From positions 1-64,000 of the forward strand of contig CAKMKJ010000046.1 in the NCBI GenBank assembly GCA_927443345.1: 64,000 nucleotides of DNA. Direction: 5' to 3'. Origin of the DNA: an uncultured Anaerolineaceae bacterium. GTDB taxonomy: Bacteria; Chloroflexota; Anaerolineae; Anaerolineales; Anaerolineaceae. How positions within the stretch are numbered: the first letter of the stretch is position 1; every line of letters starts with the position of its first letter. The translations under genes and the position numbers were made by a program. The notes below the pieces were generated by a model, which searched no databases, was not told where the DNA came from, and saw only the letters and a program-made list of their open reading frames with translations. Shown piece after piece: positions 1 to 64,000 of this stretch.

Positions 1-30
1 CAAAAAGCATAAAACAAAACTTAAGGACAC

Positions 31-54
31 CCTAAAAACAAAACTGTTTTTGGG
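31..54. repeat. Inverted repeat (possible terminator)
   Basis: A 10-bp inverted repeat, arms 31-40 and 45-54 around a 4-base loop, in AT-rich DNA. It could terminate transcription from either side. No gene is visible in 1-262 apart from this and the small hairpin at 237-252. Confidence 0.35.
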
Positions 55-236
55 CTGGTTCACTAATTCAATTTATTTAGTTGTTTAACCGGACGGTTAG
101 TCCGAAGAAGTGACAGGTAATTACATGATTACATTGCATTATAACGAGCCATTTTTTAAAGTCAATATGTTTTGCATATAAGACTTAATCTTTTGTCTTT
201 ATTGGTCAAAACTTTTACTTTTTTTGTGTAAAATTT

Positions 237-252
237 CGCCTTGTTTGAGGCG
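237..252 (-). terminator. Weak hairpin after the leftward operon
   Basis: CGCCT (237-241) pairs with AGGCG (248-252), directly after the stop codon of the leftward isomerase gene; on the minus strand it is followed by AAATTTT. It is a short stem with a weak T tract, so the call is tentative. Confidence 0.35.
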
Positions 253-262
253 CAAAGAACCG

Positions 263-1594
263 TTATACGCGCACGCAATCCAGTTCGAATACTTTTGAAA
301 CCATTTCAAGATCATTCAAATTGTGACCGGTGGTGATGATGTAGTGATGCGAAACAAGATCATCCACCAATTTCTTGCCGTCTGGCACGCGGATCACAGC
401 ACCATTCAAACAATGTGAATTTTTGAATTGTGCATATTTGGGTAATTCACCTTCAACAATTGACCAGCGGTTGAAAGGTGGCATCAATTTCACCAAAGTA
501 ATTTTTCCGGTTGGGAATCTTGCATCGATTGCCGTGGCGTTATCATCCACGATTGTCAGTACTTTGTCTTTAAGTTTCCACTTGGTTGAGAAAGATTGCG
601 GCACAACACCAAAATATCCACAATGCGCTGCCAAAATATAGTTCTCCGGCGCGCCATCTACTTCGGGGAAATTGGGGATATGTTCATGTTTGAGAGCAGC
701 ATCCCCCATTTGGAAGGGATATAAGTTGGTCATCATGAAAGAGACATCCAGTGTTTTGCTGATCAGTACTTTTGTTAACATGGATACCAAATCACCTTCG
801 CAACCCCAAATGATACGCTGATCCTCATACAAGAAATTCCAGGCTAAACAAGGCGTGGTGTCAGAGAACATAGATTCATTGAGACAATTCATGCCCACGG
901 CCAATACTGTGGGATCCTGATCAAGCACCTGTTTCACCGCCATGTAAAGCTTGACGGCGCTTAATACTGCGCGAGACTGCAATTTACCAATCGGGGTACC
1001 GCGTTTCTTTTCTTCCCAAATTTTTATCGCATCATCATCCGAAATTGCCTTAGCATCTTCACCAAGTTTCTTTAGGCTTCGTTTTTCAACTTTTACGCCA
1101 TATTTTTTTTCAATAGCATCAACACACTCAGGTTCCCACCAATAAAAACGTTTGAAAATATCATCCTGGTTGCCCGTGCCGCTGGCCGGGTTGTCTTGAA
1201 ACACCAACAACTTCGAGTATCTTAATTGGCGGCGCAAAGCCATAGCTTTGCAGGCTTGCTTGGTTTTATCAAGATTGGTGGGGCCAATTACTCTTATGCC
1301 TTTGGCAGATAAAAAGCTGTTGATTTCCCAATCCCACATTGAAACGGTGCCAAATTCAGAGGTCACTACAAGCAGTGGTTGAGGCAGTTTGGCTATTTTA
1401 TCTGCCTCTCTAAAAGCTTCACCCAACATCTGCGGAAATATCACCCCGTCCGTTTCGGGGATTTTCGAACCCAGTTTAACTGGTGCCAAGATTTCGGCTT
1501 CATCAACCAACAATTCGCGCAACTTGGTGAGCTGTGCAAGAAAATCAGGGTCATCGGCGGTCTTAAAATAGATTGGGACGAGTTGGGCTTTCAT
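263..1594 (-). CDS. L-fucose/L-arabinose isomerase-family protein
   Basis: A 443-residue protein resembling the FucI/AraA sugar isomerase fold, whose members interconvert aldoses and ketoses with a divalent metal. The N-terminal half has Rossmann-like stretches (TDGVIFPQMLGEA, LLVVTSEFGTVSMWDWE). The C-terminal half has conserved acidic and His-rich segments (NCLNESMFSDTTPCLAWN, CEGD, AAHCGYFG) of the kind that bind metal in the family. It is the last of three leftward genes, after a Gfo/Idh/MocA dehydrogenase and a TIM-barrel isomerase, so it probably handles a free sugar or polyol in that pathway. The substrate cannot be read from sequence. It is shorter than classical FucI (about 590), as is usual for the uncharacterised branch of this superfamily. 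Confidence 0.75.
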   Translation of the reverse strand: MKAQLVPIYFKTADDPDFLAQLTKLRELLVDEAEILAPVKLGSKIPETDGVIFPQMLGEAFREADKIAKLPQPLLVVTSEFGTVSMWDWEINSFLSAKGIRVIGPTNLDKTKQACKAMALRRQLRYSKLLVFQDNPASGTGNQDDIFKRFYWWEPECVDAIEKKYGVKVEKRSLKKLGEDAKAISDDDAIKIWEEKKRGTPIGKLQSRAVLSAVKLYMAVKQVLDQDPTVLAVGMNCLNESMFSDTTPCLAWNFLYEDQRIIWGCEGDLVSMLTKVLISKTLDVSFMMTNLYPFQMGDAALKHEHIPNFPEVDGAPENYILAAHCGYFGVVPQSFSTKWKLKDKVLTIVDDNATAIDARFPTGKITLVKLMPPFNRWSIVEGELPKYAQFKNSHCLNGAVIRVPDGKKLVDDLVSHHYIITTGHNLNDLEMVSKVFELDCVRV

Positions 1595-1625
1595 TGGGTC
1601 ATCTCCTGATTTTCAAATTTATGAC

Positions 1626-1671
1626 TAAAAAAAGAAATAAGTACAGGAGGGATGAGATATCCCATCCCTCC
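1626..1671 (-). terminator. Intercistronic hairpin with T-run
   Basis: A 9-bp perfect stem (1646-1654 with 1663-1671) lies between the leftward dehydrogenase and isomerase genes. On the minus strand it is followed about 12 bases later by a T7 run near 1627-1633. It may be an attenuator or an mRNA-processing stem that lowers expression of the last gene. Confidence 0.5.
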
Positions 1672-1696
1672 AACCAACCACTAAACGTTTTCGCAC

Positions 1697-2860
1697 CTAT
1701 TTAATATCAGCAACATTTACTCTACGACCAGTATCAGATGAGACGATCGCGGCCTCAAGCACTTGCATATCAAGCATGCCATCATAAAGACTGGGTGTAA
1801 TCTTGGTTCCGTTTTCTAGCGCTGCCAAAAAATCAACGACAGCGTGAGTGAACTCATGTTCATAACCAATAATATGTCCGGGCGGCCACCAGGCGCCCAC
1901 ATAGGGATGGGCCGAATTGGTCACAAGGATCGTTCTGAAACCTTGTTCATCTACGGGATCATCAAGGTTAAGATATTGCAATTCATTCATTCTTTCAAGG
2001 TCAAATGCCAGGCTGCCTTTACTTCCATAAATTTCAAAGTAATTGAAATTTTTACGGCCGCTGGCAAACCGGCTGGATTCAAAGGCACCCAAAGCGCCGT
2101 TTTCAAATTCAGCGACCATGAAGGCGGCATCATCAACGGTGACTTTGCCTTTTTCTGCCGCACCCGTACCAGATTTGAAAGTTCCAGCATCCTTACCGGG
2201 CAGCGGTCTTTCAGTCACAAAAGTTTTCAACATGGCAGAGACTGATTTCACTTCTCCAACCAGGTAGCGCGCCAAATCAACACTATGCGAATTCAAATCA
2301 TAATGCGGCCCGGCCCCTGCAAATTGTTTCTGCAGATGCCATGTCAATGGAAAATTCGGATCGGTAATCCAGTCTTGCAGATAAGTGCCGCGCCAATGAA
2401 AGATCTGGCCAATCTTGCCATCATCAATCAACTTCTTGGCAAAAGCAATCGCAGGCGTGCGGCGGTAATTGTGATTGACGTAATGCAACACACCTGCTTT
2501 TTCGGCTGCTTCATACATTTCTTTGGCTTCAGTGAAATTCAACGCGAGCGGTTTTTCACAAAAAATGTGCTTACCGTTTTTGGCTGCTGCCAGCACGATT
2601 TCTTTGTGTAAATAAGTTGGGGTGCAAACATCAATAATATCAATATCCTTGCGCTCAACTACTTTTTTCCAATCGCCTACTGATTCTTCCCAACCCCAAT
2701 TTTTTGCAAAATCTGAGGTGGCATCCATATCTTGACCACAGGCGACTTTTAAAACCGGCGTAAGCCCGACATCAAAGAATTTTGGCGCTTGAGACCATGC
2801 ATTACTATGGGCTTTACCCATAAACTTTGTGCCAATGATTGCGACATTAACCTTTTTCAA
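1697..2860 (-). CDS. Gfo/Idh/MocA-family oxidoreductase
   Basis: A 387-residue NAD(P)-dependent dehydrogenase of the Gfo/Idh/MocA family. It has an N-terminal Rossmann fold beginning VNVAIIGTKFMGKAHSNAW, the family motif CEKPLAL near residue 98, and a C-terminal alpha/beta domain with DLNSHSVDLARYLVG, where the His aligns with the usual catalytic His. Members oxidise the ring or side-chain hydroxyl of sugars, inositols and sugar acids. The start has a good ribosome site (AGGAGAGGATTCC just upstream). It sits between two sugar-isomerase genes in the leftward operon. One of four Gfo/Idh/MocA-type genes is expected per branch of such pathways; this window has three. Substrate unknown. Confidence 0.88.
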   Translation of the reverse strand: MKKVNVAIIGTKFMGKAHSNAWSQAPKFFDVGLTPVLKVACGQDMDATSDFAKNWGWEESVGDWKKVVERKDIDIIDVCTPTYLHKEIVLAAAKNGKHIFCEKPLALNFTEAKEMYEAAEKAGVLHYVNHNYRRTPAIAFAKKLIDDGKIGQIFHWRGTYLQDWITDPNFPLTWHLQKQFAGAGPHYDLNSHSVDLARYLVGEVKSVSAMLKTFVTERPLPGKDAGTFKSGTGAAEKGKVTVDDAAFMVAEFENGALGAFESSRFASGRKNFNYFEIYGSKGSLAFDLERMNELQYLNLDDPVDEQGFRTILVTNSAHPYVGAWWPPGHIIGYEHEFTHAVVDFLAALENGTKITPSLYDGMLDMQVLEAAIVSSDTGRRVNVADIK

Positions 2861-2916
2861 GGAATCCTCTCCTTATAAATCCAGAATTCTGATAATCTAC
2901 ATTCAGTAAATTTTTC

Positions 2917-3777
2917 TTATTTGAATGATGAGGTAATCTTTTTCAATTCCTTGATACTGAGGGCAACAGCTTCGTCTTCTCTCTCAGTCCAATCTGTGTG
3001 AGGATGATCAATCTCAACTGCCAGGAAACCTTTGAAGTTGGCTTTATAAAGCAATTCAGCAAGCGCTTGATTATTAATTAAGCCTTTGCCCACTGGAACG
3101 CCCGCAAAGAAAAACCAATCAGTGGGACGGGCATTCTTGTCTGGCATCAAATCTTTAACATGGGTGGCCAAAACATAAGGCGCAAGTTTTTCCATGCCGG
3201 CAATGGGATCATCCAACAGGCGGAGGAAATTGCCTGTATCAAAATTCAATCCGAAGTGATCAGAATCGACTTCACTCAAGAGCTGCAAAATTTCATCAGC
3301 GGTGAAATCAATGTGGTTTTCAACGGCTAATTTAACGCCGTTGTCTTTGGCAATTTCGACTGCTTTTTTAAACATTTCAACCAGGGCTTTAATCTGGGGT
3401 TGATGCGGTTCGTGACGGAACATGAGGCTGCTGCCAACCACGCGCATAACATCTGCACCAATAGCCTTGGCATACGGAATCATGGTGACCATTTCTTCAT
3501 AAGCCGTCCAATTTTGACCCCGTTCCAAACCATCGGGGTGTCCCCAGGCATAAACACGATCAAAATTGTAATCATCCAACTGCGCCTTCAGGTCTTTGAA
3601 CCATGCCAAATCTGTAGAAGGGAAGAAACAAGATTCCAGAGAGACACCATCCACTTCGAGCTCTTTTGCCCGAACAAGAAAATCTTGCATGGTCATATTT
3701 TTGGCTGGCGCTTTTTGATCAGGATACACTTCGCCGAAAAAACGGTGGTAGCAATAACTGTCAATGCCTACTTTCAT
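2917..3777 (-). CDS. Sugar phosphate isomerase/epimerase (AP endonuclease 2-like TIM barrel)
   Basis: A 286-residue xylose-isomerase-like TIM barrel. Metal-binding-type segments are visible: SLESCFFP near residue 50, LAVENHIDF (Glu and His) near 150, FGLNFDTGNFL (Asp) near 180, THVKDLMP (His) near 208 and AVEIDHPH (Glu) near 254. Members (IolE, IolI, tagatose/fructose 3-epimerases) isomerise or dehydrate keto-sugars and inosose intermediates. It is the first gene of the leftward operon, with an AGGAGGAAT ribosome site, and a promoter about 130 bases upstream. The partner genes suggest epimerisation or isomerisation of an oxidised sugar; the exact reaction is not readable. Confidence 0.8.
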   Translation of the reverse strand: MKVGIDSYCYHRFFGEVYPDQKAPAKNMTMQDFLVRAKELEVDGVSLESCFFPSTDLAWFKDLKAQLDDYNFDRVYAWGHPDGLERGQNWTAYEEMVTMIPYAKAIGADVMRVVGSSLMFRHEPHQPQIKALVEMFKKAVEIAKDNGVKLAVENHIDFTADEILQLLSEVDSDHFGLNFDTGNFLRLLDDPIAGMEKLAPYVLATHVKDLMPDKNARPTDWFFFAGVPVGKGLINNQALAELLYKANFKGFLAVEIDHPHTDWTEREDEAVALSIKELKKITSSFK

Positions 3778-3882
3778 TTGATTCCTCCTGGATTAATGGT
3801 TTTTAATGGTTCAGGTTATTCGTAGTAGTTAGAAATAACATCAACAAAATCTTTGAATCCCTTTTTACCACAGAAACGCTCA

Positions 3883-3896
3883 CCTGTCATTACAGG
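3883..3896. promoter_or_regulatory. Candidate operator for the leftward operon
   Basis: The inverted repeat CCTGT-catt-ACAGG sits just downstream of the leftward -10 box, near the expected transcription start. It shares ATTACA with the GntR-proximal repeat at 4054-4075, so the same regulator may bind both. Short and imperfect, hence low confidence. Confidence 0.35.
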
Positions 3897-3904
3897 ATAA
3901 CATT

Positions 3905-3933
3905 ATTATAACCACAGGATTTTTAGATTTCAA
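3905..3933 (-). promoter_or_regulatory. Sigma70-like promoter of the leftward sugar operon
   Basis: On the minus strand, TTGAAA (3933-3928), a 17-base spacer and TATAAT (3910-3905). The predicted start lies near 3898, giving a leader of about 120 bases before the epimerase gene. Together with the rightward promoter at 4023 this forms a divergent control region of 323 bases. Confidence 0.65.
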
Positions 3934-4022
3934 GGTTTTTAACTTTAAAATTACAAATTGTCAAAATTTTTATCTTCTTGTCATGATTTTTCTCCTAAAC
4001 CGCTTTTTTTAAGATTCTTCTC

Positions 4023-4051
4023 TTGACATGATTGAAGTAAATTCCTATAAT
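4023..4051 (+). promoter_or_regulatory. Consensus sigma70-like promoter of the GntR operon
   Basis: TTGACA (4023-4028), a 17-base spacer and TATAAT (4046-4051): a perfect match to both hexamers. It drives the regulator gene and probably the long rightward catabolic series. Confidence 0.8.
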
Positions 4052-4053
4052 GA

Positions 4054-4075
4054 GTTGTAATAACAGGATTACAAC
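4054..4075. promoter_or_regulatory. Inverted-repeat operator, probably for GntR autoregulation
   Basis: GTTGTAAT (4054-4061) and ATTACAAC (4068-4075) form a perfect 8-bp inverted repeat with a 6-base centre. It starts 2 bases after the -10 box, so a bound protein would cover the transcription start. Its position before the GntR gene suggests autorepression relieved by a sugar-derived ligand. Confidence 0.65.
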
Positions 4076-4100
4076 AATAAAATGAAAAGGGGTCGGAAAA

Positions 4101-4901
4101 ATGGGCGATATGATAAATTTTGCAAGTCACATTCCGTACTATATCCAATTGATGGATATTCTCAAGGAAAAAGTAAAACAAAAAGTCTGGCTGCCCGGCG
4201 ATCAGATTCCGGGTGAGCAAGATTTATGTGAACTTTACAAAATCAGCCGCACGGTTGTTCGCCAATCACTCAAGGAGTTGGAACTCGAAGGTGTAATCAC
4301 CAGGCGTAAAGGAAAGGGCACGTTTATTGCTTTCCCAAAAATCAATGAGAGTTTAATTGCCAAATTAACCGGTTTTTATCAAGACATGGTCGAAAGAGGT
4401 TTAAAACCGGTGACCAGGGTTTTACATCAAAGAACCGTGCCGTGCCCAGAAAAGATCGCTCAATTTCTAAACATCGCCCCGGGAACGCAAGTCATCGATA
4501 TCCGCCGGCTGCGCTTTATTAACGATCAACCCATTCAACTAGTGACTTCCTACATTCCATTCGACCTTTGCCCTCCCCTTGCCAGCCTCGATCTGAGCAA
4601 CCGTTCTTTGTATGAATTCCTTGAAAAAGAAAGCAATGTTTTTATCGCCAAAGGGAAAAGGTACATCGAAGCCGTGGCTGCGAATGAAGAAGAAGCCGAC
4701 TTATTGGATATAGAAAAAGGCGCGCCATTAATGATGTTAGACAGCATCAGTTTTTCAGAAAACGGACAGCCTGTTGAATACTATCATGCTGTTCACCGCG
4801 GCGACCGTTCTCGATTTGAAGTTGAACTGCTTCGCCAGCACGACTCTGATTCAATAAACGCTGAAGTGGTTCCAAGTTTCTCTGGATTACCCAAATCATA
4901 A
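4101..4901 (+). CDS. GntR-family regulator, HutC/UTRA type
   Basis: A 266-residue transcriptional regulator. The N-terminal winged helix (about residues 8-75) contains DQIPGEQDLCELYKISRTVV and ITRRKGKGTFI, typical of the GntR fold. The C-terminal UTRA ligand domain (about 95-240) includes IRRLRFINDQPIQLVTSYIP and the end-of-domain strand EYYHAVHRGDRSRFEVEL, as in HutC/FarR regulators that bind sugar phosphates or amino-acid derivatives. It has AAGGGGTCGG as ribosome site and lies 39 bases before a sugar kinase gene. A perfect promoter and an inverted repeat directly upstream suggest autoregulation. The effector is probably an intermediate of this island. Confidence 0.9.
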   Translation: MGDMINFASHIPYYIQLMDILKEKVKQKVWLPGDQIPGEQDLCELYKISRTVVRQSLKELELEGVITRRKGKGTFIAFPKINESLIAKLTGFYQDMVERGLKPVTRVLHQRTVPCPEKIAQFLNIAPGTQVIDIRRLRFINDQPIQLVTSYIPFDLCPPLASLDLSNRSLYEFLEKESNVFIAKGKRYIEAVAANEEEADLLDIEKGAPLMMLDSISFSENGQPVEYYHAVHRGDRSRFEVELLRQHDSDSINAEVVPSFSGLPKS

Positions 4902-4940
4902 AGAAATTTATCACGAACAGAGAGACTTGCGGAGATATAA

Positions 4941-6476
4941 ATGGCAAAAAAATACCTGATCGGTGTAGACCTCGGAACCAGCAGTACAAAAGCCGCCTTG
5001 TATCAAACAGACGGTAAGTTGGTTGCTGACGCTATTTTGGAAGTGCCTTTATATCATCCCAAACCAGGAATTGTTGAACAAAAAAATGAAGATTTCTATA
5101 CAACCGCAGCCAAAACCGTCAAACGATGCATCAGTTCAAGCGGAGTAGATCACAAGGATATCGCTGCCATCGCCTTTGATTCACAAATGGCCGGGGTTGG
5201 ATTGATTGATGAAGATTTTAAGCCGGCTGCCCGTTTTGATTCATGGCTTGACATGCGCTGTAAGCCTTACATTGAGCTGATGGATCAAAAAGCAGGCGAC
5301 CTGGTCATGTCACTCACCGGCTGCCCACCCACTTGCGACCACGGCCCAAAAATGCTGTGGTGGAAGAATGAGCAGCCTGAAATTTACAATAAAACTGCCA
5401 AATTTGTCATGCCCGGCACTTATGTTGCCGGCCGCCTGGCAGACTTATCCACAGATCAAGCCTTCATTGACCACACCTACCTCCATTTTTCTGGGTTCTC
5501 TGATGCTCAAAAAGGAAGTTGGTCACAAGAACTTTGCGATCTTTTCGGATTGGATTCATCCAAACTGCCCCGCATCGTTGACCCTTGCGATGTGATCGGC
5601 GAAGTGAACGCCAAAACCGCGGCCGATTTTGGCTTGGCAGCCGGAACCATCATTGCTGCCGGAGCAGGCGATACTGCCGCAAATGCGCTTGGCGCAGGCA
5701 TCGTGCGGCCTGGCATGATCTTCGACGTGGCAGGAACCGCCGCCGTTTTAGCAGGATGCACCGATAAGTTTGTCGCGGACACTAAACACAGGGCGCTGCT
5801 CACCATGCGCTCCGTCATCCCCGGTTTATGGAACCCCCTTGCCTATATTGGCGGCGGCGGTATTGCGCTGAGATGGTTTAGAGACAATTTCTTCAACACC
5901 ATCAAAGGTGAAACACAGAAACTTGAAGAGGATGATCTCTATGCCGAGATCATCAAACTGGCTGAAAACATACAACCCGGTGCTGATGGCTTGTTCTTCT
6001 CTCCACACCTTGGCGGTCGCATTTGTCCATCCAATTCAGCTATGCGCGGCGCGTGGATCGGAGTATCCTGGTCGCACACGCAAGCCCATTTTGCCCGAGC
6101 CATCCTCGAGAGCATCGCCTTTGAATATGCCTGGTATTTATACATTCTTAAAGAAAACCTTCCTGATTTGAAATTATCTGAAGCCAGGGTGGTTGGTGGG
6201 GGCGCCCGCAGTCAGGTTTGGAATCAGCTCAAAGCTGATGTATTAAACGTACCCTATCAAAAATTGATGGGGAACGAATTTGGCGCCTGGGGTGCGGCCA
6301 TGATCGCCGGCAAGGCAGTGGGTCTGATTGATAACCTGGTCGAACATGCAGAAAAAACTGCCGTTGTGAATGGAAGTGCATTATTGCCGTCTTCATCGAA
6401 CCATAGTCTCTATCAACCTCTCATACAAAGATATATAGAAATGGAAAGCACCCTATCCCATTTCTTTTCAAATTAA
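4941..6476 (+). CDS. FGGY-family carbohydrate kinase (xylulokinase-like)
   Basis: A 511-residue FGGY kinase that should phosphorylate a ketose or polyol with ATP. The first phosphate loop is GVDLGTSSTKAALY (residues 8-21), the catalytic-Asp region is AAGAGDTAANALGAG near 240-255, and the adenosine-binding motif is VVGGGARSQVWNQLKADVL near 415. Length is normal for xylulokinases. It is the first enzyme gene after the GntR regulator and is followed by a dehydrogenase at a 21-base gap, so it probably starts a phosphorylative branch. Which sugar is used cannot be told; a second FGGY kinase about 9 kb downstream indicates two substrates or two steps. Confidence 0.88.
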   Translation: MAKKYLIGVDLGTSSTKAALYQTDGKLVADAILEVPLYHPKPGIVEQKNEDFYTTAAKTVKRCISSSGVDHKDIAAIAFDSQMAGVGLIDEDFKPAARFDSWLDMRCKPYIELMDQKAGDLVMSLTGCPPTCDHGPKMLWWKNEQPEIYNKTAKFVMPGTYVAGRLADLSTDQAFIDHTYLHFSGFSDAQKGSWSQELCDLFGLDSSKLPRIVDPCDVIGEVNAKTAADFGLAAGTIIAAGAGDTAANALGAGIVRPGMIFDVAGTAAVLAGCTDKFVADTKHRALLTMRSVIPGLWNPLAYIGGGGIALRWFRDNFFNTIKGETQKLEEDDLYAEIIKLAENIQPGADGLFFSPHLGGRICPSNSAMRGAWIGVSWSHTQAHFARAILESIAFEYAWYLYILKENLPDLKLSEARVVGGGARSQVWNQLKADVLNVPYQKLMGNEFGAWGAAMIAGKAVGLIDNLVEHAEKTAVVNGSALLPSSSNHSLYQPLIQRYIEMESTLSHFFSN

Positions 6477-6497
6477 TAAGTCATTTAGGAGCACATC

Positions 6498-7532
6498 ATG
6501 AAACAACAAGTACGGATTTGTATGATAGGCGCTGGCAGGGTTGGTAAAAACCATTCCCGTGCACTCTCTCGTCATATCGCTGCTGCAAAGATTGTCGCCC
6601 TCGTAGATCCGATGGCGGAAGTAAGAAACGAAACTGCCAAAGATTTCGGCATTGATCAACAATACGATACACTCGAAATGGCCCTTGAAAATGCTGAGTT
6701 TGATGCAGTGATTATCACCACCCCCACCCCCACCCATTTGCCCCTGACCCAGCTTGCCGCAGATCACAAAAAACATGTTTTTCTCGAAAAACCGATGGCT
6801 TTGAATCTTGAAGAATGCGATGAAATCAATAAAGCAGTTGAAAAAAACAAGGTCATTCTCCAACTAGGATTTATGCGCCGCTTCGATCCGGAATTCGTGG
6901 CTGCTGCCCAGCGCATTGAAGCTGGTGAAATCGGAACCCCAATGATGGTCAAATCCAATACCCACGGCCCCGGTCTTCCCCCACCCTGGGCACGCGACCT
7001 CAAAACATCCAACGGCATGCTGGCTGAAGTGAACAGCCACGATTGGGATACCGTGCGTTGGTTTATGGGCTCTAACTATCAAAGAGTTTACACAGAAGTT
7101 GCCAACTTTAAAGGTGCTGCCAATAACGTGGAAACACCTCATTTTTATGACAATGTGCTGGTCAATATCAAATTTGAGAGCGGTGGTTTGGGATTGATCT
7201 CAGGCATCTGCCCTTGTGGCTACGGATATGACGCCAGAGTTGAGATTGTTGGCGATAAGGGCATCATGCAAATTGGTGAATTAAAAGGCCAATCTGTCGT
7301 CGTGTGCACCAATCGCGACCAGGGCTTAATCACGCCTATTCAGCGCACCTGGCCTGAAAGATTTGCCTGGGCATACATTAATGAACTTGAACATTTCGTT
7401 ACCTGCGTCCAAACTGAATCCACCCCAAGAGCTGGCGGAATTGACGGCCGCTGGGCTGTTGCCGGTGTGCTTGCCGGCACAAAATCGTTCCTTGAAGAAC
7501 GCCCTGTTTTGTTAAAAGAAATAACCGGATAA
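6498..7532 (+). CDS. Gfo/Idh/MocA oxidoreductase, inositol 2-dehydrogenase-like
   Basis: A 344-residue NAD-dependent dehydrogenase. It begins RICMIGAGRVGKNHSRAL (dinucleotide loop), has FLEKPMALN near residue 97, and EVNSHDWDTVRWFMG near 178, the arrangement seen in IolG-type inositol dehydrogenases where Lys, Asp and His form the catalytic set. The ribosome site is AGGAGCACATC. It lies between a sugar kinase and a zinc dehydrogenase in a tight rightward cluster. It could oxidise myo-inositol or another cyclic polyol or pyranose; no IolB/IolC/IolD homologues accompany it, so classical inositol catabolism is not supported. Confidence 0.85.
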   Translation: MKQQVRICMIGAGRVGKNHSRALSRHIAAAKIVALVDPMAEVRNETAKDFGIDQQYDTLEMALENAEFDAVIITTPTPTHLPLTQLAADHKKHVFLEKPMALNLEECDEINKAVEKNKVILQLGFMRRFDPEFVAAAQRIEAGEIGTPMMVKSNTHGPGLPPPWARDLKTSNGMLAEVNSHDWDTVRWFMGSNYQRVYTEVANFKGAANNVETPHFYDNVLVNIKFESGGLGLISGICPCGYGYDARVEIVGDKGIMQIGELKGQSVVVCTNRDQGLITPIQRTWPERFAWAYINELEHFVTCVQTESTPRAGGIDGRWAVAGVLAGTKSFLEERPVLLKEITG

Positions 7533-7555
7533 GTGTTATTCGTTCTGGAGGAAGT

Positions 7556-8599
7556 ATGTTAGCTGCAGTTTATCATGGTCCTAATGACCTTCGGGTTGAA
7601 CAAGTAGATTTACCAAAAATCGGTGCTGGTGAAATGCTGGTTAAAGTGGTCAGCGCCAGCATTTGTGGAACTGATTTACGCATTTTCCATGGCAATCACC
7701 GCATGTATCCAGAGGGAACTGTGCGCATCCCCGGTCATGAAGTTGTTGGAACGATAGTTGAAATGGGAGCTAATGTTGAAGGTTATCAGGTCGGACAAAG
7801 AGTCTTTTGCGCCCCCAATACCGGCTGCGGACATTGCCTGCAATGCATCAGCGGTACCAACAATCTTTGTTCGCAGTACGATGCGATTGGGGTCACCTCA
7901 GACGGCGGATTTGCAGAATATGTGCGCATCCCTGCCAATTCTGTCCGCCAGGGCAACATTATCCCCATCAACTTCACAGTAGACCCCGCTGTTGCCGCAT
8001 TAATGGAACCTTTTGCTTGCGTGCTGCGTGGACAGAATGCCTTACACATCCAACCGGGAGAGATCGTCCTTATCATCGGCGCTGGCCCCATCGGCGTGAT
8101 GCACGTCAAACTGGCCAAAGCACGCGGGGCAGGCAAAGTGATCGTCAGCGAACCAATTAAAGACAGAGCTGAACAGGCAAAACGCATGGGTGCTGACAAG
8201 GTGATAAACCCTGCGACTGAAGACCTCAAAAAAGCACTTCTCGAAGAAAGCCAGGGTCGCGGCGCAAATGTCATCATTGTTGCCGCCCCGGTTCACGTTG
8301 CGCAAGAAGCAGCCCTTGATCTAGCAGCCATAAGCGGCCGCATTAATTATTTTGGCGGCTTACCAAAAGACAGACCCACCATCAATTTTGACTCCAATTT
8401 GGTTCACTATAAAGAATTGGTGATTACCGCCACAACAGCATGCAGCACCGCTGATTGTTGGCAGGCAGCCCAAATTGTAAACAGCGGATTGGTGGACTTG
8501 TCAGATATTGTAAGTCAAAGATTTCCATTGAGCGAGGCAGTGCAAGCCTTTGCCGCAGCAGAAGACAGGAAATCGCTAAAAATTGTGCTGGAACCATAA
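7556..8599 (+). CDS. Zinc-dependent alcohol dehydrogenase (sorbitol/threonine DH type)
   Basis: A 347-residue medium-chain dehydrogenase. The catalytic zinc site is represented by ICGTDLRIFHG (Cys near 38) and IPGHEVVG (His-Glu near 62). Four structural-zinc cysteines lie in the segment from PNTGC to TNNLC (residues about 87-104). The NAD fold has IIGAGPIGVMHVKLAKARGA near 175. A strong CTGGAGGAAG ribosome site precedes ATG. Such enzymes oxidise secondary hydroxyls of sugar alcohols or sugar phosphates. The next gene starts 1 base after its stop, so the two are translationally linked. It may provide the lactone or keto-sugar for the hydrolase that follows. Confidence 0.88.
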   Translation: MLAAVYHGPNDLRVEQVDLPKIGAGEMLVKVVSASICGTDLRIFHGNHRMYPEGTVRIPGHEVVGTIVEMGANVEGYQVGQRVFCAPNTGCGHCLQCISGTNNLCSQYDAIGVTSDGGFAEYVRIPANSVRQGNIIPINFTVDPAVAALMEPFACVLRGQNALHIQPGEIVLIIGAGPIGVMHVKLAKARGAGKVIVSEPIKDRAEQAKRMGADKVINPATEDLKKALLEESQGRGANVIIVAAPVHVAQEAALDLAAISGRINYFGGLPKDRPTINFDSNLVHYKELVITATTACSTADCWQAAQIVNSGLVDLSDIVSQRFPLSEAVQAFAAAEDRKSLKIVLEP

Positions 8600-8600
8600 C

Positions 8601-9563
8601 ATGTCAAATCTCACTTCTTTCTCCTTTCCACGCCCCGTCAACACCGTGCAGGGTCCAATCTCATATGAGGATCTTGGCATCACTGATTGCCATAATCACA
8701 TTTGGATTGACCCTGTGCCGGGGGTGGATCCAAACAGCCCCGTACTCAATCAGTTCAATGAGATTGAGTTGGAGTTGATTGAGTATAAGAAAGCGGGTGG
8801 CCAATCACTTCTGGACTGTCAACCTGAAGGCTGTGGACGAAACAGTATTAAATTAATGGAACTTTCACAAAAAAGCGGCGTCACGGTTATTGCCTGTACC
8901 GGCTTTCACCGACAAAAGTATTACCCACCCCAGCATTGGTTGTTTAGTAAACGCGCTCAAAAAGTGTGTGATTTTCTCAGTACTGAGCTAGAAACCGGAA
9001 TGTATGAAACACTTGAACTGGAAAGACCACTCAAGGCAGGGTTTATAAAAATCGCGCTTGAAACCGCCTGGGGAGATTGCCCCCAAGCTGCATTGGAAGG
9101 TACTGCCTTTGCTGCCAAAAAAACAGGTGCACTGATCGAAATCCATACTGAAAAAGGGGCCTTGGCCGAGAAAGCCTGCCTTTACTTTACTGACAATGGG
9201 GTCTCACCAAATCAGATCGTTTTGTGCCATATGGATAAAAGACCTGATTACGGTCTTCAAAATGAACTTGCCCGACTGGGTGTACTGCTTGAATATGACA
9301 CCTTCTACCGACCAAAATATGATCCTGAAAAGAATCTTTGGCCATTGATTGATCACATGGTTGAAAATGAGCTGGCTGGCAGCATAGCCCTCGCCACAGA
9401 CATGGCTGAAGCAGCGCTTTACCATTATCTTGGAGACGGCCCTGGCCTGCACAGTCTGCCAACTGACATCAAAACCAAACTTCAAGAACGCGGCATCTCA
9501 GATAAAGATATTACACAAATGATCGGCGGCAATATCGCCCGCCGTCTTGCTGGAATAATTTAA
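8601..9563 (+). CDS. Phosphotriesterase-family metal-dependent hydrolase, lactonase-like
   Basis: A 320-residue TIM-barrel hydrolase of the phosphotriesterase (PTE) family. The binuclear-metal ligands are visible: HNH in ITDCHNHIWID, the bridging Lys in KAGFIKIALE, His in LIEIHTEKG, His in VLCHMDKRPD and Asp in ALATDMAEAAL. Characterised relatives in sugar clusters hydrolyse phosphofuranose lactones, which fits the kinase and dehydrogenases just upstream. A TTG at 8583 would extend the frame back into the dehydrogenase gene, but the ATG one base after that gene is the more natural start. The lactonase role is an inference from family and context. Confidence 0.8.
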   Translation: MSNLTSFSFPRPVNTVQGPISYEDLGITDCHNHIWIDPVPGVDPNSPVLNQFNEIELELIEYKKAGGQSLLDCQPEGCGRNSIKLMELSQKSGVTVIACTGFHRQKYYPPQHWLFSKRAQKVCDFLSTELETGMYETLELERPLKAGFIKIALETAWGDCPQAALEGTAFAAKKTGALIEIHTEKGALAEKACLYFTDNGVSPNQIVLCHMDKRPDYGLQNELARLGVLLEYDTFYRPKYDPEKNLWPLIDHMVENELAGSIALATDMAEAALYHYLGDGPGLHSLPTDIKTKLQERGISDKDITQMIGGNIARRLAGII

Positions 9564-9585
9564 TTCTAATTAATGGAGCATAAAA

Positions 9586-10158
9586 ATGATAGACCTACCT
9601 TTTTCTTTTACCATACCGTTACCTGCTGTAATCCCTTCACGAATTGATAACCACATCAAACGAACGCTGTCTGCCCTAAAAGGTCAATTTTTGGATGAAC
9701 CAGCCTTCAACAAAATGTTGCTCGAAGAGGACAAATTGATTTATGAAGTCTACGAAATTAAACGTCCCGAAGTTGAAGGTGAATTACTGATGGGCATTTC
9801 CATCGTCCATCCGGGCAAGGTAGGCAATGAATTCTTTATGACCAAGGGGCACTTCCATTCCGTGATTGAGACTTCTGAAATCTATTACACCCTCAAGGGT
9901 GAAGGCTACATGGTAATGGAAACTCCCGAAGGGGAAACTTCCGTTGAACCCCTATCACCCGGCAAGGTTCTCTACGTGCCACCGAGATGGGCGCACCGTT
10001 CCGTTTGCACCTCGCGGCAAGAAGACCTGGTCACCTTTTTCGCTTACCCCGGCAATGCAGGTCATGATTACGGCACTATTGAAAAAACAGGTTTTCGCAA
10101 GTTGGTTGTTGATGGCGAAAAAGGACCTGAGATTATCGACAATCCGCGAATTAATTAG
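9586..10158 (+). CDS. Cupin-type glucose-6-phosphate isomerase family
   Basis: A 190-residue protein of the cupin phosphoglucose isomerase family (the archaeal-type PGI), unrelated to the usual bacterial Pgi. The metal-binding core is seen as FFMTKGHFHSVIETSEIYY (two His and a Glu) around residues 84-104, with a later His in PPRWAHRSVC near 144. The ribosome site is TGGAGCATAA. It lies 22 bases after the PTE-like gene. Within a pathway with kinases and KDPG aldolase it may isomerise glucose/fructose 6-phosphate or a related hexose phosphate. Bacterial members are uncommon but known. Confidence 0.82.
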   Translation: MIDLPFSFTIPLPAVIPSRIDNHIKRTLSALKGQFLDEPAFNKMLLEEDKLIYEVYEIKRPEVEGELLMGISIVHPGKVGNEFFMTKGHFHSVIETSEIYYTLKGEGYMVMETPEGETSVEPLSPGKVLYVPPRWAHRSVCTSRQEDLVTFFAYPGNAGHDYGTIEKTGFRKLVVDGEKGPEIIDNPRIN

Positions 10159-10170
10159 GCAGGAACTTAC

Positions 10171-11136
10171 ATGAATCTAAAAGAATGCCGCTTATTGGTA
10201 ACGCCCACCTCATATGGCAAAAATGACGCCCGTTTGAAAACAGAATTGGAAGCCCTGGTTGGCGAAGTCATCTACAATCCAACCGGAAAACCCCTAACCT
10301 CTGCAGAAGTCGCTGCATGGCTACCGGGCATCGATGGATATATCGCCGGCTTGGATGTCATTGATGCCGATGCGCTTAAATTTGCCGACAAACTTAAGGT
10401 GATTGCCCGCTACGGTGTTGGTTTTGATAACGTCGATCTTGAAGCAGCAAAAAGTAAAAACATCGTGGTGACCAATACCCCCGGCGCAAATTCCGTTTCT
10501 GTGGCAGAGCTTGCTCTCGGCTTGATGCTTGCCCTTGCAAGGCAAATTCCCGAAGCCGTGGATGCTGTCCATCAGGGCAAATGGCCGCGCTATTCGGGTG
10601 TCAGTCTAGAAGGTAAAACAATTGGTATTCTAGGTCTTGGGGCAATCGGCAAACAACTCGCCCGCCGACTGACCGGCTTTGATTGCAAAATATTAGCTTT
10701 TGATCCATATGCCGACCTACAGTTCGCTATGGTTAATCACATCACGCTCGCTGACATGGATCAGGTGATTGGTGCCTCTGATTTCGTCAGCCTTCATTTG
10801 CCCCTGCTACCTGAAACACGCGGCATCGTGGATGAAAACTTCTTGAACAAAATGAAAAAAGGATCATACCTTGTTAATACCTCTCGCGGTGAAGCGATCA
10901 ATGAGGATGCTTTATTAAAATCATTGCAAAGCGGACACCTAAAAGGAGCTGCATTAGATGCCTTTATCGTTGAACCTCCCGATCCGAATCATCCACTTTT
11001 GGCATTACCTAACGTGATTGCCACACCACACCTCGGCGCGCAAACCGACGGTGCGACCAGCAACATGGGCTGGCTGGCGATGAAAGACTGCCTGGCAGTT
11101 TTGAAAGACGAAAAACCTTTATATCGTGTTACATAA
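10171..11136 (+). CDS. D-isomer-specific 2-hydroxyacid dehydrogenase
   Basis: A 321-residue NAD-dependent dehydrogenase of the phosphoglycerate dehydrogenase type. The dinucleotide loop is GILGLGAIGKQLARRL near 150, and the catalytic set is represented by NTSRGEAINEDALL (Arg near 235), the Glu in the VEPPDPNHPL region and ATPHLGAQTDGA (His near 287). It reduces 2-keto acids or oxidises D-2-hydroxy acids. It lies 12 bases after the cupin isomerase and just before KDPG aldolase, a placement that fits sugar-acid or glycerate metabolism (for example reduction of hydroxypyruvate or tartronate-type products) rather than serine synthesis. No ACT/regulatory domain is present. Confidence 0.85.
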   Translation: MNLKECRLLVTPTSYGKNDARLKTELEALVGEVIYNPTGKPLTSAEVAAWLPGIDGYIAGLDVIDADALKFADKLKVIARYGVGFDNVDLEAAKSKNIVVTNTPGANSVSVAELALGLMLALARQIPEAVDAVHQGKWPRYSGVSLEGKTIGILGLGAIGKQLARRLTGFDCKILAFDPYADLQFAMVNHITLADMDQVIGASDFVSLHLPLLPETRGIVDENFLNKMKKGSYLVNTSRGEAINEDALLKSLQSGHLKGAALDAFIVEPPDPNHPLLALPNVIATPHLGAQTDGATSNMGWLAMKDCLAVLKDEKPLYRVT

Positions 11137-11162
11137 ATTAATCCGAAACAATGGAGTGCATG

Positions 11163-11807
11163 ATGAATAAACTGGAAATGTTGGAAAAAGTAAAAGCGTT
11201 GGGTCTGTTGGCAGTCATACGAGGACCCTCACCTGAATTAACAGTAAAAATGGTGGAAGCATTGGTGGCAGGCGGAGTTCTGGGCATCGAAATCACTTAC
11301 AGCACCCCTAATGCTGAAGAAGTTGTGAAAGCATTGTCAACGAAATTTGGCGATTCCATCGTGCTTGGAATGGGAACCCTGACCAAACCGGAACAAGCCC
11401 AATCTGCTAAAAGTGCTGGTGCTCATTTCTTGGTTAGCCCAATTTGTGAGCCTAACCTGGTCAAGGGAATGGTCGACAGCGGTTTACTCACCATGGCCGG
11501 CGCATTGACTCCTACTGAAGTTTTTCAAGCTTATACCCTCGGCGTGGACGTGATTAAGATCTTTCCGGGGTCATTGGGAGGACCTGCCTATATCAAGGCG
11601 CTTAAAGGTCCCTTCCCTTACATCCCTATGATGCCGACCGGCGGTGTGAATGCAGGCAATGTGGCCGAATGGTTCGCAACAGGTGTAGTGGCTGTTGGCG
11701 CCGGAAGCGAATTATGTCCTCCCCAATTGGCTAAAGATGGAAAATTTGAGGAAATCTCAAAGCTTGCTGCTGCCTTTGTTCAAGTTGTAAACACATCCAG
11801 ACAATAA
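11163..11807 (+). CDS. eda: 2-keto-3-deoxy-phosphogluconate (KDPG) aldolase
   Basis: A 214-residue class I aldolase of the KDPG/KHG family, which splits 2-keto-3-deoxy-6-phosphogluconate (or the galactonate analogue) to pyruvate and glyceraldehyde 3-phosphate. Visible landmarks are LLAVIRG (Arg), GIEITYSTPNAEE (Glu), GAHFLVSP, the Schiff-base Lys in VIKIFPGSLGGPAYIKAL, and the phosphate-binding MMPTGGVN. I chose ATG 11163 because GGAG at 11153-11156 is correctly spaced for it; an in-frame ATG at 11151 overlaps that site. The gene marks the exit of this pathway to central metabolism. Confidence 0.88.
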   Translation: MNKLEMLEKVKALGLLAVIRGPSPELTVKMVEALVAGGVLGIEITYSTPNAEEVVKALSTKFGDSIVLGMGTLTKPEQAQSAKSAGAHFLVSPICEPNLVKGMVDSGLLTMAGALTPTEVFQAYTLGVDVIKIFPGSLGGPAYIKALKGPFPYIPMMPTGGVNAGNVAEWFATGVVAVGAGSELCPPQLAKDGKFEEISKLAAAFVQVVNTSRQ

Positions 11808-11826
11808 CCCAATAGAGGAGCCATTT

Positions 11827-12786
11827 ATGAATAACGAAAAATATCCAATTACCAAAAAAGAAGTGCCTACTTTCTACTTCATAGGTGTGACCACTGGCAA
11901 ATCATCCATTATGAAAGTATTCCCATTATGGATGAAAGTATTGGGAAGAGAAGACGTCGTCATGGAAGGTGTTGATTGCAAAATCCACGATGACTCCGAA
12001 GTCTACCGTCAAGCAGTGGCGCAGATTAAATATGATCCCAATTCATTGGGTGCGCTCGTCACCACACACAAGATTGATTTATTGTCAGCCGCCCGTGATA
12101 TGTTTGAATACCTTGATCCTTATGCCTTGATCACAGATGAAATTTCAAGCATCTCAAAATTAGATGGCCGTCTTGAAGGCCACGCCAAAGACCCGCTCAC
12201 CTCTGGCGCCAGTCTTGATGCCATTATTGGAAATAATTATTTCGGCAAAACAAACGGCCATGTGCTTTGTTTTGGTTCCGGCGGCTCTGCTATTGCTACC
12301 TTGCTTCATTTGATCAACAAAAACGATAAAGGCGACCGCCCTGCCAAGTTCACCTTTGTCAACCGTTCTCAAGGCCGTTTGGATCATGCCAAAGAAATGG
12401 TCAGCAACCTTAAAACAGATATTGAGATTGAATATATTTGCAATTCTGATCCCAAGGTTAATGATGGGATCATGGAAAAATTCCCACCGAACAGCGTAAT
12501 TATCAATGCCACGGGCATGGGCAAAGACACACCCGGCTCTCCCATCACCTGGGAAGGCAAGTTCCCAATGAACAGCGTTTCATGGGAATTCAATTATCGC
12601 GGCGAATTAGATTACCTGCACCAATCTCTGGCACAGGTTGAAAGCCGCAACGTCAAAGTAGAAGATGGCTGGATTTACTTCGTCCACGGATGGACGCAGG
12701 TAGTTGCCCAGGTGCTGCACTTTGACCTTACACCTGCCCTGTTCGAGAAGTTGAACGAAGCTGCTTCTTCAGTTAGAGGCAAGTAA
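11827..12786 (+). CDS. Shikimate dehydrogenase-like oxidoreductase
   Basis: A 319-residue protein of the AroE fold. The substrate-domain Lys appears in ALVTTHKIDLL (K82), replacing the usual VTxPxK, and the partner Asp in HAKDPLTSGASLD (D122) replaces NTDxxG. The NAD(P) loop CFGSGGSAIATLLHL and the strand IINATGMG also fit. It lies in a sugar-acid cluster, not with aromatic biosynthesis genes, and is longer than typical AroE (about 270-280). It may therefore oxidise a quinate/shikimate-like cyclitol or another hydroxyacid. The ribosome site is AGAGGAGCC. Function inferred only at family level. Confidence 0.72.
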   Translation: MNNEKYPITKKEVPTFYFIGVTTGKSSIMKVFPLWMKVLGREDVVMEGVDCKIHDDSEVYRQAVAQIKYDPNSLGALVTTHKIDLLSAARDMFEYLDPYALITDEISSISKLDGRLEGHAKDPLTSGASLDAIIGNNYFGKTNGHVLCFGSGGSAIATLLHLINKNDKGDRPAKFTFVNRSQGRLDHAKEMVSNLKTDIEIEYICNSDPKVNDGIMEKFPPNSVIINATGMGKDTPGSPITWEGKFPMNSVSWEFNYRGELDYLHQSLAQVESRNVKVEDGWIYFVHGWTQVVAQVLHFDLTPALFEKLNEAASSVRGK

Positions 12787-12803
12787 ATCAAACAGGAGAG
12801 CAA

Positions 12804-13250
12804 ATGAGCGAGAAAACTGAACTGGCAGAACAATACCATAACAATGGATACGGTTGTGGGCAGGCTGTTTTGGCGCCCTTTGCTTCTGATTATGGTTTGA
12901 GCGAAGATTTAGCCCTGAAGATTTCAACGGATTTCAGCTCGGGTATGGGTAGAATGTGTGAAGTGTGCGGCGCATTGACTGGCGCTTTCATGGTGGTTGG
13001 CCTTAAATACGGCAAAGTAAAAACAGACGGTTCAAAATATGGCAGCAATACCGAAACAACATATCACAAGGTCGCCGAATTGGCAAAAAAATTCGAAGCC
13101 AAACACGGCTCTATTTATTGCCGCGATTTGATTGGTCATGACCTCAGTATCGATGAAGAACGGGCAGAAGTCGTTCGACAAGGTTTATTCAAAACAACTT
13201 GCGGCGATTGCATCAAAGATGCCGTTGCTCTGCTCGAAGAAACCTTATAA
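12804..13250 (+). CDS. C_GCAxxG_C_C family redox protein
   Basis: A 148-residue cysteine-rich protein. It has the family arrangement: an N-terminal GYGCGQAV, then SGMGRMCEVCGALTGAFMVVG (the CGAxxG core near residues 50-70), a Cys near 109 (YCRDLIG) and a C-terminal TCGDCIKDAV. Members are thought to hold a redox cofactor or metal through these cysteines; no activity is firmly established. No signal peptide is present. It lies 17 bases after the shikimate-dehydrogenase-like gene and 23 before deoC, so it may be an electron carrier or accessory for one of the dehydrogenases here. Confidence 0.8.
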   Translation: MSEKTELAEQYHNNGYGCGQAVLAPFASDYGLSEDLALKISTDFSSGMGRMCEVCGALTGAFMVVGLKYGKVKTDGSKYGSNTETTYHKVAELAKKFEAKHGSIYCRDLIGHDLSIDEERAEVVRQGLFKTTCGDCIKDAVALLEETL

Positions 13251-13273
13251 AAATGCTTTGAAAGGCAAATAGC

Positions 13274-13969
13274 ATGTTCTTATCCGCTCAAGATGTCGCA
13301 AAAATGGTTGATCTGTCTTGTGTGCGCACAATTTCAAACAGGGCAGATATTGAAGAAATGGTTAACGCAGCCAAAGAATATCAATTTGGCCAGGTTTCTG
13401 TGATGCAATGTTTCATCCCGTATACCAAGCAACTGCTCGCAAGTTCACAAGATATTCGCATCGTCGGCAATGTAAGTTTTCCATCCGGCTCCGACTCCAC
13501 CAAAACCAAGGTCTTTCAAGCCCAGGATATGAAAAACGAGGGCTGCGACGAAATTGACGTGGTGCTGAACATCGGAAAACTGCGCTCAGGCATGATTGAG
13601 GAAGTTCAGGATGACCTCAACGCAGTCATTCAGGTGATCAATCCGCTGCCGGTCAAAGTCATCATTGAAGTGATGTATCTCTCTCCTGCTGAAGTTGAAC
13701 AGGCTTGTGCCATTTCAGTTGCCGCCAATGCCACCTTCGTCAAAACCGGTACGGGGTGGGCTGATCGGCCCACCAGTTTGGATGATGTGAAACTGATCAG
13801 ATCTTTTGTTGGTGATAAAGCCAAAATCAAAGCCTCCGGTGGTATCCGCAATCTGGAAACCCTTGTCGCCATGTACCAGGCTGGCGCACGACGTTTTGGT
13901 GTCAATCTCAAGAGCGGCATCAGTATCGTTAAAGAATGTATGGCTTTACCAAATGGAGTTGAAGTTTAA
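13274..13969 (+). CDS. deoC: Deoxyribose-phosphate aldolase family protein
   Basis: A 231-residue class I aldolase of the DeoC family, which cleaves 2-deoxyribose 5-phosphate to acetaldehyde and glyceraldehyde 3-phosphate. Active-site landmarks are DEIDVVLNIGKL (Asp), the Schiff-base Lys in FVKTGTGW, and the proton-relay Lys in KIKASGGIRN. It lies between a redox protein and a second FGGY kinase, so it may act on a kinase product other than deoxyribose phosphate; relatives in sugar clusters use other ketose phosphates. AAAGGC serves as a weak ribosome site. Confidence 0.85.
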   Translation: MFLSAQDVAKMVDLSCVRTISNRADIEEMVNAAKEYQFGQVSVMQCFIPYTKQLLASSQDIRIVGNVSFPSGSDSTKTKVFQAQDMKNEGCDEIDVVLNIGKLRSGMIEEVQDDLNAVIQVINPLPVKVIIEVMYLSPAEVEQACAISVAANATFVKTGTGWADRPTSLDDVKLIRSFVGDKAKIKASGGIRNLETLVAMYQAGARRFGVNLKSGISIVKECMALPNGVEV

Positions 13970-14011
13970 CTTTCTATACTTAGATCAAAACAATACCAAA
14001 AAGGCTTATGC

Positions 14012-15550
14012 ATGGATAAAAAAATCATTTCATTTGATCTCGGCACTGGTGGAAATAAAGCTTCATTGTATGACGCTGATGGCCACTGTTTGGCCAATGT
14101 CTTTGTCGGTTATGACACCCTCTACCCCGAAGTGGGTTGGCATGAACAGAAACCGGTTGATTGGTGGAGTGCCGTTATTGAAAGCACCCGACTACTGATT
14201 GAAAAAAGCAAAGTGGATGTAAACACGATTGTGGGTTTGGGCATCTCAGGCCACAGTCTTGGAGCCGTACCGGTGGACAAAAGCGGCACTCTCTTGCGAG
14301 AAACCACGCCGATTTGGTCAGATTTGCGAGCGCAAAAAGAGGCTGAAGCTTTCTTCAAGCATGTGGATGCCGATCAATGGTATCTCACCACCGGAAATGG
14401 TTTCCCGGCGCCGCTTTACACGGTCTTTAAAATCATGTGGTATAGAACCCATGAACCAGAAATGTTCAGCCAAATCTACAAAGTTATCGGCACTAAAGAT
14501 TACATCAACCTGAAGTTAACTGGCAGAATTGCCACTGATTATTCATACGCATCTGGCACAGGTGTTTACGATCTTAAAGGCTGGCAATATAACCAGGAGT
14601 TTATTGAAGCAAGCGACCTGCCATTGGAAATATGGCCTGAAATTCTACCCTCCACAGCCGTTTTGGGTGAGATCTTACCTGACGCTGCCAAACAACTGGG
14701 GCTTCCAACCAGTGTAAAAGTGGTCTGCGGTGGGGTGGATAATTCTTGCATGGCGTTAGGCGCAAAAAACACCAGAGATGGTCGTGTTTACACTTCACTG
14801 GGCTCAGCCGCCTGGATTGCTGTATCCTCCGAACAACCCGTGCTTGATAGCCAATACAAACCTTATGTTTTCACCCATGTCGTTCCCAATATGTTTACCT
14901 CCGCAGTCAGTATTTTTTCTGCAGGAACCACTTATTCTTGGGTCAAAGATCAGTTCTGTGAGCTTCTTGAAACTGAAGCCCAAACAACAGGCAAAGATGT
15001 TTATGTGCTCATGAACGAATATGCTGAAAAAGCCCCCATCGGATCAAACAAACTGCTCTTTAATCCCAGTCTGGCAGGCGGAACATCACAAGACAGTAGT
15101 GTTCATCTGCGGGGTGCATATGTAGGGCTTGACCTCAAACACGGCAAACCCGAGCTCATCCGCAGCGCCATGGAAGGCATTGCCATGAATCTGCGCCTGC
15201 GGCTTGACCTTTTACGCAAGTACACAAAGCTTGAAGATGAAATCTTGTTCGTCGGTGGCGGCGCCAAAAGCCGCTTTTACCTGGGCATTTTTGCAGATGT
15301 ATTCAACACAAAAATACTAAAAACAAACATTGACCAGGATGCTGGCGCTCTTGGCGCGGCTGCTATTGCTGCCGTCGGTGTTGGATTATGGCAAAATTTC
15401 GACAAAATTGACGAGATACACAAAACCATCGAACTTGTTGAACCTGTTACAGAAAATAATCAGAAATACGAAAAATTGATCCCAATTTTTGCGGAGGCTA
15501 CCGAAAAACTTGCCACTATTAGCGAGAAACTTTATGCATTAAGAATTTGA
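14012..15550 (+). CDS. Second FGGY-family carbohydrate kinase (xylulokinase-like)
   Basis: A 512-residue ATP-dependent sugar kinase. It begins IISFDLGTGGNKASLYD (phosphate loop) and has GLGISGHSLGAVPVDKSG, then VCGGVDNSCMALGAKN with the catalytic Asp near residue 243, then LFVGGGAKSRFYLGIFADVF near 412. It is distinct in sequence from the kinase at 4.9 kb, so the two are not a recent duplication. It is followed by a TIM-barrel isomerase, a zinc dehydrogenase, a VOC protein and an OYE-like protein, which may form a second substrate branch. The sugar is unknown. Confidence 0.87.
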   Translation: MDKKIISFDLGTGGNKASLYDADGHCLANVFVGYDTLYPEVGWHEQKPVDWWSAVIESTRLLIEKSKVDVNTIVGLGISGHSLGAVPVDKSGTLLRETTPIWSDLRAQKEAEAFFKHVDADQWYLTTGNGFPAPLYTVFKIMWYRTHEPEMFSQIYKVIGTKDYINLKLTGRIATDYSYASGTGVYDLKGWQYNQEFIEASDLPLEIWPEILPSTAVLGEILPDAAKQLGLPTSVKVVCGGVDNSCMALGAKNTRDGRVYTSLGSAAWIAVSSEQPVLDSQYKPYVFTHVVPNMFTSAVSIFSAGTTYSWVKDQFCELLETEAQTTGKDVYVLMNEYAEKAPIGSNKLLFNPSLAGGTSQDSSVHLRGAYVGLDLKHGKPELIRSAMEGIAMNLRLRLDLLRKYTKLEDEILFVGGGAKSRFYLGIFADVFNTKILKTNIDQDAGALGAAAIAAVGVGLWQNFDKIDEIHKTIELVEPVTENNQKYEKLIPIFAEATEKLATISEKLYALRI

Positions 15551-15634
15551 TTCTGTGACAAACCAATGCAGAAATACCGGAATTCAACAAATTGTTCTCT
15601 CAAAATTTAACTATAAAACGAAAGGAACAAACAA

Positions 15635-16606
15635 ATGAAAATCGGACTTTTTACCGCGACTTATTTGGACCTGCAAATCGAAGAAGTTTTCAAATTGGCA
15701 TCCGGACTGGGCTATCAGGCAGTTGAAGTACCTGCCTTTATCGGCAATCCACATTTGGATATTGAAGATGTGGTTACAGGAAACAAAGCTGCAGACTTCA
15801 AGAAGCTTGCCAGTACCTATGGCCTGACCATCTCCGCTTTGGCCAATCACCCCGAAGGTCAGATCGTGCTTGGCCCCTACGGTAAAGATACAGACGCCAT
15901 CTGCACCGGAACCAAAGAAGAAAAGATCAAATTTGGCACTGAACGCATGATCAAAACCGCCCAGGCCGCGAATGCCCTGGAAGTTCCAGTGGTAACCGGC
16001 TTTATCGGCTGCGAAAACTTTGGACGTTTCTTCCCCTGGCCTTATTCCAAGGGATGGTCTGATATGGAAGTCGAGTTTGTCGAACGCTGGGGCAAAATTT
16101 TGGATAAATTTGCCGAATATGGTGTCAAATTTGCTCACGAACCTCATCCCAACGAATTGGTTTACAACGTTGAAACAGCCCTGCGCGCCGTGGAATTGAT
16201 GGGCGGACGCAAGGAATTTGGCTTCAACTTTGACCCTGCCAATCTGATCTACCTCGGCATCGATGTTGAAAACTTCATTGATGCACTCGGAAATCGCATT
16301 TATCACGTCCATGCCAAAGATGGCGAAATCGTTACACACAATGTTGGCCGCTCTGGTTTGATTCCGCAGGGCGATTGGCAGCGTCTTGACCGTGGATTCC
16401 GCTTCCGTATTCCCGGCTGGGGCTCAGTGCCCTGGAAGAAAGTGATCACCGAACTCTCGATGGTTGGTTATGACTACGTCATGAGTTATGAGCATGAAGA
16501 TGTGACCATGAGCCGCCATGACGGCATCACCAAAACCATCGCTTTCTTGAAACCCCTCATGATCGAAAAACCGTATGAGGGCAGAAACGACGTTTTGTTC
16601 AACTAA
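15635..16606 (+). CDS. Sugar phosphate isomerase/epimerase (TIM barrel)
   Basis: A 323-residue xylose-isomerase-like TIM barrel. Candidate metal ligands are in KFAHEPHPNEL (Glu near 169), FGFNFDPANLIYLG (Asp near 203), YHVHAKDGEI (His near 227) and YVMSYEHEDVTM (Glu near 290). The insertion around residues 235-260 (NVGRSGLIPQGDWQRL) resembles that of sugar 3-keto epimerases and related proteins acting on oxidised glycosides or inositols. The ribosome site is CGAAAGGAAC. It lies before a zinc dehydrogenase with a 28-base gap. Confidence 0.8.
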   Translation: MKIGLFTATYLDLQIEEVFKLASGLGYQAVEVPAFIGNPHLDIEDVVTGNKAADFKKLASTYGLTISALANHPEGQIVLGPYGKDTDAICTGTKEEKIKFGTERMIKTAQAANALEVPVVTGFIGCENFGRFFPWPYSKGWSDMEVEFVERWGKILDKFAEYGVKFAHEPHPNELVYNVETALRAVELMGGRKEFGFNFDPANLIYLGIDVENFIDALGNRIYHVHAKDGEIVTHNVGRSGLIPQGDWQRLDRGFRFRIPGWGSVPWKKVITELSMVGYDYVMSYEHEDVTMSRHDGITKTIAFLKPLMIEKPYEGRNDVLFN

Positions 16607-16634
16607 TCATAACCAATCTTAAGGAGAAGAATCC

Positions 16635-17693
16635 ATGGCTCAAATGATGAAAGCGGCAGTGTTTGAAGCAATAAAAAAGATTGTGGTCAAAGAAGTCCCC
16701 ATCCCTGAAATTGGACCGGATGAAGTATTGATCAAAGTGAAATACACCGGCATTTGCGGCACTGATTGGAGCATATATAACGGCTGGTACTCAGCAGAAA
16801 AACTGCCCATGATCGGCGGTCATGAGTTTTCAGGTGTCATCGCCGACACTGGCAAAGACGTAACCCGAGTAAAAACCGGTGATCGTGTGACTGCTGACAT
16901 CAACATGGCTTGTGGAACCTGTTTCTATTGTATGAATGGCGCGAGCCTGCAATGCCCAAACTTCACCCAGCTTGGCATCCACACTGATGGGTCTTATGCC
17001 GAATATATCAAAGCACCTGCAAGACTCATTCACGTTTTACCTGACAAACTAAGCTTTGAAGAAGGTGCATTTATTGAACCCGTTTCCTGTTGTATTCACG
17101 CCTCCAAGGCAATGAACGCCAAACTTGCCAGCAGTGTTGCTGTGATCGGCTGCGGTCTGGGTGTTTTGCACGCTCGTATGGCAGTACTGCGCGCCTGTGC
17201 TCCTGTCATTGTGATCGGTGATAATAAAAAACGACTCAACATAGCCAAACAAATGGGCGCGGATGTCATCCTCGATGTGAACGAAGTTGCCGACCCTGTC
17301 GCTGAAGTCAAGAAATTGACCGGCGGACGCGGTGCTGACTACGTCATTGAAGCCGTTGGCAAGGTTAAAACATATCAACAAGCCTGGGAAATGCTGCGTC
17401 CAGGCGGAACTCTTTCTGCCTTTGGTATCACTGGCGGCGATGATGTTATGGAAATTCGTCCGTTTGATTTCGTTCTTGGCGAAAAGAAAATCACCGGTTC
17501 ATGCGCTGGTGCAGGTCCCGATTGGCCCGAATCCATCACCTTAATTGAAAATGGCCGCATCGATCCGAAACCTTTATTCTCGATGAAAGTTCCCCTGGAA
17601 GATTTGGAATGGGCTTTACATGAACTGCGGCGCGACCCTGATTTGTTCAAAATCTTTGTCTCTCCTGAAATAACCAAACGCGAAATTCTTTAA
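16635..17693 (+). CDS. Zinc-dependent alcohol dehydrogenase (sorbitol DH type)
   Basis: A 352-residue medium-chain dehydrogenase. Catalytic zinc: ICGTDWSIYNG and IGGHEFSGVI; structural zinc: four Cys between INMACGTC and ASLQC; NAD loop: AVIGCGLGVLHARMAVLRA, where the usual GxGxxG is GCGLGV. It probably oxidises a polyol or sugar hydroxyl. It is the second such enzyme in the island and only moderately similar to the one at 7.6 kb. AAGGAGAAG precedes the start. A hairpin with T-run follows the stop. Confidence 0.87.
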   Translation: MAQMMKAAVFEAIKKIVVKEVPIPEIGPDEVLIKVKYTGICGTDWSIYNGWYSAEKLPMIGGHEFSGVIADTGKDVTRVKTGDRVTADINMACGTCFYCMNGASLQCPNFTQLGIHTDGSYAEYIKAPARLIHVLPDKLSFEEGAFIEPVSCCIHASKAMNAKLASSVAVIGCGLGVLHARMAVLRACAPVIVIGDNKKRLNIAKQMGADVILDVNEVADPVAEVKKLTGGRGADYVIEAVGKVKTYQQAWEMLRPGGTLSAFGITGGDDVMEIRPFDFVLGEKKITGSCAGAGPDWPESITLIENGRIDPKPLFSMKVPLEDLEWALHELRRDPDLFKIFVSPEITKREIL

Positions 17694-17700
17694 TCACTTT

Positions 17701-17743
17701 TGGCAGCAGTGGAATGATTAATTCGCTGCTGCCATCCATTTTT
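17701..17743 (+). terminator. Intercistronic terminator or attenuator
   Basis: The arms 17701-17713 and 17722-17734 include a perfect GGCAGCAG/CTGCTGCC core and are followed by T5 at 17739-17743. The ribosome site of the next gene (GGAG at 17744) begins immediately after, so the stem could reduce readthrough or shape translation of the VOC gene. Confidence 0.6.
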
Positions 17744-17754
17744 GGAGTCAATTC

Positions 17755-18144
17755 TTGAAAATTGAAAAGATTAACCACGTTTCCATTAATATTATCGATT
17801 CGGCCAGATCATTTGATTTTTATGAACGAGTGCTCGGATTGAAACAGCAAGAAACAGTAGATTGCGGTGAATTTGATATCACCTATTTCGGCCTGCCTGA
17901 TGGATCACGGCTCGAGTTATTTGATTACCACGGAAAAAACAACAGCCTGCCGCGACCCGAATCTGAAGTGGGCTTGCGTCATCTCGCCTTTGAGGTGAAA
18001 GATGTAGCCGCACACGAAGCTTATTTGCGTTCTCAGGGAGTCGAAATCACGCTGGCAACTTGTGACTTGCCAAACCTTGGCGTCAGAGTAATGCTGTTTC
18101 TCGACCCCAACAATGTCACGCTTGAGTTTTGCGAACCTCTTTAA
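17755..18144 (+). CDS. VOC-superfamily protein (glyoxalase/bleomycin resistance fold)
   Basis: A 129-residue vicinal-oxygen-chelate protein with paired beta-alpha-beta-beta-beta modules. Typical metal-site positions are visible: His in KINHVSINI (residue 7), Glu in RLELFDY, His in GLRHLAFEV and Glu in VTLEFCEP. It starts with TTG, supported by GGAG seven bases upstream; no ATG fits. Members include glyoxalases, methylmalonyl-CoA epimerase and extradiol dioxygenases. In this cluster it may isomerise or detoxify a keto-sugar product. No firm substrate. Confidence 0.78.
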   Translation: MKIEKINHVSINIIDSARSFDFYERVLGLKQQETVDCGEFDITYFGLPDGSRLELFDYHGKNNSLPRPESEVGLRHLAFEVKDVAAHEAYLRSQGVEITLATCDLPNLGVRVMLFLDPNNVTLEFCEPL

Positions 18145-18197
18145 GAGTAAAGATGAAAAGCCGATAGATCAAACAATTTTTTAGGAGGTAAAAAGGA

Positions 18198-19439
18198 ATG
18201 GACAAAAAAGAAGTATTACTTTCGCCTATCAAAATCGGATCGCATGTGAGTCCGAATCGTTTCTTTGCCCAGGCCATGGAATGCACAGATGCGGATGCTG
18301 ACGGCAACCCTTCAGATTTAACCTACGAACGTTATGAGAATCTCTTCAAAGGCGAGATCGGTCTGGTCAGCCTTGAAGCCATTACCATTACCGACAAGAA
18401 TCGCTCCCGCTTGAATCAGCTTTTCATCATGCCCAAGAATCAGTCAGCATTGACCACGTTTGTGTCGAAATTAAAAGCGATCAATCCCAAGACCGTTTTT
18501 ATTTTCCAGTTGACCCATTCAGGCGAATTAAGCAATCCGCAATTTTCAAAACGCCTTTCTGTAAAACCACTGCCAGGATTTACCGCGGATGTATTTACAG
18601 AAGATGAATTTGAAAAGATCATGGCTGATTTCGTTTTAGCTGCCAAGATTGCCTACGATGCAGGTGCTGATGGCATTGATATGAAATTCTGCCACGGCTA
18701 TTTAGGCTCGCAAATTTTGCGTCCTTATAATACCCGTAAATGGAAATACGGCGGCCCATGGGAAAATCGCCGTCAATTTGCCTTTGATCTTTACGAACGC
18801 ATTCAAAAAGCAGTGCCCGATAAAAACTTCCTCATCGGTTCAAAAATCTCTGTTTGGGAGGGTTTCCCCGGCGGATTCGGCACGGCTGGACCAGATACTC
18901 CGATGATTGATCTCACAGAACCCATTGATCTGGTCAAAGGTCTCGAAGAACGCGGTGCACAATACTTCATCCAATCCGCGGGCAGCCCATCCATCACGAT
19001 CAGCCTGACCCAGGCTGACAAAGAACGTCCTTACTTCGCTTACTTGCACCAATACTTTGCCAAAGCATTACGCGACAATTTGAAAAAAGAAACCGTGGTC
19101 ATCGGTTCCAACTACTCTGTTTTCGGCAAAGGCAAAAACAAATTACAGGCCGTGACCGAAGAAGACAGTTCCCTGTTGACCTACGGTGCGCAAAATATTG
19201 AAAAAGGCTATGTGGATATGATCGGCCTTGGCCGTCAATCTTTCGCAGACCCCATGCTGCCCTTGAAACTTCGCGAAGGCCGCGAAAGTGAAATCAAATA
19301 TTGCACAGCCTGCGACAACTGTCTCGAATTGCTCATCCAGCAAAGCCCGATTGGCTGCTGCACATACAACAAGTATTACACTGAGGTGCTCGTAAACACT
19401 CGCAAAGAAAAAGGCCGACTCGCTGTCGACCACACCTAG
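18198..19439 (+). CDS. NADH:flavin oxidoreductase / Old Yellow Enzyme family
   Basis: A 413-residue FMN TIM-barrel protein. It has the OYE landmarks RFFAQAMECTDADADGNP at the N-terminus, FQLTHSGELS, the DGIDMKFCHGYLGSQILRPYNTR segment (in most family members the corresponding motif has two His) and VDMIGLGRQSFADP for phosphate binding. It ends in a short Cys-rich tail (CTACDNC, then GCC), which resembles the beginning of the iron-sulfur region of 2,4-dienoyl-CoA reductases, but the FAD/NADH domain is missing. It may reduce an activated C=C in a dehydrated sugar or cyclitol. AGGAGG is the ribosome site. It ends the rightward series at a strong terminator. Confidence 0.82.
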   Translation: MDKKEVLLSPIKIGSHVSPNRFFAQAMECTDADADGNPSDLTYERYENLFKGEIGLVSLEAITITDKNRSRLNQLFIMPKNQSALTTFVSKLKAINPKTVFIFQLTHSGELSNPQFSKRLSVKPLPGFTADVFTEDEFEKIMADFVLAAKIAYDAGADGIDMKFCHGYLGSQILRPYNTRKWKYGGPWENRRQFAFDLYERIQKAVPDKNFLIGSKISVWEGFPGGFGTAGPDTPMIDLTEPIDLVKGLEERGAQYFIQSAGSPSITISLTQADKERPYFAYLHQYFAKALRDNLKKETVVIGSNYSVFGKGKNKLQAVTEEDSSLLTYGAQNIEKGYVDMIGLGRQSFADPMLPLKLREGRESEIKYCTACDNCLELLIQQSPIGCCTYNKYYTEVLVNTRKEKGRLAVDHT

Positions 19440-19457
19440 TAAAACAAATTTCTAGTC

Positions 19458-19491
19458 AAAAGCCATTGGCAATACTCCAATGGCTTTTTTT
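19458..19491 (+). terminator. Rho-independent terminator of the sugar operon
   Basis: A stem of 8 GC-rich pairs extended by A-T pairs (19458-19469 with 19477-19488) and a 7-base loop, running into a T-rich tract. It lies 18 bases after the OYE stop codon. Confidence 0.85.
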
Positions 19492-19594
19492 ATTGATTAT
19501 TCACTGGATGAGAATTGGACCTGCAAGAATATGAGTTAAGCGTTGAAAACAGATACAATTAGATTATTAAACCACAAGGTTTTTAGAGGATCAC

Positions 19595-20701
19595 ATGTCA
19601 AAAGAAATCACAAATGTCGGAATAATCGGGGTCGGACAAATAGGTAAGGTGCATTTGGAAGGTTATCTCTCAATGCCCAACGCCAAAGTAACGGCCATTG
19701 CTGGCCGTGATCCGCAAAAAACTGAATCAGTCGCCAATCAATATAATATTCCTTACTGGACCACTGACTTCCGCGCCTTGCTGGATAAAAAGGAAGTTCA
19801 GGCGATCAGCGTCTGCCTGCATAACAATCTGCACATGCCTGTGACTATTGCTGCTTTGAAAACAGGAAAGCACGTCATCAGCGAAAAACCCATTGCCGGT
19901 TCCTACTGCGATGGGGCGAGGATGATTGAAGTTGCCAAACAGGAGAAAAAACAACTTTCAGTACAAATCGCTGATCTCTTCAGCCGGGAAACCAAAGCAG
20001 CTATGATGGCCATCGAGAATGGCTGGCTGGGTACCCCATACCTTGCCCATTCTTCAGGCTTTCGCCGGCGTGGACGTCCTTATGTAGATGGTTATGGCAC
20101 CCCTTCTTTCGTACAGAAAGCCTCCGCCAGTGGTGGCGCACTTTTTGATATGGGCATCTATCACATCGCCAATGTGCTTTACCTGCTTGGAAACCCCATG
20201 CCCCAGCGCATAAGCGGACGCACCTTTCAGCGCACAGAGATGGATGCCACTCGCAGGGCAATCAGCAATTTTGATGTTGAAGAAGTTGCAGTCGGCTTAA
20301 TCAATCTTGAGAATAATATTGCTTTGTCGCTCATTGAAACTTGGGCGATGCATCTTGATATGCTCGAAGGCTCATACATTACCGGTACTGACGGTGGTAT
20401 CAGATTAAGGCCCTTTGGTCTCTTCCGCAGTCTTGCCGACATGGATATTGACGCCACCACCAATCTTGATGGATTTGATTACCGCATACACAACGTACGT
20501 GAAAACGGCGATGCCTACGACTCTCCTCTTGCCCACTTCATTGCCGCCGCTCAGGGGCGCGTGCCACTCATCCCCACCGCCGAGATTGCGCTAAACACCA
20601 TGCTCATCTCCGAAGGCATTTACCTCTCACAAAAGCTTGGCCGCGAAATCACTGCCACCGAAGTGATTGAGACCTCTATTAGCTCCTCCCAGGAGGTCTA
20701 A
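19595..20701 (+). CDS. Gfo/Idh/MocA-family oxidoreductase
   Basis: A 368-residue NAD(P)-dependent dehydrogenase. It has VGIIGVGQIGKVHLEGY at the N-terminus, VISEKPIAGS near residue 93 and GGALFDMGIYHIANVLYLLG near 180, which holds the Asp and His typical of the catalytic domain. It lies after the terminator of the main series, so it is transcribed separately but likely belongs to the same catabolic theme. Substrate unknown. Its end is close to a convergent HD-GYP gene. Confidence 0.86.
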   Translation: MSKEITNVGIIGVGQIGKVHLEGYLSMPNAKVTAIAGRDPQKTESVANQYNIPYWTTDFRALLDKKEVQAISVCLHNNLHMPVTIAALKTGKHVISEKPIAGSYCDGARMIEVAKQEKKQLSVQIADLFSRETKAAMMAIENGWLGTPYLAHSSGFRRRGRPYVDGYGTPSFVQKASASGGALFDMGIYHIANVLYLLGNPMPQRISGRTFQRTEMDATRRAISNFDVEEVAVGLINLENNIALSLIETWAMHLDMLEGSYITGTDGGIRLRPFGLFRSLADMDIDATTNLDGFDYRIHNVRENGDAYDSPLAHFIAAAQGRVPLIPTAEIALNTMLISEGIYLSQKLGREITATEVIETSISSSQEV

Positions 20702-20761
20702 AATTATCGGCTGCTCTAAATGAATAGAACAACCGTTTATTAATTTTATGGCGAAGCAAAT

Positions 20762-22039
20762 TTAGAATTCATCCTTGTTTAATTCCAGCACAAACGCCTG
20801 ATACTCTTTTTTGGATGCTTCCTGGGCTGCGATCCGTGCCTGATTGATTTCAGTCAGATGCTCTCCCAACAAACTTACCAGTACGCCATCCAGTTCACCT
20901 TTCTGCACATCCACATCCAAAACAAGCATGGCGTCTTTGCCAGAAACACCTTTACGATATGGCCGGTCTTCGGTCAAGGCAGTGAACTCATCCGCAACTG
21001 CAATCGCCCTGGATTCAAAAGGCAAGGTTTTTGAATTCTCATGGAAGGGGTATCCACGGCCATTCAAACGTTCATGGTGTTGTGACGCCCAATCACGGAT
21101 ATCCTTAAAAATGCTCATGCCATTAAGAAATTCGTATGTAAAATAAGAGTGTGTACGGATGATGTTAAATTCCTGCGGCGTTAATTTACCCGGTTTTTCA
21201 AGAATTTCAGACGGCACGATAAGTTTTCCAATATCATGCAGGTAGCCTGCAATTTTTATTTTGTTGATGGTCTCTTCTTCTCTTCCATGGAACCTGGCCA
21301 ATTCTGCTGCCACCACAACCACCCCGGCAGTATGCGTTGAAGTTACCTCACTGCGAAAGTCTATGATCCTTCGAAAGAGATTAACCAAACCCATCAATTC
21401 ACTGCTTTTTATGTGTAGATTATCAAGTTTTAGATGATCTGTAAAAAGTGAATTTAAAGTCATGTTCTTGATATCCAGCCAGAAATTTTCCTTCTCGGCG
21501 GCCCGGTTAAAAGCTTCCACAATTTCAGGTAAAAACATGATTCCTGATTGCTGGATAATTTCATTAATAATCCCCGCTGATTCGTCAAGAATATTTAGCG
21601 AATCCACAGACAAAATAGCCGCCTGATCTGCAACTTGCATGATCAACGCTTCGTAGGGTATCACGCTGCGATCTACCTCAGTGCTGTTGTTGAGGTAGGC
21701 ATGATGGTATCGAAGGATCTCGGCAATGGAATCAAAATAACTGAACTCTTTGAGCAGCAAGTAGGCTGCCCTGGCATGCAGGTTTATATATTGAGACTCA
21801 AAACTCAGGTCATGTAAAACCTGTTGCTCCATCACAGAAAATGCACCAATATCATGAATGGCAGAAGCAAAGATTAAATCATGCCGCTGCTGCCACGTGA
21901 GATCCAATTGATCTGCGATATGGAATGCCACAATTGCGGTACGGCGGTGATGATCGCGCAAGGGAGCAATAGTTTGATCCATCAATGTGGATAAACTTGA
22001 GACGAGTTCTTCAAGTGAGATGGTTAAAAAATCAGTCAT
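20762..22039 (-). CDS. Tandem HD-domain protein with HD-GYP phosphodiesterase
   Basis: A 425-residue cytosolic signalling protein. An N-terminal HD-like domain (about residues 25-130) shows SAIHDIG and RYHHAYL. The C-terminal domain (about 235-400) has GYLHDIGK, HHERLNGRGYP and AVADEFTALTEDRPYR, the HD-GYP signature of enzymes that hydrolyse cyclic di-GMP. ATG 22039 was chosen because GAGGGA (near 22044-22049) is spaced for it; upstream in-frame starts lack a site. No sensor or receiver domain is attached. A GGDEF-EAL protein at 50.4 kb is the other cyclic di-GMP gene in the window. Confidence 0.85.
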   Translation of the reverse strand: MTDFLTISLEELVSSLSTLMDQTIAPLRDHHRRTAIVAFHIADQLDLTWQQRHDLIFASAIHDIGAFSVMEQQVLHDLSFESQYINLHARAAYLLLKEFSYFDSIAEILRYHHAYLNNSTEVDRSVIPYEALIMQVADQAAILSVDSLNILDESAGIINEIIQQSGIMFLPEIVEAFNRAAEKENFWLDIKNMTLNSLFTDHLKLDNLHIKSSELMGLVNLFRRIIDFRSEVTSTHTAGVVVVAAELARFHGREEETINKIKIAGYLHDIGKLIVPSEILEKPGKLTPQEFNIIRTHSYFTYEFLNGMSIFKDIRDWASQHHERLNGRGYPFHENSKTLPFESRAIAVADEFTALTEDRPYRKGVSGKDAMLVLDVDVQKGELDGVLVSLLGEHLTEINQARIAAQEASKKEYQAFVLELNKDEF

Positions 22040-22161
22040 GGAATCCCTCATACTAATAATAGTGTGTAAAACCTCAAAGAACATTATACAAGGCAAGTAT
22101 CCAAAATTAAACCTGCATAAGTGTAAGGTTAATACACTATTAAGTATTATTGTGATTGGGG

Positions 22162-22823
22162 TTAAGATAAACCTATGACATTTTGATAGAACTTATCAAA
22201 CTGTGACAACCATGAGCGAAAATGCCCGATGGCAATCTGGTAGCGGAACAAATAAAAACCCAGCTTGACATACTCCTTCAAGCCCAGTTGGCGTGAACTG
22301 GCTTCTGTACACCAATTTTTCGGAAAGTCCGTGCGTGTGCGCAGTACCGGCAGCATGTAAAACGTGATGTCGTCGCCCAATACCTTTTGATAGATCCATC
22401 TGGCGCGCCTCGCATGCCACGGATCGGTCACCAGTGCCACCGTTTTGACCGTATCGGGATGGGCGTCAATATCGTTCTTCAACAGCACCGCTTCGTCGTG
22501 TGTTGTCAAGACTGCGTTTTCATCAATTGCAATTGCCTCCCCGGGTATGCGTGGGTTTCTGCTAAATACTTGCTCCACGAAGCTTCAATGCGTTTTTTTT
22601 TCGCTGAATCCGCCAGTGAAAAAGACGATATTCGCCAGCCCCTTCATGTAGAAGTCAGAAGCACACAAGATGCGGTAGTAGGGTCGGCTGTCCGCAGTGA
22701 TCAGATCGGTTTTTGAATTTCATCCTGCTCCACCAGGTTATTGCCAATGGGTTGAAGCATAATCAGACAGCAGCAAGACAGACATGCAAGAATCACAAAG
22801 AGGATCCAAATTTTGCTTTTCAT
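22162..22823 (-). pseudogene. YdcF/DUF218-like membrane protein, frameshifted remnant
   Basis: Reading leftward from ATG 22823 gives a signal-like hydrophobic start (MKSKIWILFVILACLSCCC) that stops after 40 codons. A second frame continues with RPYYRILCASDFYMKGLANI and FFTGGFSEKK, matching the iifSGG region of DUF218. A run of nine A (minus strand, near 22590-22600) shifts the frame; in the shifted frame KRIEASWSKYLAETHAYPG fits the family. A further shift returns to the frame encoding EAIAIDENAVLTTHDEA and the conserved VTDPWHARRARW to 22162. At least three frame changes are needed, so it is most likely decayed. Sequencing errors in homopolymers are an alternative. Intact members act in envelope processes. 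Confidence 0.65.
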
Positions 22824-23010
22824 TTTTTCATTCAAATCGGATCATTATAAAGCAATAAATAGCAGTAATAAATCCAGGAACCCAGCTTGTGGATTTATAG
22901 CTACCCATAAGATAAAATAAAACAGGGTATAGTTAGAGCTAAAGATATGATGAAATAATTAATTTCCAGATCATTTAATGTTGGTTGAATGACAAATTGC
23001 AGGAGGAAAA

Positions 23011-24414
<1,404 letters not shown>

Positions 24415-24422
24415 CCAAAAAT

Positions 24423-24444
24423 TGTAGGGGTGGTCGCCCCTACA
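24423..24444. terminator. Hairpin between convergent genes
   Basis: TGTAGGGG (24423-24430) pairs with CCCCTACA (24437-24444). It lies between the stops of gnd and the leftward response regulator and may serve both directions. No strong T-run follows, so a dispersed palindromic repeat is an alternative. Confidence 0.5.
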
Positions 24445-24465
24445 TTGAATATATTAACGATTCGA

Positions 24466-25548
24466 TTACTGATTCCCCCTCGCCTTGGATAGCGCCGCCG
24501 CACGCGTATGTACATCCAGTTTCTCGAATACCGCCTTCAAATGACGCTTTACCGTATTATTGGTGATCACCAGCACTTCCGCGATCTCTTTATTGGTCAT
24601 GCCTTTTGCAAGCAGGTCAAACACTTCTCTTTCACGTTGGGTGAGCTGGTCAAGTTCTGAAATCGTACTGCCGGCTGCAATCGCTTCACGCACCAGACGT
24701 CTGAAAGTACTGCGGTCGAAAGCCTGCTTTTCAAGATATGCGAACACGGAATGGTCGTTATAGGCGCGCTGTATCTCTTCCACGCCCACCACGCCGCTAA
24801 CCACAATTGTAGGGATGCCCGCTGTATGGGTGTTGGCCAGCAAACTGTAACCCTCAAGCAAATCGCTGTCTGCGGAATCATCCCAGACCACCTCGGCAGT
24901 CAAAGAAAGATCCACCACCGCCAGCGAAAAAGTCTCACGCCGCAAAGCGCCAAGTGCGTCGCCGAAGCTACTGCACACCCTGATCTCCAACCCAGCATCT
25001 GTGAGCAGTTCCGAGAGGATGCTGCGCCAACCGGCGTCATCTTCCACCACCAGCACCTTCTCAGCTTTATGCGAGACTGTCTCAATTTTTACATTTGGTG
25101 TGTTTTTGGCAACAGGGTCAAGGTTTGCAACTTCAGCATCACTCTTGGGGGCTGACACCAGCGCTTGACTGATCAATTCACGGAATTGCGCGCGGTTGAA
25201 GCTTTCTTTGCGCAGGAATGAAAAAGCACCAAGTTCGGTCAGCGCGCTGACGGCCAGTTCCACCGTGGCAAAGCCGGTCAGCAAAATGCTCTGGCAGCCA
25301 GGGTCAAGCCGTTTGATGGCTTCTAGCGCTTGCAGACCATCTTCATTGCTATGGTCGGTGCTTTCAAGCGACAAATCCACCAGCGCCAACCGGTGGGGTT
25401 CGGCTTTGAGTAATTTCAAGGCGTCTTCAAGGTTGTCTGCCACATCCACGGTCAGACCGGAGTCTGAAAGAATCTCGCTCAAAATCTGCTGCCAGGAGGC
25501 ATCATCTTCGATCACAATTGCACGCAAAGAGGGTTTGATGTTCATCAT
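24466..25548 (-). CDS. Double-receiver LuxR-type response regulator
   Basis: A 360-residue regulator with two receiver domains in series and one DNA-binding domain. Receiver 1 (about residues 8-125) has IEDD and the likely phosphoacceptor D58 in LALVDLSLES. Receiver 2 (about 163-285) has VVEDD and D213 in LAVVDLSL. The LuxR/FixJ helix-turn-helix (about 298-358) reads LTQREREVFDLLAKGMTNKEIA and TVKRHLKAVFEKLDV. The start codon overlaps the kinase stop (ATGA), indicating translational coupling. The second receiver has an insertion after its Asp (residues about 218-235). Confidence 0.9.
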   Translation of the reverse strand: MMNIKPSLRAIVIEDDASWQQILSEILSDSGLTVDVADNLEDALKLLKAEPHRLALVDLSLESTDHSNEDGLQALEAIKRLDPGCQSILLTGFATVELAVSALTELGAFSFLRKESFNRAQFRELISQALVSAPKSDAEVANLDPVAKNTPNVKIETVSHKAEKVLVVEDDAGWRSILSELLTDAGLEIRVCSSFGDALGALRRETFSLAVVDLSLTAEVVWDDSADSDLLEGYSLLANTHTAGIPTIVVSGVVGVEEIQRAYNDHSVFAYLEKQAFDRSTFRRLVREAIAAGSTISELDQLTQREREVFDLLAKGMTNKEIAEVLVITNNTVKRHLKAVFEKLDVHTRAAALSKARGNQ

Positions 25549-27797
25549 TCCTTCGCCTGTCCGTTTGGTTTCGCAATCGGCATTCTCAAAACAAAGGTTG
25601 TGCCGTGGGTACCATCGCTCTGTATTGATACATTCCCCTCAAGACGGGTCATCAAAGTCTTGACCCACCACAAACCAAAGCCCAGTTTGCCGGCTCGGGA
25701 AGCACCGCGGCCCGAATAGTTGAGATCAAAAATGTGCTCGTGCAATTCAGGCAGAATGCCCGGGCCGTTATCGCTCACTTTGACCTCGACCCAATCATTG
25801 TCAGCACTGCCTGAGATGGTAATCACACCTTTACCGTTCATTGCATCCAGGGCATTTTCAATCAGGTTGGTGAATACAAGTGTCAGGGTGCGCTCTCCGG
25901 CCATGACCACCGGCAAATGATCCAGTTGATTGATCTTCACTTCAGCAGTGGGTGGCATCTTAACCAGGCTGACGGCTTCGAGCACACGGCTCACCACCAG
26001 CACAGGTTCGCGCTTGATGGGACGCAAATGCGAAAGGCTTTCACGCACGCTTTCCATGGCGTCGGTGGCGCAGTGTTCTATCTCATCCAGGTTGTGCGCC
26101 AGATAAGGGTTGGCACCCAACACATCCTGGCATTTGTCCTCTATCCCCTGAATGCGCACCGGGATGGTGCCCACTTTGTTATTGAGATGATGCAGCAAGT
26201 TGGAGGCAATATCACCCACCGCGGCAAAAGTCTCAGCCATTGATCGCTGTTCCTGTGCGGCACGCAGCGCATCTTGATGGGCTGCATTTTGATAGGCCAA
26301 TACTGCGTAGTCAGCCAGGGTGACCAGCACTTTTTTATCCCACTCCGATTCGGCAAAATGACCCGCCCCACTGGTGGAGCTGTAAACGCCAAAAGCACCC
26401 AACGGTTCGCCTTCATCCCCTGGCAGCAGCGGAACAATCAACGCGCGCGCCCAGTCTTGATCCATAGCCAGGTCGGAGCGATGGAAGCGCTTGTCTACGC
26501 GCACATCTTCGCTGATCACCGGTTTTCTTTCCATTATCGCCAGGCCGGCCAGACTTCCCTCCACCGGGATGCGTTCGCCATGCTGGTATCCGCCGCTCTC
26601 GGCTACGACTTCCAGCACATCACCTTTAAGGTTCCAGATGGCGCTGGTAGCGGCATCCAACAGATCGCAGGCCCGCGCAGAAAGATGAATCAATACTTTT
26701 TGCAGTGATTCGGTTAATAACAAATGGGTGATTTCTTCAAGCGCATCCAGCAGCCTCACCTCTTGGATGGTGATGACCGCCTGGGTTGCCAACGCTTGCA
26801 GCAAAAAACTGTCTTCTTCACTAAATGCACCCACAATCGGGCTTTCAAGGTTGAGCACCCCTTCGAGCCTGCCGGTAGCCCCCACCAAAGGCACGGCCAG
26901 CTCCGAGCGCATTTCAAGGCTAGAATCAAGCGGATAGTAAATATGAGACCATGGGGCGGCGTGCAAGTCAGCAATACAAGCCGATTGCCGCTCGCGAGCC
27001 ACCCAGGCCATCACACTGTTTGAATCCAGCGGCAGCGCTTCAATCAAAGGCCGCGCGGTATATTCACCTGCTACTGCTTTGGTGTTTAATGTCTTTGCTT
27101 TTTGATCCAGCAAGCGGAAGATGCCATACTGCGCACCAGTGACCTCAAGCGCCATCTGCAAAATCGCTTCGAGTGTTTCTTCCAACCTCAATCTTGAAGA
27201 GATTAGCAATCCAGCCCGGCGCATGCGTTTAATTTCTTCTTCCTTGCGTGCCAGGTTGCGCTGCATTTTTTCTAGATTATGAGCGTGATAAATGGCCATG
27301 GCGGCCTGATTGACAAAATTATCGAGCATCAACAATTCAAGCTGACTGAACTCGCGTTCATCCTGCAGGTAAACATAAAGCGCACCCACAGGAATGTCTG
27401 CCACAATCAACGGAAAGCACCCCATCACCCTGGCGCCTGCCATAACTCTTGCTGGATGGATGTTGGTACCTTTTTCTTCGTAAGACAAGACTCGCCGCCG
27501 CTGTTTGATGGCACGAAAACCCAACCCATAAGGACGCGGTGCATCGCTTAATTCGCTTTTATCCAAAACCCCAGCGGTTACGCGTGATGAAACAATGAAT
27601 TCACCCAAAGTGTCATCATAAGAATAGATCACCGCTGACGCCCCCTGCAACACCTGGATGGCACTGGCCACGATCAGTTTCAAGGTATCTTCAACACTGA
27701 CCTTGCCGTCCTGTCCGATTTGGTTGACAGTAGCACCAATCTGATTCAGACTGGCCAGTGCATCAAATAGTCGGGAATTAGCGCTTTTTTCACTCAT
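25545..27797 (-). CDS. GAF-domain sensor histidine kinase
   Basis: A 750-residue soluble sensor kinase without membrane segments. Three GAF-like modules fill about residues 15-500 (for example YGLGFRAIKQRRRVLSYE, GIFRLLDQKAKTLNTKA and VPVEG-type stretches). The dimerisation/phosphoacceptor segment has GDIASNLLHHLNNKVG with H537 as the likely phosphorylated His. The ATPase domain has FTNLIENALDAMNG (N box), VSDNGPGI (G1) and GKLGFGLWWVKTLM (G2). Start 27797 is chosen because AGCAGG is spaced 9 bases from it; ATG 27806 abuts that site. It is coupled to the double-receiver regulator. The signal is unknown, presumably a cytosolic ligand or redox cue. Confidence 0.88.
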   Translation of the reverse strand: MSEKSANSRLFDALASLNQIGATVNQIGQDGKVSVEDTLKLIVASAIQVLQGASAVIYSYDDTLGEFIVSSRVTAGVLDKSELSDAPRPYGLGFRAIKQRRRVLSYEEKGTNIHPARVMAGARVMGCFPLIVADIPVGALYVYLQDEREFSQLELLMLDNFVNQAAMAIYHAHNLEKMQRNLARKEEEIKRMRRAGLLISSRLRLEETLEAILQMALEVTGAQYGIFRLLDQKAKTLNTKAVAGEYTARPLIEALPLDSNSVMAWVARERQSACIADLHAAPWSHIYYPLDSSLEMRSELAVPLVGATGRLEGVLNLESPIVGAFSEEDSFLLQALATQAVITIQEVRLLDALEEITHLLLTESLQKVLIHLSARACDLLDAATSAIWNLKGDVLEVVAESGGYQHGERIPVEGSLAGLAIMERKPVISEDVRVDKRFHRSDLAMDQDWARALIVPLLPGDEGEPLGAFGVYSSTSGAGHFAESEWDKKVLVTLADYAVLAYQNAAHQDALRAAQEQRSMAETFAAVGDIASNLLHHLNNKVGTIPVRIQGIEDKCQDVLGANPYLAHNLDEIEHCATDAMESVRESLSHLRPIKREPVLVVSRVLEAVSLVKMPPTAEVKINQLDHLPVVMAGERTLTLVFTNLIENALDAMNGKGVITISGSADNDWVEVKVSDNGPGILPELHEHIFDLNYSGRGASRAGKLGFGLWWVKTLMTRLEGNVSIQSDGTHGTTFVLRMPIAKPNGQAKE

Positions 27798-27857
27798 GTT
27801 TGGCATCCTGCTCAAGTAATTGTAGCACTTCAAAAAGAAAAAGATCATTTAACAAAC

Positions 27858-27883
27858 CTGACAGGTGCTTGAACACCTGCCAG
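27858..27883 (-). terminator. Hairpin after glnA
   Basis: CTG-a-CAGGTG (27858-27867) pairs with CACCTG-c-CAG (27874-27883), 38 bases after the glnA stop on the minus strand, followed by a moderately T-rich stretch. Likely terminates glnA before the histidine kinase gene. Confidence 0.55.
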
Positions 27884-27920
27884 ATTTGAACAAACGTCTA
27901 AAGGAGAGACAGGAAATGAA

Positions 27921-29333
27921 CTAAATATCGTAGTACAACACAAATTCGTAAGGCACCGGGCGAATGCGCACGGGATCCAGCTCGTTCTGGCGTTTGTAAG
28001 CAATATAAGCCTCGAGCAAATCCTTGGTGAAGACGTCACCCTTGAGCAGGTAATCATGATCATTTTCGAGTGCGATTAAGACATCACCCAAAGACCCTGG
28101 AACCTGTTTGATCAACTTGGCTTCTTCGCGTGGAAGTTCATACAGGTCTTTATCCACAGGGTTACCCGGGTCAATGCGATTCTGAATACCATCCAGGCCG
28201 GCCATTAACAAAGCAGAGAAGCACAAATAGGGGTTGCTGGTGGCATCTGGCGCGCGGAATTCAACACGTTTGGATTTTTCGCTGCTGGTCACCGGAATAC
28301 GGCAGACAGCCGAGCGGTTGCGCTGTGAATAAGCCAGGTTGACGGGTGCTTCATAACCGGGCACAAGCCGGCGGTAAGAATTGGTGGTGGGGTTGGTCAA
28401 TGCCAGCAGAGAGGGTGCATGTTTCAACAGACCGCCGATGTAATACTTGGCAGTATCTGAAAGCTGGGCATAACCTGAAGCATCAAAGAATACGTTCTTG
28501 CCATTCTTCCAAATTGAAGAGTGAACATGCATACCAGAGCCGTTATCACCGAAGACGGGTTTGGGCATAAATGTGGCCGTTTTGCCGTGCTGTCGGGCAA
28601 CGTTTTTGGCGATGTATTTGTAAACTAGAAGCTGATCTGCCATGCGCACCAAGGTGTTGAACTTCATACCCAACTCAACCTGACCGGCAGTAGCTACTTC
28701 ATGATGGTGAATTTCCATTTCGACACCGGCTTCTTCGAGCGACATGACAATCTGGCTGCGCAAAAGCTGGAGTGTATCTGTTGGAGGAACGGGGAAATAT
28801 CCGCGTTTTGGCAGGATCTGACCACCCATATTGGGTTTTGATTTATCGCCACTGTTCCACCAGCCTTCAGCGCTGTCAATTTCATAGAAGGACTCGTTAG
28901 TGCTGCTGCCATAGCGGATGTTATCAAAAATAAAGAACTCGGCTTCAGGACCAAAGAAAGCCGTGTCGCCAATGCCAGTTTGCTTTAAATAGGCTTCAGC
29001 TTTTCTAGCTACGTAGCGTGGATCTCGGCTGTAAGGCTGCTTGGTGATGGGATCGTAAACATCGCAGCTAATTACCAAAGTGGGCAATGGAGCCACAGGG
29101 TCAATAAAAGCAGTATCAGGATCGAGTAACAGGAGCATATCAGATTCGTGAATCTCCTGAAATCCGCGGATGGATGAACCATCAAAGGGGATGCCCTCTT
29201 CGAACAAATCCAGGGTTAATCGGTGAGCAGGAATGGTAAAATGCTGCCATGTTCCAGGCAGATCGATGAACCGCAGGTCAACCATTTTTACGTTCTTCGC
29301 TAATTCAAGTACTTCTTTGACTGTCTTTGCCAT
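27921..29333 (-). CDS. glnA: Glutamine synthetase, type I
   Basis: A 470-residue GSI subunit that makes glutamine from glutamate, ammonia and ATP in a dodecamer. It shows the beta-Grasp start [26 protein letters not shown], the metal-site [24 protein letters not shown], and [21 protein letters not shown] in its usual order. The adenylylation site DLYELP is present with Tyr398, aligning with E. coli Tyr397, so it belongs to the adenylylated (GSI-beta) class. This matches the divergent GlnE gene next door. AAAGGAG is the ribosome site. A promoter-like pair and repeats of TTACCC lie upstream. Confidence 0.96.
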
Positions 29334-29404
29334 GAGTTTTCTCCTTTAGAAATCAAGATCAAATTTTATAATAAAAAATATAAGTCCTCAAAAAGTATTT
29401 AGTG

Positions 29405-29433
29405 ATTATAGAGAAAAGACCTTACCCTGTATA
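29405..29433 (-). promoter_or_regulatory. Probable glnA promoter
   Basis: On the minus strand, TATACA (29433-29428), 17 bases, TATAAT (29410-29405). The -35 box is weak, 4 of 6. Just upstream, TTACCC occurs at 29422-29427 and 29434-29439 with an opposed GGGTA at 29444-29448, which could bind an activator or repressor. Confidence 0.5.
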
Positions 29434-29482
29434 TTACCCGAATGGGTACTTTTTTCAAACCCTAAATGGAATAAGATTAGAG

Positions 29483-29513
29483 AGTGATTTAACACATAAG
29501 CAAACCAATCACT
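29483..29513. repeat. Inverted repeat upstream of glnE
   Basis: AGTGATT (29483-29489) and AATCACT (29507-29513), perfect 7-bp arms 17 bases apart. It ends 5 bases before a TATAAT (29519-29524) that would start transcription at about 29531. An operator for nitrogen control is possible; the protein is unknown. Confidence 0.4.
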
Positions 29514-29546
29514 TACTGTATAATTTTTTACATGGAAGAGTCGCTA

Positions 29547-32500
29547 ATGAAAGCCGAAAAAAACATCGCCGAATCCAATAACGCTATTTCTCAGCTTTTG
29601 CATGAGAACGTTTTTGCTGACCATCACAATGCGCAATCCATTTTCACCCGGTTGATCACAGCCAACCCTGACCGGATGCAAGAATTGCTGCCGTGGCTGA
29701 TCCCGGCGCTCGGAGGAGCGGCAGACCCTGACCGTTCGCTGGTGCACTTCGAACGACTGGTAGATGTATTCGGCTTGTCTTTGTTTGCCGACCTGCAAGA
29801 AAACCCACGCCTGGTTGAAATTTTAGTAACCCTCTTTTCAGCCAGTCCCTTTCTGACAGAAATACTATTGGCCACGCCAGATGCCATCCGCCTGGTGGGG
29901 CAACGCAGCCTGCTCACCGAGCGCAAAACATTGGATCAATACCACAGCGAAAGCATGGCAGCATGGCAATCTAAAAATGATTACATTGAACGGCTTAATG
30001 CCCTGCGAAGGTACCAGCGAAGGGAGCTCTTGCGCATCGGGGTTAGCGATTTTCTCGATCTCTTCGACCTGCGCGCAGTCTTCTCTCAGCTTTCGCGCAT
30101 GGCCATTGGCATCACCAGGGCTTGCCTTGCGCTGGCATCTGAAGAAACCGGCGTCTCGTCAGCCAATTTCACCGTACTTGCCATGGGCAAACTCGGCGCA
30201 CGAGAACTCAACTACAGCTCTGATATTGACCTGCTCTTTATTGCCAAACAAAATTCTGACAACACCCTTACACTCGCTAAATCTTTGATTGACATTATCT
30301 CAAAAAACACCGGCCATGGATTCTTATACCGCGTAGATATGCGCCTGCGCCCCTGGGGACATGACGGTCCACTGGTTACCACCCTTGAGGGTTATTTGCG
30401 CTATTACAAACAATCTGCGCTACTGTGGGAAAAACAAGCATTCCTCAAAGCACGCCCGATAGCCGGCAACCTGGCTTTCGGCGAAGAGCTGCGCAGAGAG
30501 GTAGAACCCTTGCTCTTCAGCATCCCCGCGGATGAAGTGCGCGCCGGCATCTTTTCGATGAAGCAGCGAACCGAAGAATTTCTGCTCGAAAAAGGTCGAA
30601 AATGGGGCGAGGTCAAACTTGGCGCCGGCTCAATCCGCGATGTGGAGTTTGTGGTTCAATCTCTGCAGTTAACCCATTCCTCCATTCGCACCCGCTCAAC
30701 CCTGAAAGCCATTCCGCTGTTGCGAGAAGCGAAACTGATAACACCAGAAGAAGCGCGCATCCTCACAGACGGTTACATCTTTTTGCGCACCATTGAACAT
30801 TATCTGCAAATAACTGATTATCAGCAGACCTACACCCTGCCCTCCGACCAGCATTCGCTGGCATTATTAGCCCGCCGCCTTGGGTTTGAAGGTCTTGGGG
30901 CCGGCGAACGCTTCATCCAGGCTTATGAGAAACAATCCCTGGCGCTGCGCACCATTTTCTTGAAATATGTTGGCAACCAACAAGACGAACCAGTTGCCCT
31001 GACGCCTGAAATCGCCTTCAAGGTGCAGCAGCACGTCGCCCGCATGGATGCCTCGTATGCCACCACCTTCAGCCCGGATGAAATCTCTCACCACACCCGC
31101 CTGACCGAACTGCTGACCAGTGAAAAACCGGTCATTGTCGAACCCCTGATCTTGGATGACAATCGCTGGCGCATCACCATTGTCGGATACGACTATTTGG
31201 GCGTGCTCTCGATCATCTGCGGATTGATGTACCTTTACGGTTTGGATATTCTGGAAAGCCAGGTCTTCACCTACGAAGCCAACACGTCCAACAACGGCGA
31301 TCAGGGCCTGAAGAAAATCGTGGATGTCTTTACCGTCCGTTCATTGAAAGATGAACCCATTCATCCAGCACTATGGAAAGACTATGCTGATGATCTAATG
31401 ACTTTGATCACCAAAATTAAGACAGGCAAGCGACGAGAAGCTCAAGGCGACCTGGTAAAACGCGTCGGTGCAAAGTTCCTTGAATCGTCACCAGAGGGTA
31501 TGCCCCTCTACCCGGTGGAAATTGAAATTGACAATGACGAAGACGAAAAATATACCTTGTTGCGCATCAGCGCACCTGACACAGCCGGTTTTCTTTACGA
31601 ATTCAGCAATGCCCTGGCGCTGAGCCACATAAACATCGTGCGTATGCTGGTCCAATCCGTGGGCAACCGGGCCAACGACATCTTGCATGTCACAAATGAA
31701 AAAGGTGAAAAGATAGTCTCACCTGAAAAACAGCGTGAACTTCGGGCAGCCGCGGTCTTGATTAAACATTTCACCCATTTACTGCCCCAATCTCCCAACC
31801 CTGAAAGCGCCATGCTGCATTTCAGAGAATTTTTACTTCAGCTTTTTGAACGTCCCAACTGGGTGGATGAATTCGCCCATATTGAAAGACCTGAAGTGCT
31901 CAATGCCCTGGCCAAGCTGCTGGGCGTCAGCGACTTCTTATGGGATGACTTTTTGCGCATGCAATATTCCAATCTCTTTCCGATCGTTAGCGATGTGGAT
32001 AAGCTTGAAAAAGCATTTAATCGCAATGAACTAGAGAAAGAAGCCCAAAAATCCATCGCCAAAGCCGCAAAATGGCGCGACGGATTAAACGCATTTAAAG
32101 ACCGAGAGATGTTCCGCATCGACATGCGCCACATCCTCGGATACACCGCCGAATTTGGCACCTTCTCTGAAGAGCTCACCGACCTTGTTGAAGTGATCTT
32201 GACCGAAGCGTTTACCCATTGCAAACAAGAGTTGGTTAAACGGCACGGTCAGCCAAAGCTGGATAAAGGCCAGCCTGCCGAAGCTGTATTGCTGGCGCTG
32301 GGCAAATGCGGTGGACGTGAACTCGGGTTCGCCTCGGATATCGAGTTGATGCTGGTATATGCAGGCCAGGGCAAAACCGGTGGTTTAAAAAGCATTGCCA
32401 CCAGCAATTTCTACGAAGAATTGATCCAATCGCTTACCCAGGCCATCCAGGCCAGACAGGAAGGCGTCTTTCACATCGACCTGCAGCTTCGGCCTTACGG

Positions 32501-33131
32501 CAAAGCTGGCAGCCAGGCGGTGTCACTGGATTCATTTAAGAAATATTATGCCCCTGATGGCCCCGCCTGGCCGTATGAACGGCAGGCGCTGGTCAAGCTG
32601 CGTCCCATTGCAGGCAATGAAAAATTAGGTGATCAATTAAGTAAGCTCCGCGATGAGTTTGTCTATAACGGCACCCTCTTTGACGTCACCTCAATGCGCG
32701 CCATGCGTGAAAAACAGGTACGCCATCTGACGGCTGCGGGCACCTTCAACGCCAAGTTCAGCCCCGGCGCATTGGTGGATATTGAGTATTTGGTTCAGGG
32801 AATACAAATCAATAACGGATTTAAAGACCCATCGCTCAGACTGACCAATATTCGTGAAGCCATGGCAGCCATGAATCAAGCGGGGTATCTTTCAACAGAA
32901 GATTATGACCGCCTGCGTAAAGCACATACCTTCATGCGTTGGCTGATCGATTCACTGCGGGTAGTGAGAGGCAACGCCAAAGATGTCAACATTCCGCCCT
33001 ACGACAGCGACGAGTTTGCTTATCTCGCCCGCCGTCTGCAATACGGATCGGATGTTGAACGACTGGTGCAGGACCTTACCCGCTATCCACAAGACGTGCT
33101 TGAAATTAACCAGAGGCTGCTGCCTGCCTGA
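29547..33131 (+). CDS. glnE: Glutamine synthetase adenylyltransferase with internal ACT domains
   Basis: About 1194 residues, some 250 longer than usual GlnE. The N-terminal adenylyl-removing domain has MGKLGARELNYSSDIDLLF with D226 and D228. The C-terminal adenylyl-transfer domain has LGKCGGRELGFASDIELML, with D931 but Glu933 instead of the second Asp. Each half is followed by its helical partner (RDVEFVVQSLQ; VDIEYLVQGIQ). Between them, about residues 539-745, two ACT-like modules are seen: RITIVGYDYLGVLSIICGLM and YTLLRISAPDTAGFLYEFS. Such modules normally sense glutamine in GlnD. GlnE modifies Tyr398-type sites on GlnA, encoded divergently. ATG 29547 has a purine-rich site; ATG 29532 would give a nearly leaderless mRNA. 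Confidence 0.9.
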   Translation: MKAEKNIAESNNAISQLLHENVFADHHNAQSIFTRLITANPDRMQELLPWLIPALGGAADPDRSLVHFERLVDVFGLSLFADLQENPRLVEILVTLFSASPFLTEILLATPDAIRLVGQRSLLTERKTLDQYHSESMAAWQSKNDYIERLNALRRYQRRELLRIGVSDFLDLFDLRAVFSQLSRMAIGITRACLALASEETGVSSANFTVLAMGKLGARELNYSSDIDLLFIAKQNSDNTLTLAKSLIDIISKNTGHGFLYRVDMRLRPWGHDGPLVTTLEGYLRYYKQSALLWEKQAFLKARPIAGNLAFGEELRREVEPLLFSIPADEVRAGIFSMKQRTEEFLLEKGRKWGEVKLGAGSIRDVEFVVQSLQLTHSSIRTRSTLKAIPLLREAKLITPEEARILTDGYIFLRTIEHYLQITDYQQTYTLPSDQHSLALLARRLGFEGLGAGERFIQAYEKQSLALRTIFLKYVGNQQDEPVALTPEIAFKVQQHVARMDASYATTFSPDEISHHTRLTELLTSEKPVIVEPLILDDNRWRITIVGYDYLGVLSIICGLMYLYGLDILESQVFTYEANTSNNGDQGLKKIVDVFTVRSLKDEPIHPALWKDYADDLMTLITKIKTGKRREAQGDLVKRVGAKFLESSPEGMPLYPVEIEIDNDEDEKYTLLRISAPDTAGFLYEFSNALALSHINIVRMLVQSVGNRANDILHVTNEKGEKIVSPEKQRELRAAAVLIKHFTHLLPQSPNPESAMLHFREFLLQLFERPNWVDEFAHIERPEVLNALAKLLGVSDFLWDDFLRMQYSNLFPIVSDVDKLEKAFNRNELEKEAQKSIAKAAKWRDGLNAFKDREMFRIDMRHILGYTAEFGTFSEELTDLVEVILTEAFTHCKQELVKRHGQPKLDKGQPAEAVLLALGKCGGRELGFASDIELMLVYAGQGKTGGLKSIATSNFYEELIQSLTQAIQARQEGVFHIDLQLRPYGKAGSQAVSLDSFKKYYAPDGPAWPYERQALVKLRPIAGNEKLGDQLSKLRDEFVYNGTLFDVTSMRAMREKQVRHLTAAGTFNAKFSPGALVDIEYLVQGIQINNGFKDPSLRLTNIREAMAAMNQAGYLSTEDYDRLRKAHTFMRWLIDSLRVVRGNAKDVNIPPYDSDEFAYLARRLQYGSDVERLVQDLTRYPQDVLEINQRLLPA

Positions 33132-33136
33132 TCTTG

Positions 33137-33769
33137 TTACAGCGGAAACTCTTTTTTCAGCCCTGTGATGTTGCCCTTGCGCACAAAATCCATCTCTGTG
33201 GTGCTGCGTTCTTCTTTGATGGTGACAATCACATCAGAGTTTTGCCAGCGGCTTTGTTTCACCGCCACTGCCCCGTTAATCTCTTCAAACACCACCTGGC
33301 AGATGCGTTCGCCCGGGTACATGCGAATCACTTGAGATTGGGTATTGTTACGCACCGGAATCAGCAAATTACCCTCATAGCCGGCATCCACCACACCGGT
33401 GAGGTCGATTGAAAGGCCTCTGCGGTTGACCGACGAGCGCGGATACAAAATAGCCATCAGATCGTCAGGCAGTTTTATCTTTTCAAGCGTGGTCACCGCC
33501 ACATATTCCCCAGGCAAAATATCAAAGACCTGACCTTCTTCCAACTCAACCAGCGTGTGACGCATGGTTTTGTGATCCACATCCAGATGGTCGGTACGCA
33601 CAGCAACACGGCCTTCGTTGGTGAGGTCCCAGGCTTTGGGCAGCAAAAAAGAGAAGCCCAGACGCAAATCCACAGAATGCTGCTGAATCTGGAATTGATC
33701 AATCTGCGGTGAGAAGACCAGTTCTTTATTATCAATTCTTTCCATAATTTGCTGGCTGGTTAAGATCAT
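33137..33769 (-). CDS. dCTP deaminase/dUTPase-fold protein
   Basis: A 210-residue trimeric-fold protein of the DCD/DUT superfamily. It has QIQQHSVDLRLGFSF, LYPRSSVNRRGLSIDLTG, VVDAGYEGNLLIPVRN (D128) and YPGERICQVVFEEI, the usual motif order. In E. coli dCTP deaminase the catalytic Glu138 falls where this protein has Pro138, while D128 matches the dUTPase water-activating Asp. It may therefore be a dUTPase, or hydrolyse or bind another pyrimidine triphosphate. Start 33769 has GGAGA upstream and overlaps the previous stop (ATGA). It is the last gene of the six-gene deoxypyrimidine operon and converges with glnE 5 bases away. Confidence 0.8.
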   Translation of the reverse strand: MILTSQQIMERIDNKELVFSPQIDQFQIQQHSVDLRLGFSFLLPKAWDLTNEGRVAVRTDHLDVDHKTMRHTLVELEEGQVFDILPGEYVAVTTLEKIKLPDDLMAILYPRSSVNRRGLSIDLTGVVDAGYEGNLLIPVRNNTQSQVIRMYPGERICQVVFEEINGAVAVKQSRWQNSDVIVTIKEERSTTEMDFVRKGNITGLKKEFPL

Positions 33770-34794
33770 TGATCGTCTCCCAATTGAGAATAAATTCTTT
33801 GTGCATTTTGCAGATACTTTTCTTTTTGCAGTAGCTTGGCTGGCAAGCCAATACCCGCCTGATAGCCGTCTGTCACATCCATCAGCCATTGTTCAATACG
33901 ATCCACCGCAGGCGCTTCTTCTGAAGGCAGGTAAACATGGAAGTCGCCCGCAGTAACGGTAATCGTTCCAATTGGTCGGTTAACACTGGCAGCAGCTTCA
34001 GCCAGCCAGGTGTAATCATGCATGAAATCCAGCAGAACACCCTGCCCGGCATCCAGCGAGCGGTGCACATGGAAGGAATGCAGGGGTTCGTGCGCTTCGC
34101 CCGGCAGCAATTGAAAGAACTGATAAGGTGGAATGCCCAAAAGAGGCTTCATGCGCTGATCCAGTTCAGGGTAAACAAATGAGACGGTTACCGCCCTGCG
34201 CGAAGCCGGGTTGTCACTAATCTCATTGATGATGCGCTTCAACTGATCCACGCGCGACCTGGCCAAAAAAGAGTCTACCTGAAAAGGATTCTCAAGGAAG
34301 GCAGACATTTGCTGGCATCCCAGCCAATCCCACACGGCCAGAATCACTTGCAAATGAACCATTTCACTAGCAGCAGCAAGATAGTCAAAAAAAGCATCTT
34401 GATTTCTGGTAATGGTTTGGCAATCACCGCCCAATTTTTGCGTGGCACGCAGCACCGCCTGGATGTATCCCCAGCCACCGTCCCAAAAACGTGAGCGCGC
34501 CGCATAGGTGTAAGGGAAAAGGTAATCGCCTTTTTCAGCCAACCGCTCTGGTCGGTTTTCAGGTCTGCCATCCACGAAAATCTGCTGATAGAAATCCGCA
34601 GACTCACGTGACCATCCCCAATAATTTTCATCCGAATTCGAGGGGTTTTCCCAGAGGAGGGTAAGCGCTTTAACCGAAAAGGTGCTGCCGCGCGAAGATT
34701 CACGCTTCACGCCATGGCCGATCACATAATCGTGAGCTTTAGCCAGTAGCTCTTTAAGCGTGGCACCTCTCAAAACCGACACTTGATCAGTCAT
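33766..34794 (-). CDS. Divergent thymidylate-synthase-fold protein lacking the catalytic Cys
   Basis: A 342-residue protein alignable with ThyA. It retains ASRRAVTVSF (phosphate-binding SRR, 198-200), PPYQFFQLL near 222-230, HRSLD (245-248), and GDFHVY (283-288) for the ribose hydroxyl. At the position of the catalytic Cys (PPCH in ThyA) it has Tyr224, and D256 aligns with the Asn that selects dUMP. Without the nucleophilic Cys it should not methylate by the ThyA route. It may be a regulatory or structural partner of the ThyA-like gene just upstream, or use another chemistry. It has an extra N-terminal region of about 80 residues. The stop overlaps the next start. Confidence 0.72.
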   Translation of the reverse strand: MTDQVSVLRGATLKELLAKAHDYVIGHGVKRESSRGSTFSVKALTLLWENPSNSDENYWGWSRESADFYQQIFVDGRPENRPERLAEKGDYLFPYTYAARSRFWDGGWGYIQAVLRATQKLGGDCQTITRNQDAFFDYLAAASEMVHLQVILAVWDWLGCQQMSAFLENPFQVDSFLARSRVDQLKRIINEISDNPASRRAVTVSFVYPELDQRMKPLLGIPPYQFFQLLPGEAHEPLHSFHVHRSLDAGQGVLLDFMHDYTWLAEAAASVNRPIGTITVTAGDFHVYLPSEEAPAVDRIEQWLMDVTDGYQAGIGLPAKLLQKEKYLQNAQRIYSQLGDDQ

Positions 34795-34823
34795 CTATTT
34801 ACCCTTCACCAATAAAAAAAAAC

Positions 34824-35654
34824 TTACAAAACTACCGGCAGCCCTTTGATGGGAGGCGCAGGGGTATATTGTGCATCCAAAATCTGCACGATTTCATCCA
34901 CCAGGGTGACGTCACCTTTTTCGGCACGGTCAAACCAGTCTGGTTTGGCATTGAGTTCTATTTCTTTCTCCTGCCCGCTGCGGCTGATAATCTCAAGCGC
35001 CGCATCGTAATGCACATCATAGATATGCGCATTAGATATGGAATGGGAGTAAACACCCACACCAACACCCAACCTTGCTGCCAACATGCGCTGCAACAAA
35101 GCAAAACCAGCCACGTCAAACGGACAGCCCACCACCATGTCGTTTGAGCGGAAAATGGTGTGGAAGTGGAGCTTTTCACCAATGATATTAACCGTAAACG
35201 AAAGCGGGCATGGCACGTTTTTCTTTTTAAGCTCAGGGTTCAGGCCATCACCAGCCGGATCCCAGGTAATGACCACACCATGTCGTGAGCTGCGTTCTTT
35301 TTCAAGCAATTTCACCAGCAAGCCAATTTGGTCACGGCCAAAGAACTGGCGCCAGCGAAAGCCGTAGGCCGAATTCACCACGCCGTTGAGGTTGGTAAAA
35401 TCATTCCATATCTTAGTGTATTGATCAATAAATTCCACCGGTTTACGGCTGCCCATCATAAACCAGACCTGTTCGGCGGCAAACACACGCGGCGCGATCT
35501 TGCGCAGCGATAAAAGCGGAAAGCCAGCATCCAGGTTAAAGTGCAACCCGGGAAGTGCTTTCACTTTATGCCCGGTGCGTTCGTTGACCTCTTCAATGCC
35601 TTGGTCAAGAATCTGTTTCAAGCAATCACTGTAAGTGCGGTCAAACTGGGTCAA
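34824..35654 (-). CDS. Thymidylate-synthase family protein with dCMP-type Asp
   Basis: A 276-residue ThyA-family protein that should use folate to methylate or hydroxymethylate a pyrimidine nucleotide. It keeps SAYGFRWRQFFGRDQI, the catalytic Cys149 in NVPCPLSF, RSND (169-172) and NAHIYDVHYD. The segment normally PFN is PFD, giving Asp180. In phage dCMP hydroxymethylases the same Asn is Asp, and in ThyA this swap shifts preference from dUMP to dCMP. PCH is PCP and QRS is FRS, other departures. TTG 35654 is chosen: AAGGAG is 8 bases upstream and the codon overlaps the N-glycosidase stop (TTGA); a GTG at 35663 is possible. Product: dCMP-modifying enzyme, or a variant dTMP synthase. Confidence 0.78.
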   Translation of the reverse strand: MTQFDRTYSDCLKQILDQGIEEVNERTGHKVKALPGLHFNLDAGFPLLSLRKIAPRVFAAEQVWFMMGSRKPVEFIDQYTKIWNDFTNLNGVVNSAYGFRWRQFFGRDQIGLLVKLLEKERSSRHGVVITWDPAGDGLNPELKKKNVPCPLSFTVNIIGEKLHFHTIFRSNDMVVGCPFDVAGFALLQRMLAARLGVGVGVYSHSISNAHIYDVHYDAALEIISRSGQEKEIELNAKPDWFDRAEKGDVTLVDEIVQILDAQYTPAPPIKGLPVVL

Positions 35655-36079
35655 GCCTTCCACTCCTTCAGCCAGTGAGAAAGCTGTTGAAGTGCGTCGT
35701 CTTGATCAGTGAAATGAATTTCAGCCACCACGGCGGGGTTTCCGCGTACCATGCGCGAAATTCTGCGGTCTTTCTCCATCAACATCACCACCGGGATGTT
35801 GTTTTCGCGGGCAATTTCAATCTCCTGGCCAACGCCAAGAGAGGGATATCCCACGTAAGCCACCAACAGGTTAGAATCCAGTACCTGGCGGCGATCGAGA
35901 TCATAAACTTCTTCCGGCGTCATAGTTGGGTTGCCAATCGGATCGGAAACAAGATGAGGTACATAGGCTTCAATTCCGGCTCCTTTGCATGTTTCAGCAA
36001 TGCGCTCATAAAAATGCTTCAACAATTCAATTTCATCTCCACCGGTGAGCGCTCCAGATACGTAAGCCGTAATTTTCAT
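35651..36079 (-). CDS. Nucleoside 2-deoxyribosyltransferase/N-hydrolase family
   Basis: A 142-residue protein of the fold shared by nucleoside deoxyribosyltransferases, DNPH1 (which cleaves 5-hydroxymethyl-dUMP) and MilB (which cleaves hydroxymethyl-CMP). It has ITAYVSGALTGG at the start, DLDRRQVLDSNLLVAYVG and PSLGVGQEIEIARENNIPVV, where E86 aligns with the catalytic Glu. It overlaps the dUTPase upstream (ATGA) and the ThyA-like gene downstream (TTGA), so it is produced with both. Likely role: removing the base from a modified or unwanted deoxynucleotide. Whether it transfers or hydrolyses is unresolved. Confidence 0.78.
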   Translation of the reverse strand: MKITAYVSGALTGGDEIELLKHFYERIAETCKGAGIEAYVPHLVSDPIGNPTMTPEEVYDLDRRQVLDSNLLVAYVGYPSLGVGQEIEIARENNIPVVMLMEKDRRISRMVRGNPAVVAEIHFTDQDDALQQLSHWLKEWKA

Positions 36080-36612
36080 GCTGCATCCTTTTGTTTGGGT
36101 AGAGTCAAATTTTCATTTTGAAAAAAACCGTCATAGGCATGCGTGCCGCCTTCAATTTCAAAGAAAACCAGTTGCAGCAGTCTGGCATTTTGCGCCAGCC
36201 GTAAACCGCCCGGGTTGTAGACAATCAATAAACTTTGGCTGCGTCCGTTATAACCTGCATCCCAAACTGCCGTTCCCACCGAGACGGCCATGCGCAGCAA
36301 ACTTGAGCGCGGACGCCCCAAAGCCATCACTTCCACCGGCAGATGCACAATTTCATTAAAGGTCGCCAGATACTGCCCCTGGGGAAGGTCGACCCAACCA
36401 TCTTCAAAATCAATGGCGGTTAATGGCGGCAAAACACGTTCAGCGCTCGAAAATCCAAGCTGGCCGCCAGATTGAAAAGCCTGAACAGAATACAGGCTGA
36501 GATCCACACCATTGGGCTGGATCTGTTGGTCTGCATCCAGCAAGCCTTCAATTAAAGGAGGATTATTCTTTTGCAGTTCTCTGATCTTTGCCGCCGACAA
36601 AACTGAACCCAT
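36076..36612 (-). CDS. dut: dUTPase, archaeal DUT/DCD type
   Basis: A 178-residue protein. It begins like archaeal dUTPases (PPLIEGLLDADQQIQPNGVDLSL) and has GRPRSSLLRMAVSVGTAVWDAGYNGRSQSLL, where D118 is the expected water-activating Asp. The Glu of dCTP deaminases is absent, so dUTP diphosphatase (dUTP to dUMP) is preferred over deamination. It follows the SDR gene by 19 bases, with GGAG eight bases before ATG. It is the second DCD/DUT-fold gene in the operon, and only distantly related to the one at 33.1 kb. Confidence 0.82.
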   Translation of the reverse strand: MGSVLSAAKIRELQKNNPPLIEGLLDADQQIQPNGVDLSLYSVQAFQSGGQLGFSSAERVLPPLTAIDFEDGWVDLPQGQYLATFNEIVHLPVEVMALGRPRSSLLRMAVSVGTAVWDAGYNGRSQSLLIVYNPGGLRLAQNARLLQLVFFEIEGGTHAYDGFFQNENLTLPKQKDAA

Positions 36613-36631
36613 GAATGATCTCCGTTACAGA

Positions 36632-37366
36632 TTATTTGATCGTGCGTCCGCCATCCACCACCAAAACCTGACCAGTGATGAACTCTTCCTTCATTAAATA
36701 GCTAACCGCCCTTGCAACATCGTCGGGCGACCCCAGACGTTTGAGTGGCGTGTTCTTTTCAAGGCGCTTCCATCTTTCTTCATCCCCGCCTTCGGGCATC
36801 AAGACTGGCCCCGGCAGCACCGCGTTCACACGGATGCGTGGTGCAAGCTCCAGCGCGGTAGAAAGCGTGAGCATACGCAGCGCTGCCTTTGAGGCGCTGT
36901 GATGAATATAATACCGGGTGGGCACCTGTGCGCTTTCATCCAGAATGTTGACGATTGAACCGCCATCCCCAGCTTGCATCAACTTGCTGGCTGCCTGGGT
37001 AAAGAAAAAAGGCGCCTTGGCGTTGGTATCCATCGTTTGAGCCCAGGTTTCTGGTGTGATTTCGAGAAAAGGGATTTCCTGCATAATGGCCGCATTGTTG
37101 ACCAATCCATCAAGACGACCAAACAAAGTATGGCAATCGGCAACGGTTTTCTCTATTTGTAAAATGTCAGTTTGGTCACAGTAGAATGCAACGGCTTGAA
37201 CACCGAGTGCTTTGGTCTCTTCCACGGTTTGAAGCGCGTCTTTTTGGGAGCTGCGGTAAGTGATGGCGATGGATGCACCTTCACGCGCCAGCGCCAATGC
37301 GATGGATTTTCCCACCCGGTGCGCCCCACCTGTTACAAGAAACACTTTTCCCGAAAAAGAAGTCAA
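36632..37366 (-). CDS. Short-chain dehydrogenase, pteridine-reductase-like
   Basis: A 244-residue SDR. The cofactor loop is TGGAHRVGKSIALALA, with Arg in the third position as in pteridine/dihydrofolate reductases (PTR1, FolM) rather than TGxxxGIG; the other landmarks are NNAAIM and a C-terminal VDGGRTIK. In the usual Ser-Tyr-Lys set the Tyr position is His156 (HSASK, K160). A folate-reducing role fits the ThyA-family genes downstream, which would need dihydrofolate recycled. TTG 37366 is chosen because AGGAG is 7 bases upstream; the frame extends to another TTG at 37393. It is the first gene of the six-gene deoxypyrimidine operon, 145 bases after nrdJ. Confidence 0.75.
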   Translation of the reverse strand: MTSFSGKVFLVTGGAHRVGKSIALALAREGASIAITYRSSQKDALQTVEETKALGVQAVAFYCDQTDILQIEKTVADCHTLFGRLDGLVNNAAIMQEIPFLEITPETWAQTMDTNAKAPFFFTQAASKLMQAGDGGSIVNILDESAQVPTRYYIHHSASKAALRMLTLSTALELAPRIRVNAVLPGPVLMPEGGDEERWKRLEKNTPLKRLGSPDDVARAVSYLMKEEFITGQVLVVDGGRTIK

Positions 37367-37511
37367 CCGTTTGCTCCTGATCAATTTGTGCAAAATTTAT
37401 GAAATAAGATCAAACAGATTGGCAAGAATTTCAGCCAACCTGCTTGATATCCGCGTAAAAGGTCAAGGTTGAGCATTCATCCAGGGGAGTGTTACTTCGC
37501 CCTGAAAGAAG

Positions 37512-39812
37512 CTAAAACTCAATCGAGCATGTCCCGGCCAGACAGGCCAATTCCTGGGCTGCGGTGGTGAGGTCTTTTTCTTCGTAATAATACAGCTTCG
37601 AGAAGTCAATATTTGGGAATTTTGCAACCAGTTTGTTGTATTCAACTTCTTCAATCTGTTCGTATGGCATCTGGTTGAAGAGGGAATCGTAGGAGGGCAA
37701 GAAAGTCATGCCGCCGATCACATCCTGATGTTCCCAAACCCACTTAATGATGTCAATGATCTCATCCGGTTTGTAGGTAATGGTGACACTGGGATTATGC
37801 TCCGTCCAGCGCAGTTTGTTTTGCAGCCAGTAGTCGCATTGCATCAAAGCTGGGCGCGCTTCACGGGTGATTGCACCTTCAGGTGCCTTGACCGGGAAGT
37901 GAATGACCCAGGTGGTGGCGTTTTCGATGGTTTGACCATTTTCAGGTCCCATGGGAACACCGGCATCGCGCAGGACTTTGAATATGGGCGAGTGTGTGCC
38001 AACGCGTACGTTTCGAACATAGTAAGGCGACCAGCGAGGATGTATGCCGGGGGAACAATCTAAAAGTTGTGAGCTGTTGCCGGAGGGTTTCACTGTGGTG
38101 ACTGCTGCAGAATGCTTGATTCCAAGCATGTCAGCATATTTTTCATTCGTTTCAATTGCCACTTTGCGTAATTTTTCTTGCACTTCGGGGTCTTGAGCTA
38201 CCGGGGAATCCAGTTGCCCGTTGATATCCACACCCAATAAACGTTCGTCTTCACAATTTTGTTTCCAGATATCGCGCATACCGGGGAAGTTGGTGGCCAT
38301 GGCCTGGATGGTGCCAATAATTGTGGCCAACTCCACTTTTTCTCGTAGAGTCTCATAAGTGTCTTCATTGCGGGCGACTGCGATACTCAAATTGCAGAAT
38401 TGGTAAGGCCGAAGCACAATCTCGCCGCAGGGGTTGGTACCAAAATCTACCTTCTTGCGCCTTTCGGGGACGGTGTTGTGTGCTGCACGGCGGTTGAAAA
38501 TACCGGGTTCACCACGACCAGACATGTGCATGTCGGCAATGATGTTGAAAATTTCCAGTTGGGTCAATTTGCGATCAGGCCAGACCAATGAATTGTTGGC
38601 GTTCCAGCGCTGGCTGTTTTCACGTTCAAAATCACCGCTCTTGCATTTGCGCATTTCGATATCATCGTAATCAAAAAGGCTGATCATGGCGGTTCGGCGC
38701 ACTCCGCCAGAAACGGCTGCGTTGCCAACCTCGCACATGATGTCATGCGCGTCGATGGGACGGATAAAGCCGCCCTGTTGAGCCAAAACACGGCTGCGTA
38801 CAAACTCTAACATTTTTCGCAGCGGTTCTGGACCAGAGGCACGTCCGCCTTTTATGCGCAGGGGGGCACCGGCAGGTCTGATCTCGGAGAAATCAAATTT
38901 TATATCATGACCGTCAAACCAGGTCTGCAACCCTTGACGCAAAGCGTCAGCCCAACCTTCTGCTGAATCCTCGATAAGCTTGGTGGGTACATCACCTGGG
39001 ATCTGACGGTGAACGCGCGGGAAGTTTTCAACATATTGTTTTTCAACCGAATAACCCACACCGCAGCCACTCATTGAAATGATCAAAGCTTCGACAAATG
39101 AATCAATGCTGTCTACGGGCATGTAAGAACAGTTATAGATAGCGATGTTGTTCCGACGTGCTGCCGGGCCAGCCATGGCCAAAAGCCGCATCGAAGGCAT
39201 GGCGCGCATCTCAAGAATACCCTTGCGAACCCGGTCATAAGTTTCTGCGGGCAGCTTGTTTTCTGATAATTCTTTGAGATAATCGGTCGCCCGATCCACG
39301 GTTTCAACCCAGGTTTCACGATGCCCCAATTCATAATTAAAACGGGAATACTTGTCATAAAACTGGAATTTCTGAAGCTGTGTCGGGAAGTATGAATCTG
39401 ATTCTTCAAACGCCTGGCGAATTTCAAGAGGCACGGGCCGGGACTGGCGCAGCTTGGCATGTTCAGCACGATATAAGATATAGTGCTTGGCAGCCGAGAA
39501 TTCCCCCAGCGATTGCAGCGTCATCTCGACAATATCTTGAATAGCTTCCACCGAGGGTCGGTCAAACTTGCTGGCTACAACATTCACTGCGCGTTGGGCA
39601 ATGGTCTCAATGGGAATAATAGGTTTCTTACCGATACTCTCAAAACATTTCCTTAAAGCAATTTCAATTCTTTCAATGTTAAACGGAACAATACTTCCAT
39701 CACGCTTAACCACCGTACTGGGAACAACGATGACTTCCTGACCAAAGGGTTCACCATTGTGTGAGATGTTTTCATTAATGCCATTAACAGAATGCTTTTC
39801 TACCTTGTTCAT
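37512..39812 (-). CDS. nrdJ: Adenosylcobalamin-dependent ribonucleoside-triphosphate reductase
   Basis: A 766-residue class II ribonucleotide reductase, which makes deoxynucleotides with B12 and needs no oxygen. An ATP-cone (about residues 30-120: VVKRDGSIVPFNIERIEIALRK split here as VVKRDGSIVPFNIERI) precedes the ten-stranded barrel. YNCSYMPVDSIDSFVEAL holds the first redox Cys, FGTNPCGEIVLRPYQFCNLS the thiyl Cys462, and the tail CLAGTCSIEF has the shuttle pair C757 and C762. ATG 39812 follows AGAGGAGA; the frame extends upstream without a site. Two putative NrdR boxes lie 54-93 bases upstream. It probably heads a regulon with the six downstream deoxypyrimidine genes. Confidence 0.93.
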   Translation of the reverse strand: MNKVEKHSVNGINENISHNGEPFGQEVIVVPSTVVKRDGSIVPFNIERIEIALRKCFESIGKKPIIPIETIAQRAVNVVASKFDRPSVEAIQDIVEMTLQSLGEFSAAKHYILYRAEHAKLRQSRPVPLEIRQAFEESDSYFPTQLQKFQFYDKYSRFNYELGHRETWVETVDRATDYLKELSENKLPAETYDRVRKGILEMRAMPSMRLLAMAGPAARRNNIAIYNCSYMPVDSIDSFVEALIISMSGCGVGYSVEKQYVENFPRVHRQIPGDVPTKLIEDSAEGWADALRQGLQTWFDGHDIKFDFSEIRPAGAPLRIKGGRASGPEPLRKMLEFVRSRVLAQQGGFIRPIDAHDIMCEVGNAAVSGGVRRTAMISLFDYDDIEMRKCKSGDFERENSQRWNANNSLVWPDRKLTQLEIFNIIADMHMSGRGEPGIFNRRAAHNTVPERRKKVDFGTNPCGEIVLRPYQFCNLSIAVARNEDTYETLREKVELATIIGTIQAMATNFPGMRDIWKQNCEDERLLGVDINGQLDSPVAQDPEVQEKLRKVAIETNEKYADMLGIKHSAAVTTVKPSGNSSQLLDCSPGIHPRWSPYYVRNVRVGTHSPIFKVLRDAGVPMGPENGQTIENATTWVIHFPVKAPEGAITREARPALMQCDYWLQNKLRWTEHNPSVTITYKPDEIIDIIKWVWEHQDVIGGMTFLPSYDSLFNQMPYEQIEEVEYNKLVAKFPNIDFSKLYYYEEKDLTTAAQELACLAGTCSIEF

Positions 39813-39861
39813 CACCGATCTCCTCTTGCTACGATAAATTTCCTTTTTCAAAAGAACACCC

Positions 39862-39904
39862 CCCATATGTGGGGGTAGATATGGGTCCCCCTCCTATATC
39901 TAGG
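39862..39904. promoter_or_regulatory. Pair of NrdR-box-like palindromes
   Basis: CCCATATGTGGG (39862-39873) and CCTATATCTAGG (39893-39904) are near-palindromes whose centres are 31 bases apart, three helical turns, the spacing typical of paired NrdR sites. On the minus strand the second reads CTAGATATAG, 9 of 10 to the core CwAtATaTwG; the first matches 7 of 10. They lie just upstream of nrdJ. Between 39905 and 40359 I see no gene, only AT-rich DNA with a doubtful 62-codon frame. Confidence 0.72.
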
Positions 39905-40359
39905 TTGTAAAAACAATATTAGCACATTTGGTCTGTCAATTCAAGTCACATCATAGAGATTTAACTTAAACTTTCAAACGGATTTTGTGCATTTAAGATT
40001 TTTAACAATTCGATTATTTTGGCTTGAATAAAGAATCAAAAAGACCCATATCCATCATTGGTAAGAACAAAACAAAGCCTCAGCCTATTAATTGGACAAT
40101 GAAAAAATTGATGTTTTCGCTGATGGAAACAAGCTTAAAAAAATGGGCCGTTAAAAACTCATTAAATTATGCCAATCTTAAAATTCTTATGATGAGCCTC
40201 TTAAAAGAATAACTGGATTTTCAATTCATCAAAAAAAATTAAGAGGTATTGTTCCAAGAAAACGATTGAATTTTTGTTTTTACTCGGCTTTCGATTGTGA
40301 TAAACTTCCTTTGCTGAACTATTTAATTAAATCTTAACTATTCACATAAGAGGAAATCC

Positions 40360-42147
40360 ATGTGCGGTATTTTTGGGATTGTAACAAACAAAGAACAAAA
40401 TTTAGGCTCAATACTGGTTGAAGCAGCCAAAAGACTCACTTACCGGGGATATGATTCAGTGGGTGTTGCTACTATTAGCGGTTCAACCATTGATTTGCGC
40501 AAAGACGCAGGCAGAGTTGAAGATGTCGCTTCCAAATACAAACTCACAGAGATGAGTGGAACCCGGGGCATCACTCAACTGCGGTGGGCAACCTTTGGGG
40601 AACCTTCTCAGGTTAATTCTCAGCCCCATTTGGATTCTGATGGTGATATCGTCGGAGCTCATAATGGTAATGTGGTTAACAATGTTGAACTGCGCAAGCA
40701 ATTTATGGCTGAAGGCATGGTGGTTCGTTCGCAAAACGACGGCGAATCATGTGTCCATGCAGTTGAACGTTATATCAACCAAGGCCAGGATTTCATCCAG
40801 GCGATTCGCAATGCCTATAATGACTTGCAAGGGGACTACGCTTTCGTCATCGGCAAAATCAACGACGATAAATTATTTGCCATCAAAAAAGGTTCAGGGC
40901 TGGTGGTGGGTATCGGTGAAGGCTTTACCTGTTTATCTTCTGATCTGCCTTCCATTTTGCCCCTCACTCGCAAAATCATCCGGCTTGAAGACGGTGAAAT
41001 CGTCACACTCAAAGCAGACGGCGTTGAACTGCATTCAGTCATCGACGGATCGATCATCGTCCGCGAAACCGAAATGATTACCGAAGAAATGAACGCAGTC
41101 CAAAAGGGCGGGTACGCACACTTCATGTTGAAAGAGATACATGAGCAGCCGGAGGTTGCACGAGAATTGCTGCATGTGCTTCAAAAAAATGAGGCCGTAA
41201 AAACCATCCTGGATAAGATCAAAAACGCAAGACAAGTTTATTTGATTGGCTGCGGCACCAGTTATCATGCCTGCCAGGCTGGCAGCGTCTATTTTGCACA
41301 ACTGGCTAACCGCTCCGCTGTGCCGGTGGTGGCGACCCAATTCATCGAACAATTTCTGCCCACCCTTAACAGCCAGGATGTCGGTATTTTTGTCAGCCAA
41401 TCAGGTGAAACCAAAGACGTACTAAATGCAATCCATGCCTCAAAAGAATCAGGCATGAACTGCTTTGGGCTTTCAAATGTGATCGGCTCCACCCTGACAC
41501 GTGCAGTTTCAGAATGGCTGCCCCTGTGCTGCGGATACGAGATCAGTGTGCCTGCCACCAAGACCTTCACCAACCAGATTATCGCCTTTTTATATTTGGC
41601 ATACCAACTCGGCGGTAAAGACATGACCGAATTGGATGTTTTACCAGCATTAATGGAAACCACAATTAAAACCAGCACTCCCCAGGTTGAGGCACTCACC
41701 CCCGATATAAATAAGTGGGACGATCTCTACTGTTTGGGTTACGGTGCTACCTATTCCATTGCGTTGGAAGGTGCGCTGAAACTCAAAGAAATCACCTACG
41801 CTCATTGCGAAGGGATGCTCTCTACCGAATTCAAGCACGGACCGCTTTCCGCGGTCATCAAAGGCTTGCCTATCCTCTTTGTGGCTGGGCCAAACAATGT
41901 GCCGCTTATCGTCAGCGGCTTGAACGAGGTAACCTGCCGCGGTGGACGAGCGATCGCCATTGGCGAAGAAGATGAACAACTCAGAACCAATGCCAGTGAC
42001 TTGATCACCTTGCCAAATTCAAATCCCTGGTTCTCATCACTGCTAGCTGTCATCCCTTTGCAGATTCTCTCCTACCAGATGGCAGTTGCCCGCGGTTTTG
42101 ACCCTGATTTTCCGCGTAACTTGAGCAAGACCCTCACAGTGGATTGA
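40360..42147 (+). CDS. GlmS-like glutamine amidotransferase/SIS-domain protein
   Basis: A 595-residue protein with the architecture of glucosamine-6-phosphate synthase: N-terminal Ntn glutaminase domain (2-220) with Cys2, then two SIS sugar-isomerase domains (about 275-590) including GCGTSYHACQAGSVYFAQL, SQSGETKDVLNAI, and the C-terminal PRNLSKTLTVD. In the glutaminase domain the usual HTRWATHG is QLRWATFG (72-80 region) and NAHPH is NSQPH, so two conserved His are Phe79 and Gln88; HNG and Asp127 remain. The synthase may use ammonia, another amide donor or a different sugar phosphate. It has an AGAGGAAAT ribosome site and is monocistronic, ending at a strong terminator. Confidence 0.82.
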   Translation: MCGIFGIVTNKEQNLGSILVEAAKRLTYRGYDSVGVATISGSTIDLRKDAGRVEDVASKYKLTEMSGTRGITQLRWATFGEPSQVNSQPHLDSDGDIVGAHNGNVVNNVELRKQFMAEGMVVRSQNDGESCVHAVERYINQGQDFIQAIRNAYNDLQGDYAFVIGKINDDKLFAIKKGSGLVVGIGEGFTCLSSDLPSILPLTRKIIRLEDGEIVTLKADGVELHSVIDGSIIVRETEMITEEMNAVQKGGYAHFMLKEIHEQPEVARELLHVLQKNEAVKTILDKIKNARQVYLIGCGTSYHACQAGSVYFAQLANRSAVPVVATQFIEQFLPTLNSQDVGIFVSQSGETKDVLNAIHASKESGMNCFGLSNVIGSTLTRAVSEWLPLCCGYEISVPATKTFTNQIIAFLYLAYQLGGKDMTELDVLPALMETTIKTSTPQVEALTPDINKWDDLYCLGYGATYSIALEGALKLKEITYAHCEGMLSTEFKHGPLSAVIKGLPILFVAGPNNVPLIVSGLNEVTCRGGRAIAIGEEDEQLRTNASDLITLPNSNPWFSSLLAVIPLQILSYQMAVARGFDPDFPRNLSKTLTVD

Positions 42148-42166
42148 TTTTTACTCATTCATATGA

Positions 42167-42206
42167 GAATCCCTTGCAATGTATTCTCAGCGCAAGGGAT
42201 TCTTTG
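42167..42206 (+). terminator. Rho-independent terminator after the GlmS-like gene
   Basis: A perfect 11-bp stem (42167-42177 with 42192-42202), 14-base loop, then a T-rich tail. It ends the transcript 20 bases after the stop. From here to 42519 I see nothing else. Confidence 0.82.
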
Positions 42207-42519
42207 TTTATCCAAAACTTTAGTGACAATCTCATAAGAAAGGATAAACAAAAAATTAATTTTTCATGAAAGCAGACATCCAAGCTTCTCCACATCGAAT
42301 ATAATATGTTACTTCATTTTAAAACAATTTTACTCCATGGAACACTGCAAAACTGTTGATGTTGATTTAAATTGATAGATTACCCTATTCAAAAAAATCC
42401 ATGCTCAACCTTTCTAACAAAAAAGATTCATTAATTCAAAAAAGAGGGTAACAAAAAATATGCAGGGTGGAAGCAAAAAAACTCGTAATTTTTATCTTTG
42501 TTGGTCTGACAATTGCCTG

Positions 42520-42548
42520 TTGACAATGCATAAAAATATCCTTATAAT
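42520..42548 (+). promoter_or_regulatory. Consensus promoter of the LacI/cellobiose locus
   Basis: TTGACA (42520-42525), 17-base spacer, TATAAT (42543-42548). Both hexamers are perfect. The operator at 42560 overlaps the expected start region. Confidence 0.85.
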
Positions 42549-42559
42549 GAAAGCATTCT

Positions 42560-42573
42560 TGGGAGCGCTCTCA
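42560..42573. promoter_or_regulatory. LacI-type operator, CelR-like
   Basis: TGGGAGCGCTCTCA differs by one base from TGGGAGCGCTCCCA, the palindrome bound by actinobacterial CelR, a cellobiose-responsive LacI regulator. It lies about 12 bases after the -10 box, where a bound repressor would block the start. Autoregulation is likely. Confidence 0.75.
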
Positions 42574-42617
42574 ATCTGTAATTATTCTGCTCGCATTTAT
42601 TGGCTTGGAGTATCGGG

Positions 42618-43646
42618 ATGGCTGAATTAACCCTGGAAGATATCGCTAAACAGGTTGGCGTTTCGCGTTCTACGGTTTCACGCGTAGTAAACGGGTCACC
42701 CAACGTCAGCCCTGAAGTACGCCTGCAAGTAGAAGAAGCCATTCGTGTCACCGGCTTCCATCCAAACGCAGCTGCGAGATCGCTGGCTTCCCAGCGCACC
42801 AGGGTGATTGGGCTTGTTCTTCCCCGCAGTGTCAGCTCCTTTTTTACTGACCCTTTCTTTCCGCAGCTTACCCAGGGTATTGCCGTGGGATGCAACGCAA
42901 ACGATCTTTCGCTCTCACTCTTTTTAGTCACCAATAAAGAGGATGAAGACAAAATAATGCCGCGTATTTCGCGCAGCGGTATGTTAGATGGTATTTTGGT
43001 TCAATCTGGTCGTGCTGATGACCCCTTGATGGACCGCCTTACCAATTCCAGAATTCCATGTGTGGTTTTAGGTCGTCCATTTAACCATGATTGTTTTAAT
43101 TATATAGATGTCGATAACGTCAAAGCAGCATACACTGCCACTAAACATTTGATCGATTTGGGTTACAAACGGATCGCCACAATTACCGGTTCACATGGCA
43201 GCACGGTTACCCTTGATAGAATAGAAGGGTATGTCAATGCTTTGACAGAAGCAGAGTATATCATCAACCCCTCATTGATCGCTAAAGGTGAATTTTCTGA
43301 AACCAGCGGATATGAAGCGATGAAGAGCCTGCTCCCACATAAACCGGATGCTGTTTTTATTGCCTCGGACTTAATGGCATCAGGCGCCATTCGTGCTTTA
43401 CAAGATTCTGGCTTACATGTGCCTGAAGATATTGCTCTCGTAGGTTTTGATGATATTCCATTGGCAGCCCTGACCAAGATCCAGTTAACTACAGTCAGAC
43501 AGCCGATTCCTCAAATAGGCACCAAAGCTGTTGAATTGCTGATAGATCTAATTGAAAATAACACTCAGCCGCCGAGGAACTTCATTCTTGATACAGAATT
43601 AATCGTTAGGGATTCTTGCGGAGCGAATTTACACCAAAAAGTATAA
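42618..43646 (+). CDS. LacI-family transcriptional regulator of cellobiose use
   Basis: A 342-residue repressor. The N-terminal helix-turn-helix and hinge read LTLEDIAKQVGVSRSTVSRVVNG and ARSLASQRT. The periplasmic-binding-protein-like sensor domain (about 60-335) ends with ALVGFDDIPLAALTKIQLTTVRQP, the usual LacI/GalR landmark. ATG 42618 was chosen for TTGGAG seven bases upstream. A CelR-like operator just before it, and two GH94 phosphorylases and a GH1 glucosidase downstream, suggest cellobiose or a related glucoside as inducer. Confidence 0.92.
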   Translation: MAELTLEDIAKQVGVSRSTVSRVVNGSPNVSPEVRLQVEEAIRVTGFHPNAAARSLASQRTRVIGLVLPRSVSSFFTDPFFPQLTQGIAVGCNANDLSLSLFLVTNKEDEDKIMPRISRSGMLDGILVQSGRADDPLMDRLTNSRIPCVVLGRPFNHDCFNYIDVDNVKAAYTATKHLIDLGYKRIATITGSHGSTVTLDRIEGYVNALTEAEYIINPSLIAKGEFSETSGYEAMKSLLPHKPDAVFIASDLMASGAIRALQDSGLHVPEDIALVGFDDIPLAALTKIQLTTVRQPIPQIGTKAVELLIDLIENNTQPPRNFILDTELIVRDSCGANLHQKV

Positions 43647-43807
43647 GCATCCTAACGGCAGATAAATAAAACTTGCTCACCTTATTACACAAGATGAGTA
43701 TTTTTATCCGTAATAATCAATTTCAAAAACCATAATGCGTTACCGATTCACGGTTTTATGCTGTTCTACATATCACTGTACATGTAATGCAATTTTAAGG
43801 AGATAAC

Positions 43808-46258
43808 ATGCGTTTTGGGAAGTTTGACGATCAAAAGCGAGAGTATGTAATATCCAGACCTGACACACCCTTACCCTGGATCAACTATTTGGGTATGGAA
43901 GCTTATTTTGGAATTATTTCAAATACCGCAGGTGGATATTCCTTTTACAAAGATGCACGCTTGCGCCGGTTAACTCGTTATCGCTATAACAATGTTCCCC
44001 TCGATGTAGGCGGACGCTATGTTTACATCCGTGATAACGATGCACAAAAACCGACTTTCTGGTCACCGACCTGGCAGCCAACCCGCACAACCCTCGACAC
44101 TTATGAATGCCGCCATGGCATGGGTTATACCAAGATCAAATCAGAATACCAGGGCATTCAATCTGAGAGTAAATATTTCGTACCGCTTGGCGAGAACCTC
44201 GAGATTTGGGAATTCGTGGTGACCAATAATCGTTCTGAAAAAGCAAATCTCTCGTTGTTTTCTGCCGTTGAATTTTGCCTCTGGGACGCTGTGGATGACA
44301 CCAACAACTATCAGCGCAACTATTCAATCGGCGAATTGGAAATTGTAGATAACATTATTTATCACAAGACTGAATATCGTGAACGCCGCAATCATTTTGC
44401 GTATTTTACCTGCTCTGAAAAAATGGAAGGTTTTGATACGCAGCGCGAAGCTTTCTTGGGCTCGTACCGCGGATGGGAAAACCCGGTGGTGGTTGAAACC
44501 GGTCAATCGACACAATCACATATCATCGGCTGGCAGCCCATCGGCTCACAACATTTGAAAGTTAGCCTGGCACCAGGCGAAAGCAAAAAATTTATATTCC
44601 TGCTTGGTTATCAAGAAAACCCGGTCGAAGACAAATTCGACCCTAAAGACACCCAAACAATCAACAAAAAACGCGTTTTACCGACCATCCATAAATACCT
44701 TCTGCCTGCCGAAGTGGATAAAGCCTTTACAGCGCTTCAGTCTTACTGGGTGGAATTGCTTGACAAACTCAATGTAAACACCCCTGACAGCCACACCAAC
44801 CGTATGGTCAACATCTGGAACGCGTACCAGATGATGATCACCTTTAACTTCTCGCGTTCGACTTCTTACTTTGAAACCGGCATTGGCCGCGGAATGGGTT
44901 TCCGCGATTCCAATCAAGACCTGCTGGGATTCATGCATCTGATCCCCGAAAGAGCACGCGAGCGGATCATCGATTTGGCCTCCACACAATTGCCCACTGG
45001 CGGCGCGTATCACCAGTATCAACCCATGACCAAATTAGGCAATAATGAAGTCGGCGGCAACTTTAACGACGACCCTCAATGGCTGGTGCTTTCGGTCTGC
45101 GCTTATGTCAAAGAAACCGGTGACTGGTCCATTCTCGAAGCGCCTGTTCCTTTTGACAACAAACCGGGCTCAGAAGAACCGCTCTACACTCACCTGCAGC
45201 GCTCGATAAAATACACCGCTGATCGGCTTGGCCCTCACGGTTTGCCCCTCATTGGGCGTGCGGACTGGAACGACTGCCTTAATCTCAACTGCTTCTCTGA
45301 CACTCCCGGGCAATCCTTCCAAACCACAACCAGCAAAGACGGTGTTGTTGCCGAAAGTGTCTTCATCGCCGGCCTCTTCTGTCTGGCTCTTGATGAAATT
45401 GGCAAACTTGCTGCTCACCTTGGCAAAACGGATGAGGTGACACAATATCAATCGCTGCGCGACAAGATGGAAAAAGTGGTCGAAACCGCTGGCTGGGATG
45501 GCGATTGGTTCCGCCGCGCCTATGATGATTTCGGCAATCCGCTTGGATCAAAAGACTGCAAAGAAGGTCAAATCTTCATTGAACCTCAAGGCATGTGCGT
45601 TATGGCCGGCCTGGGTGTTGAAAACGGCAAAGCTCAAAAAGCCCTTGATTCGGTTGAAGACCGCCTGGCCACCAAACACGGCATTGTACTGTTGCACCCG
45701 GCTTATAAGCAATACTATTTGCATATCGGTGAGATATCCTCTTATCCACCCGGCTATAAAGAAAACGCCAGCGTATTCTGCCACACCAATCCGTGGGTGA
45801 TGATCGCCGAAACCAAAATCGGACGCGGTGACAAAGCCTTTGACTATTACCTGCGTATCAATCCATCGGTTCGCGAAGAGATTAGTGATCAGCACCGCTG
45901 CGAACCTTATGTTTATGCACAAATGATTTCTGGCAAAGAAGCCCAGATCATTGGTGAAGCCAAAAACTCATGGCTCACTGGCACCGCCGCCTGGAATTAT
46001 GTAGCCATCACCCAGCACATTCTGGGCATCCGCGCTACTTATGACGGCTTGCAGATCGCTCCGGTCATCCCAACCACCTGGTCAGGATTCGAGGCCGTTC
46101 GTAAATACCGCAATGTGGACTACCAAATCAAGGTTGAACGTCTGGGCACAGGCAATGATGTTACTTTATCCGTGGATGGCAAAGCCATCACCGGCACTGT
46201 CATCCCCCTGCCCGCGGATGGCACAAAAGAAGTAAAAGTGATTGTGAGCATAAAGTAA
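43808..46258 (+). CDS. Cellobiose phosphorylase (GH94)
   Basis: An 816-residue inverting phosphorylase: cellobiose plus phosphate to glucose 1-phosphate and glucose, saving one ATP. It matches clostridial cellobiose phosphorylase closely at the start (YPWINYLG-type PLPWINYLG, NTAGGYSFYKDARLRRLTRYRYN) and in KTEYRERRNH. The catalytic Asp lies in NFNDDPQW (D421/D422), and the acceptor-site loop GAYHQYQPMTKLGN is typical of cellobiose rather than chitobiose enzymes. No signal peptide: it works on imported disaccharide. AAGGAG is the ribosome site. It follows the LacI gene by 161 bases. Confidence 0.93.
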   Translation: MRFGKFDDQKREYVISRPDTPLPWINYLGMEAYFGIISNTAGGYSFYKDARLRRLTRYRYNNVPLDVGGRYVYIRDNDAQKPTFWSPTWQPTRTTLDTYECRHGMGYTKIKSEYQGIQSESKYFVPLGENLEIWEFVVTNNRSEKANLSLFSAVEFCLWDAVDDTNNYQRNYSIGELEIVDNIIYHKTEYRERRNHFAYFTCSEKMEGFDTQREAFLGSYRGWENPVVVETGQSTQSHIIGWQPIGSQHLKVSLAPGESKKFIFLLGYQENPVEDKFDPKDTQTINKKRVLPTIHKYLLPAEVDKAFTALQSYWVELLDKLNVNTPDSHTNRMVNIWNAYQMMITFNFSRSTSYFETGIGRGMGFRDSNQDLLGFMHLIPERARERIIDLASTQLPTGGAYHQYQPMTKLGNNEVGGNFNDDPQWLVLSVCAYVKETGDWSILEAPVPFDNKPGSEEPLYTHLQRSIKYTADRLGPHGLPLIGRADWNDCLNLNCFSDTPGQSFQTTTSKDGVVAESVFIAGLFCLALDEIGKLAAHLGKTDEVTQYQSLRDKMEKVVETAGWDGDWFRRAYDDFGNPLGSKDCKEGQIFIEPQGMCVMAGLGVENGKAQKALDSVEDRLATKHGIVLLHPAYKQYYLHIGEISSYPPGYKENASVFCHTNPWVMIAETKIGRGDKAFDYYLRINPSVREEISDQHRCEPYVYAQMISGKEAQIIGEAKNSWLTGTAAWNYVAITQHILGIRATYDGLQIAPVIPTTWSGFEAVRKYRNVDYQIKVERLGTGNDVTLSVDGKAITGTVIPLPADGTKEVKVIVSIK

Positions 46259-46386
46259 ACGGGTAAACCCAAATCGTCAACGCCGGCATTTAGTTGGTTG
46301 GGCTGACCTGAGGTTTTGAATTATGAGTTTTTGCACTGGCGGTTTTCGTTGGAAAGACTTGAAATGGTCATGACATAAACCACTTA

Positions 46387-46440
46387 AGAAACGGGAAGGA
46401 CAAGAAGATATTTACCATAATTCTTGCCTGACCCGTTTCT
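46387..46440 (+). terminator. Stem-loop between the two GH94 genes
   Basis: AGAAACGGG (46387-46395) pairs with CCCGTTTCT (46432-46440); an inner CAAGAA/TTCTTG (46401-46406, 46421-46426) extends the stem. It is followed by GCTTTT. It may terminate, or separate expression of the two phosphorylases. Confidence 0.65.
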
Positions 46441-46473
46441 GCTTTTCGTGATGACCTGAAAAAGGAGACTCAA

Positions 46474-48873
46474 ATGCAATACGGATATTTTGACGATGAC
46501 AAAAAAGAATATGTGATCACCCGGCCCGATACTCCCCAGTCATGGAGCAACTACCTGGGATCTACCGAATATGGCGCCATCATCACCAATAACGCCGGCG
46601 GATATGGGTTCTACAAATCTGGGGCCAAAGGGCGCTTCTTGAGGCTGCGTTTTAACAGCGTACCCATGGATCAGCCCGGCCGTTATTTCTATCTCAAAGA
46701 CCGCCAAAGCGGAGATTACTGGTCTGCATCTTGGCAGCCGGTAGGCAAACCGCTTGAGCAGTATAGCTCCATATGCCGCCACGGCACTGCTTACACCACT
46801 ATCGAATCCAGCTACAGCGGAATCAAGAGTGAAACCACCTATTTCGTGCCCATTGGCGAGTGTTTTGAATACTGGCGATTGAAGGTCACCAATGAAAGCG
46901 ACAAACCTCGCGAACTCTCAGTCTTTTCGTTCTGCGAATTCACCAACCAGTGGAACACCTTTCAAGACACTGTTAATCTGCAATACTCCCTCTTTATCAT
47001 CCAGGGCACACGTATTGAAGACAACTTGTTACGCATCTCCATTCAAGACAACCTCAACAAAGAGACTGAATCATACGTCGAAGATGACAGCGCCATGAAC
47101 ACCTGGATCGGCATGGTGGGCTCACCAGTGACCGGCTACGACACCAGTCGCGAAGCCTTCTTAGGCACCTACCGCGGATACCATAATCCCGGTGTGGTCG
47201 AAAATGGTCAGTGTACCAACAGCAACGCCTATGGTGACAATGGCTGCGGCAGTCTGCAAACTGAAATAACACTACAACCCGGTGAAAGCAGAGAGATCAT
47301 GATCTTGCTGGGCATCGGAGACGCCCGCACTATCGGCAAACGCACCCTCGCCAAATTCGGGTCACTTGAACAAGCTGATATAGAACTTGAAAAATTGAAA
47401 CAAAACTGGCACTCTCAAATTGGAAGCATGACCGCCAATACCCCCGATGAAGAATTCAACCACACCATCAATATGTGGGGACTCTACAACTGCTTGATAA
47501 CCTTTGCCTGGTCAAGAGCGGCCAGTCTGGTTTACAACGGCGAGCGAGATGGGCTTGGCTATCGCGACAGTGTTCAAGATGTGCTGGGCGTTTTAACTGC
47601 CATCCCGGAGCAAGCCCGAGAACGCCTTGAATTGATGCTCACCGGCCAGGTCAATTGCGGCGGTGCAATCCCCATTATTCAACCCTTCGACCACAAACCA
47701 GGGCAAGAGAAGACGCCCGATCCTGAAGAATTCCGCTCGGATGACTGCCTATGGTTCTTCAATGCCGTCCCAGCTTATGTGAATGAAACCGGCGACAAAG
47801 ACTTCTACAACAAAGTGCTGCCTTATGCCGATCATGGCGAAGACACGGTTTTCTCACATATGCGCAGAGCGCTTGAATTCAACCTTGAGCGCACCGGCAA
47901 GCACGGCCTGCCCTGTGGTTTATTGGCCGACTGGAACGATTGTCTTCGCCTCGGATATAATGGCGAAAGTTTGTTTGTAGCCTTTCAGGTTTACCTTGGC
48001 TTAAAGATTCTAGCCGAGATTGCAGAACAAACCTGGCGGCTTGAAGATAAACAATGGGCTGAAGCCGAACTACAAAAGCTTGGTCAAAGTATCAAATCCA
48101 TCGCCTGGGATGGCGAATGGTTTATCTGGGCAATCGCTGAAGACGGCACGATTTACGGCACCAAAGACTATTCTGAAGGCCAGGTCTATCTCAACACCCA
48201 GGTTTGGTCTGTGATCAGCGGCGCTGCCACCCCCGAACAGGCAAAACTCAGCATGCAGACGGTCAAAAAACAATTGGCCACACCCTTCGGCTTGATGCTC
48301 TCGGCACCCCCATTTGTAAAGACATCGGTCGATGTCATGCGCGCGGTGGTCTTTAATAGCGGCATCAAAGAGAACGCCGGCATCTTCAACCACACCCAGG
48401 GCTGGGGTATCATGGCTGAATGTCTGCTGGGCAATGGCAATCAGGCATGGGAATATTTACGCGCTGCTATGCCGGCTGCTTACAACGAAATAGCCGAGAT
48501 CAGGCAGATGGAACCATACGTGCAAGGACAGGCCACTTATTCTTCATTCTCGCCGAGAGCAGGCAATGCCCGCACCTCATGGCTGACCGGTGCAGCCGCA
48601 TGGTTCTATTACAGCGCCACCCAATATGTTTTGGGCGTCCAGCCACAGGTAAACGGGCTGCGCATTGATCCCTGCATCCCCTCCAAATGGGATGGCTTTA
48701 CGGTCAAACGCATGTTCAGAGGCAAAGAAATCAACATTTCGGTACATAACCCTAAACATCTCTGTAGAGGCGTAAAACAATTGTCTTTGAACGGCGTCCA
48801 AATCAAGGGCAACTTGATCCCCGCTGACCAAATGGAGCAGCAAAACCAGGTCGAAATCTGGTTAGAAGACTAG
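46474..48873 (+). CDS. GH94 phosphorylase, chitobiose/cellobionate-type branch
   Basis: A 799-residue GH94 enzyme. The N-terminus (YGYFDDDKKEYVITRPDTPQSWSNYLG) and the end (KGVKQLSLNGVQIKGNLIP-like GVKQLSLNGVQIKGN) resemble Vibrio chitobiose phosphorylase more than cellobiose phosphorylase. The general-acid region is RSDDCLWFF (D423/D424), and LADWNDCLRLG and TSWLTGAAAWFYY are standard. The acceptor loop differs from the first GH94 (NCGGAIPIIQPFD against GAYHQYQPMTKLG), so another beta-linked disaccharide or an aldonate is likely the substrate. It makes glucose 1-phosphate or N-acetylglucosamine 1-phosphate. AAGGAGAC precedes the start. Confidence 0.85.
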   Translation: MQYGYFDDDKKEYVITRPDTPQSWSNYLGSTEYGAIITNNAGGYGFYKSGAKGRFLRLRFNSVPMDQPGRYFYLKDRQSGDYWSASWQPVGKPLEQYSSICRHGTAYTTIESSYSGIKSETTYFVPIGECFEYWRLKVTNESDKPRELSVFSFCEFTNQWNTFQDTVNLQYSLFIIQGTRIEDNLLRISIQDNLNKETESYVEDDSAMNTWIGMVGSPVTGYDTSREAFLGTYRGYHNPGVVENGQCTNSNAYGDNGCGSLQTEITLQPGESREIMILLGIGDARTIGKRTLAKFGSLEQADIELEKLKQNWHSQIGSMTANTPDEEFNHTINMWGLYNCLITFAWSRAASLVYNGERDGLGYRDSVQDVLGVLTAIPEQARERLELMLTGQVNCGGAIPIIQPFDHKPGQEKTPDPEEFRSDDCLWFFNAVPAYVNETGDKDFYNKVLPYADHGEDTVFSHMRRALEFNLERTGKHGLPCGLLADWNDCLRLGYNGESLFVAFQVYLGLKILAEIAEQTWRLEDKQWAEAELQKLGQSIKSIAWDGEWFIWAIAEDGTIYGTKDYSEGQVYLNTQVWSVISGAATPEQAKLSMQTVKKQLATPFGLMLSAPPFVKTSVDVMRAVVFNSGIKENAGIFNHTQGWGIMAECLLGNGNQAWEYLRAAMPAAYNEIAEIRQMEPYVQGQATYSSFSPRAGNARTSWLTGAAAWFYYSATQYVLGVQPQVNGLRIDPCIPSKWDGFTVKRMFRGKEINISVHNPKHLCRGVKQLSLNGVQIKGNLIPADQMEQQNQVEIWLED

Positions 48874-48908
48874 ATCATTGTTTTACTCTAATAAATAGAT
48901 AGAAAATT

Positions 48909-48953
48909 CCATCCTGAGAGATTCTTAATCCGAACCTGTCGGGATGGTTTTTT
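48909..48953 (+). terminator. Rho-independent terminator after the GH94 gene
   Basis: CCATCCTGA (48909-48917) pairs with TCGGGATGG (48939-48947) with one wobble, followed by T6. It separates the phosphorylases from the glucosidase gene. Confidence 0.8.
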
Positions 48954-49029
48954 ATCGTAATTGCGACTTATAATAGACATCCGCGTCAAACAACTAGTTA
49001 AACAAAGATAATACTTTCATCGAGGTGCC

Positions 49030-50400
49030 ATGTACGATTTTTATGAATTTCCAAAAGATTTTAAATGGGGAACCGCAACATCTTCTTATCAGATTGAAGG
49101 CGCAGTTGACCAGGGTGGACGCACTCCCTCCATTTGGGATGAATTCTCACACCGCGCTGGAACCATCCGCAACAATGAAAACGGTGATGTCGCCTGTGAT
49201 CACTACCACCGCTGGAAAGAAGACATTCAATTGATGAAGCAATTGGGTTACAAGGCTTACCGTTTTTCAATAGCCTGGCCCAGAATTTTACCCGATGGAA
49301 GCGGCCGAACCAATCAGCAAGGCATTGACTTTTACAACCGCCTGATTGATGAAATGCTGCAGTCAGATATCGAGCCCTATTTAACCCTTTACCATTGGGA
49401 TATCCCGACTAAACTGAAAGACGCCTGGTTAAATCGCGATTCTGCTTACGCGTTTGAAGAGTTCAGCGATGTATGTGCCCGCAGTTTTGGTGACCGCGTC
49501 AAAAGCTGGATGACCATCAACGAACCCATATGCGCCAGCTTCTTAAGCTACACCTGGGGACATCACGCCCCCGGCCTGTCAGACCCTTATCAGGGATTGG
49601 TCGCAGCCCATCATCTCTTGCTCTCACACGGTCTGGCCGTAAAAACCATCCGTGCGCGTTACCCTGATGCAGAAATAGGCATTGCCCTCAACCCTGCCTC
49701 CGTTTATCCATTAACAGATTCCAAAGTCGACCATCAGATTGCCAACCAGGCCGAAACGATGCAAAATCGTTGGTTCAGTGATCCCGTTTATAAGGGATCG
49801 TACCCGGTTGAGGCAGTGCAAGCTTATATAGAGTTGGGCGTTCTAAAAAACGAAAATCCGGATTTCATCCATTCAGGAGATATGGAAATTATCTCCATAC
49901 CAACAGATTTTCTGGGAATCAATTATTACACCCGTCAGGTTTACCATACAGATGAGTCTGAAATGCCATCAGTAGATCATTTCAAATCTCTGCCTGCCCC
50001 GCTGGATAACCAAACCGAAATGGGTTGGGAAATCTTTCCCCAGGGACTGTTTGACCTGCTCAAAAAGGTGAATGACGAATACCATCCTCAGAAAATTCTG
50101 ATCACCGAAAACGGTGCCAGCTATTCATACGCTCCAGATAATTTCGGTAAAATCGAAGACCCCAAGCGTATCGAGTATCTAGACATGCACCTGCAAGCTG
50201 TTGCCAAAGCCATCCAGGCTGGCATCCCGGTCAAAGGATACTTTCTCTGGTCATTTATGGATAACTTTGAATGGGCGCAAGGCTATTCTCAGCGATTTGG
50301 CCTGGTTTATGTAGATTACAAAACACAAAAGCGCACTCCCAAAGCCAGCGCTTATTGGTATGGCAAAGTAGTTAAAGACAACGGGTTGGCACTCAAATAG
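49030..50400 (+). CDS. Family 1 beta-glucosidase
   Basis: A 456-residue retaining glycoside hydrolase of family GH1. The acid/base is E165 in WMTINEPICAS and the nucleophile is E360 in ILITENGAS; FKWGTATSSYQIEGA and WSFMDNFEWAQGYSQRFGL are the other standard motifs. It has no signal peptide, so it cleaves imported cellobiose, longer cellodextrins or phenolic glucosides in the cytosol. It complements the two phosphorylases. A TATAAT at 48969-48974 suggests its own promoter, although a -35 box is not clear. Confidence 0.94.
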   Translation: MYDFYEFPKDFKWGTATSSYQIEGAVDQGGRTPSIWDEFSHRAGTIRNNENGDVACDHYHRWKEDIQLMKQLGYKAYRFSIAWPRILPDGSGRTNQQGIDFYNRLIDEMLQSDIEPYLTLYHWDIPTKLKDAWLNRDSAYAFEEFSDVCARSFGDRVKSWMTINEPICASFLSYTWGHHAPGLSDPYQGLVAAHHLLLSHGLAVKTIRARYPDAEIGIALNPASVYPLTDSKVDHQIANQAETMQNRWFSDPVYKGSYPVEAVQAYIELGVLKNENPDFIHSGDMEIISIPTDFLGINYYTRQVYHTDESEMPSVDHFKSLPAPLDNQTEMGWEIFPQGLFDLLKKVNDEYHPQKILITENGASYSYAPDNFGKIEDPKRIEYLDMHLQAVAKAIQAGIPVKGYFLWSFMDNFEWAQGYSQRFGLVYVDYKTQKRTPKASAYWYGKVVKDNGLALK

Positions 50401-50449
50401 AACAAGAGCGGGCTCAAAATCGATCCCGCTCTGTCATAAGTAATTTTTA

Positions 50450-52879
50450 TCAGGTTGGAAGTTGGAAGTTTTTTTCTTCAAAAATATTGAACTGCACATC
50501 GCTGGCAAGCATTGGTCTAGCCAAAAAATAGCCCTGGCCCATATCACATCCCAGGCTGGCAAAAACCTCTAGTTGGTTCGCCTCTTCAACCCCTTCAATG
50601 ATGGTGCGGATTCCCAACTTTTGCGCCAATTGGATCAGAGAACCGCAAATTGCATAATTCTTCTTGCCAGGTGCAATGTTTTCTGCAAAGAGATTATCAA
50701 TCTTGATTTCATCAACGATAAAATTAGACAAGTTATAAAGTGAAGAATAACCAGTTCCGAAATCATCCACTGAAATCGAAACCCCCAAAGCGCGTAAAGC
50801 AGCAATCCGTTCAGACACCACTTTCTCATCCAGGATTAAGGTGTTTTCGGTGACTTCAAGCGTCAATTGCCGTGGATTCAACCCTGTATCGGCTAGAATA
50901 TATTGCACTGATTCCACCAAGGTAGACTTGAGCAACTGTTTGCCAGACAAGTTGATGCTTAAAAACATTCTATTTGATTCTTCACAGTTTTTCGACCAAT
51001 TTACCATTTGTTCACAAGCCGCTCTCAACACCCAATCGCCAATTGGATTAATTGCGCCTGAATCTTCTGCAATGGGGATGAAGTCATCCGGTTCAAGCAA
51101 TCCGCGCATGGGATGCTGCCAGCGCAATAATGCCTCAAACCCCACTATCTTGTGATTGGCTAAATTGACAATGGGTTGGTATTGTAAGAATAATTCTTTG
51201 TTGGTAATGGCGCGATGTAATTCTCCCTCGACCTCGAGTTGATAAGTGGCCGCTGTGCCCATTTCAATATTAAAAATCTCAAACTTGGCTTTGCCCGTTT
51301 TTTTTGCGGTATACATGGCGATATCCACATCACGCAGAACTTCTTCCGGGGTTCGATATCCGTGGATAGATTGCACAATGCCGATACTGCAGGTAACTGT
51401 TACCTTTATTTCATTTTGTATAAAAGGACGCTCCAATTCAACCAAAATTCGATTGGCAACCGAAAGCGTTACATCCATATCTTCAGTGTTTTCCAGCAAT
51501 ATAACAAATTCATCACCGCCAAATCGGGCGAGCGTATCAACTGTACGGATGCACTTGCCCAGCCTGTGCCCCAATTCAATCAGTGCCAGGTCGCCAGCGT
51601 TGTGTCCGAGAATGTCATTGATCGATTTAAAATTATCCAGATCCAAGAATAAAACAGAATAAACCAAACCTGGTTTTCGTTTAATCTTCTCAAATGCATG
51701 TTCCAGGCGATTAGTAAACAATACCCGGTTTGAGAGCCCAGTTAACGCATCATGCATGGCATCATAAGAGAGTTTTTCTTGAATGATACTGCTCTTCTCT
51801 ATTTCTCCCCTCAAATCCTGGGTTTGAAGCTTTAAATGTTGATTTGCTCGAGATAATGAGCTCAGCAATTGTCGGTTTTCTGCGATCACCACCACCTGTC
51901 TGATGAGCACCAATCCGAAGATCGCACCTAAACCAGTTAACAATTCACGCATTAAATTAAGATCGGAATTGTGATAGACAATAAAAAGCAAATAAACCCA
52001 GGCAACCATCATATAAGGGAAATACACCGCCCAGGATGTCAGCCATTTTCTGAAGACCGTTGTTTTTTGTAAAATAACTTCTGTGTTCTCTTTTCTATTA
52101 TGAAACTGGTATTGTAGATATCCAGCCAAACCGAGCAGCAAATTTGAATACCACCAACCAATGTTGACCATGTCACCGGCAGAATAAACCCCTTTGATCA
52201 TACCCATACCAAAAATGTAATCAGTGATACCCATTACTGCAAAACCAGCCAAAATAAACCAGAAAGGAGTCAAATAGACCTTTCTAGGTTTGAAATAAAG
52301 CACAGCGAGCACAGCAAACATTAAAATAATATCTGCAAGTGGGTATAACATGAGGAGAAAACTGCCGGTATTATTCCGGGTTTCTAATATATTTAATGCA
52401 GGTTTAAAAACAAAAATCAAAAATGCCAACAATGTGGCAATCAGGATGATACTGATATCAAAAGCACGCTTCAACCATTCAATGCGATTAAATTGTTGTG
52501 CACCAAAAACCCCCATTGCAACAAAAAGACAAAGATACTCAAAAATGTAGAGCGTATCAGCAGCAGAAAAGAAAAAACCAGGAACCAGCACATTAGGTGA
52601 AAATCGCCAGATAACATCTGCCACAAGTGTTGAAAAAATCGCAAAAAATAAAAACAACCATGCAATATGGTATTTTTTTGATACCTGTCGATATTGCTTT
52701 GCCGCCAGCCACAACCCAAATAATGCGAACAGGCTAAATAATATTTCAGTCACCCCCATTATCAGTGATTGTCTGCTCTCGTTTACGCTTTTAGAAAACA
52801 AATAAATAAGCAATGGTGCCAGAAGAAGCACTACTACTGTTGCCCATTTTCGAAGAGAATTCCAATTAAAAATTTTCAT
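50450..52879 (-). CDS. Membrane-anchored GGDEF-EAL protein
   Basis: An 809-residue cyclic di-GMP protein. The N-terminal third (about residues 10-320) has eight to ten hydrophobic helices, beginning WATVVVLLLAPLLIYLF, forming an unassigned membrane sensor. A coiled linker (SLSRANQHLKLQTQDLRGEIEKS-type) leads to a GGDEF domain with intact GGDEF at 454-458 (cyclase activity possible). An EAL domain follows, with E582-A-L and DDFGTGYSSL, and IEGVEE and GCDMGQGYFLARPM near the end (phosphodiesterase motifs intact). ATG 52879 is chosen over longer in-frame starts because the membrane segment begins there and GAGGTG lies upstream. Confidence 0.88.
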   Translation of the reverse strand: MKIFNWNSLRKWATVVVLLLAPLLIYLFSKSVNESRQSLIMGVTEILFSLFALFGLWLAAKQYRQVSKKYHIAWLFLFFAIFSTLVADVIWRFSPNVLVPGFFFSAADTLYIFEYLCLFVAMGVFGAQQFNRIEWLKRAFDISIILIATLLAFLIFVFKPALNILETRNNTGSFLLMLYPLADIILMFAVLAVLYFKPRKVYLTPFWFILAGFAVMGITDYIFGMGMIKGVYSAGDMVNIGWWYSNLLLGLAGYLQYQFHNRKENTEVILQKTTVFRKWLTSWAVYFPYMMVAWVYLLFIVYHNSDLNLMRELLTGLGAIFGLVLIRQVVVIAENRQLLSSLSRANQHLKLQTQDLRGEIEKSSIIQEKLSYDAMHDALTGLSNRVLFTNRLEHAFEKIKRKPGLVYSVLFLDLDNFKSINDILGHNAGDLALIELGHRLGKCIRTVDTLARFGGDEFVILLENTEDMDVTLSVANRILVELERPFIQNEIKVTVTCSIGIVQSIHGYRTPEEVLRDVDIAMYTAKKTGKAKFEIFNIEMGTAATYQLEVEGELHRAITNKELFLQYQPIVNLANHKIVGFEALLRWQHPMRGLLEPDDFIPIAEDSGAINPIGDWVLRAACEQMVNWSKNCEESNRMFLSINLSGKQLLKSTLVESVQYILADTGLNPRQLTLEVTENTLILDEKVVSERIAALRALGVSISVDDFGTGYSSLYNLSNFIVDEIKIDNLFAENIAPGKKNYAICGSLIQLAQKLGIRTIIEGVEEANQLEVFASLGCDMGQGYFLARPMLASDVQFNIFEEKNFQLPT

Positions 52880-53104
52880 AAACAAACGACACCTCGCCCA
52901 ATTGTCGTTAAAGCGTATTCGGGTGATCACCAATAATTTATACATGAAAGGACAAAAGATATTATAGTTTTGATTTCGAATTTCGAGCATAAAATAATAA
53001 TTAAATTTTGGCCTGAAGCCAGGTTTTGAGTGATAAATGTTAGTGCAAAAGGCATTGCCAATATTACATAAGTCCCTAATTCCGCTTAATTGTCTGAGGA
53101 CTGA

Positions 53105-53133
53105 TTGACTATCCATTTTGGGTTTGCTATACT
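53105..53133 (+). promoter_or_regulatory. Sigma70-like promoter
   Basis: TTGACT (53105-53110), 17-base spacer, TATACT (53128-53133). It should start transcription near 53140, about 30 bases before the next ATG. Confidence 0.75.
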
Positions 53134-53170
53134 TTTTTGTAAGAATCAATTACCCTGGAAAGGATTAGAA

Positions 53171-53896
53171 ATGAAAATAGAACTACCGACTCCTGTTTCT
53201 GTTGAAGAGATGAAAATAGATGTACGAGAAATCGAAGGCATTTTATCTTCGCCTGCCATGAATATGCCTGTTTGGCCCGGAGCCCAGGTCAAATTACTGG
53301 ATGGCCGCATGCTATATATCCGCACAATTCAAGACAGCGATATTGATCCGATTCTTGGCGTAATGGAAAAAGTGATGAAAGTCGAAAAAGACTTTTATGA
53401 CATCGTAGGTGTTCGTGTTTATGGTGAAGTGTTGGCATTGCGCCGCAAACGCCTCAAAGACCCCTTTACGTTCGTTGGTCTGATTGACGGCGAATTCCTT
53501 GGTTTCGCCAACGGCCGCGCCTGGGATAAAGACCTCGCTATCAGCCTGCACACTATGACCTTCTCCCGCCGTGCCAAATTGGGCTACCCGATGTACTATG
53601 CCAAAACCTACTATGCCCTGGAAATGCTCAAGGTTCAAGAGTGGTGGTCAACTTTCGAAAGTTATAACGGCTGGCGCATGGCTGGTTTATCCATGGCCCA
53701 ACCAACCAAACCATTCCCCCAGATTCAGCATGAACTGGGCGGTGCCAAGGTCTTCTATGTCAATCAAGAAACCTGGCAGGGTCGTCTGAAAGAATACTGC
53801 AAACAGATCATCGGCGACGATTTGAACTTCAAAGTTACCGACGAAGTACTCAAAGCCAACGAGAATTTCCGCGTACCTGAAACTCTTGAACTCTAA
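53171..53896 (+). CDS. Unassigned protein, possibly GNAT-like
   Basis: A 242-residue cytosolic protein that I do not firmly recognise. Residues about 40-190 resemble a GNAT acetyltransferase: LDGRMLYIRTIQDSDIDPIL (beta1-alpha1), then FVGLIDGEFLGFANGRAWD (central strands), then YPMYYAKTYYALEMLKVQEW (a possible alpha3-type helix). The R/Q-x-x-G-x-G/A CoA loop is not evident, so binding of acetyl-CoA is uncertain. ATG 53171 has GGAAAGGA upstream; the longer frame from 53105 would overlap the -35 box. The gene has its own promoter and a strong terminator, so it is a single transcription unit. Confidence 0.6.
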   Translation: MKIELPTPVSVEEMKIDVREIEGILSSPAMNMPVWPGAQVKLLDGRMLYIRTIQDSDIDPILGVMEKVMKVEKDFYDIVGVRVYGEVLALRRKRLKDPFTFVGLIDGEFLGFANGRAWDKDLAISLHTMTFSRRAKLGYPMYYAKTYYALEMLKVQEWWSTFESYNGWRMAGLSMAQPTKPFPQIQHELGGAKVFYVNQETWQGRLKEYCKQIIGDDLNFKVTDEVLKANENFRVPETLEL

Positions 53897-53919
53897 TTTG
53901 CTAACCAATGAATAACTTT

Positions 53920-53960
53920 CATCCCTTGACAAGCTGCAATTTGGTCAAGGGATGATTTAT
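53920..53960 (+). terminator. Rho-independent terminator
   Basis: A perfect 11-bp stem (53920-53930 with 53944-53954), followed by ATTTATTGG. It ends the unassigned GNAT-like gene 24 bases after its stop. Confidence 0.78.
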
Positions 53961-54010
53961 TGGCTACTTCAATTTATGAAGTTTGTCATACAAATGGTGC
54001 TTAAGGTAAT

Positions 54011-54039
54011 TTGATTTTGTTTTTTGCACGTGTTATAGT
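54011..54039 (+). promoter_or_regulatory. Promoter of the FdrA/molybdenum-hydroxylase operon
   Basis: TTGATT (54011-54016), 17 bases, TATAGT (54034-54039) with TG just upstream of the -10. The start near 54046 gives a leader of about 195 bases before fdrA. Confidence 0.7.
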
Positions 54040-54045
54040 GAACTA

Positions 54046-54239
54046 TGTCTCAGCTTGACAGCTCAATATCAGAATGAATGGATGGACTGGTGAAGATACG
54101 AGCAAAGACAATTTCAAGTACGACCCCAATTGATTGTTCATTTATGCTGCATCCAACCCATATGTTTAATATCGGGGAATTGGTAATTTTCCATGCCAAT
54201 TCCGCGTTTTTTTAATCCATCAGCCTCTCAGGAGTGAAT
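54046..54239 (+). promoter_or_regulatory. Long leader with possible attenuator
   Basis: The leader has an intrinsic-terminator shape just before fdrA: GGAATTGG (54176-54183) with CCAATTCC (54196-54203), then T7 at 54207-54213. An upstream CCAATT (54126-54131) could pair with the AATTGG arm as an antiterminator. A 19-codon frame (ATG 54073, no strong ribosome site) ends inside this segment. It could be a metabolite-responsive leader, but no known riboswitch class was recognised. Confidence 0.5.
54176..54213 (+). terminator. Leader terminator/attenuator hairpin
   Basis: An 8-bp stem with a 12-base loop followed by T7, 26 bases before the fdrA ATG. In front of, rather than after, an operon it suggests regulated termination. 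Confidence 0.65.
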
Positions 54240-55970
54240 ATGCCAATAATTAAAACTGAAATTCGACGTGGTGTTTATATAGATTCGGCAAAACTGATGA
54301 AATTACAACGTTCATTAGGTGAATTTGCAGGAATATTGGATACGGGTGTCATCATGGGAACGGACTCCAACAAGGAACTGCTCTCTCATATTGGTTTAAC
54401 CTCCCCGGAAATTTTGGCTTCAAAACCTGACGAGTTGGTCATTGCAATAAAAGCCGATGATGAAAAATCTGCTGATTTTGCGCTTTCAAAAGTGGATGAA
54501 CTGCTCGCAGCCAGAAAAGGCAACCAGGATCAAGATTATCAACCCCGCAGCCTTGAAACCGCCGCAGGCATGCTGCCCGACGCAAATTGGGTCATCATTT
54601 CTGTTGCCGGTCGCTATGCTGGTGGTGTAACCCGAGAAGCCTTACGCTTGGGCAAACATGTGCATCTCTTCAGCGATAATGTATCCATAGAAGAAGAAAT
54701 TGAACTTAAAAAAGAAGCCAGAGAACTCGGTTTATTGGTCATGGGTCCTGACTGCGGAACCGCCATGATTGGCGGTATGGGTCTGGCTTTTGCCAATAAA
54801 ATCCGTCTCGGACCAATTGGCATCGTCGCAGCAGCTGGAACCGGTTTGCAGCAGGTCGCCTGCCGCATCCATCAATTAGGCAGCGGCATCACTTCTGGCA
54901 TTGGCACCGGCGGCAAAGACCTTTCAGAAAAAGTCGGCGCCATCACTTTCTTAATGGCGCTTGAAGTACTGGCTCGTGATCCAGACACCAAAGTAATTGT
55001 GCTTACCTCGAAACCGCCCTCACCTAAAGTTGCTGAAGAAGTCTTAAAGAAAGCCAGAAAAGCTGGCAAACCGGTTGTCATCAACTTTATCGCCCGCCCC
55101 GTCACCACCCTTCGCGATGGCAACCTGTTCTTTGCCACCGGCCTGGATGATGCTGCCCGTCTGGCAGTAGAACTCACCAATAATCCGCCCAAAATCGGCA
55201 GCGATATTGATGTCGATCTGAAGCTCTTCAAACCTGAACAAAAATACTTACGTGGTCTTTTCTCAGGCGGAACCCTGGCCTATGAAGCGCAATACATTCT
55301 GGCAGGTTATCTACCCAAAGTATGGGCAAACTCTCCTCTCAATAAAGAAAACAAGATGGAAAACTCCCTGGTCAGCCAGGAACATTCCATTATTGATCTT
55401 GGAGAAGACGAATTCACCGTCGGCCGCCTGCATCCCATGATGGATAATGAACTGCGCATCCGCAGATTGTATGAAGAAGCTAAAGACCCTGAAGTGGCCG
55501 TGATCATGCTGGATGTGGTCATCGGATATGGTTCTCACCCCAACCCCTCCAGCGAAATTGCTCCCGCAATTAAAAAATGTTTGGATGATGCTAAAAAAGC
55601 TAACCGATATCTCGAAATCGTTTGTGTAGTCACCGGAACAGATGAAGACCCACAAAACTTCGATGAACAGGTAAAACTCTTGAAAGATGCCGGTGCATGG
55701 GTTGATCCCAGCAACGAAGTCGTCGTTCGCCGCATTGGCCGCATCTTGCGCGCGCTCGCTGAACGCGATTCAGAAGATATCGCTGCAATTGGAAAACCCG
55801 TCGACCTTGACTCGTTAAAGAAACCGATGCAAGCCATCAATGTTGGTTTGGAATCTTTCTCTGAAAACTTGAAAGACCAGAACGCTCCGCACGTGCAAGT
55901 AGATTGGAAGCCCCCTGCCGGTGGAAACGAAAAACTTGCCGGGATTCTGGAAAGAATGAAAAAACTTTAA
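54240..55970 (+). CDS. fdrA: FdrA-family acyl-CoA synthetase-like carbamoyltransferase subunit
   Basis: A 576-residue protein related to succinyl-CoA synthetase alpha. It has the FdrA N-terminal region (VYIDSAKLMKLQRSLGEFAG, MGTDSNKELLSHIGL), then the nucleotide/CoA-like domain with MGPDCGTAMIGGMGLAF, GIVAAAGTGLQQVACRIHQLG and GIGTGGKDLSEKVGA, and a second domain about 330-530 including FSGGTLAYEAQYIL. In E. coli, FdrA (AllF), DUF1116 (AllG) and DUF2877 (AllH) together form oxamate carbamoyltransferase, which yields carbamoyl phosphate. Here the partner DUF1116 follows by 48 bases. ATG 54240 is preferred over GTG 54234 because AGGAG overlaps the latter. Confidence 0.85.
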   Translation: MPIIKTEIRRGVYIDSAKLMKLQRSLGEFAGILDTGVIMGTDSNKELLSHIGLTSPEILASKPDELVIAIKADDEKSADFALSKVDELLAARKGNQDQDYQPRSLETAAGMLPDANWVIISVAGRYAGGVTREALRLGKHVHLFSDNVSIEEEIELKKEARELGLLVMGPDCGTAMIGGMGLAFANKIRLGPIGIVAAAGTGLQQVACRIHQLGSGITSGIGTGGKDLSEKVGAITFLMALEVLARDPDTKVIVLTSKPPSPKVAEEVLKKARKAGKPVVINFIARPVTTLRDGNLFFATGLDDAARLAVELTNNPPKIGSDIDVDLKLFKPEQKYLRGLFSGGTLAYEAQYILAGYLPKVWANSPLNKENKMENSLVSQEHSIIDLGEDEFTVGRLHPMMDNELRIRRLYEEAKDPEVAVIMLDVVIGYGSHPNPSSEIAPAIKKCLDDAKKANRYLEIVCVVTGTDEDPQNFDEQVKLLKDAGAWVDPSNEVVVRRIGRILRALAERDSEDIAAIGKPVDLDSLKKPMQAINVGLESFSENLKDQNAPHVQVDWKPPAGGNEKLAGILERMKKL

Positions 55971-56018
55971 CTATTCATTGTTGAGACATCCTAGACACTA
56001 TTATCTGGAGGATTTAAT

Positions 56019-57266
56019 ATGGCAATTGATATTGACAAAGCAAATGCAACAGTCGTTGAACGATTTATGGAAGCCCGCCCAGTAGCAACCACTCTGGCCA
56101 AGGCTATAGAAGTTGTTCCCGGTTTTCGCGAAAATATGCTTCTACACGCTGGTCCCCCCGTCACCTGGGAACGTATGTCCGGTCCAATGAAGGGTGCCAT
56201 GATTGGTGCTTTACTCTTCGAAGGCAAAGCAAAATCCGCTGAAGAAGCCGAGAAAATGCTCGCTGGCGGCAAGATTGAATTTTCACCAAATCACGAACAT
56301 ATGTGCACCGGCCCGATGGCTGGCGTAATTTCACCCTCCATGCTCGTTTATGAAATTGAAAATAAAACTCACGGCATCAAATGCTTCTCCAATTTAAACG
56401 AAGGCCGTGGTAAAGTATTACGCATGGGCGCATACAGCCAGGATGTGTTGGATAAACTGAGCTGGATGGAATCTACCCTCGGCCCCACCGTTAAAGCCGC
56501 ACTCGAAGCCATGGGCGGCATTGATATCCGCGCTATCCTTTCAAAAGCCATGCACATGGGTGACGACGGCCATAACCGCCTGGATGCTGCTTCGGTTCTC
56601 TGGACTACCCAACTAGCTCCCTGGATTGCCAAAACCGCCAATAATACTGATACTGCCTTTGAAGTCATCAAATTCCTTGGCGAAAATGCTCTCAGCATCT
56701 TGAACCCTGTTATGGCTGGCTGCAAGACCATGACCGCTGCAGGACATAACATTGAGGGCAGCACTATCGTCACCATCATGGCCCGCAACGGCACTGACTG
56801 GGGCATCAAGGTTAGTGGTTTAGGTGACCAATGGTTTACTGCCCAATCACCCATCGTTAAATCCTTGTACTTCCCCGGTTTCACCGAAGCAGACGCCTGC
56901 CGTGATATTGGCGACAGCGTGATCACCGAAACAGCCGGCATTGGCGGTTTCGCCATGGCCAACTCTCCTGCACTGGTCACCTTCATTGGCGGCGTTCCCA
57001 AAGACGCCATTAATACCACACTCGATATGTACGAAATTACCTATGCAGAACACAAGCAGTTCACCATTCCTTTGCTTGACTTCCGCGGCACCCCGACCGG
57101 TGTCGATATCCGCAAAGTGGTTGAAAAACAGATCGCGCCTCGTGTCAACACTGGCGTCGCTCATAAAGACCCCGGTGTGGGTCAGGTTGGCGCTGGTGTG
57201 GCATCTGCTCCGATGAGTTTATTCGAAGACGCTCTCGTCGCCTTCGCAGAAAAATATAACATCTAA
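56019..57266 (+). CDS. DUF1116 (YlbE/AllG-like) protein
   Basis: A 415-residue DUF1116 protein, a partner of FdrA. Typical stretches are WERMSGPMKGAMIGALLFEG, HEHMCTGPMAGVISPSM, KVLRMGAYSQDVLDKLSW, MGDDGHNRLDAAS and NGTDWGIKVSGLGDQWFTAQ. In the E. coli oxamate carbamoyltransferase this family is an essential subunit; its own chemistry is not established. It lies between FdrA and the double-cyclase gene, with the CTGGAGG ribosome site. The third subunit of the E. coli system (DUF2877) is not found in this window. Role here: probably part of a carbamoyl- or acyl-transfer step. Confidence 0.87.
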   Translation: MAIDIDKANATVVERFMEARPVATTLAKAIEVVPGFRENMLLHAGPPVTWERMSGPMKGAMIGALLFEGKAKSAEEAEKMLAGGKIEFSPNHEHMCTGPMAGVISPSMLVYEIENKTHGIKCFSNLNEGRGKVLRMGAYSQDVLDKLSWMESTLGPTVKAALEAMGGIDIRAILSKAMHMGDDGHNRLDAASVLWTTQLAPWIAKTANNTDTAFEVIKFLGENALSILNPVMAGCKTMTAAGHNIEGSTIVTIMARNGTDWGIKVSGLGDQWFTAQSPIVKSLYFPGFTEADACRDIGDSVITETAGIGGFAMANSPALVTFIGGVPKDAINTTLDMYEITYAEHKQFTIPLLDFRGTPTGVDIRKVVEKQIAPRVNTGVAHKDPGVGQVGAGVASAPMSLFEDALVAFAEKYNI

Positions 57267-57296
57267 TTTATTCTAAATATTTTAACGGAGGTTAAC

Positions 57297-58964
57297 ATGG
57301 ATCGTGAAAATTTTATCAAGATGATGAGTGAAGCCAAGCTGTATGACCTGACCCAGGACTGCAGTATCTTTACACCGCCTCATCCACATGAAAAATCACT
57401 TGAAGTTCACTTCTTCAAACGCGTCACCGGTGCCTATGGCGGCGGTCAAGGCGCGAATGGTCAAATTTTAAACTGGAGCAATACCGTTGGAACCCACCTC
57501 GTTGGCGAACGTGCTTTCAATTCAGGCGGACGTGCCATCGCGGATATCCCCCTCACCGAATTGAACGGCCCCGGCGTTATTGCCGACATTTCTGACCTCG
57601 TCTCTGATTACAGCATTTACACCCCCGAAATGATCATGTCAAAGGTTGAAGTCAAAAAAGGCGATATTCTGATCATCAATACCGGCTATCACAAGTATTC
57701 ATGGGATCAGCCCAAAGTCAGCAACAAAAAAGCTCAGGGCGGCGTTGAATCCATGGAATTCGGTTTCCTGGTTCGCCACCCCGGCCCCTCTCTCAGCTTC
57801 TACCAATGGGCCATTGATATGAAATTGAAAGTCATCGGCGTGGATTGCGGCGCTGCAGAGCACCCCATGAACACCCCGATCCGCCGCTGGCACGAAAATC
57901 ACTTCAAATTGGCCGAAGCCAAACTTCAAAAAGAAACCGGCAAGTCTTGGGATGACACCTATCCCCAGGGCGAATACTACCAAATGACCCATATCGATAT
58001 GCCCAAAGCTCACGTTCTGTTAGCTGAAGCCATCGTTGGTGACATCGACAAACTGAAAAACAAACGTGCATGGATTCAGATCATGCCGATCCCCTACATG
58101 GAAGTCGAAACAGCCTGGTCTCGTGTCTCAGCGCTCACCGCCCCTGATGGCATGAGCGATGATGAATTCTTCAAGGCCATGGAAAAATCAGAGATGATTG
58201 ATATGACCGTGCCCTTCAGCGTTCAGACCCCGCAATGGTTGAACTATGTTCCCCTGAGTGTCACCTATACCAAACGTGTTGGTGGTCAGTACTTCGGCAT
58301 GGGCCGCAATGGCTCCATCTGCAATGCCAGCATCCACCTCGGCACTCATATGGATGGCGAGAAACACTTCTTCCCCAACGGACGCACCATCGGTGAAGTC
58401 CCCCTGAAAGAATGGGTCGGCCCTGGCGTGATCGCAGATATTTCTAAATTGGTCAGCGATGCCAGCGTTTACACTCCCCAGATGATCATGGACCAGGTTG
58501 AAGTTCGCAAGGGCGACATTTTGATCATCAAGACCGGCTGGAACAAATACGGCTGGTGCAGCAAAGAATCAGATGAATTCCGCTATATGGTAAAACATCC
58601 AGGTCCCTCAGCAGACTTCTCTAAATGGTGTGTTGACATGGATATCAAATGGATTGGTGTGGATGCTGTGTCTGCCGATCACCCCATGAACACCATTATG
58701 CGCATCTGGCACCCCAAGACCTTTGCAGAAGCCAATGCCAAATTAATCAAAGACTTCGGCAAAGATTGGGATGAAATGTATCCGATGGATGATTTCTACC
58801 AGGATATGCACCTCAACCTCTTCTCTAAAACCATCGTGCATGCTGAAAACCTTGCCGGTGATCTCGCCAACGCCAAGAGCGGACGCTACTACATCGGTTG
58901 TTGGCTTCAGAAAGCAATGGAAGCCGAATCGATGTGGGGCCGCTTTGTAGCCTTCAAAGAGTAG
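57297..58964 (+). CDS. Tandem cyclase-family hydrolase with a degenerate N-terminal domain
   Basis: A 555-residue protein made of two copies of the cyclase fold (kynurenine formamidase and isatin hydrolase family), residues about 10-275 and 295-550. Domain 2 keeps the metal motif H347-x-G-T-H351-x-D353 and H357, and later H462 and E517. In domain 1 the same positions are T63, H67, V69 and A73, so three of the four motif residues are lost, although H189 and E244 remain. Thus domain 2 is probably the hydrolase and domain 1 structural or regulatory. Family enzymes hydrolyse amides and imides, some in rings. With FdrA and a molybdenum hydroxylase it may open an oxidised nucleobase ring. CGGAGG is the ribosome site. 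Confidence 0.85.
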   Translation: MDRENFIKMMSEAKLYDLTQDCSIFTPPHPHEKSLEVHFFKRVTGAYGGGQGANGQILNWSNTVGTHLVGERAFNSGGRAIADIPLTELNGPGVIADISDLVSDYSIYTPEMIMSKVEVKKGDILIINTGYHKYSWDQPKVSNKKAQGGVESMEFGFLVRHPGPSLSFYQWAIDMKLKVIGVDCGAAEHPMNTPIRRWHENHFKLAEAKLQKETGKSWDDTYPQGEYYQMTHIDMPKAHVLLAEAIVGDIDKLKNKRAWIQIMPIPYMEVETAWSRVSALTAPDGMSDDEFFKAMEKSEMIDMTVPFSVQTPQWLNYVPLSVTYTKRVGGQYFGMGRNGSICNASIHLGTHMDGEKHFFPNGRTIGEVPLKEWVGPGVIADISKLVSDASVYTPQMIMDQVEVRKGDILIIKTGWNKYGWCSKESDEFRYMVKHPGPSADFSKWCVDMDIKWIGVDAVSADHPMNTIMRIWHPKTFAEANAKLIKDFGKDWDEMYPMDDFYQDMHLNLFSKTIVHAENLAGDLANAKSGRYYIGCWLQKAMEAESMWGRFVAFKE

Positions 58965-58975
58965 TTGTTTTTATC

Positions 58976-59015
58976 ATAGACCTTCAGGTAAAGTCAGTTC
59001 TTCCTGAAGGTCTAT
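58976..59015 (+). terminator. Strong hairpin between the cyclase and hydroxylase genes
   Basis: A perfect 13-bp stem (58976-58988 with 59003-59015) with a 14-base loop. No clear T-run follows, so it may protect or process the mRNA rather than terminate. It splits the operon into two blocks. Confidence 0.55.
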
Positions 59016-59054
59016 CAAGTTAAAATGTTACTTGTTTTTCGGTTAAAATTGTTG

Positions 59055-59078
59055 GCAATCGACTCATATGGCGATTGC
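59055..59078. repeat. Inverted repeat upstream of the hydroxylase genes
   Basis: GCAATCG (59055-59061) and CGATTGC (59072-59078), perfect 7-bp arms, 10-base centre, 30 bases before the FAD-subunit ATG. Could be an operator or an mRNA stem. No clear promoter is seen in 59016-59107. Confidence 0.4.
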
Positions 59079-59107
59079 AATCCTCAATTTCAGGAGGCTA
59101 GAAATTA

Positions 59108-59989
59108 ATGAAGCCAGCACAATTTGATTATTTTGCCCCTGCCAGTGTTGAAGAAGCACTCGACAAACTGGCTGAACTGGGTTACGACGGTAAAGTTTTG
59201 GCAGGCGGACAAAGTTTGATCGCTGCCATGAACTTCCGCATGGCCAGACCGGGAGCTTTGGTTGACCTAAACAACATTCCAGAACTCTCTTTTATTAAAC
59301 CTACTGCAGATGGCGGTTTGGCAATTGGCACCATGACCCGTGTTCACACTGTTGAGCACAGTCCCGAAGTTATCAAACGCTTCCCCTTGCTGCCAGAAGT
59401 TGCACATTATATTGGGCACGCCCAGATTCGCCGACGCGGTTCGTTTGGCGGCGCTATTGCGCATGCCGACCCATCAGGACAGCTACCGGGTATCGCAAAA
59501 GTGATGAATGCCAAATGCCTAATCCGCTCAAAAGACAAAGAAGACCGCTGGGTAGATGCCGCTGATCTGATCATCGGCCCATTCATGACCGTGATCGAAT
59601 ATGAAGATCTTTTAACCGAAGTTGTCCTGCCTCCCAATCCTCCGCGGACGGGAAGCAGCTACCAACAAGTTGCCCGCCAACATGGCGGCTACGCCCTGGC
59701 GGCCTGTGCCAGCGTCTTAACTCTGGACGAGAAAAATCAATGCCAGGACGCACGCCTGATCTTAATGGGCGTTGGTGAAATGCCAATCTTGTCTGACAAG
59801 ATTAAAGAAATTCTGATCGGCCAGGAACCCACTGAAGCAGCCTTCAAAACAGTTGGTGAAGCGGTGCAGTCAGAGATTGACCCCTCAACCGATTTGAATG
59901 GAACCGCTGAATATCGGCGTGATCTTATCCGCGTGTTGGTGCCGCGCTCCCTCGCCTTATCTTTGGAACGCGCAAAAAAAGGAAGTTAG
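59108..59989 (+). CDS. Molybdenum hydroxylase FAD-binding subunit
   Basis: A 293-residue FAD subunit of the xanthine-dehydrogenase/CoxM type, passing electrons from the iron-sulfur subunit to an acceptor. The flavin motifs are VLAGGQSLIAAMNFRMARP and ARQHG after IGHAQIRRRGSFGGAIAHADPSGQLP. It is the first gene of a FAD, 2Fe-2S, molybdenum subunit order that is typical of CoxMSL-type hydroxylases. AGGAGGC is the ribosome site. The next gene starts one base after its stop, so the subunits are made together. Confidence 0.92.
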   Translation: MKPAQFDYFAPASVEEALDKLAELGYDGKVLAGGQSLIAAMNFRMARPGALVDLNNIPELSFIKPTADGGLAIGTMTRVHTVEHSPEVIKRFPLLPEVAHYIGHAQIRRRGSFGGAIAHADPSGQLPGIAKVMNAKCLIRSKDKEDRWVDAADLIIGPFMTVIEYEDLLTEVVLPPNPPRTGSSYQQVARQHGGYALAACASVLTLDEKNQCQDARLILMGVGEMPILSDKIKEILIGQEPTEAAFKTVGEAVQSEIDPSTDLNGTAEYRRDLIRVLVPRSLALSLERAKKGS

Positions 59990-59990
59990 A

Positions 59991-60473
59991 ATGGCACAAC
60001 TAATAAAGATAAAAGTTACTGTGAACGACACAGTTTATGAACGTGAAGTTGAACCCAGACTTCTGCTGAGTGATTTCATTCGCCACGAACTGGGTCTTTT
60101 TGGAACCCACGTGGGCTGCGAGCACGGCATGTGCGGCGCATGCACCATCCTCTTTGATGGCGAACCAGTTCGTTCATGCTTGATTTTTGCTGTTCAAGCC
60201 AACGGACACGAGATTAAGACTGTTGAATCATTGGGAACCCCCGAACATTTGCATCCATTGCAAGAAGCTTTCAACGAAAAACACGGTTTACAATGCGGAT
60301 TCTGCACACCTGGCATTTTGATGACCGTGGTTCCCTTCCTGGAAGAAAATCCCCATCCATCGGAAGACGAAATTCGAGAAGCCATTGACGGAAACATCTG
60401 CCGCTGCACCGGATATGAAAAGATCATCGAATCCGTTCAGGCAGCCTCAGAAAAAATGTCTTCGGGCAAATAG
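59991..60473 (+). CDS. Molybdenum hydroxylase [2Fe-2S] subunit
   Basis: A 160-residue two-cluster iron-sulfur subunit. The plant-ferredoxin-like domain holds GCEHGMCGACTILFDGEPVRSC (four Cys, residues about 42-63, written here as GCEHGMCGAC and RSC), and the helical domain holds QCGFCTPG and CRCTGYE for the second cluster. It conveys electrons between molybdenum site and FAD. ATG 59991 with GGAAG is preferred to the upstream frame within the FAD gene. Confidence 0.93.
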   Translation: MAQLIKIKVTVNDTVYEREVEPRLLLSDFIRHELGLFGTHVGCEHGMCGACTILFDGEPVRSCLIFAVQANGHEIKTVESLGTPEHLHPLQEAFNEKHGLQCGFCTPGILMTVVPFLEENPHPSEDEIREAIDGNICRCTGYEKIIESVQAASEKMSSGK

Positions 60474-60493
60474 TGAAGGATAGAGGTGATACA

Positions 60494-62842
60494 GTGACTG
60501 GAAAATACTTTGGTCAACCTGTTCTAAGACTTGAAGACAAGCATCTGCTTACCGGCAGAGCCAAGTTTTGTGACGATATCGTAATCCCTGGCATGCTGCA
60601 CGCTGCCTTCTTGCGCAGTGACTATGCACATGCCATTATCAAGAATATTGACGTAACCGAAGCCCGCAAACACCCCGGTGTTGTGGCAGTCTATACCGCC
60701 GAAGACATGGGCGATTACTGGAAGCTCGGCCCCCTGCAAGTGCCCCCGCCTTTTGCCATCAAGGGTGCTCAATTCAACGCACGAACATTACCCCCAATCG
60801 CAAAGGGCAAAGTGAGATTCTCTGGTGAACCCATTGCTGTGGTCATTGCCGAATCTCGCTACATTGCAGAAGATGCATGTGAAGACATCATTTTCGATGC
60901 AGAACCCCTGCCAGCCGTGATTGATCTTGAAAAAGCATGGGAAGACACCTCCGTGCTCGTGCATGATGATCTCCCCTCAAACATGGCGGCCCTGGTCAAA
61001 CAAGAATCCGGCGATTACGAAGCTGCCAAGAAACAGGCAGATGTTGTTGTTTCTCATCGCTATGTAGCCGATCATGTTGCCGGTGCAGCCATGGAAAACC
61101 GCGGTTTCGTGGTCAACTGGGATGAACGCACCCAGGAAATGACCGTCTGGGCTGGTACCCAGGCTCCCCTTCCTCTGCGCAGCGCCATTGCCGGCCGCAT
61201 GGGGTTGGTCGAAAACCAGGTACGCGTCATCACCCCTTACATTGGAGGCGGTTTTGGCCCCAAAGTGATGACCTCTCAGGCAGATGATGTACTGCTGCCC
61301 TGGATCTCAATGAAATTGAACCGCCCCATCAAATGGATTGAAGACCGCCGCGAGAACTTTTTAGCCACCACATCCGAACGGGATCAGGTGCATCACTGCG
61401 AAATGGCCCTCAAGAACGACGGCACCATTCTGGGTTTCAAAGATATCTTCTATCACAACACCGGTGCTTACGATCCTTATGGCATGACGGTTCCCCTCAA
61501 CACTCAGACTCATACGGTCAGCAATTACCGTGTTCCCAACTTCTACACCGAAATCCGCATGGTCTTCACCAACGAAATGGTGGTTACCCCCGTTCGCGGC
61601 GCTGGACGTTCTGAAGGCGTTTTCGTCATGGAACGTATGATGGATCTGGCCGCCAGAGAACTCAAGATGGATCCGGTCGAAATTCGTTTGAAGAACTTGC
61701 TCAAAAAAGAAGAATTTCCGCTCAATACCGGCGTCATTGGCCAGGACTTTGTGGTCGGTGTTCTTGACAGCGGTGATTACAAGAACAACCTTGAAAAATG
61801 CATCCAAATGATTGATTACGAGAAGTTTCGCAATGAAATTCAACCCAAGGCCCGCAAAGAAGGCAAACACCTGGGCATTGGTGTGGTCACATTCACAGAA
61901 GGCACGGCGGTTGGTCCTTATGAAGGCGCTCGTGTCACCGTTGGCAACAATGGCAAGGTCAGCGTTGCTACCGGTTACAGCACCCAGGGGCAGGGACACT
62001 TCACCGTGTTCGCACAAATCGTTGCAGAACAACTCAATGTCAAAGTTGAAGATGTTAGAGTCATCACCGGCGACACAGGCCACTTCCATTGGGGAGCAGG
62101 CACCTTCGCCAGCCGCGGCGCCACCATCGCCGGTTCGGCCATCAACAGTGCGGCAGTTTTGGTACGCGAGAAAATCTTCGCCACTGCTGCCAAGTTACTT
62201 GATGTACCTGAAGACCAGGTGGAACTCTGCGAAGGATCCGTCTGTGTCAAAGGACACCCCGAAAAATCAGTCTCTCTGGGCGATCTGGCAGGTAAAGCCA
62301 ACCCCATGCGCGGCGCTGTTGAAGCGGATGTCAAACCCGGCCTCGAAGCCACCGCTTACTACGCTCCTCCTCATGGCGCCACAGGCTCTGGTGCTTGCGC
62401 CATGATCGTGGATGTTGACCCTGAGACCTGTAAAGTTAATATTGAACGCTTCGTACTCGTGCACGATTGCGGTACGGTGATCAATCCCCTATTACTCGAA
62501 GGTCAAATTCAAGGCGGCGTCTCAATGGGAATCGGCAATGCTTTCTATGAAAAGATGGTCTATGACGAAAACGGACAGTTAATGACCGCATCCTTCATGG
62601 ATTATCTGATGCCGCAAGCCACGGATATGCCCAAAAGAATGGAAATTGGTCACAACGTACATCCCAGCCCGCTTAACACGCTTGGACTCAAAGGTGTTGG
62701 TGAAGCCGGTGCACTGCCGCCTCCCCCTGCCTTCTGCCAGGCAGTAGAAGACGCTTTGTATGAATATGACCTGGATTTAACCGAATCCAATCTCAACCCG
62801 TCATTGCTCTATAAATTCAAAAATGAAGCGACAAAAAGGTAA
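60494..62842 (+). CDS. Molybdenum hydroxylase large (molybdopterin) subunit
   Basis: A 782-residue catalytic subunit of the xanthine-dehydrogenase/CoxL superfamily, which hydroxylates a carbon next to nitrogen, or an aldehyde, using water. Cofactor motifs are PYIGGGFGPK and TFASRGATIAGSA, and the catalytic Glu is E737 in KGVGEAGALPPPP. The active-site loop reads VRGAGRSEGVFVMER, like xanthine/aldehyde enzymes, and lacks the VAYRCSFR segment with the CO dehydrogenase Cys; it should not be a CO dehydrogenase. GTG 60494 is chosen because GAGGTGAT is seven bases upstream; GTG 60473, overlapping the previous stop, is the alternative. Substrate probably a heterocycle brought by the NCS2 permease. 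Confidence 0.92.
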   Translation: MTGKYFGQPVLRLEDKHLLTGRAKFCDDIVIPGMLHAAFLRSDYAHAIIKNIDVTEARKHPGVVAVYTAEDMGDYWKLGPLQVPPPFAIKGAQFNARTLPPIAKGKVRFSGEPIAVVIAESRYIAEDACEDIIFDAEPLPAVIDLEKAWEDTSVLVHDDLPSNMAALVKQESGDYEAAKKQADVVVSHRYVADHVAGAAMENRGFVVNWDERTQEMTVWAGTQAPLPLRSAIAGRMGLVENQVRVITPYIGGGFGPKVMTSQADDVLLPWISMKLNRPIKWIEDRRENFLATTSERDQVHHCEMALKNDGTILGFKDIFYHNTGAYDPYGMTVPLNTQTHTVSNYRVPNFYTEIRMVFTNEMVVTPVRGAGRSEGVFVMERMMDLAARELKMDPVEIRLKNLLKKEEFPLNTGVIGQDFVVGVLDSGDYKNNLEKCIQMIDYEKFRNEIQPKARKEGKHLGIGVVTFTEGTAVGPYEGARVTVGNNGKVSVATGYSTQGQGHFTVFAQIVAEQLNVKVEDVRVITGDTGHFHWGAGTFASRGATIAGSAINSAAVLVREKIFATAAKLLDVPEDQVELCEGSVCVKGHPEKSVSLGDLAGKANPMRGAVEADVKPGLEATAYYAPPHGATGSGACAMIVDVDPETCKVNIERFVLVHDCGTVINPLLLEGQIQGGVSMGIGNAFYEKMVYDENGQLMTASFMDYLMPQATDMPKRMEIGHNVHPSPLNTLGLKGVGEAGALPPPPAFCQAVEDALYEYDLDLTESNLNPSLLYKFKNEATKR

Positions 62843-62896
62843 ATCAGGTAAAACATCACCTTTGAATTACAAAGAAAAACAAAAAAGGAGGCCCAA

Positions 62897-63352
62897 ATGA
62901 ACGTCGAAGGCGAATATATTTTTAACGGCCCACAACAAGCAGTCTACGAAATGTTCAACGATCCGACCGCCCTGGCCACAGCCGTACCAGGCATGCAAAA
63001 AATGGTACAGGTCGATGAAACCCATTACGAAGGTGCGATTTTCCTTCGAATTGGCCCCATCTCGGCAGCATTCGAAGGCGTTTTATCTCTTACTGATGTA
63101 AATCCGCCCGAAAGTTGCACACTGAATATTGAAGGCAAAGGAAAAGCCGGATTTGCCAAAGGTGTTGGTCGTGTTAAGTTTACCGACATCGGCAACAATC
63201 AAACGAAACTAAACTACTCCGGTGAAGTTAATATTGGTGGTACCCTGGCTAGCGTTGGTCAAAGAATGATCGACAGTGTCGCCAAATCAATGATTAAATC
63301 TGGTTGTGAAAAATTACAAAAAACTTTGGAGGAACGATGTCAGCAGAAGTAG
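62897..63352 (+). CDS. coxG: CoxG-like SRPBCC protein
   Basis: A 151-residue START/SRPBCC-fold protein of the CoxG family (MNVEGEYIFNGPQQAVYEMFNDPTALATAVPG is the usual start; parts shown here as GEYIFNGPQQAVYEMFNDP). Further matches are GAIFLRIGPISAAFEG and FTDIGNNQTKLNYSGEVNIGG. CoxG anchors CO dehydrogenase to the membrane in Oligotropha-type bacteria, and family members occur with other molybdenum hydroxylases. Here it likely docks or assists the hydroxylase at the membrane. AGGAGG is the ribosome site. The next gene overlaps its 3-prime end by 16 bases. Confidence 0.88.
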   Translation: MNVEGEYIFNGPQQAVYEMFNDPTALATAVPGMQKMVQVDETHYEGAIFLRIGPISAAFEGVLSLTDVNPPESCTLNIEGKGKAGFAKGVGRVKFTDIGNNQTKLNYSGEVNIGGTLASVGQRMIDSVAKSMIKSGCEKLQKTLEERCQQK

Positions 63353-63525
63353 AAAAGAAAGTGAAATCAATTGAAGAAATGGAAGCCGAATTTGTTGAAC
63401 CTGAAATCGAACCTGTTAAGGGTTGGAAGGGTTTACTTAAAGTAACTGAAGTAAGAATGCTGCTGTTTATTGTTCCTGTTGCTTTAATTCTATTGGTGAT
63501 TGTTAGCCTTTTAAAGGCTAATTAA
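63337..63525 (+). CDS. Small single-span membrane protein
   Basis: A 62-residue protein overlapping the end of coxG, with GGAGG spaced for ATG 63337. The first 38 residues are charged (a Lys/Glu-rich, possibly coiled region), then one membrane span, about residues 41-59 (RMLLFIVPVALILLVIVSLL), and a short tail KAN. I do not recognise the family. Coupled translation with CoxG suggests it is a membrane anchor or partner for the hydroxylase-CoxG complex. Confidence 0.7.
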   Translation: MSAEVEKKVKSIEEMEAEFVEPEIEPVKGWKGLLKVTEVRMLLFIVPVALILLVIVSLLKAN

Positions 63526-63565
63526 CAATTACGGTCAAATGCAGGTAAATTTCACTGCATACATC

Positions 63566-63594
63566 TTGACAAACTGATGTATTATTAAGTGTAT
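63566..63594 (+). promoter_or_regulatory. Probable promoter of the NCS2 permease gene
   Basis: TTGACA near 63566-63571 with a weak GTGTAT 17 bases later. The leader to ATG 63764 would be about 165 bases. It holds an AGGAGGTG-like sequence not followed by a long frame. Low confidence in the -10 box. Confidence 0.45.
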
Positions 63595-63763
63595 CAAGAT
63601 GGAAAAAAGTAATAATCAGGAGGTGCTTATCGGGAAGGAATGTTATTGCACATACGGGGAGGGCTGATATCTGTTTTTAGCAGGTAGAATGCTCAAGCCA
63701 GTCAACACAATTTGCATCTTTACATATCCAAATCATAAAATCAGGATGGAAGGAATTAAACCT

Positions 63764-64000
63764 ATGGCAACTACTACTCCTAAAGTGGTGGGTTATTTAC
63801 CACAAGATACCCCCCCCTTCGGCAAGATGGTCTTGCTCGGTTTCCAACACGTTCTCACCATGTTCCCCGCGACCGTGTTGTGCGCCCTACTCATGCACTT
63901 TGATGTTTCTACTGTATTGGCAGTCACTGGCTTTGGTACAATCGTTGCTTTGATTGGTGCCAAACTCTCCATGGGCAATTACATCCCCTTGTACTACGGC
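63764..64000 (+). CDS. NCS2-family nucleobase permease (partial, runs off the window)
   Basis: Seventy-nine codons are open to the window end. After a short cytosolic start the protein shows GFQHVLTMFPATVLCALLMH (transmembrane helix 1 with the family's conserved Gln-His), then a second span FGTIVALIGAKLSM and NYIPLYYG, corresponding to the conserved (L/I)PxYxGSSF region. Such permeases import xanthine, uric acid or uracil with protons. Its position after the hydroxylase, CoxG and membrane-protein genes indicates the substrate of the whole operon is a nucleobase or similar heterocycle. GGAAGGA precedes ATG. Confidence 0.85.
   Translation, partial: MATTTPKVVGYLPQDTPPFGKMVLLGFQHVLTMFPATVLCALLMHFDVSTVLAVTGFGTIVALIGAKLSMGNYIPLYYG

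Follow-up and report, generated by a model that had tools for sequence, protein, structure and literature searches.

The gene set listed in Table 1 raises the question whether a bacterial cell may obtain its thymidylate from a cytosine nucleotide; according to textbooks, cells make thymidylate only by methylation of dUMP, via ThyA or ThyX. The genes lie in a window of 64,000 nucleotides, the whole stretch of DNA that was analysed, from an uncultured Anaerolineaceae bacterium (contig CAKMKJ010000046.1). The original prediction had described a leftward series of six genes with overlaps, downstream of nrdJ, and the open reading frames were indeed found at their places on the minus strand. The overlaps measure 4 bp for DCD1/TSB and for NDT/DUT, and 13 bp for TSA/NDT if TSA starts at the GTG (35663) or 4 bp with the alternative TTG start at 35654 that the original prediction had used; 29 bp separate TSB and TSA. 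The gene order is common to four named relative MAG loci, the operon genes being 84–97% identical, and nrdJ holds the equal position in the relative loci L032–L035, with the contig end cutting it in L035. A dN/dS of 0.016–0.103 in 27/27 gene comparisons is indicative of purifying selection. Together with the occurrence of TSA and full-length TSB in the identical 4/400 phylum genomes, the kept order and the low dN/dS argue that the operon arrangement is more than chance.

Table 1. Genes of the operon and the adjoining nrdJ-like gene, with their positions in the window.
Gene	Position	Strand	Description	Basis
DCD1	33137-33769	-	dCTP-deaminase/dUTPase-fold protein; Pro at the deaminase catalytic Glu site	residue alignment, model
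TSB	33766-34794	-	ThyA-fold protein; Tyr replaces catalytic Cys; Asp177	profile match, alignment, model
TSA	34824-35663	-	ThyA-fold enzyme with catalytic Cys; Pro147/Asp177 (E. coli numbering)	
NDT	35651-36079	-	candidate BlsM/DNPH1/MilB-like nucleoside 5'-monophosphate N-glycosidase	
DUT	36076-36612	-	dUTPase; DCD/DUT fold without deaminase Glu	
SDR	36632-37393	-	resembles pteridine reductases (TGGAHRVG motif); may stand in for dihydrofolate reductase	
nrdJ-like	37512-39866	-	adenosylcobalamin-dependent ribonucleotide reductase, ATP cone	

TSA matches the ThyA-family profile PF00303 with 159 bits and shares with canonical ThyA the fold, the catalytic Cys146 as well as Glu58, Tyr94, Arg166, His207 and Tyr209, which are kept, like Arg126, Ser167 and Asp169, in 8/8 orthologues. 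Among the catalytic residues checked, Arg127 is the exception, the Arg126-Arg127 pair reading Arg-His or Arg-Gln. TSA further differs from canonical ThyA in its constant Cys-less partner and, as aligned, in Pro at position 147 and Asp at position 177 in all eight orthologues, whereas the canonical ThyA rows used have His147/Asn177 in 12/12, both of which TSA lacks. According to the accessible part of PMC8670742, positions 177 and 147 best separate the ThyA proteins of cytosine-modified contigs from the rest (the letter that we take from it is Asp177 only), and three studies cited there have Asp177 switching ThyA to dCMP; a portion of PMC6400193 likewise bears on Asp177 and dCMP use by ThyA. 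Like TSA, the CMP hydroxymethylase MilA has Asp at 177 (PMC5175136, in excerpt), and so has the T4 dCMP hydroxymethylase gp42 in our alignment, but residue 147 of the latter is Thr. Judged from these residues, TSA seems to be built for methylating dCMP instead of dUMP.

TSB also matches PF00303 (41 bits, cut-off 24.3), has PPYQ instead of PPCH, and carries Tyr224 at the catalytic Cys146 site in 8/8 orthologues (the MAFFT alignment column is shifted by one at this site). The double Asn-to-Asp change claimed for the two ThyA-fold proteins proved real, since Asp177 is invariant in 8/8 orthologues of TSB as it is in those of TSA. TSB retains the phosphate- and sugar-binding (nucleotide-binding) residues and the Arg126-Arg127 pair, and has an added helical stretch ahead of the DQL/SRR region. 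Its predicted model (mean pLDDT 75, weak at residues 203–224 around the lost Cys) matches solved folds in Foldseek with an E of 5e-9 and a TM of 0.40. By Foldseek alone, the top match is L. casei TS; VIA-align gives the best scores to cytosine-nucleotide enzymes, namely 9iqu/9iqc (Z 16) and MilA (Z 14–15), with TS at ≤13.6 and the T4 dCMP hydroxymethylase at Z 12.8, lower than many TS. The nearest solved fold, 9iqu and 9iqc, is that of AfhB, a phage FAD-dependent dCMP hydroxylase solved with dCMP, a likeness that is a fold match of the predicted model only. No recognised catalytic group for deamination was seen in the TSB residues, and we know of no ThyA-fold deaminase. TSB was not found in the phage or viral collections searched.

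The second DCD/DUT-fold protein of the original prediction holds up as to its fold, as DCD1 passes TIGR02274 dCTP deaminase (117.9 versus a cut-off of 92.8). As a correction, the deaminase Glu is absent from both DCD1 and DUT in the alignment. Pro replaces this catalytic residue (E. coli E138) in 8/8 DCD1 proteins; the Glu is present in 7 aligned E. coli-type DCDs of non-TSA genomes and in G176. Bifunctional dCTP deaminase-dUTPases, the solved folds nearest the DCD1 model (mean pLDDT 69), likewise have the catalytic Glu, unlike DCD1 with its invariant Pro. DCD1 is likely a dNTP pyrophosphatase. DUT passes NF002598 dUTPase (180 bits, cut-off 130), and it matches the structure 9w59 (E 7.8e-50).

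For NDT, the only match is Nuc_deoxyrib_tr, below the cut-off (23.4 versus 28.8), and among solved structures it comes closest to N-glycosidases of the BlsM, DNPH1 and MilB types (E 3e-5 at best). Its PSLGVGQE aligns with PSLGVGYE of Rcl, and the Glu of the PSLGVGxE motif is present, which we take to be the functional residue of the DNPH1/MilB N-glycosidases. NDT is present in L032–L035 and was seen in its own genus only; the stretches with TSA, TSB or DCD1 that were read in the genomes G196, G228 and G041 did not contain it. The best NCBIfam match of SDR is pteridine reductase (NF006598), below the cut-off (227 versus 288), and His occupies the site, four positions ahead of the Lys, at which SDR proteins usually carry their catalytic Tyr; TGGAHRVG and the Tyr/Lys site presumably have their usual SDR meanings. 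PF00186 DHFR was not found in G000 or G400–G403 and likewise not in 8/10 non-TSA genomes, so that its lack is not special to TSA genomes. The nrdJ-like gene has ribonucleoside-triphosphate reductase TIGR02505 as its best NCBIfam match (257.5 bits, below the cut-off of 340).

The original prediction had left the presence of thyX or another thyA to be checked. In the own genome (98.8% complete), ThyX was not detected and TSA and TSB are the only two PF00303 matches, the latter count being taken in this genome and not in G400–G403. PF02511 (ThyX) was undetected in 8/8 TSA genomes and found in 10/13 other chosen genomes in one search; across the phylum, ThyX occurs in 334/400 genomes and in 0/4 TSA genomes (Fisher p 7e-4, a value that ignores kinship). 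The ThyX search overlooked a diverged ThyX-like gene of G176, and the TSA genomes G228 (80%) and G196 (89%) are incomplete.

The trio of TSA, TSB and DCD1 recurs in other genera. G196, which belongs to another class, has a same-strand run of TSA, a DHFR-superfamily gene, TSB, DCD1 and a dTMP kinase gene, the reductase scoring 64.6 bits with RibD_C against 53.1 bits with DHFR_1; the folate-type reductase and the dTMP kinase are a further likeness to canonical ThyA. This thymidylate-gene run is known from G196 alone. A third ThyA-like gene of G196 has Asn177, but His at R166. In G228 and G041, TSA, TSB and DCD1 are unlinked, on separate contigs, and no thymidylate or folate genes were recognised beside them. 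DCD1 is the sole DCD/dUTPase-fold match of G196 and may therefore simply be its dUTPase, which would favour a dUMP route; G228 and G041 each contain a pair of additional DCD-like genes, of which one has the Glu, so that dUMP could be made there. Cytidine deaminase was found in 6/8 and thymidine kinase in 5/8 TSA genomes, the latter in 4/5 genus genomes and 10/10 non-TSA genomes searched, and neither was detected in G041 or G228. Hence, thymidine salvage is possible in the genus; neither enzyme is linked to TSA, both being frequent also among the non-TSA genomes that were searched.

The TSA clade is sister to a phage ThyA clade with Pro147/Asp177 (support 96/90) and not nested inside it. Pro147/Asp177 is present in 8/8 chosen phage relatives, and the phage relatives AMA2 and ehaak_LB5 have Gln at 127. 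Of the eight phage loci, 7/8 have an annotated dCMP deaminase as the next gene and 5/8 an annotated DHFR in the vicinity. A viral contig encodes a 54% identical TSA, with TSB absent from the stretch read. According to the accessible part of PMC9206674, some phages of the sister clade have modified cytosine, the genetic basis of phage cytosine modification is called unknown, and the authors read gp62/gp63 of AXL1 as the ordinary route from dCMP via dUMP to dTMP. AXL1 and DoCa10 belong to Bosavirus, the genus of Xp12 (PMC11946847, in excerpt), and the XP-12 deaminase converts 5-methyl-dCTP to dTTP independently of the host (PMC12088426, in excerpt, which cites Kuo 1982, 'A new thymidylate biosynthesis'). 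The Xp12 route, consisting of a dCMP methyltransferase and a 5-methyl-dCTP deaminase, is reported to make T nucleotides from C nucleotides, as proposed here. The genus mates AXL1 and DoCa10 have a Pro147/Asp177 ThyA-family enzyme adjoining a dCMP deaminase, AXL1 also a DHFR, and from these mates, not from the genome of Xp12, we infer that its methyltransferase may be this ThyA-type gene. In contrast to Xp12, the operon is cellular, its genome has no other ThyA-family or ThyX match, and TSB and DCD1 are found here with no zinc dCMP deaminase recognised.

The reading that we prefer, at about an even balance, is that the operon serves de novo thymidylate synthesis in the cell, replacing ThyX, and would convert dCMP to 5-methyl-dCMP with subsequent deamination. 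All enzyme activities in it are read from gene content, order, conservation, residues, phylogeny and co-occurrence. Ribonucleotide reductase would supply deoxynucleotides, DCD1 (and DUT) would hydrolyse pyrimidine dNTPs to monophosphates, and TSA would place the one-carbon unit from methylene-THF on C5 of dCMP, yielding 5-methyl-dCMP and dihydrofolate, the latter being re-reduced by SDR or, in G196, by the DHFR-superfamily protein. T4 gp42 and MilA leave THF, not DHF; since a folate-type reductase stands beside TSA and methylation makes DHF, methylation is favoured over hydroxymethylation. The 5-methyl-dC nucleotide would become a T nucleotide by deamination, for which TSB, a constant partner that would hold cytosine monophosphate without the catalytic Cys, is the leading, though unproven, candidate, followed by DCD1 acting on 5-methyl-dCTP. 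The complete chain without dUMP, in which DCD1 would turn dCTP into dCMP, TSA this into 5-methyl-dCMP and TSB, as a ThyA-fold deaminase, the latter into dTMP, must be called unlikely as a whole. The variant dTMP route through dCMP that the original prediction had offered fits the PF00303 matches being the only ones, the undetected ThyX, the G196 run, the Pro147/Asp177 pair of TSA and its grouping with phage enzymes, two of which come from the Xp12 genus.

It is possible, if doubtful, that TSA alone or a TSA-TSB heterodimer methylates dUMP, with DCD1 and DUT as dUTPases and TSB as a regulatory or structural subunit. Ribonucleotide reductase can yield dUTP, and all steps would be covered without an extra deaminase. 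The dUTPase equivalog match of DUT, DCD1 as the only match of its fold in G196 and the reading of the related AXL1 enzyme as dUMP to dTMP by its authors (PMC9206674, in excerpt) are consistent with this, as is the Arg126-Arg127 pair of TSB, which in a TS dimer contributes to the adjoining subunit and reads Arg-His or Arg-Gln in TSA. The arginine argument for a heterodimer is weak because AMA2 and ehaak_LB5 also have Gln127 and no TSB was found in the phage and viral collections. Against dUMP use speak Asp177 and Pro147, which are invariant in TSA and its phage sisters, and the switch to dCMP reported for Asp177 in the three studies cited in the accessible part of PMC8670742.

A rather improbable alternative retains 5-methyl-dCMP as the product of TSA and places the thymine step outside the operon, for instance through dephosphorylation followed by cytidine deaminase and thymidine kinase, or through deamination of 5-methyl-dCTP; it has the dCMP step in common with the preferred reading, and their probabilities overlap. 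Cytidine deaminase in six and thymidine kinase in five of the eight TSA genomes would suit it, as would the action of XP-12 at the triphosphate level (PMC12088426, in excerpt), but G041 and G228, in which both enzymes were undetected, argue against it. Distinctly improbable is a phage-derived DNA-modification or clean-up set, in which TSA would supply DNA, or some other product, with 5-methyl- or 5-hydroxymethyl-dCMP, NDT would destroy unwanted nucleotides, and thymidine would come from salvage or an undetected thymidylate synthase. The sister phage enzymes, some from modified-cytosine phages (PMC9206674, in excerpt), the viral contig with TSA and no TSB in the stretch read, the relatives of NDT and the thymidine kinase of 4/5 genus genomes point this way, whereas ThyX undetected in 8/8 TSA genomes, the dTMP kinase at the end of the G196 run and thymidine kinase undetected in G041 and G228 point to the opposite. 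Making or cleaning up 5-modified deoxypyrimidines as the main job, also put forward originally, is unsupported, as the trio recurs elsewhere and the N-glycosidase was not seen beside it in the stretches read from other genera. Besides exclusive dUMP use, the original prediction had counted against itself the occurrence of this operon where a genome has no further thymidylate synthase; the latter is largely what was found, and it separates a housekeeping from a DNA-modification role but says nothing for dUMP use.

A route from a C nucleotide to T has so far been reported from phage and here seemingly exists in a Chloroflexota bacterium. If this is true, a cell depending on a cytosine-type ThyA would break the dUMP-only rule, and an enzyme kind known from phage base modification would act as a housekeeping enzyme. 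If dUMP is not involved at all, cells would have a third way to thymidylate, beside ThyA acting on dUMP and ThyX, with a methylating enzyme common to phages. The annotation 'thymidylate synthase' of any ThyA-family gene can hide another substrate, and whether a cell forms its DNA thymine without dUMP would become a question open to direct test with two or three proteins in purified form.

The gene series of the original prediction is present in the sequence where it had been placed. On the minus strand it begins upstream with nrdJ, continues with a pteridine-reductase-like SDR, a dUTPase (DUT), the N-glycosidase candidate NDT and the ThyA-fold proteins TSA and TSB, and ends with DCD1. The identical order was found in four loci of named Chloroflexi/Anaerolineaceae MAGs (WY2.bin104, HGW-Chloroflexi-4, UBA8523 and clean1174), which also share the glnE-like gene beyond the operon. 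Across all 27 gene comparisons dN/dS ranged from 0.016 to 0.103. TSB lies at 0.044–0.103 and is thus not a decaying copy. The SDR carries a histidine in place of the usual catalytic tyrosine (HxxxK) in all five copies of the genus.

Coordinates of the operon genes discussed and of two loci in other genomes
Feature	Sequence	Position	Strand	Description
DCD1	window	33137-33769	minus	dCTP-deaminase/dUTPase-fold protein
TSB	window	33766-34794	minus	Cys-less ThyA-fold protein
TSA	window	34824-35663	minus	ThyA-fold protein with catalytic Cys
SDR	window	36632-37393	minus	pteridine-reductase-like protein
DCD-like pair	L175 (genome G228)	5723-7204		neighbouring genes
ThyX-like gene	L181 (genome G176)	4642-5295		beside a DCD gene

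Apart from Arg127, replaced by His or Gln, TSA has the residues expected of a functional ThyA, and all eight orthologues possess Asp at position 177 and Pro at 147 (E. coli numbering). In all eight copies of TSB, PPYQ replaces the PPCH of ThyA, placing a tyrosine at the site of the catalytic cysteine (the MAFFT alignment column is shifted by one here), while R126, R127, R166, S167, D169, H207 and Y209 are all kept. The double Asn-to-Asp change claimed in the original prediction is real, as TSB likewise has Asp177 in 8/8 copies. The canonical rows used, six Chloroflexota ThyA and six phage enzymes, have His/Asn at 147/177 without exception. According to the available part of a study on cytosine-modified phage contigs, positions 147 and 177, with Asp at the latter, best separate the ThyA-family enzymes of such contigs from the rest, and three studies are cited there in which Asn-to-Asp turns ThyA to dCMP (PMC8670742). 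Excerpts of two further papers attribute the cytosine preference of T4 dCMP hydroxymethylase and MilA to this Asp (PMC6400193, PMC5175136). Another Chloroflexota ThyA-like family of about 320–390 aa (L020-L022) also carries Asp at 177, with Thr at 147 as in T4 gp42 in both aligned members (L020 and L021); its members are candidate dCMP hydroxymethylases. Further ThyA-like proteins of about 487–505 aa (L024, L028-L031) have a long additional N-terminal part.

The original prediction had also asked whether thyX or a canonical thyA accompanies the operon. The genome of the window gave two PF00303 matches, both in the operon, and no ThyX match. Our genome searches covered this genome, one drawn set of 400 phylum genomes, one class (47 genomes) and chosen genomes (21 or 18). 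ThyX was found in none of the eight TSA genomes versus 10 of 13 others chosen for the same search, and in 334 of the 400 drawn genomes, none of them among the four with TSA (counted by PF00303 score class, leaving out weak matches without loci). Two of the three ThyX-negative others have a canonical ThyA with an adjoining DHFR. The third, G176, we wrongly took to have no thymidylate synthase: a divergent ThyX-like gene (PF02511, 32.5 bits, cut-off 24.8) lies beside its DCD gene. Since the whole-genome family search missed this gene, the claim that ThyX is absent is limited. Among the TSA genomes, the PF00303 search covered that of the window and G041, G228 and G196 from elsewhere, of which G228 (80% complete) and G196 (89%) are incomplete; it gave a third match in G196, a protein of 218 aa with Asn177 but His for Arg166. 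In relatives from this family and order (L041-L048), ThyX is an open frame of about 480–510 aa with two tandem Thy1 matches.

A survey of all six gene families across Chloroflexota had been proposed as well, and co-occurrence was established for TSA with full-length TSB, which share the same four of 400 genomes. The TSB profile matched 16 of these 400; the other 12 matches are partial and fall within canonical ThyA genes. Of the 47 genomes in the class of G041, the profile matched five, three full-length in the TSA genomes and two partial inside canonical ThyA. We set aside TSB relatives outside Chloroflexota, as none was found in two scans of viral contigs, and phages (123 records, E 0.01) and plasmids (2 records) gave only partial matches, none covering 80% of TSB. 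The TSB model, built from an eight-row alignment, has the ThyA fold (mean pLDDT 75, pTM 0.72, residues 203–224 below 50). Its top VIA matches were AfhB, an FAD-dependent dCMP hydroxylase from a phage (Z 16), and MilA (Z 14–15), followed by thymidylate synthases (up to 13.6) and T4 dCMP hydroxymethylase (12.8); Foldseek alone placed L. casei TS first. This ranking of a predicted fold would suit a binder of cytosine monophosphates. No description of AfhB was found in the open-licence literature.

In a tree of 37 rows, TSA formed one clade (100/99), sister to a clade of eight phage enzymes sharing the Pro/Asp pair (96/90). TSB did not group with TSA, and the length of its branch makes its position unsure; the branch of T4 gp42 is very long. 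The rows comprised six of eight TSA and four of eight TSB (near-copies omitted), six of 14 high-scoring canonical ThyA matches, six of 12 other Chloroflexota ThyA-like loci (L020-L031), T4 gp42 and 14 phage enzymes (8 Pro/Asp, 6 His/Asn), hand-chosen from the best matches and from 40 records spaced evenly over 3676. The next gene is an annotated dCMP deaminase in seven of the eight Pro/Asp phages, the eighth record having no functional names, and a DHFR and a pyrophosphohydrolase are each annotated nearby in five. As far as the excerpted sources go, two phages, DoCa10 and AXL1, belong to the genus of Xp12 (PMC11946847), Xp12 DNA has 5-methylcytosine for cytosine (PMC9206674) and the XP-12 deaminase converts 5-methyl-dCTP to dTTP independently of the host (PMC12088426). 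In the available text on AXL1, the authors interpret its gp62/gp63 pair as a path from dCMP through dUMP to dTMP and regard how the modification is encoded as unknown (PMC9206674), and this ordinary-route reading counts against an Xp12-type parallel. A TSA of 54% identity was also found on a viral contig, where a dUTPase and a weak MazG-like match lie close by; the stretch read showed no TSB and no deaminase.

DCD1 scores above the NCBIfam cut-off for dCTP deaminase, a name we rejected because the catalytic Glu is missing, Pro occupying its site in 8/8 copies; Glu is present in seven aligned E. coli-type DCDs of non-TSA genomes and in the G176 DCD. The solved folds nearest to the DCD1 model (mean pLDDT 69) are DCD and DCD-DUT enzymes, Glu mutants among them. 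G228 and G041 (L087 and L106) each have a neighbouring DCD-like pair with complementary losses, RSS without Glu versus Glu without RSS, which resembles a heteromeric dCTP deaminase split in two; the G228 pair adjoins DCD1. A zinc cytidine deaminase is found in six of the eight TSA genomes, and some have further PF00383 proteins resembling TadA, guanine deaminase or RibD, classes assigned by motif. Among the matches read (one of genome G401 left out), no TSA genome has a PF00383 protein of dCMP-deaminase look; four of ten non-TSA genomes do. PF00186 DHFR was not found in the genome of the window, in its genus (G400-G403), in G041 or G228, nor in 8/10 non-TSA genomes. Thymidine kinase is present in five of the eight TSA genomes and was not detected in G403, G041 and G228.

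Our preferred reading is a thymidylate operon on a dCMP-based route, for which we see about an even chance. Its methylation step would act on dCMP, in which case deamination must follow, and TSB would be the deaminase candidate. Whereas a zinc deaminase performs this step in Xp12, none is conserved here among the PF00383 proteins read, and TSB is the additional gene that is always present; the full version with TSB as the deaminase appears unlikely to us. The chief rival, in which dUMP is methylated and TSB is a partner subunit, strikes us as somewhat improbable, and it keeps this standing chiefly for two reasons: no unknown enzyme has to be assumed, and G196 has no DCD/dUTPase-fold match besides DCD1. 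A TSA-TSB heterodimer had been argued from the lost Arg127 of TSA; we dropped this as strong evidence, as Gln occupies the site in the phage relatives AMA2 and ehaak_LB5 too.

G196 has a same-strand run of TSA, a DHFR-superfamily gene (a better match to RibD_C than to DHFR_1), TSB, DCD1 and dTMP kinase, which ties the core, the trio of TSA, TSB and DCD1, to thymidylate supply in this one genome. In G041 and G228 each of the three has a contig of its own, and none was recognised to have a thymidylate or folate gene as neighbour. With the folate-type reductase beside TSA in G196 and the pteridine-reductase look of the SDR here, we set hydroxymethylation aside. The same applies to antibiotic chemistry of the MilA/MilB type, as the trio was not seen accompanied by NDT in other genera, and inspection by eye of the listed stretch from 30 to 43 kb revealed no biosynthetic genes.

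A route via 5-methyl-dC nucleotides is already known for phage Xp12, reportedly from work of 1982. No paper on a cellular dCMP to dTMP route was found in the open-licence literature, nor was the operon found described there. Within that literature, and as far as our searches show, the new elements are a cellular operon seemingly built on an Xp12-type route, the absence of a detected usual synthase, and TSB.
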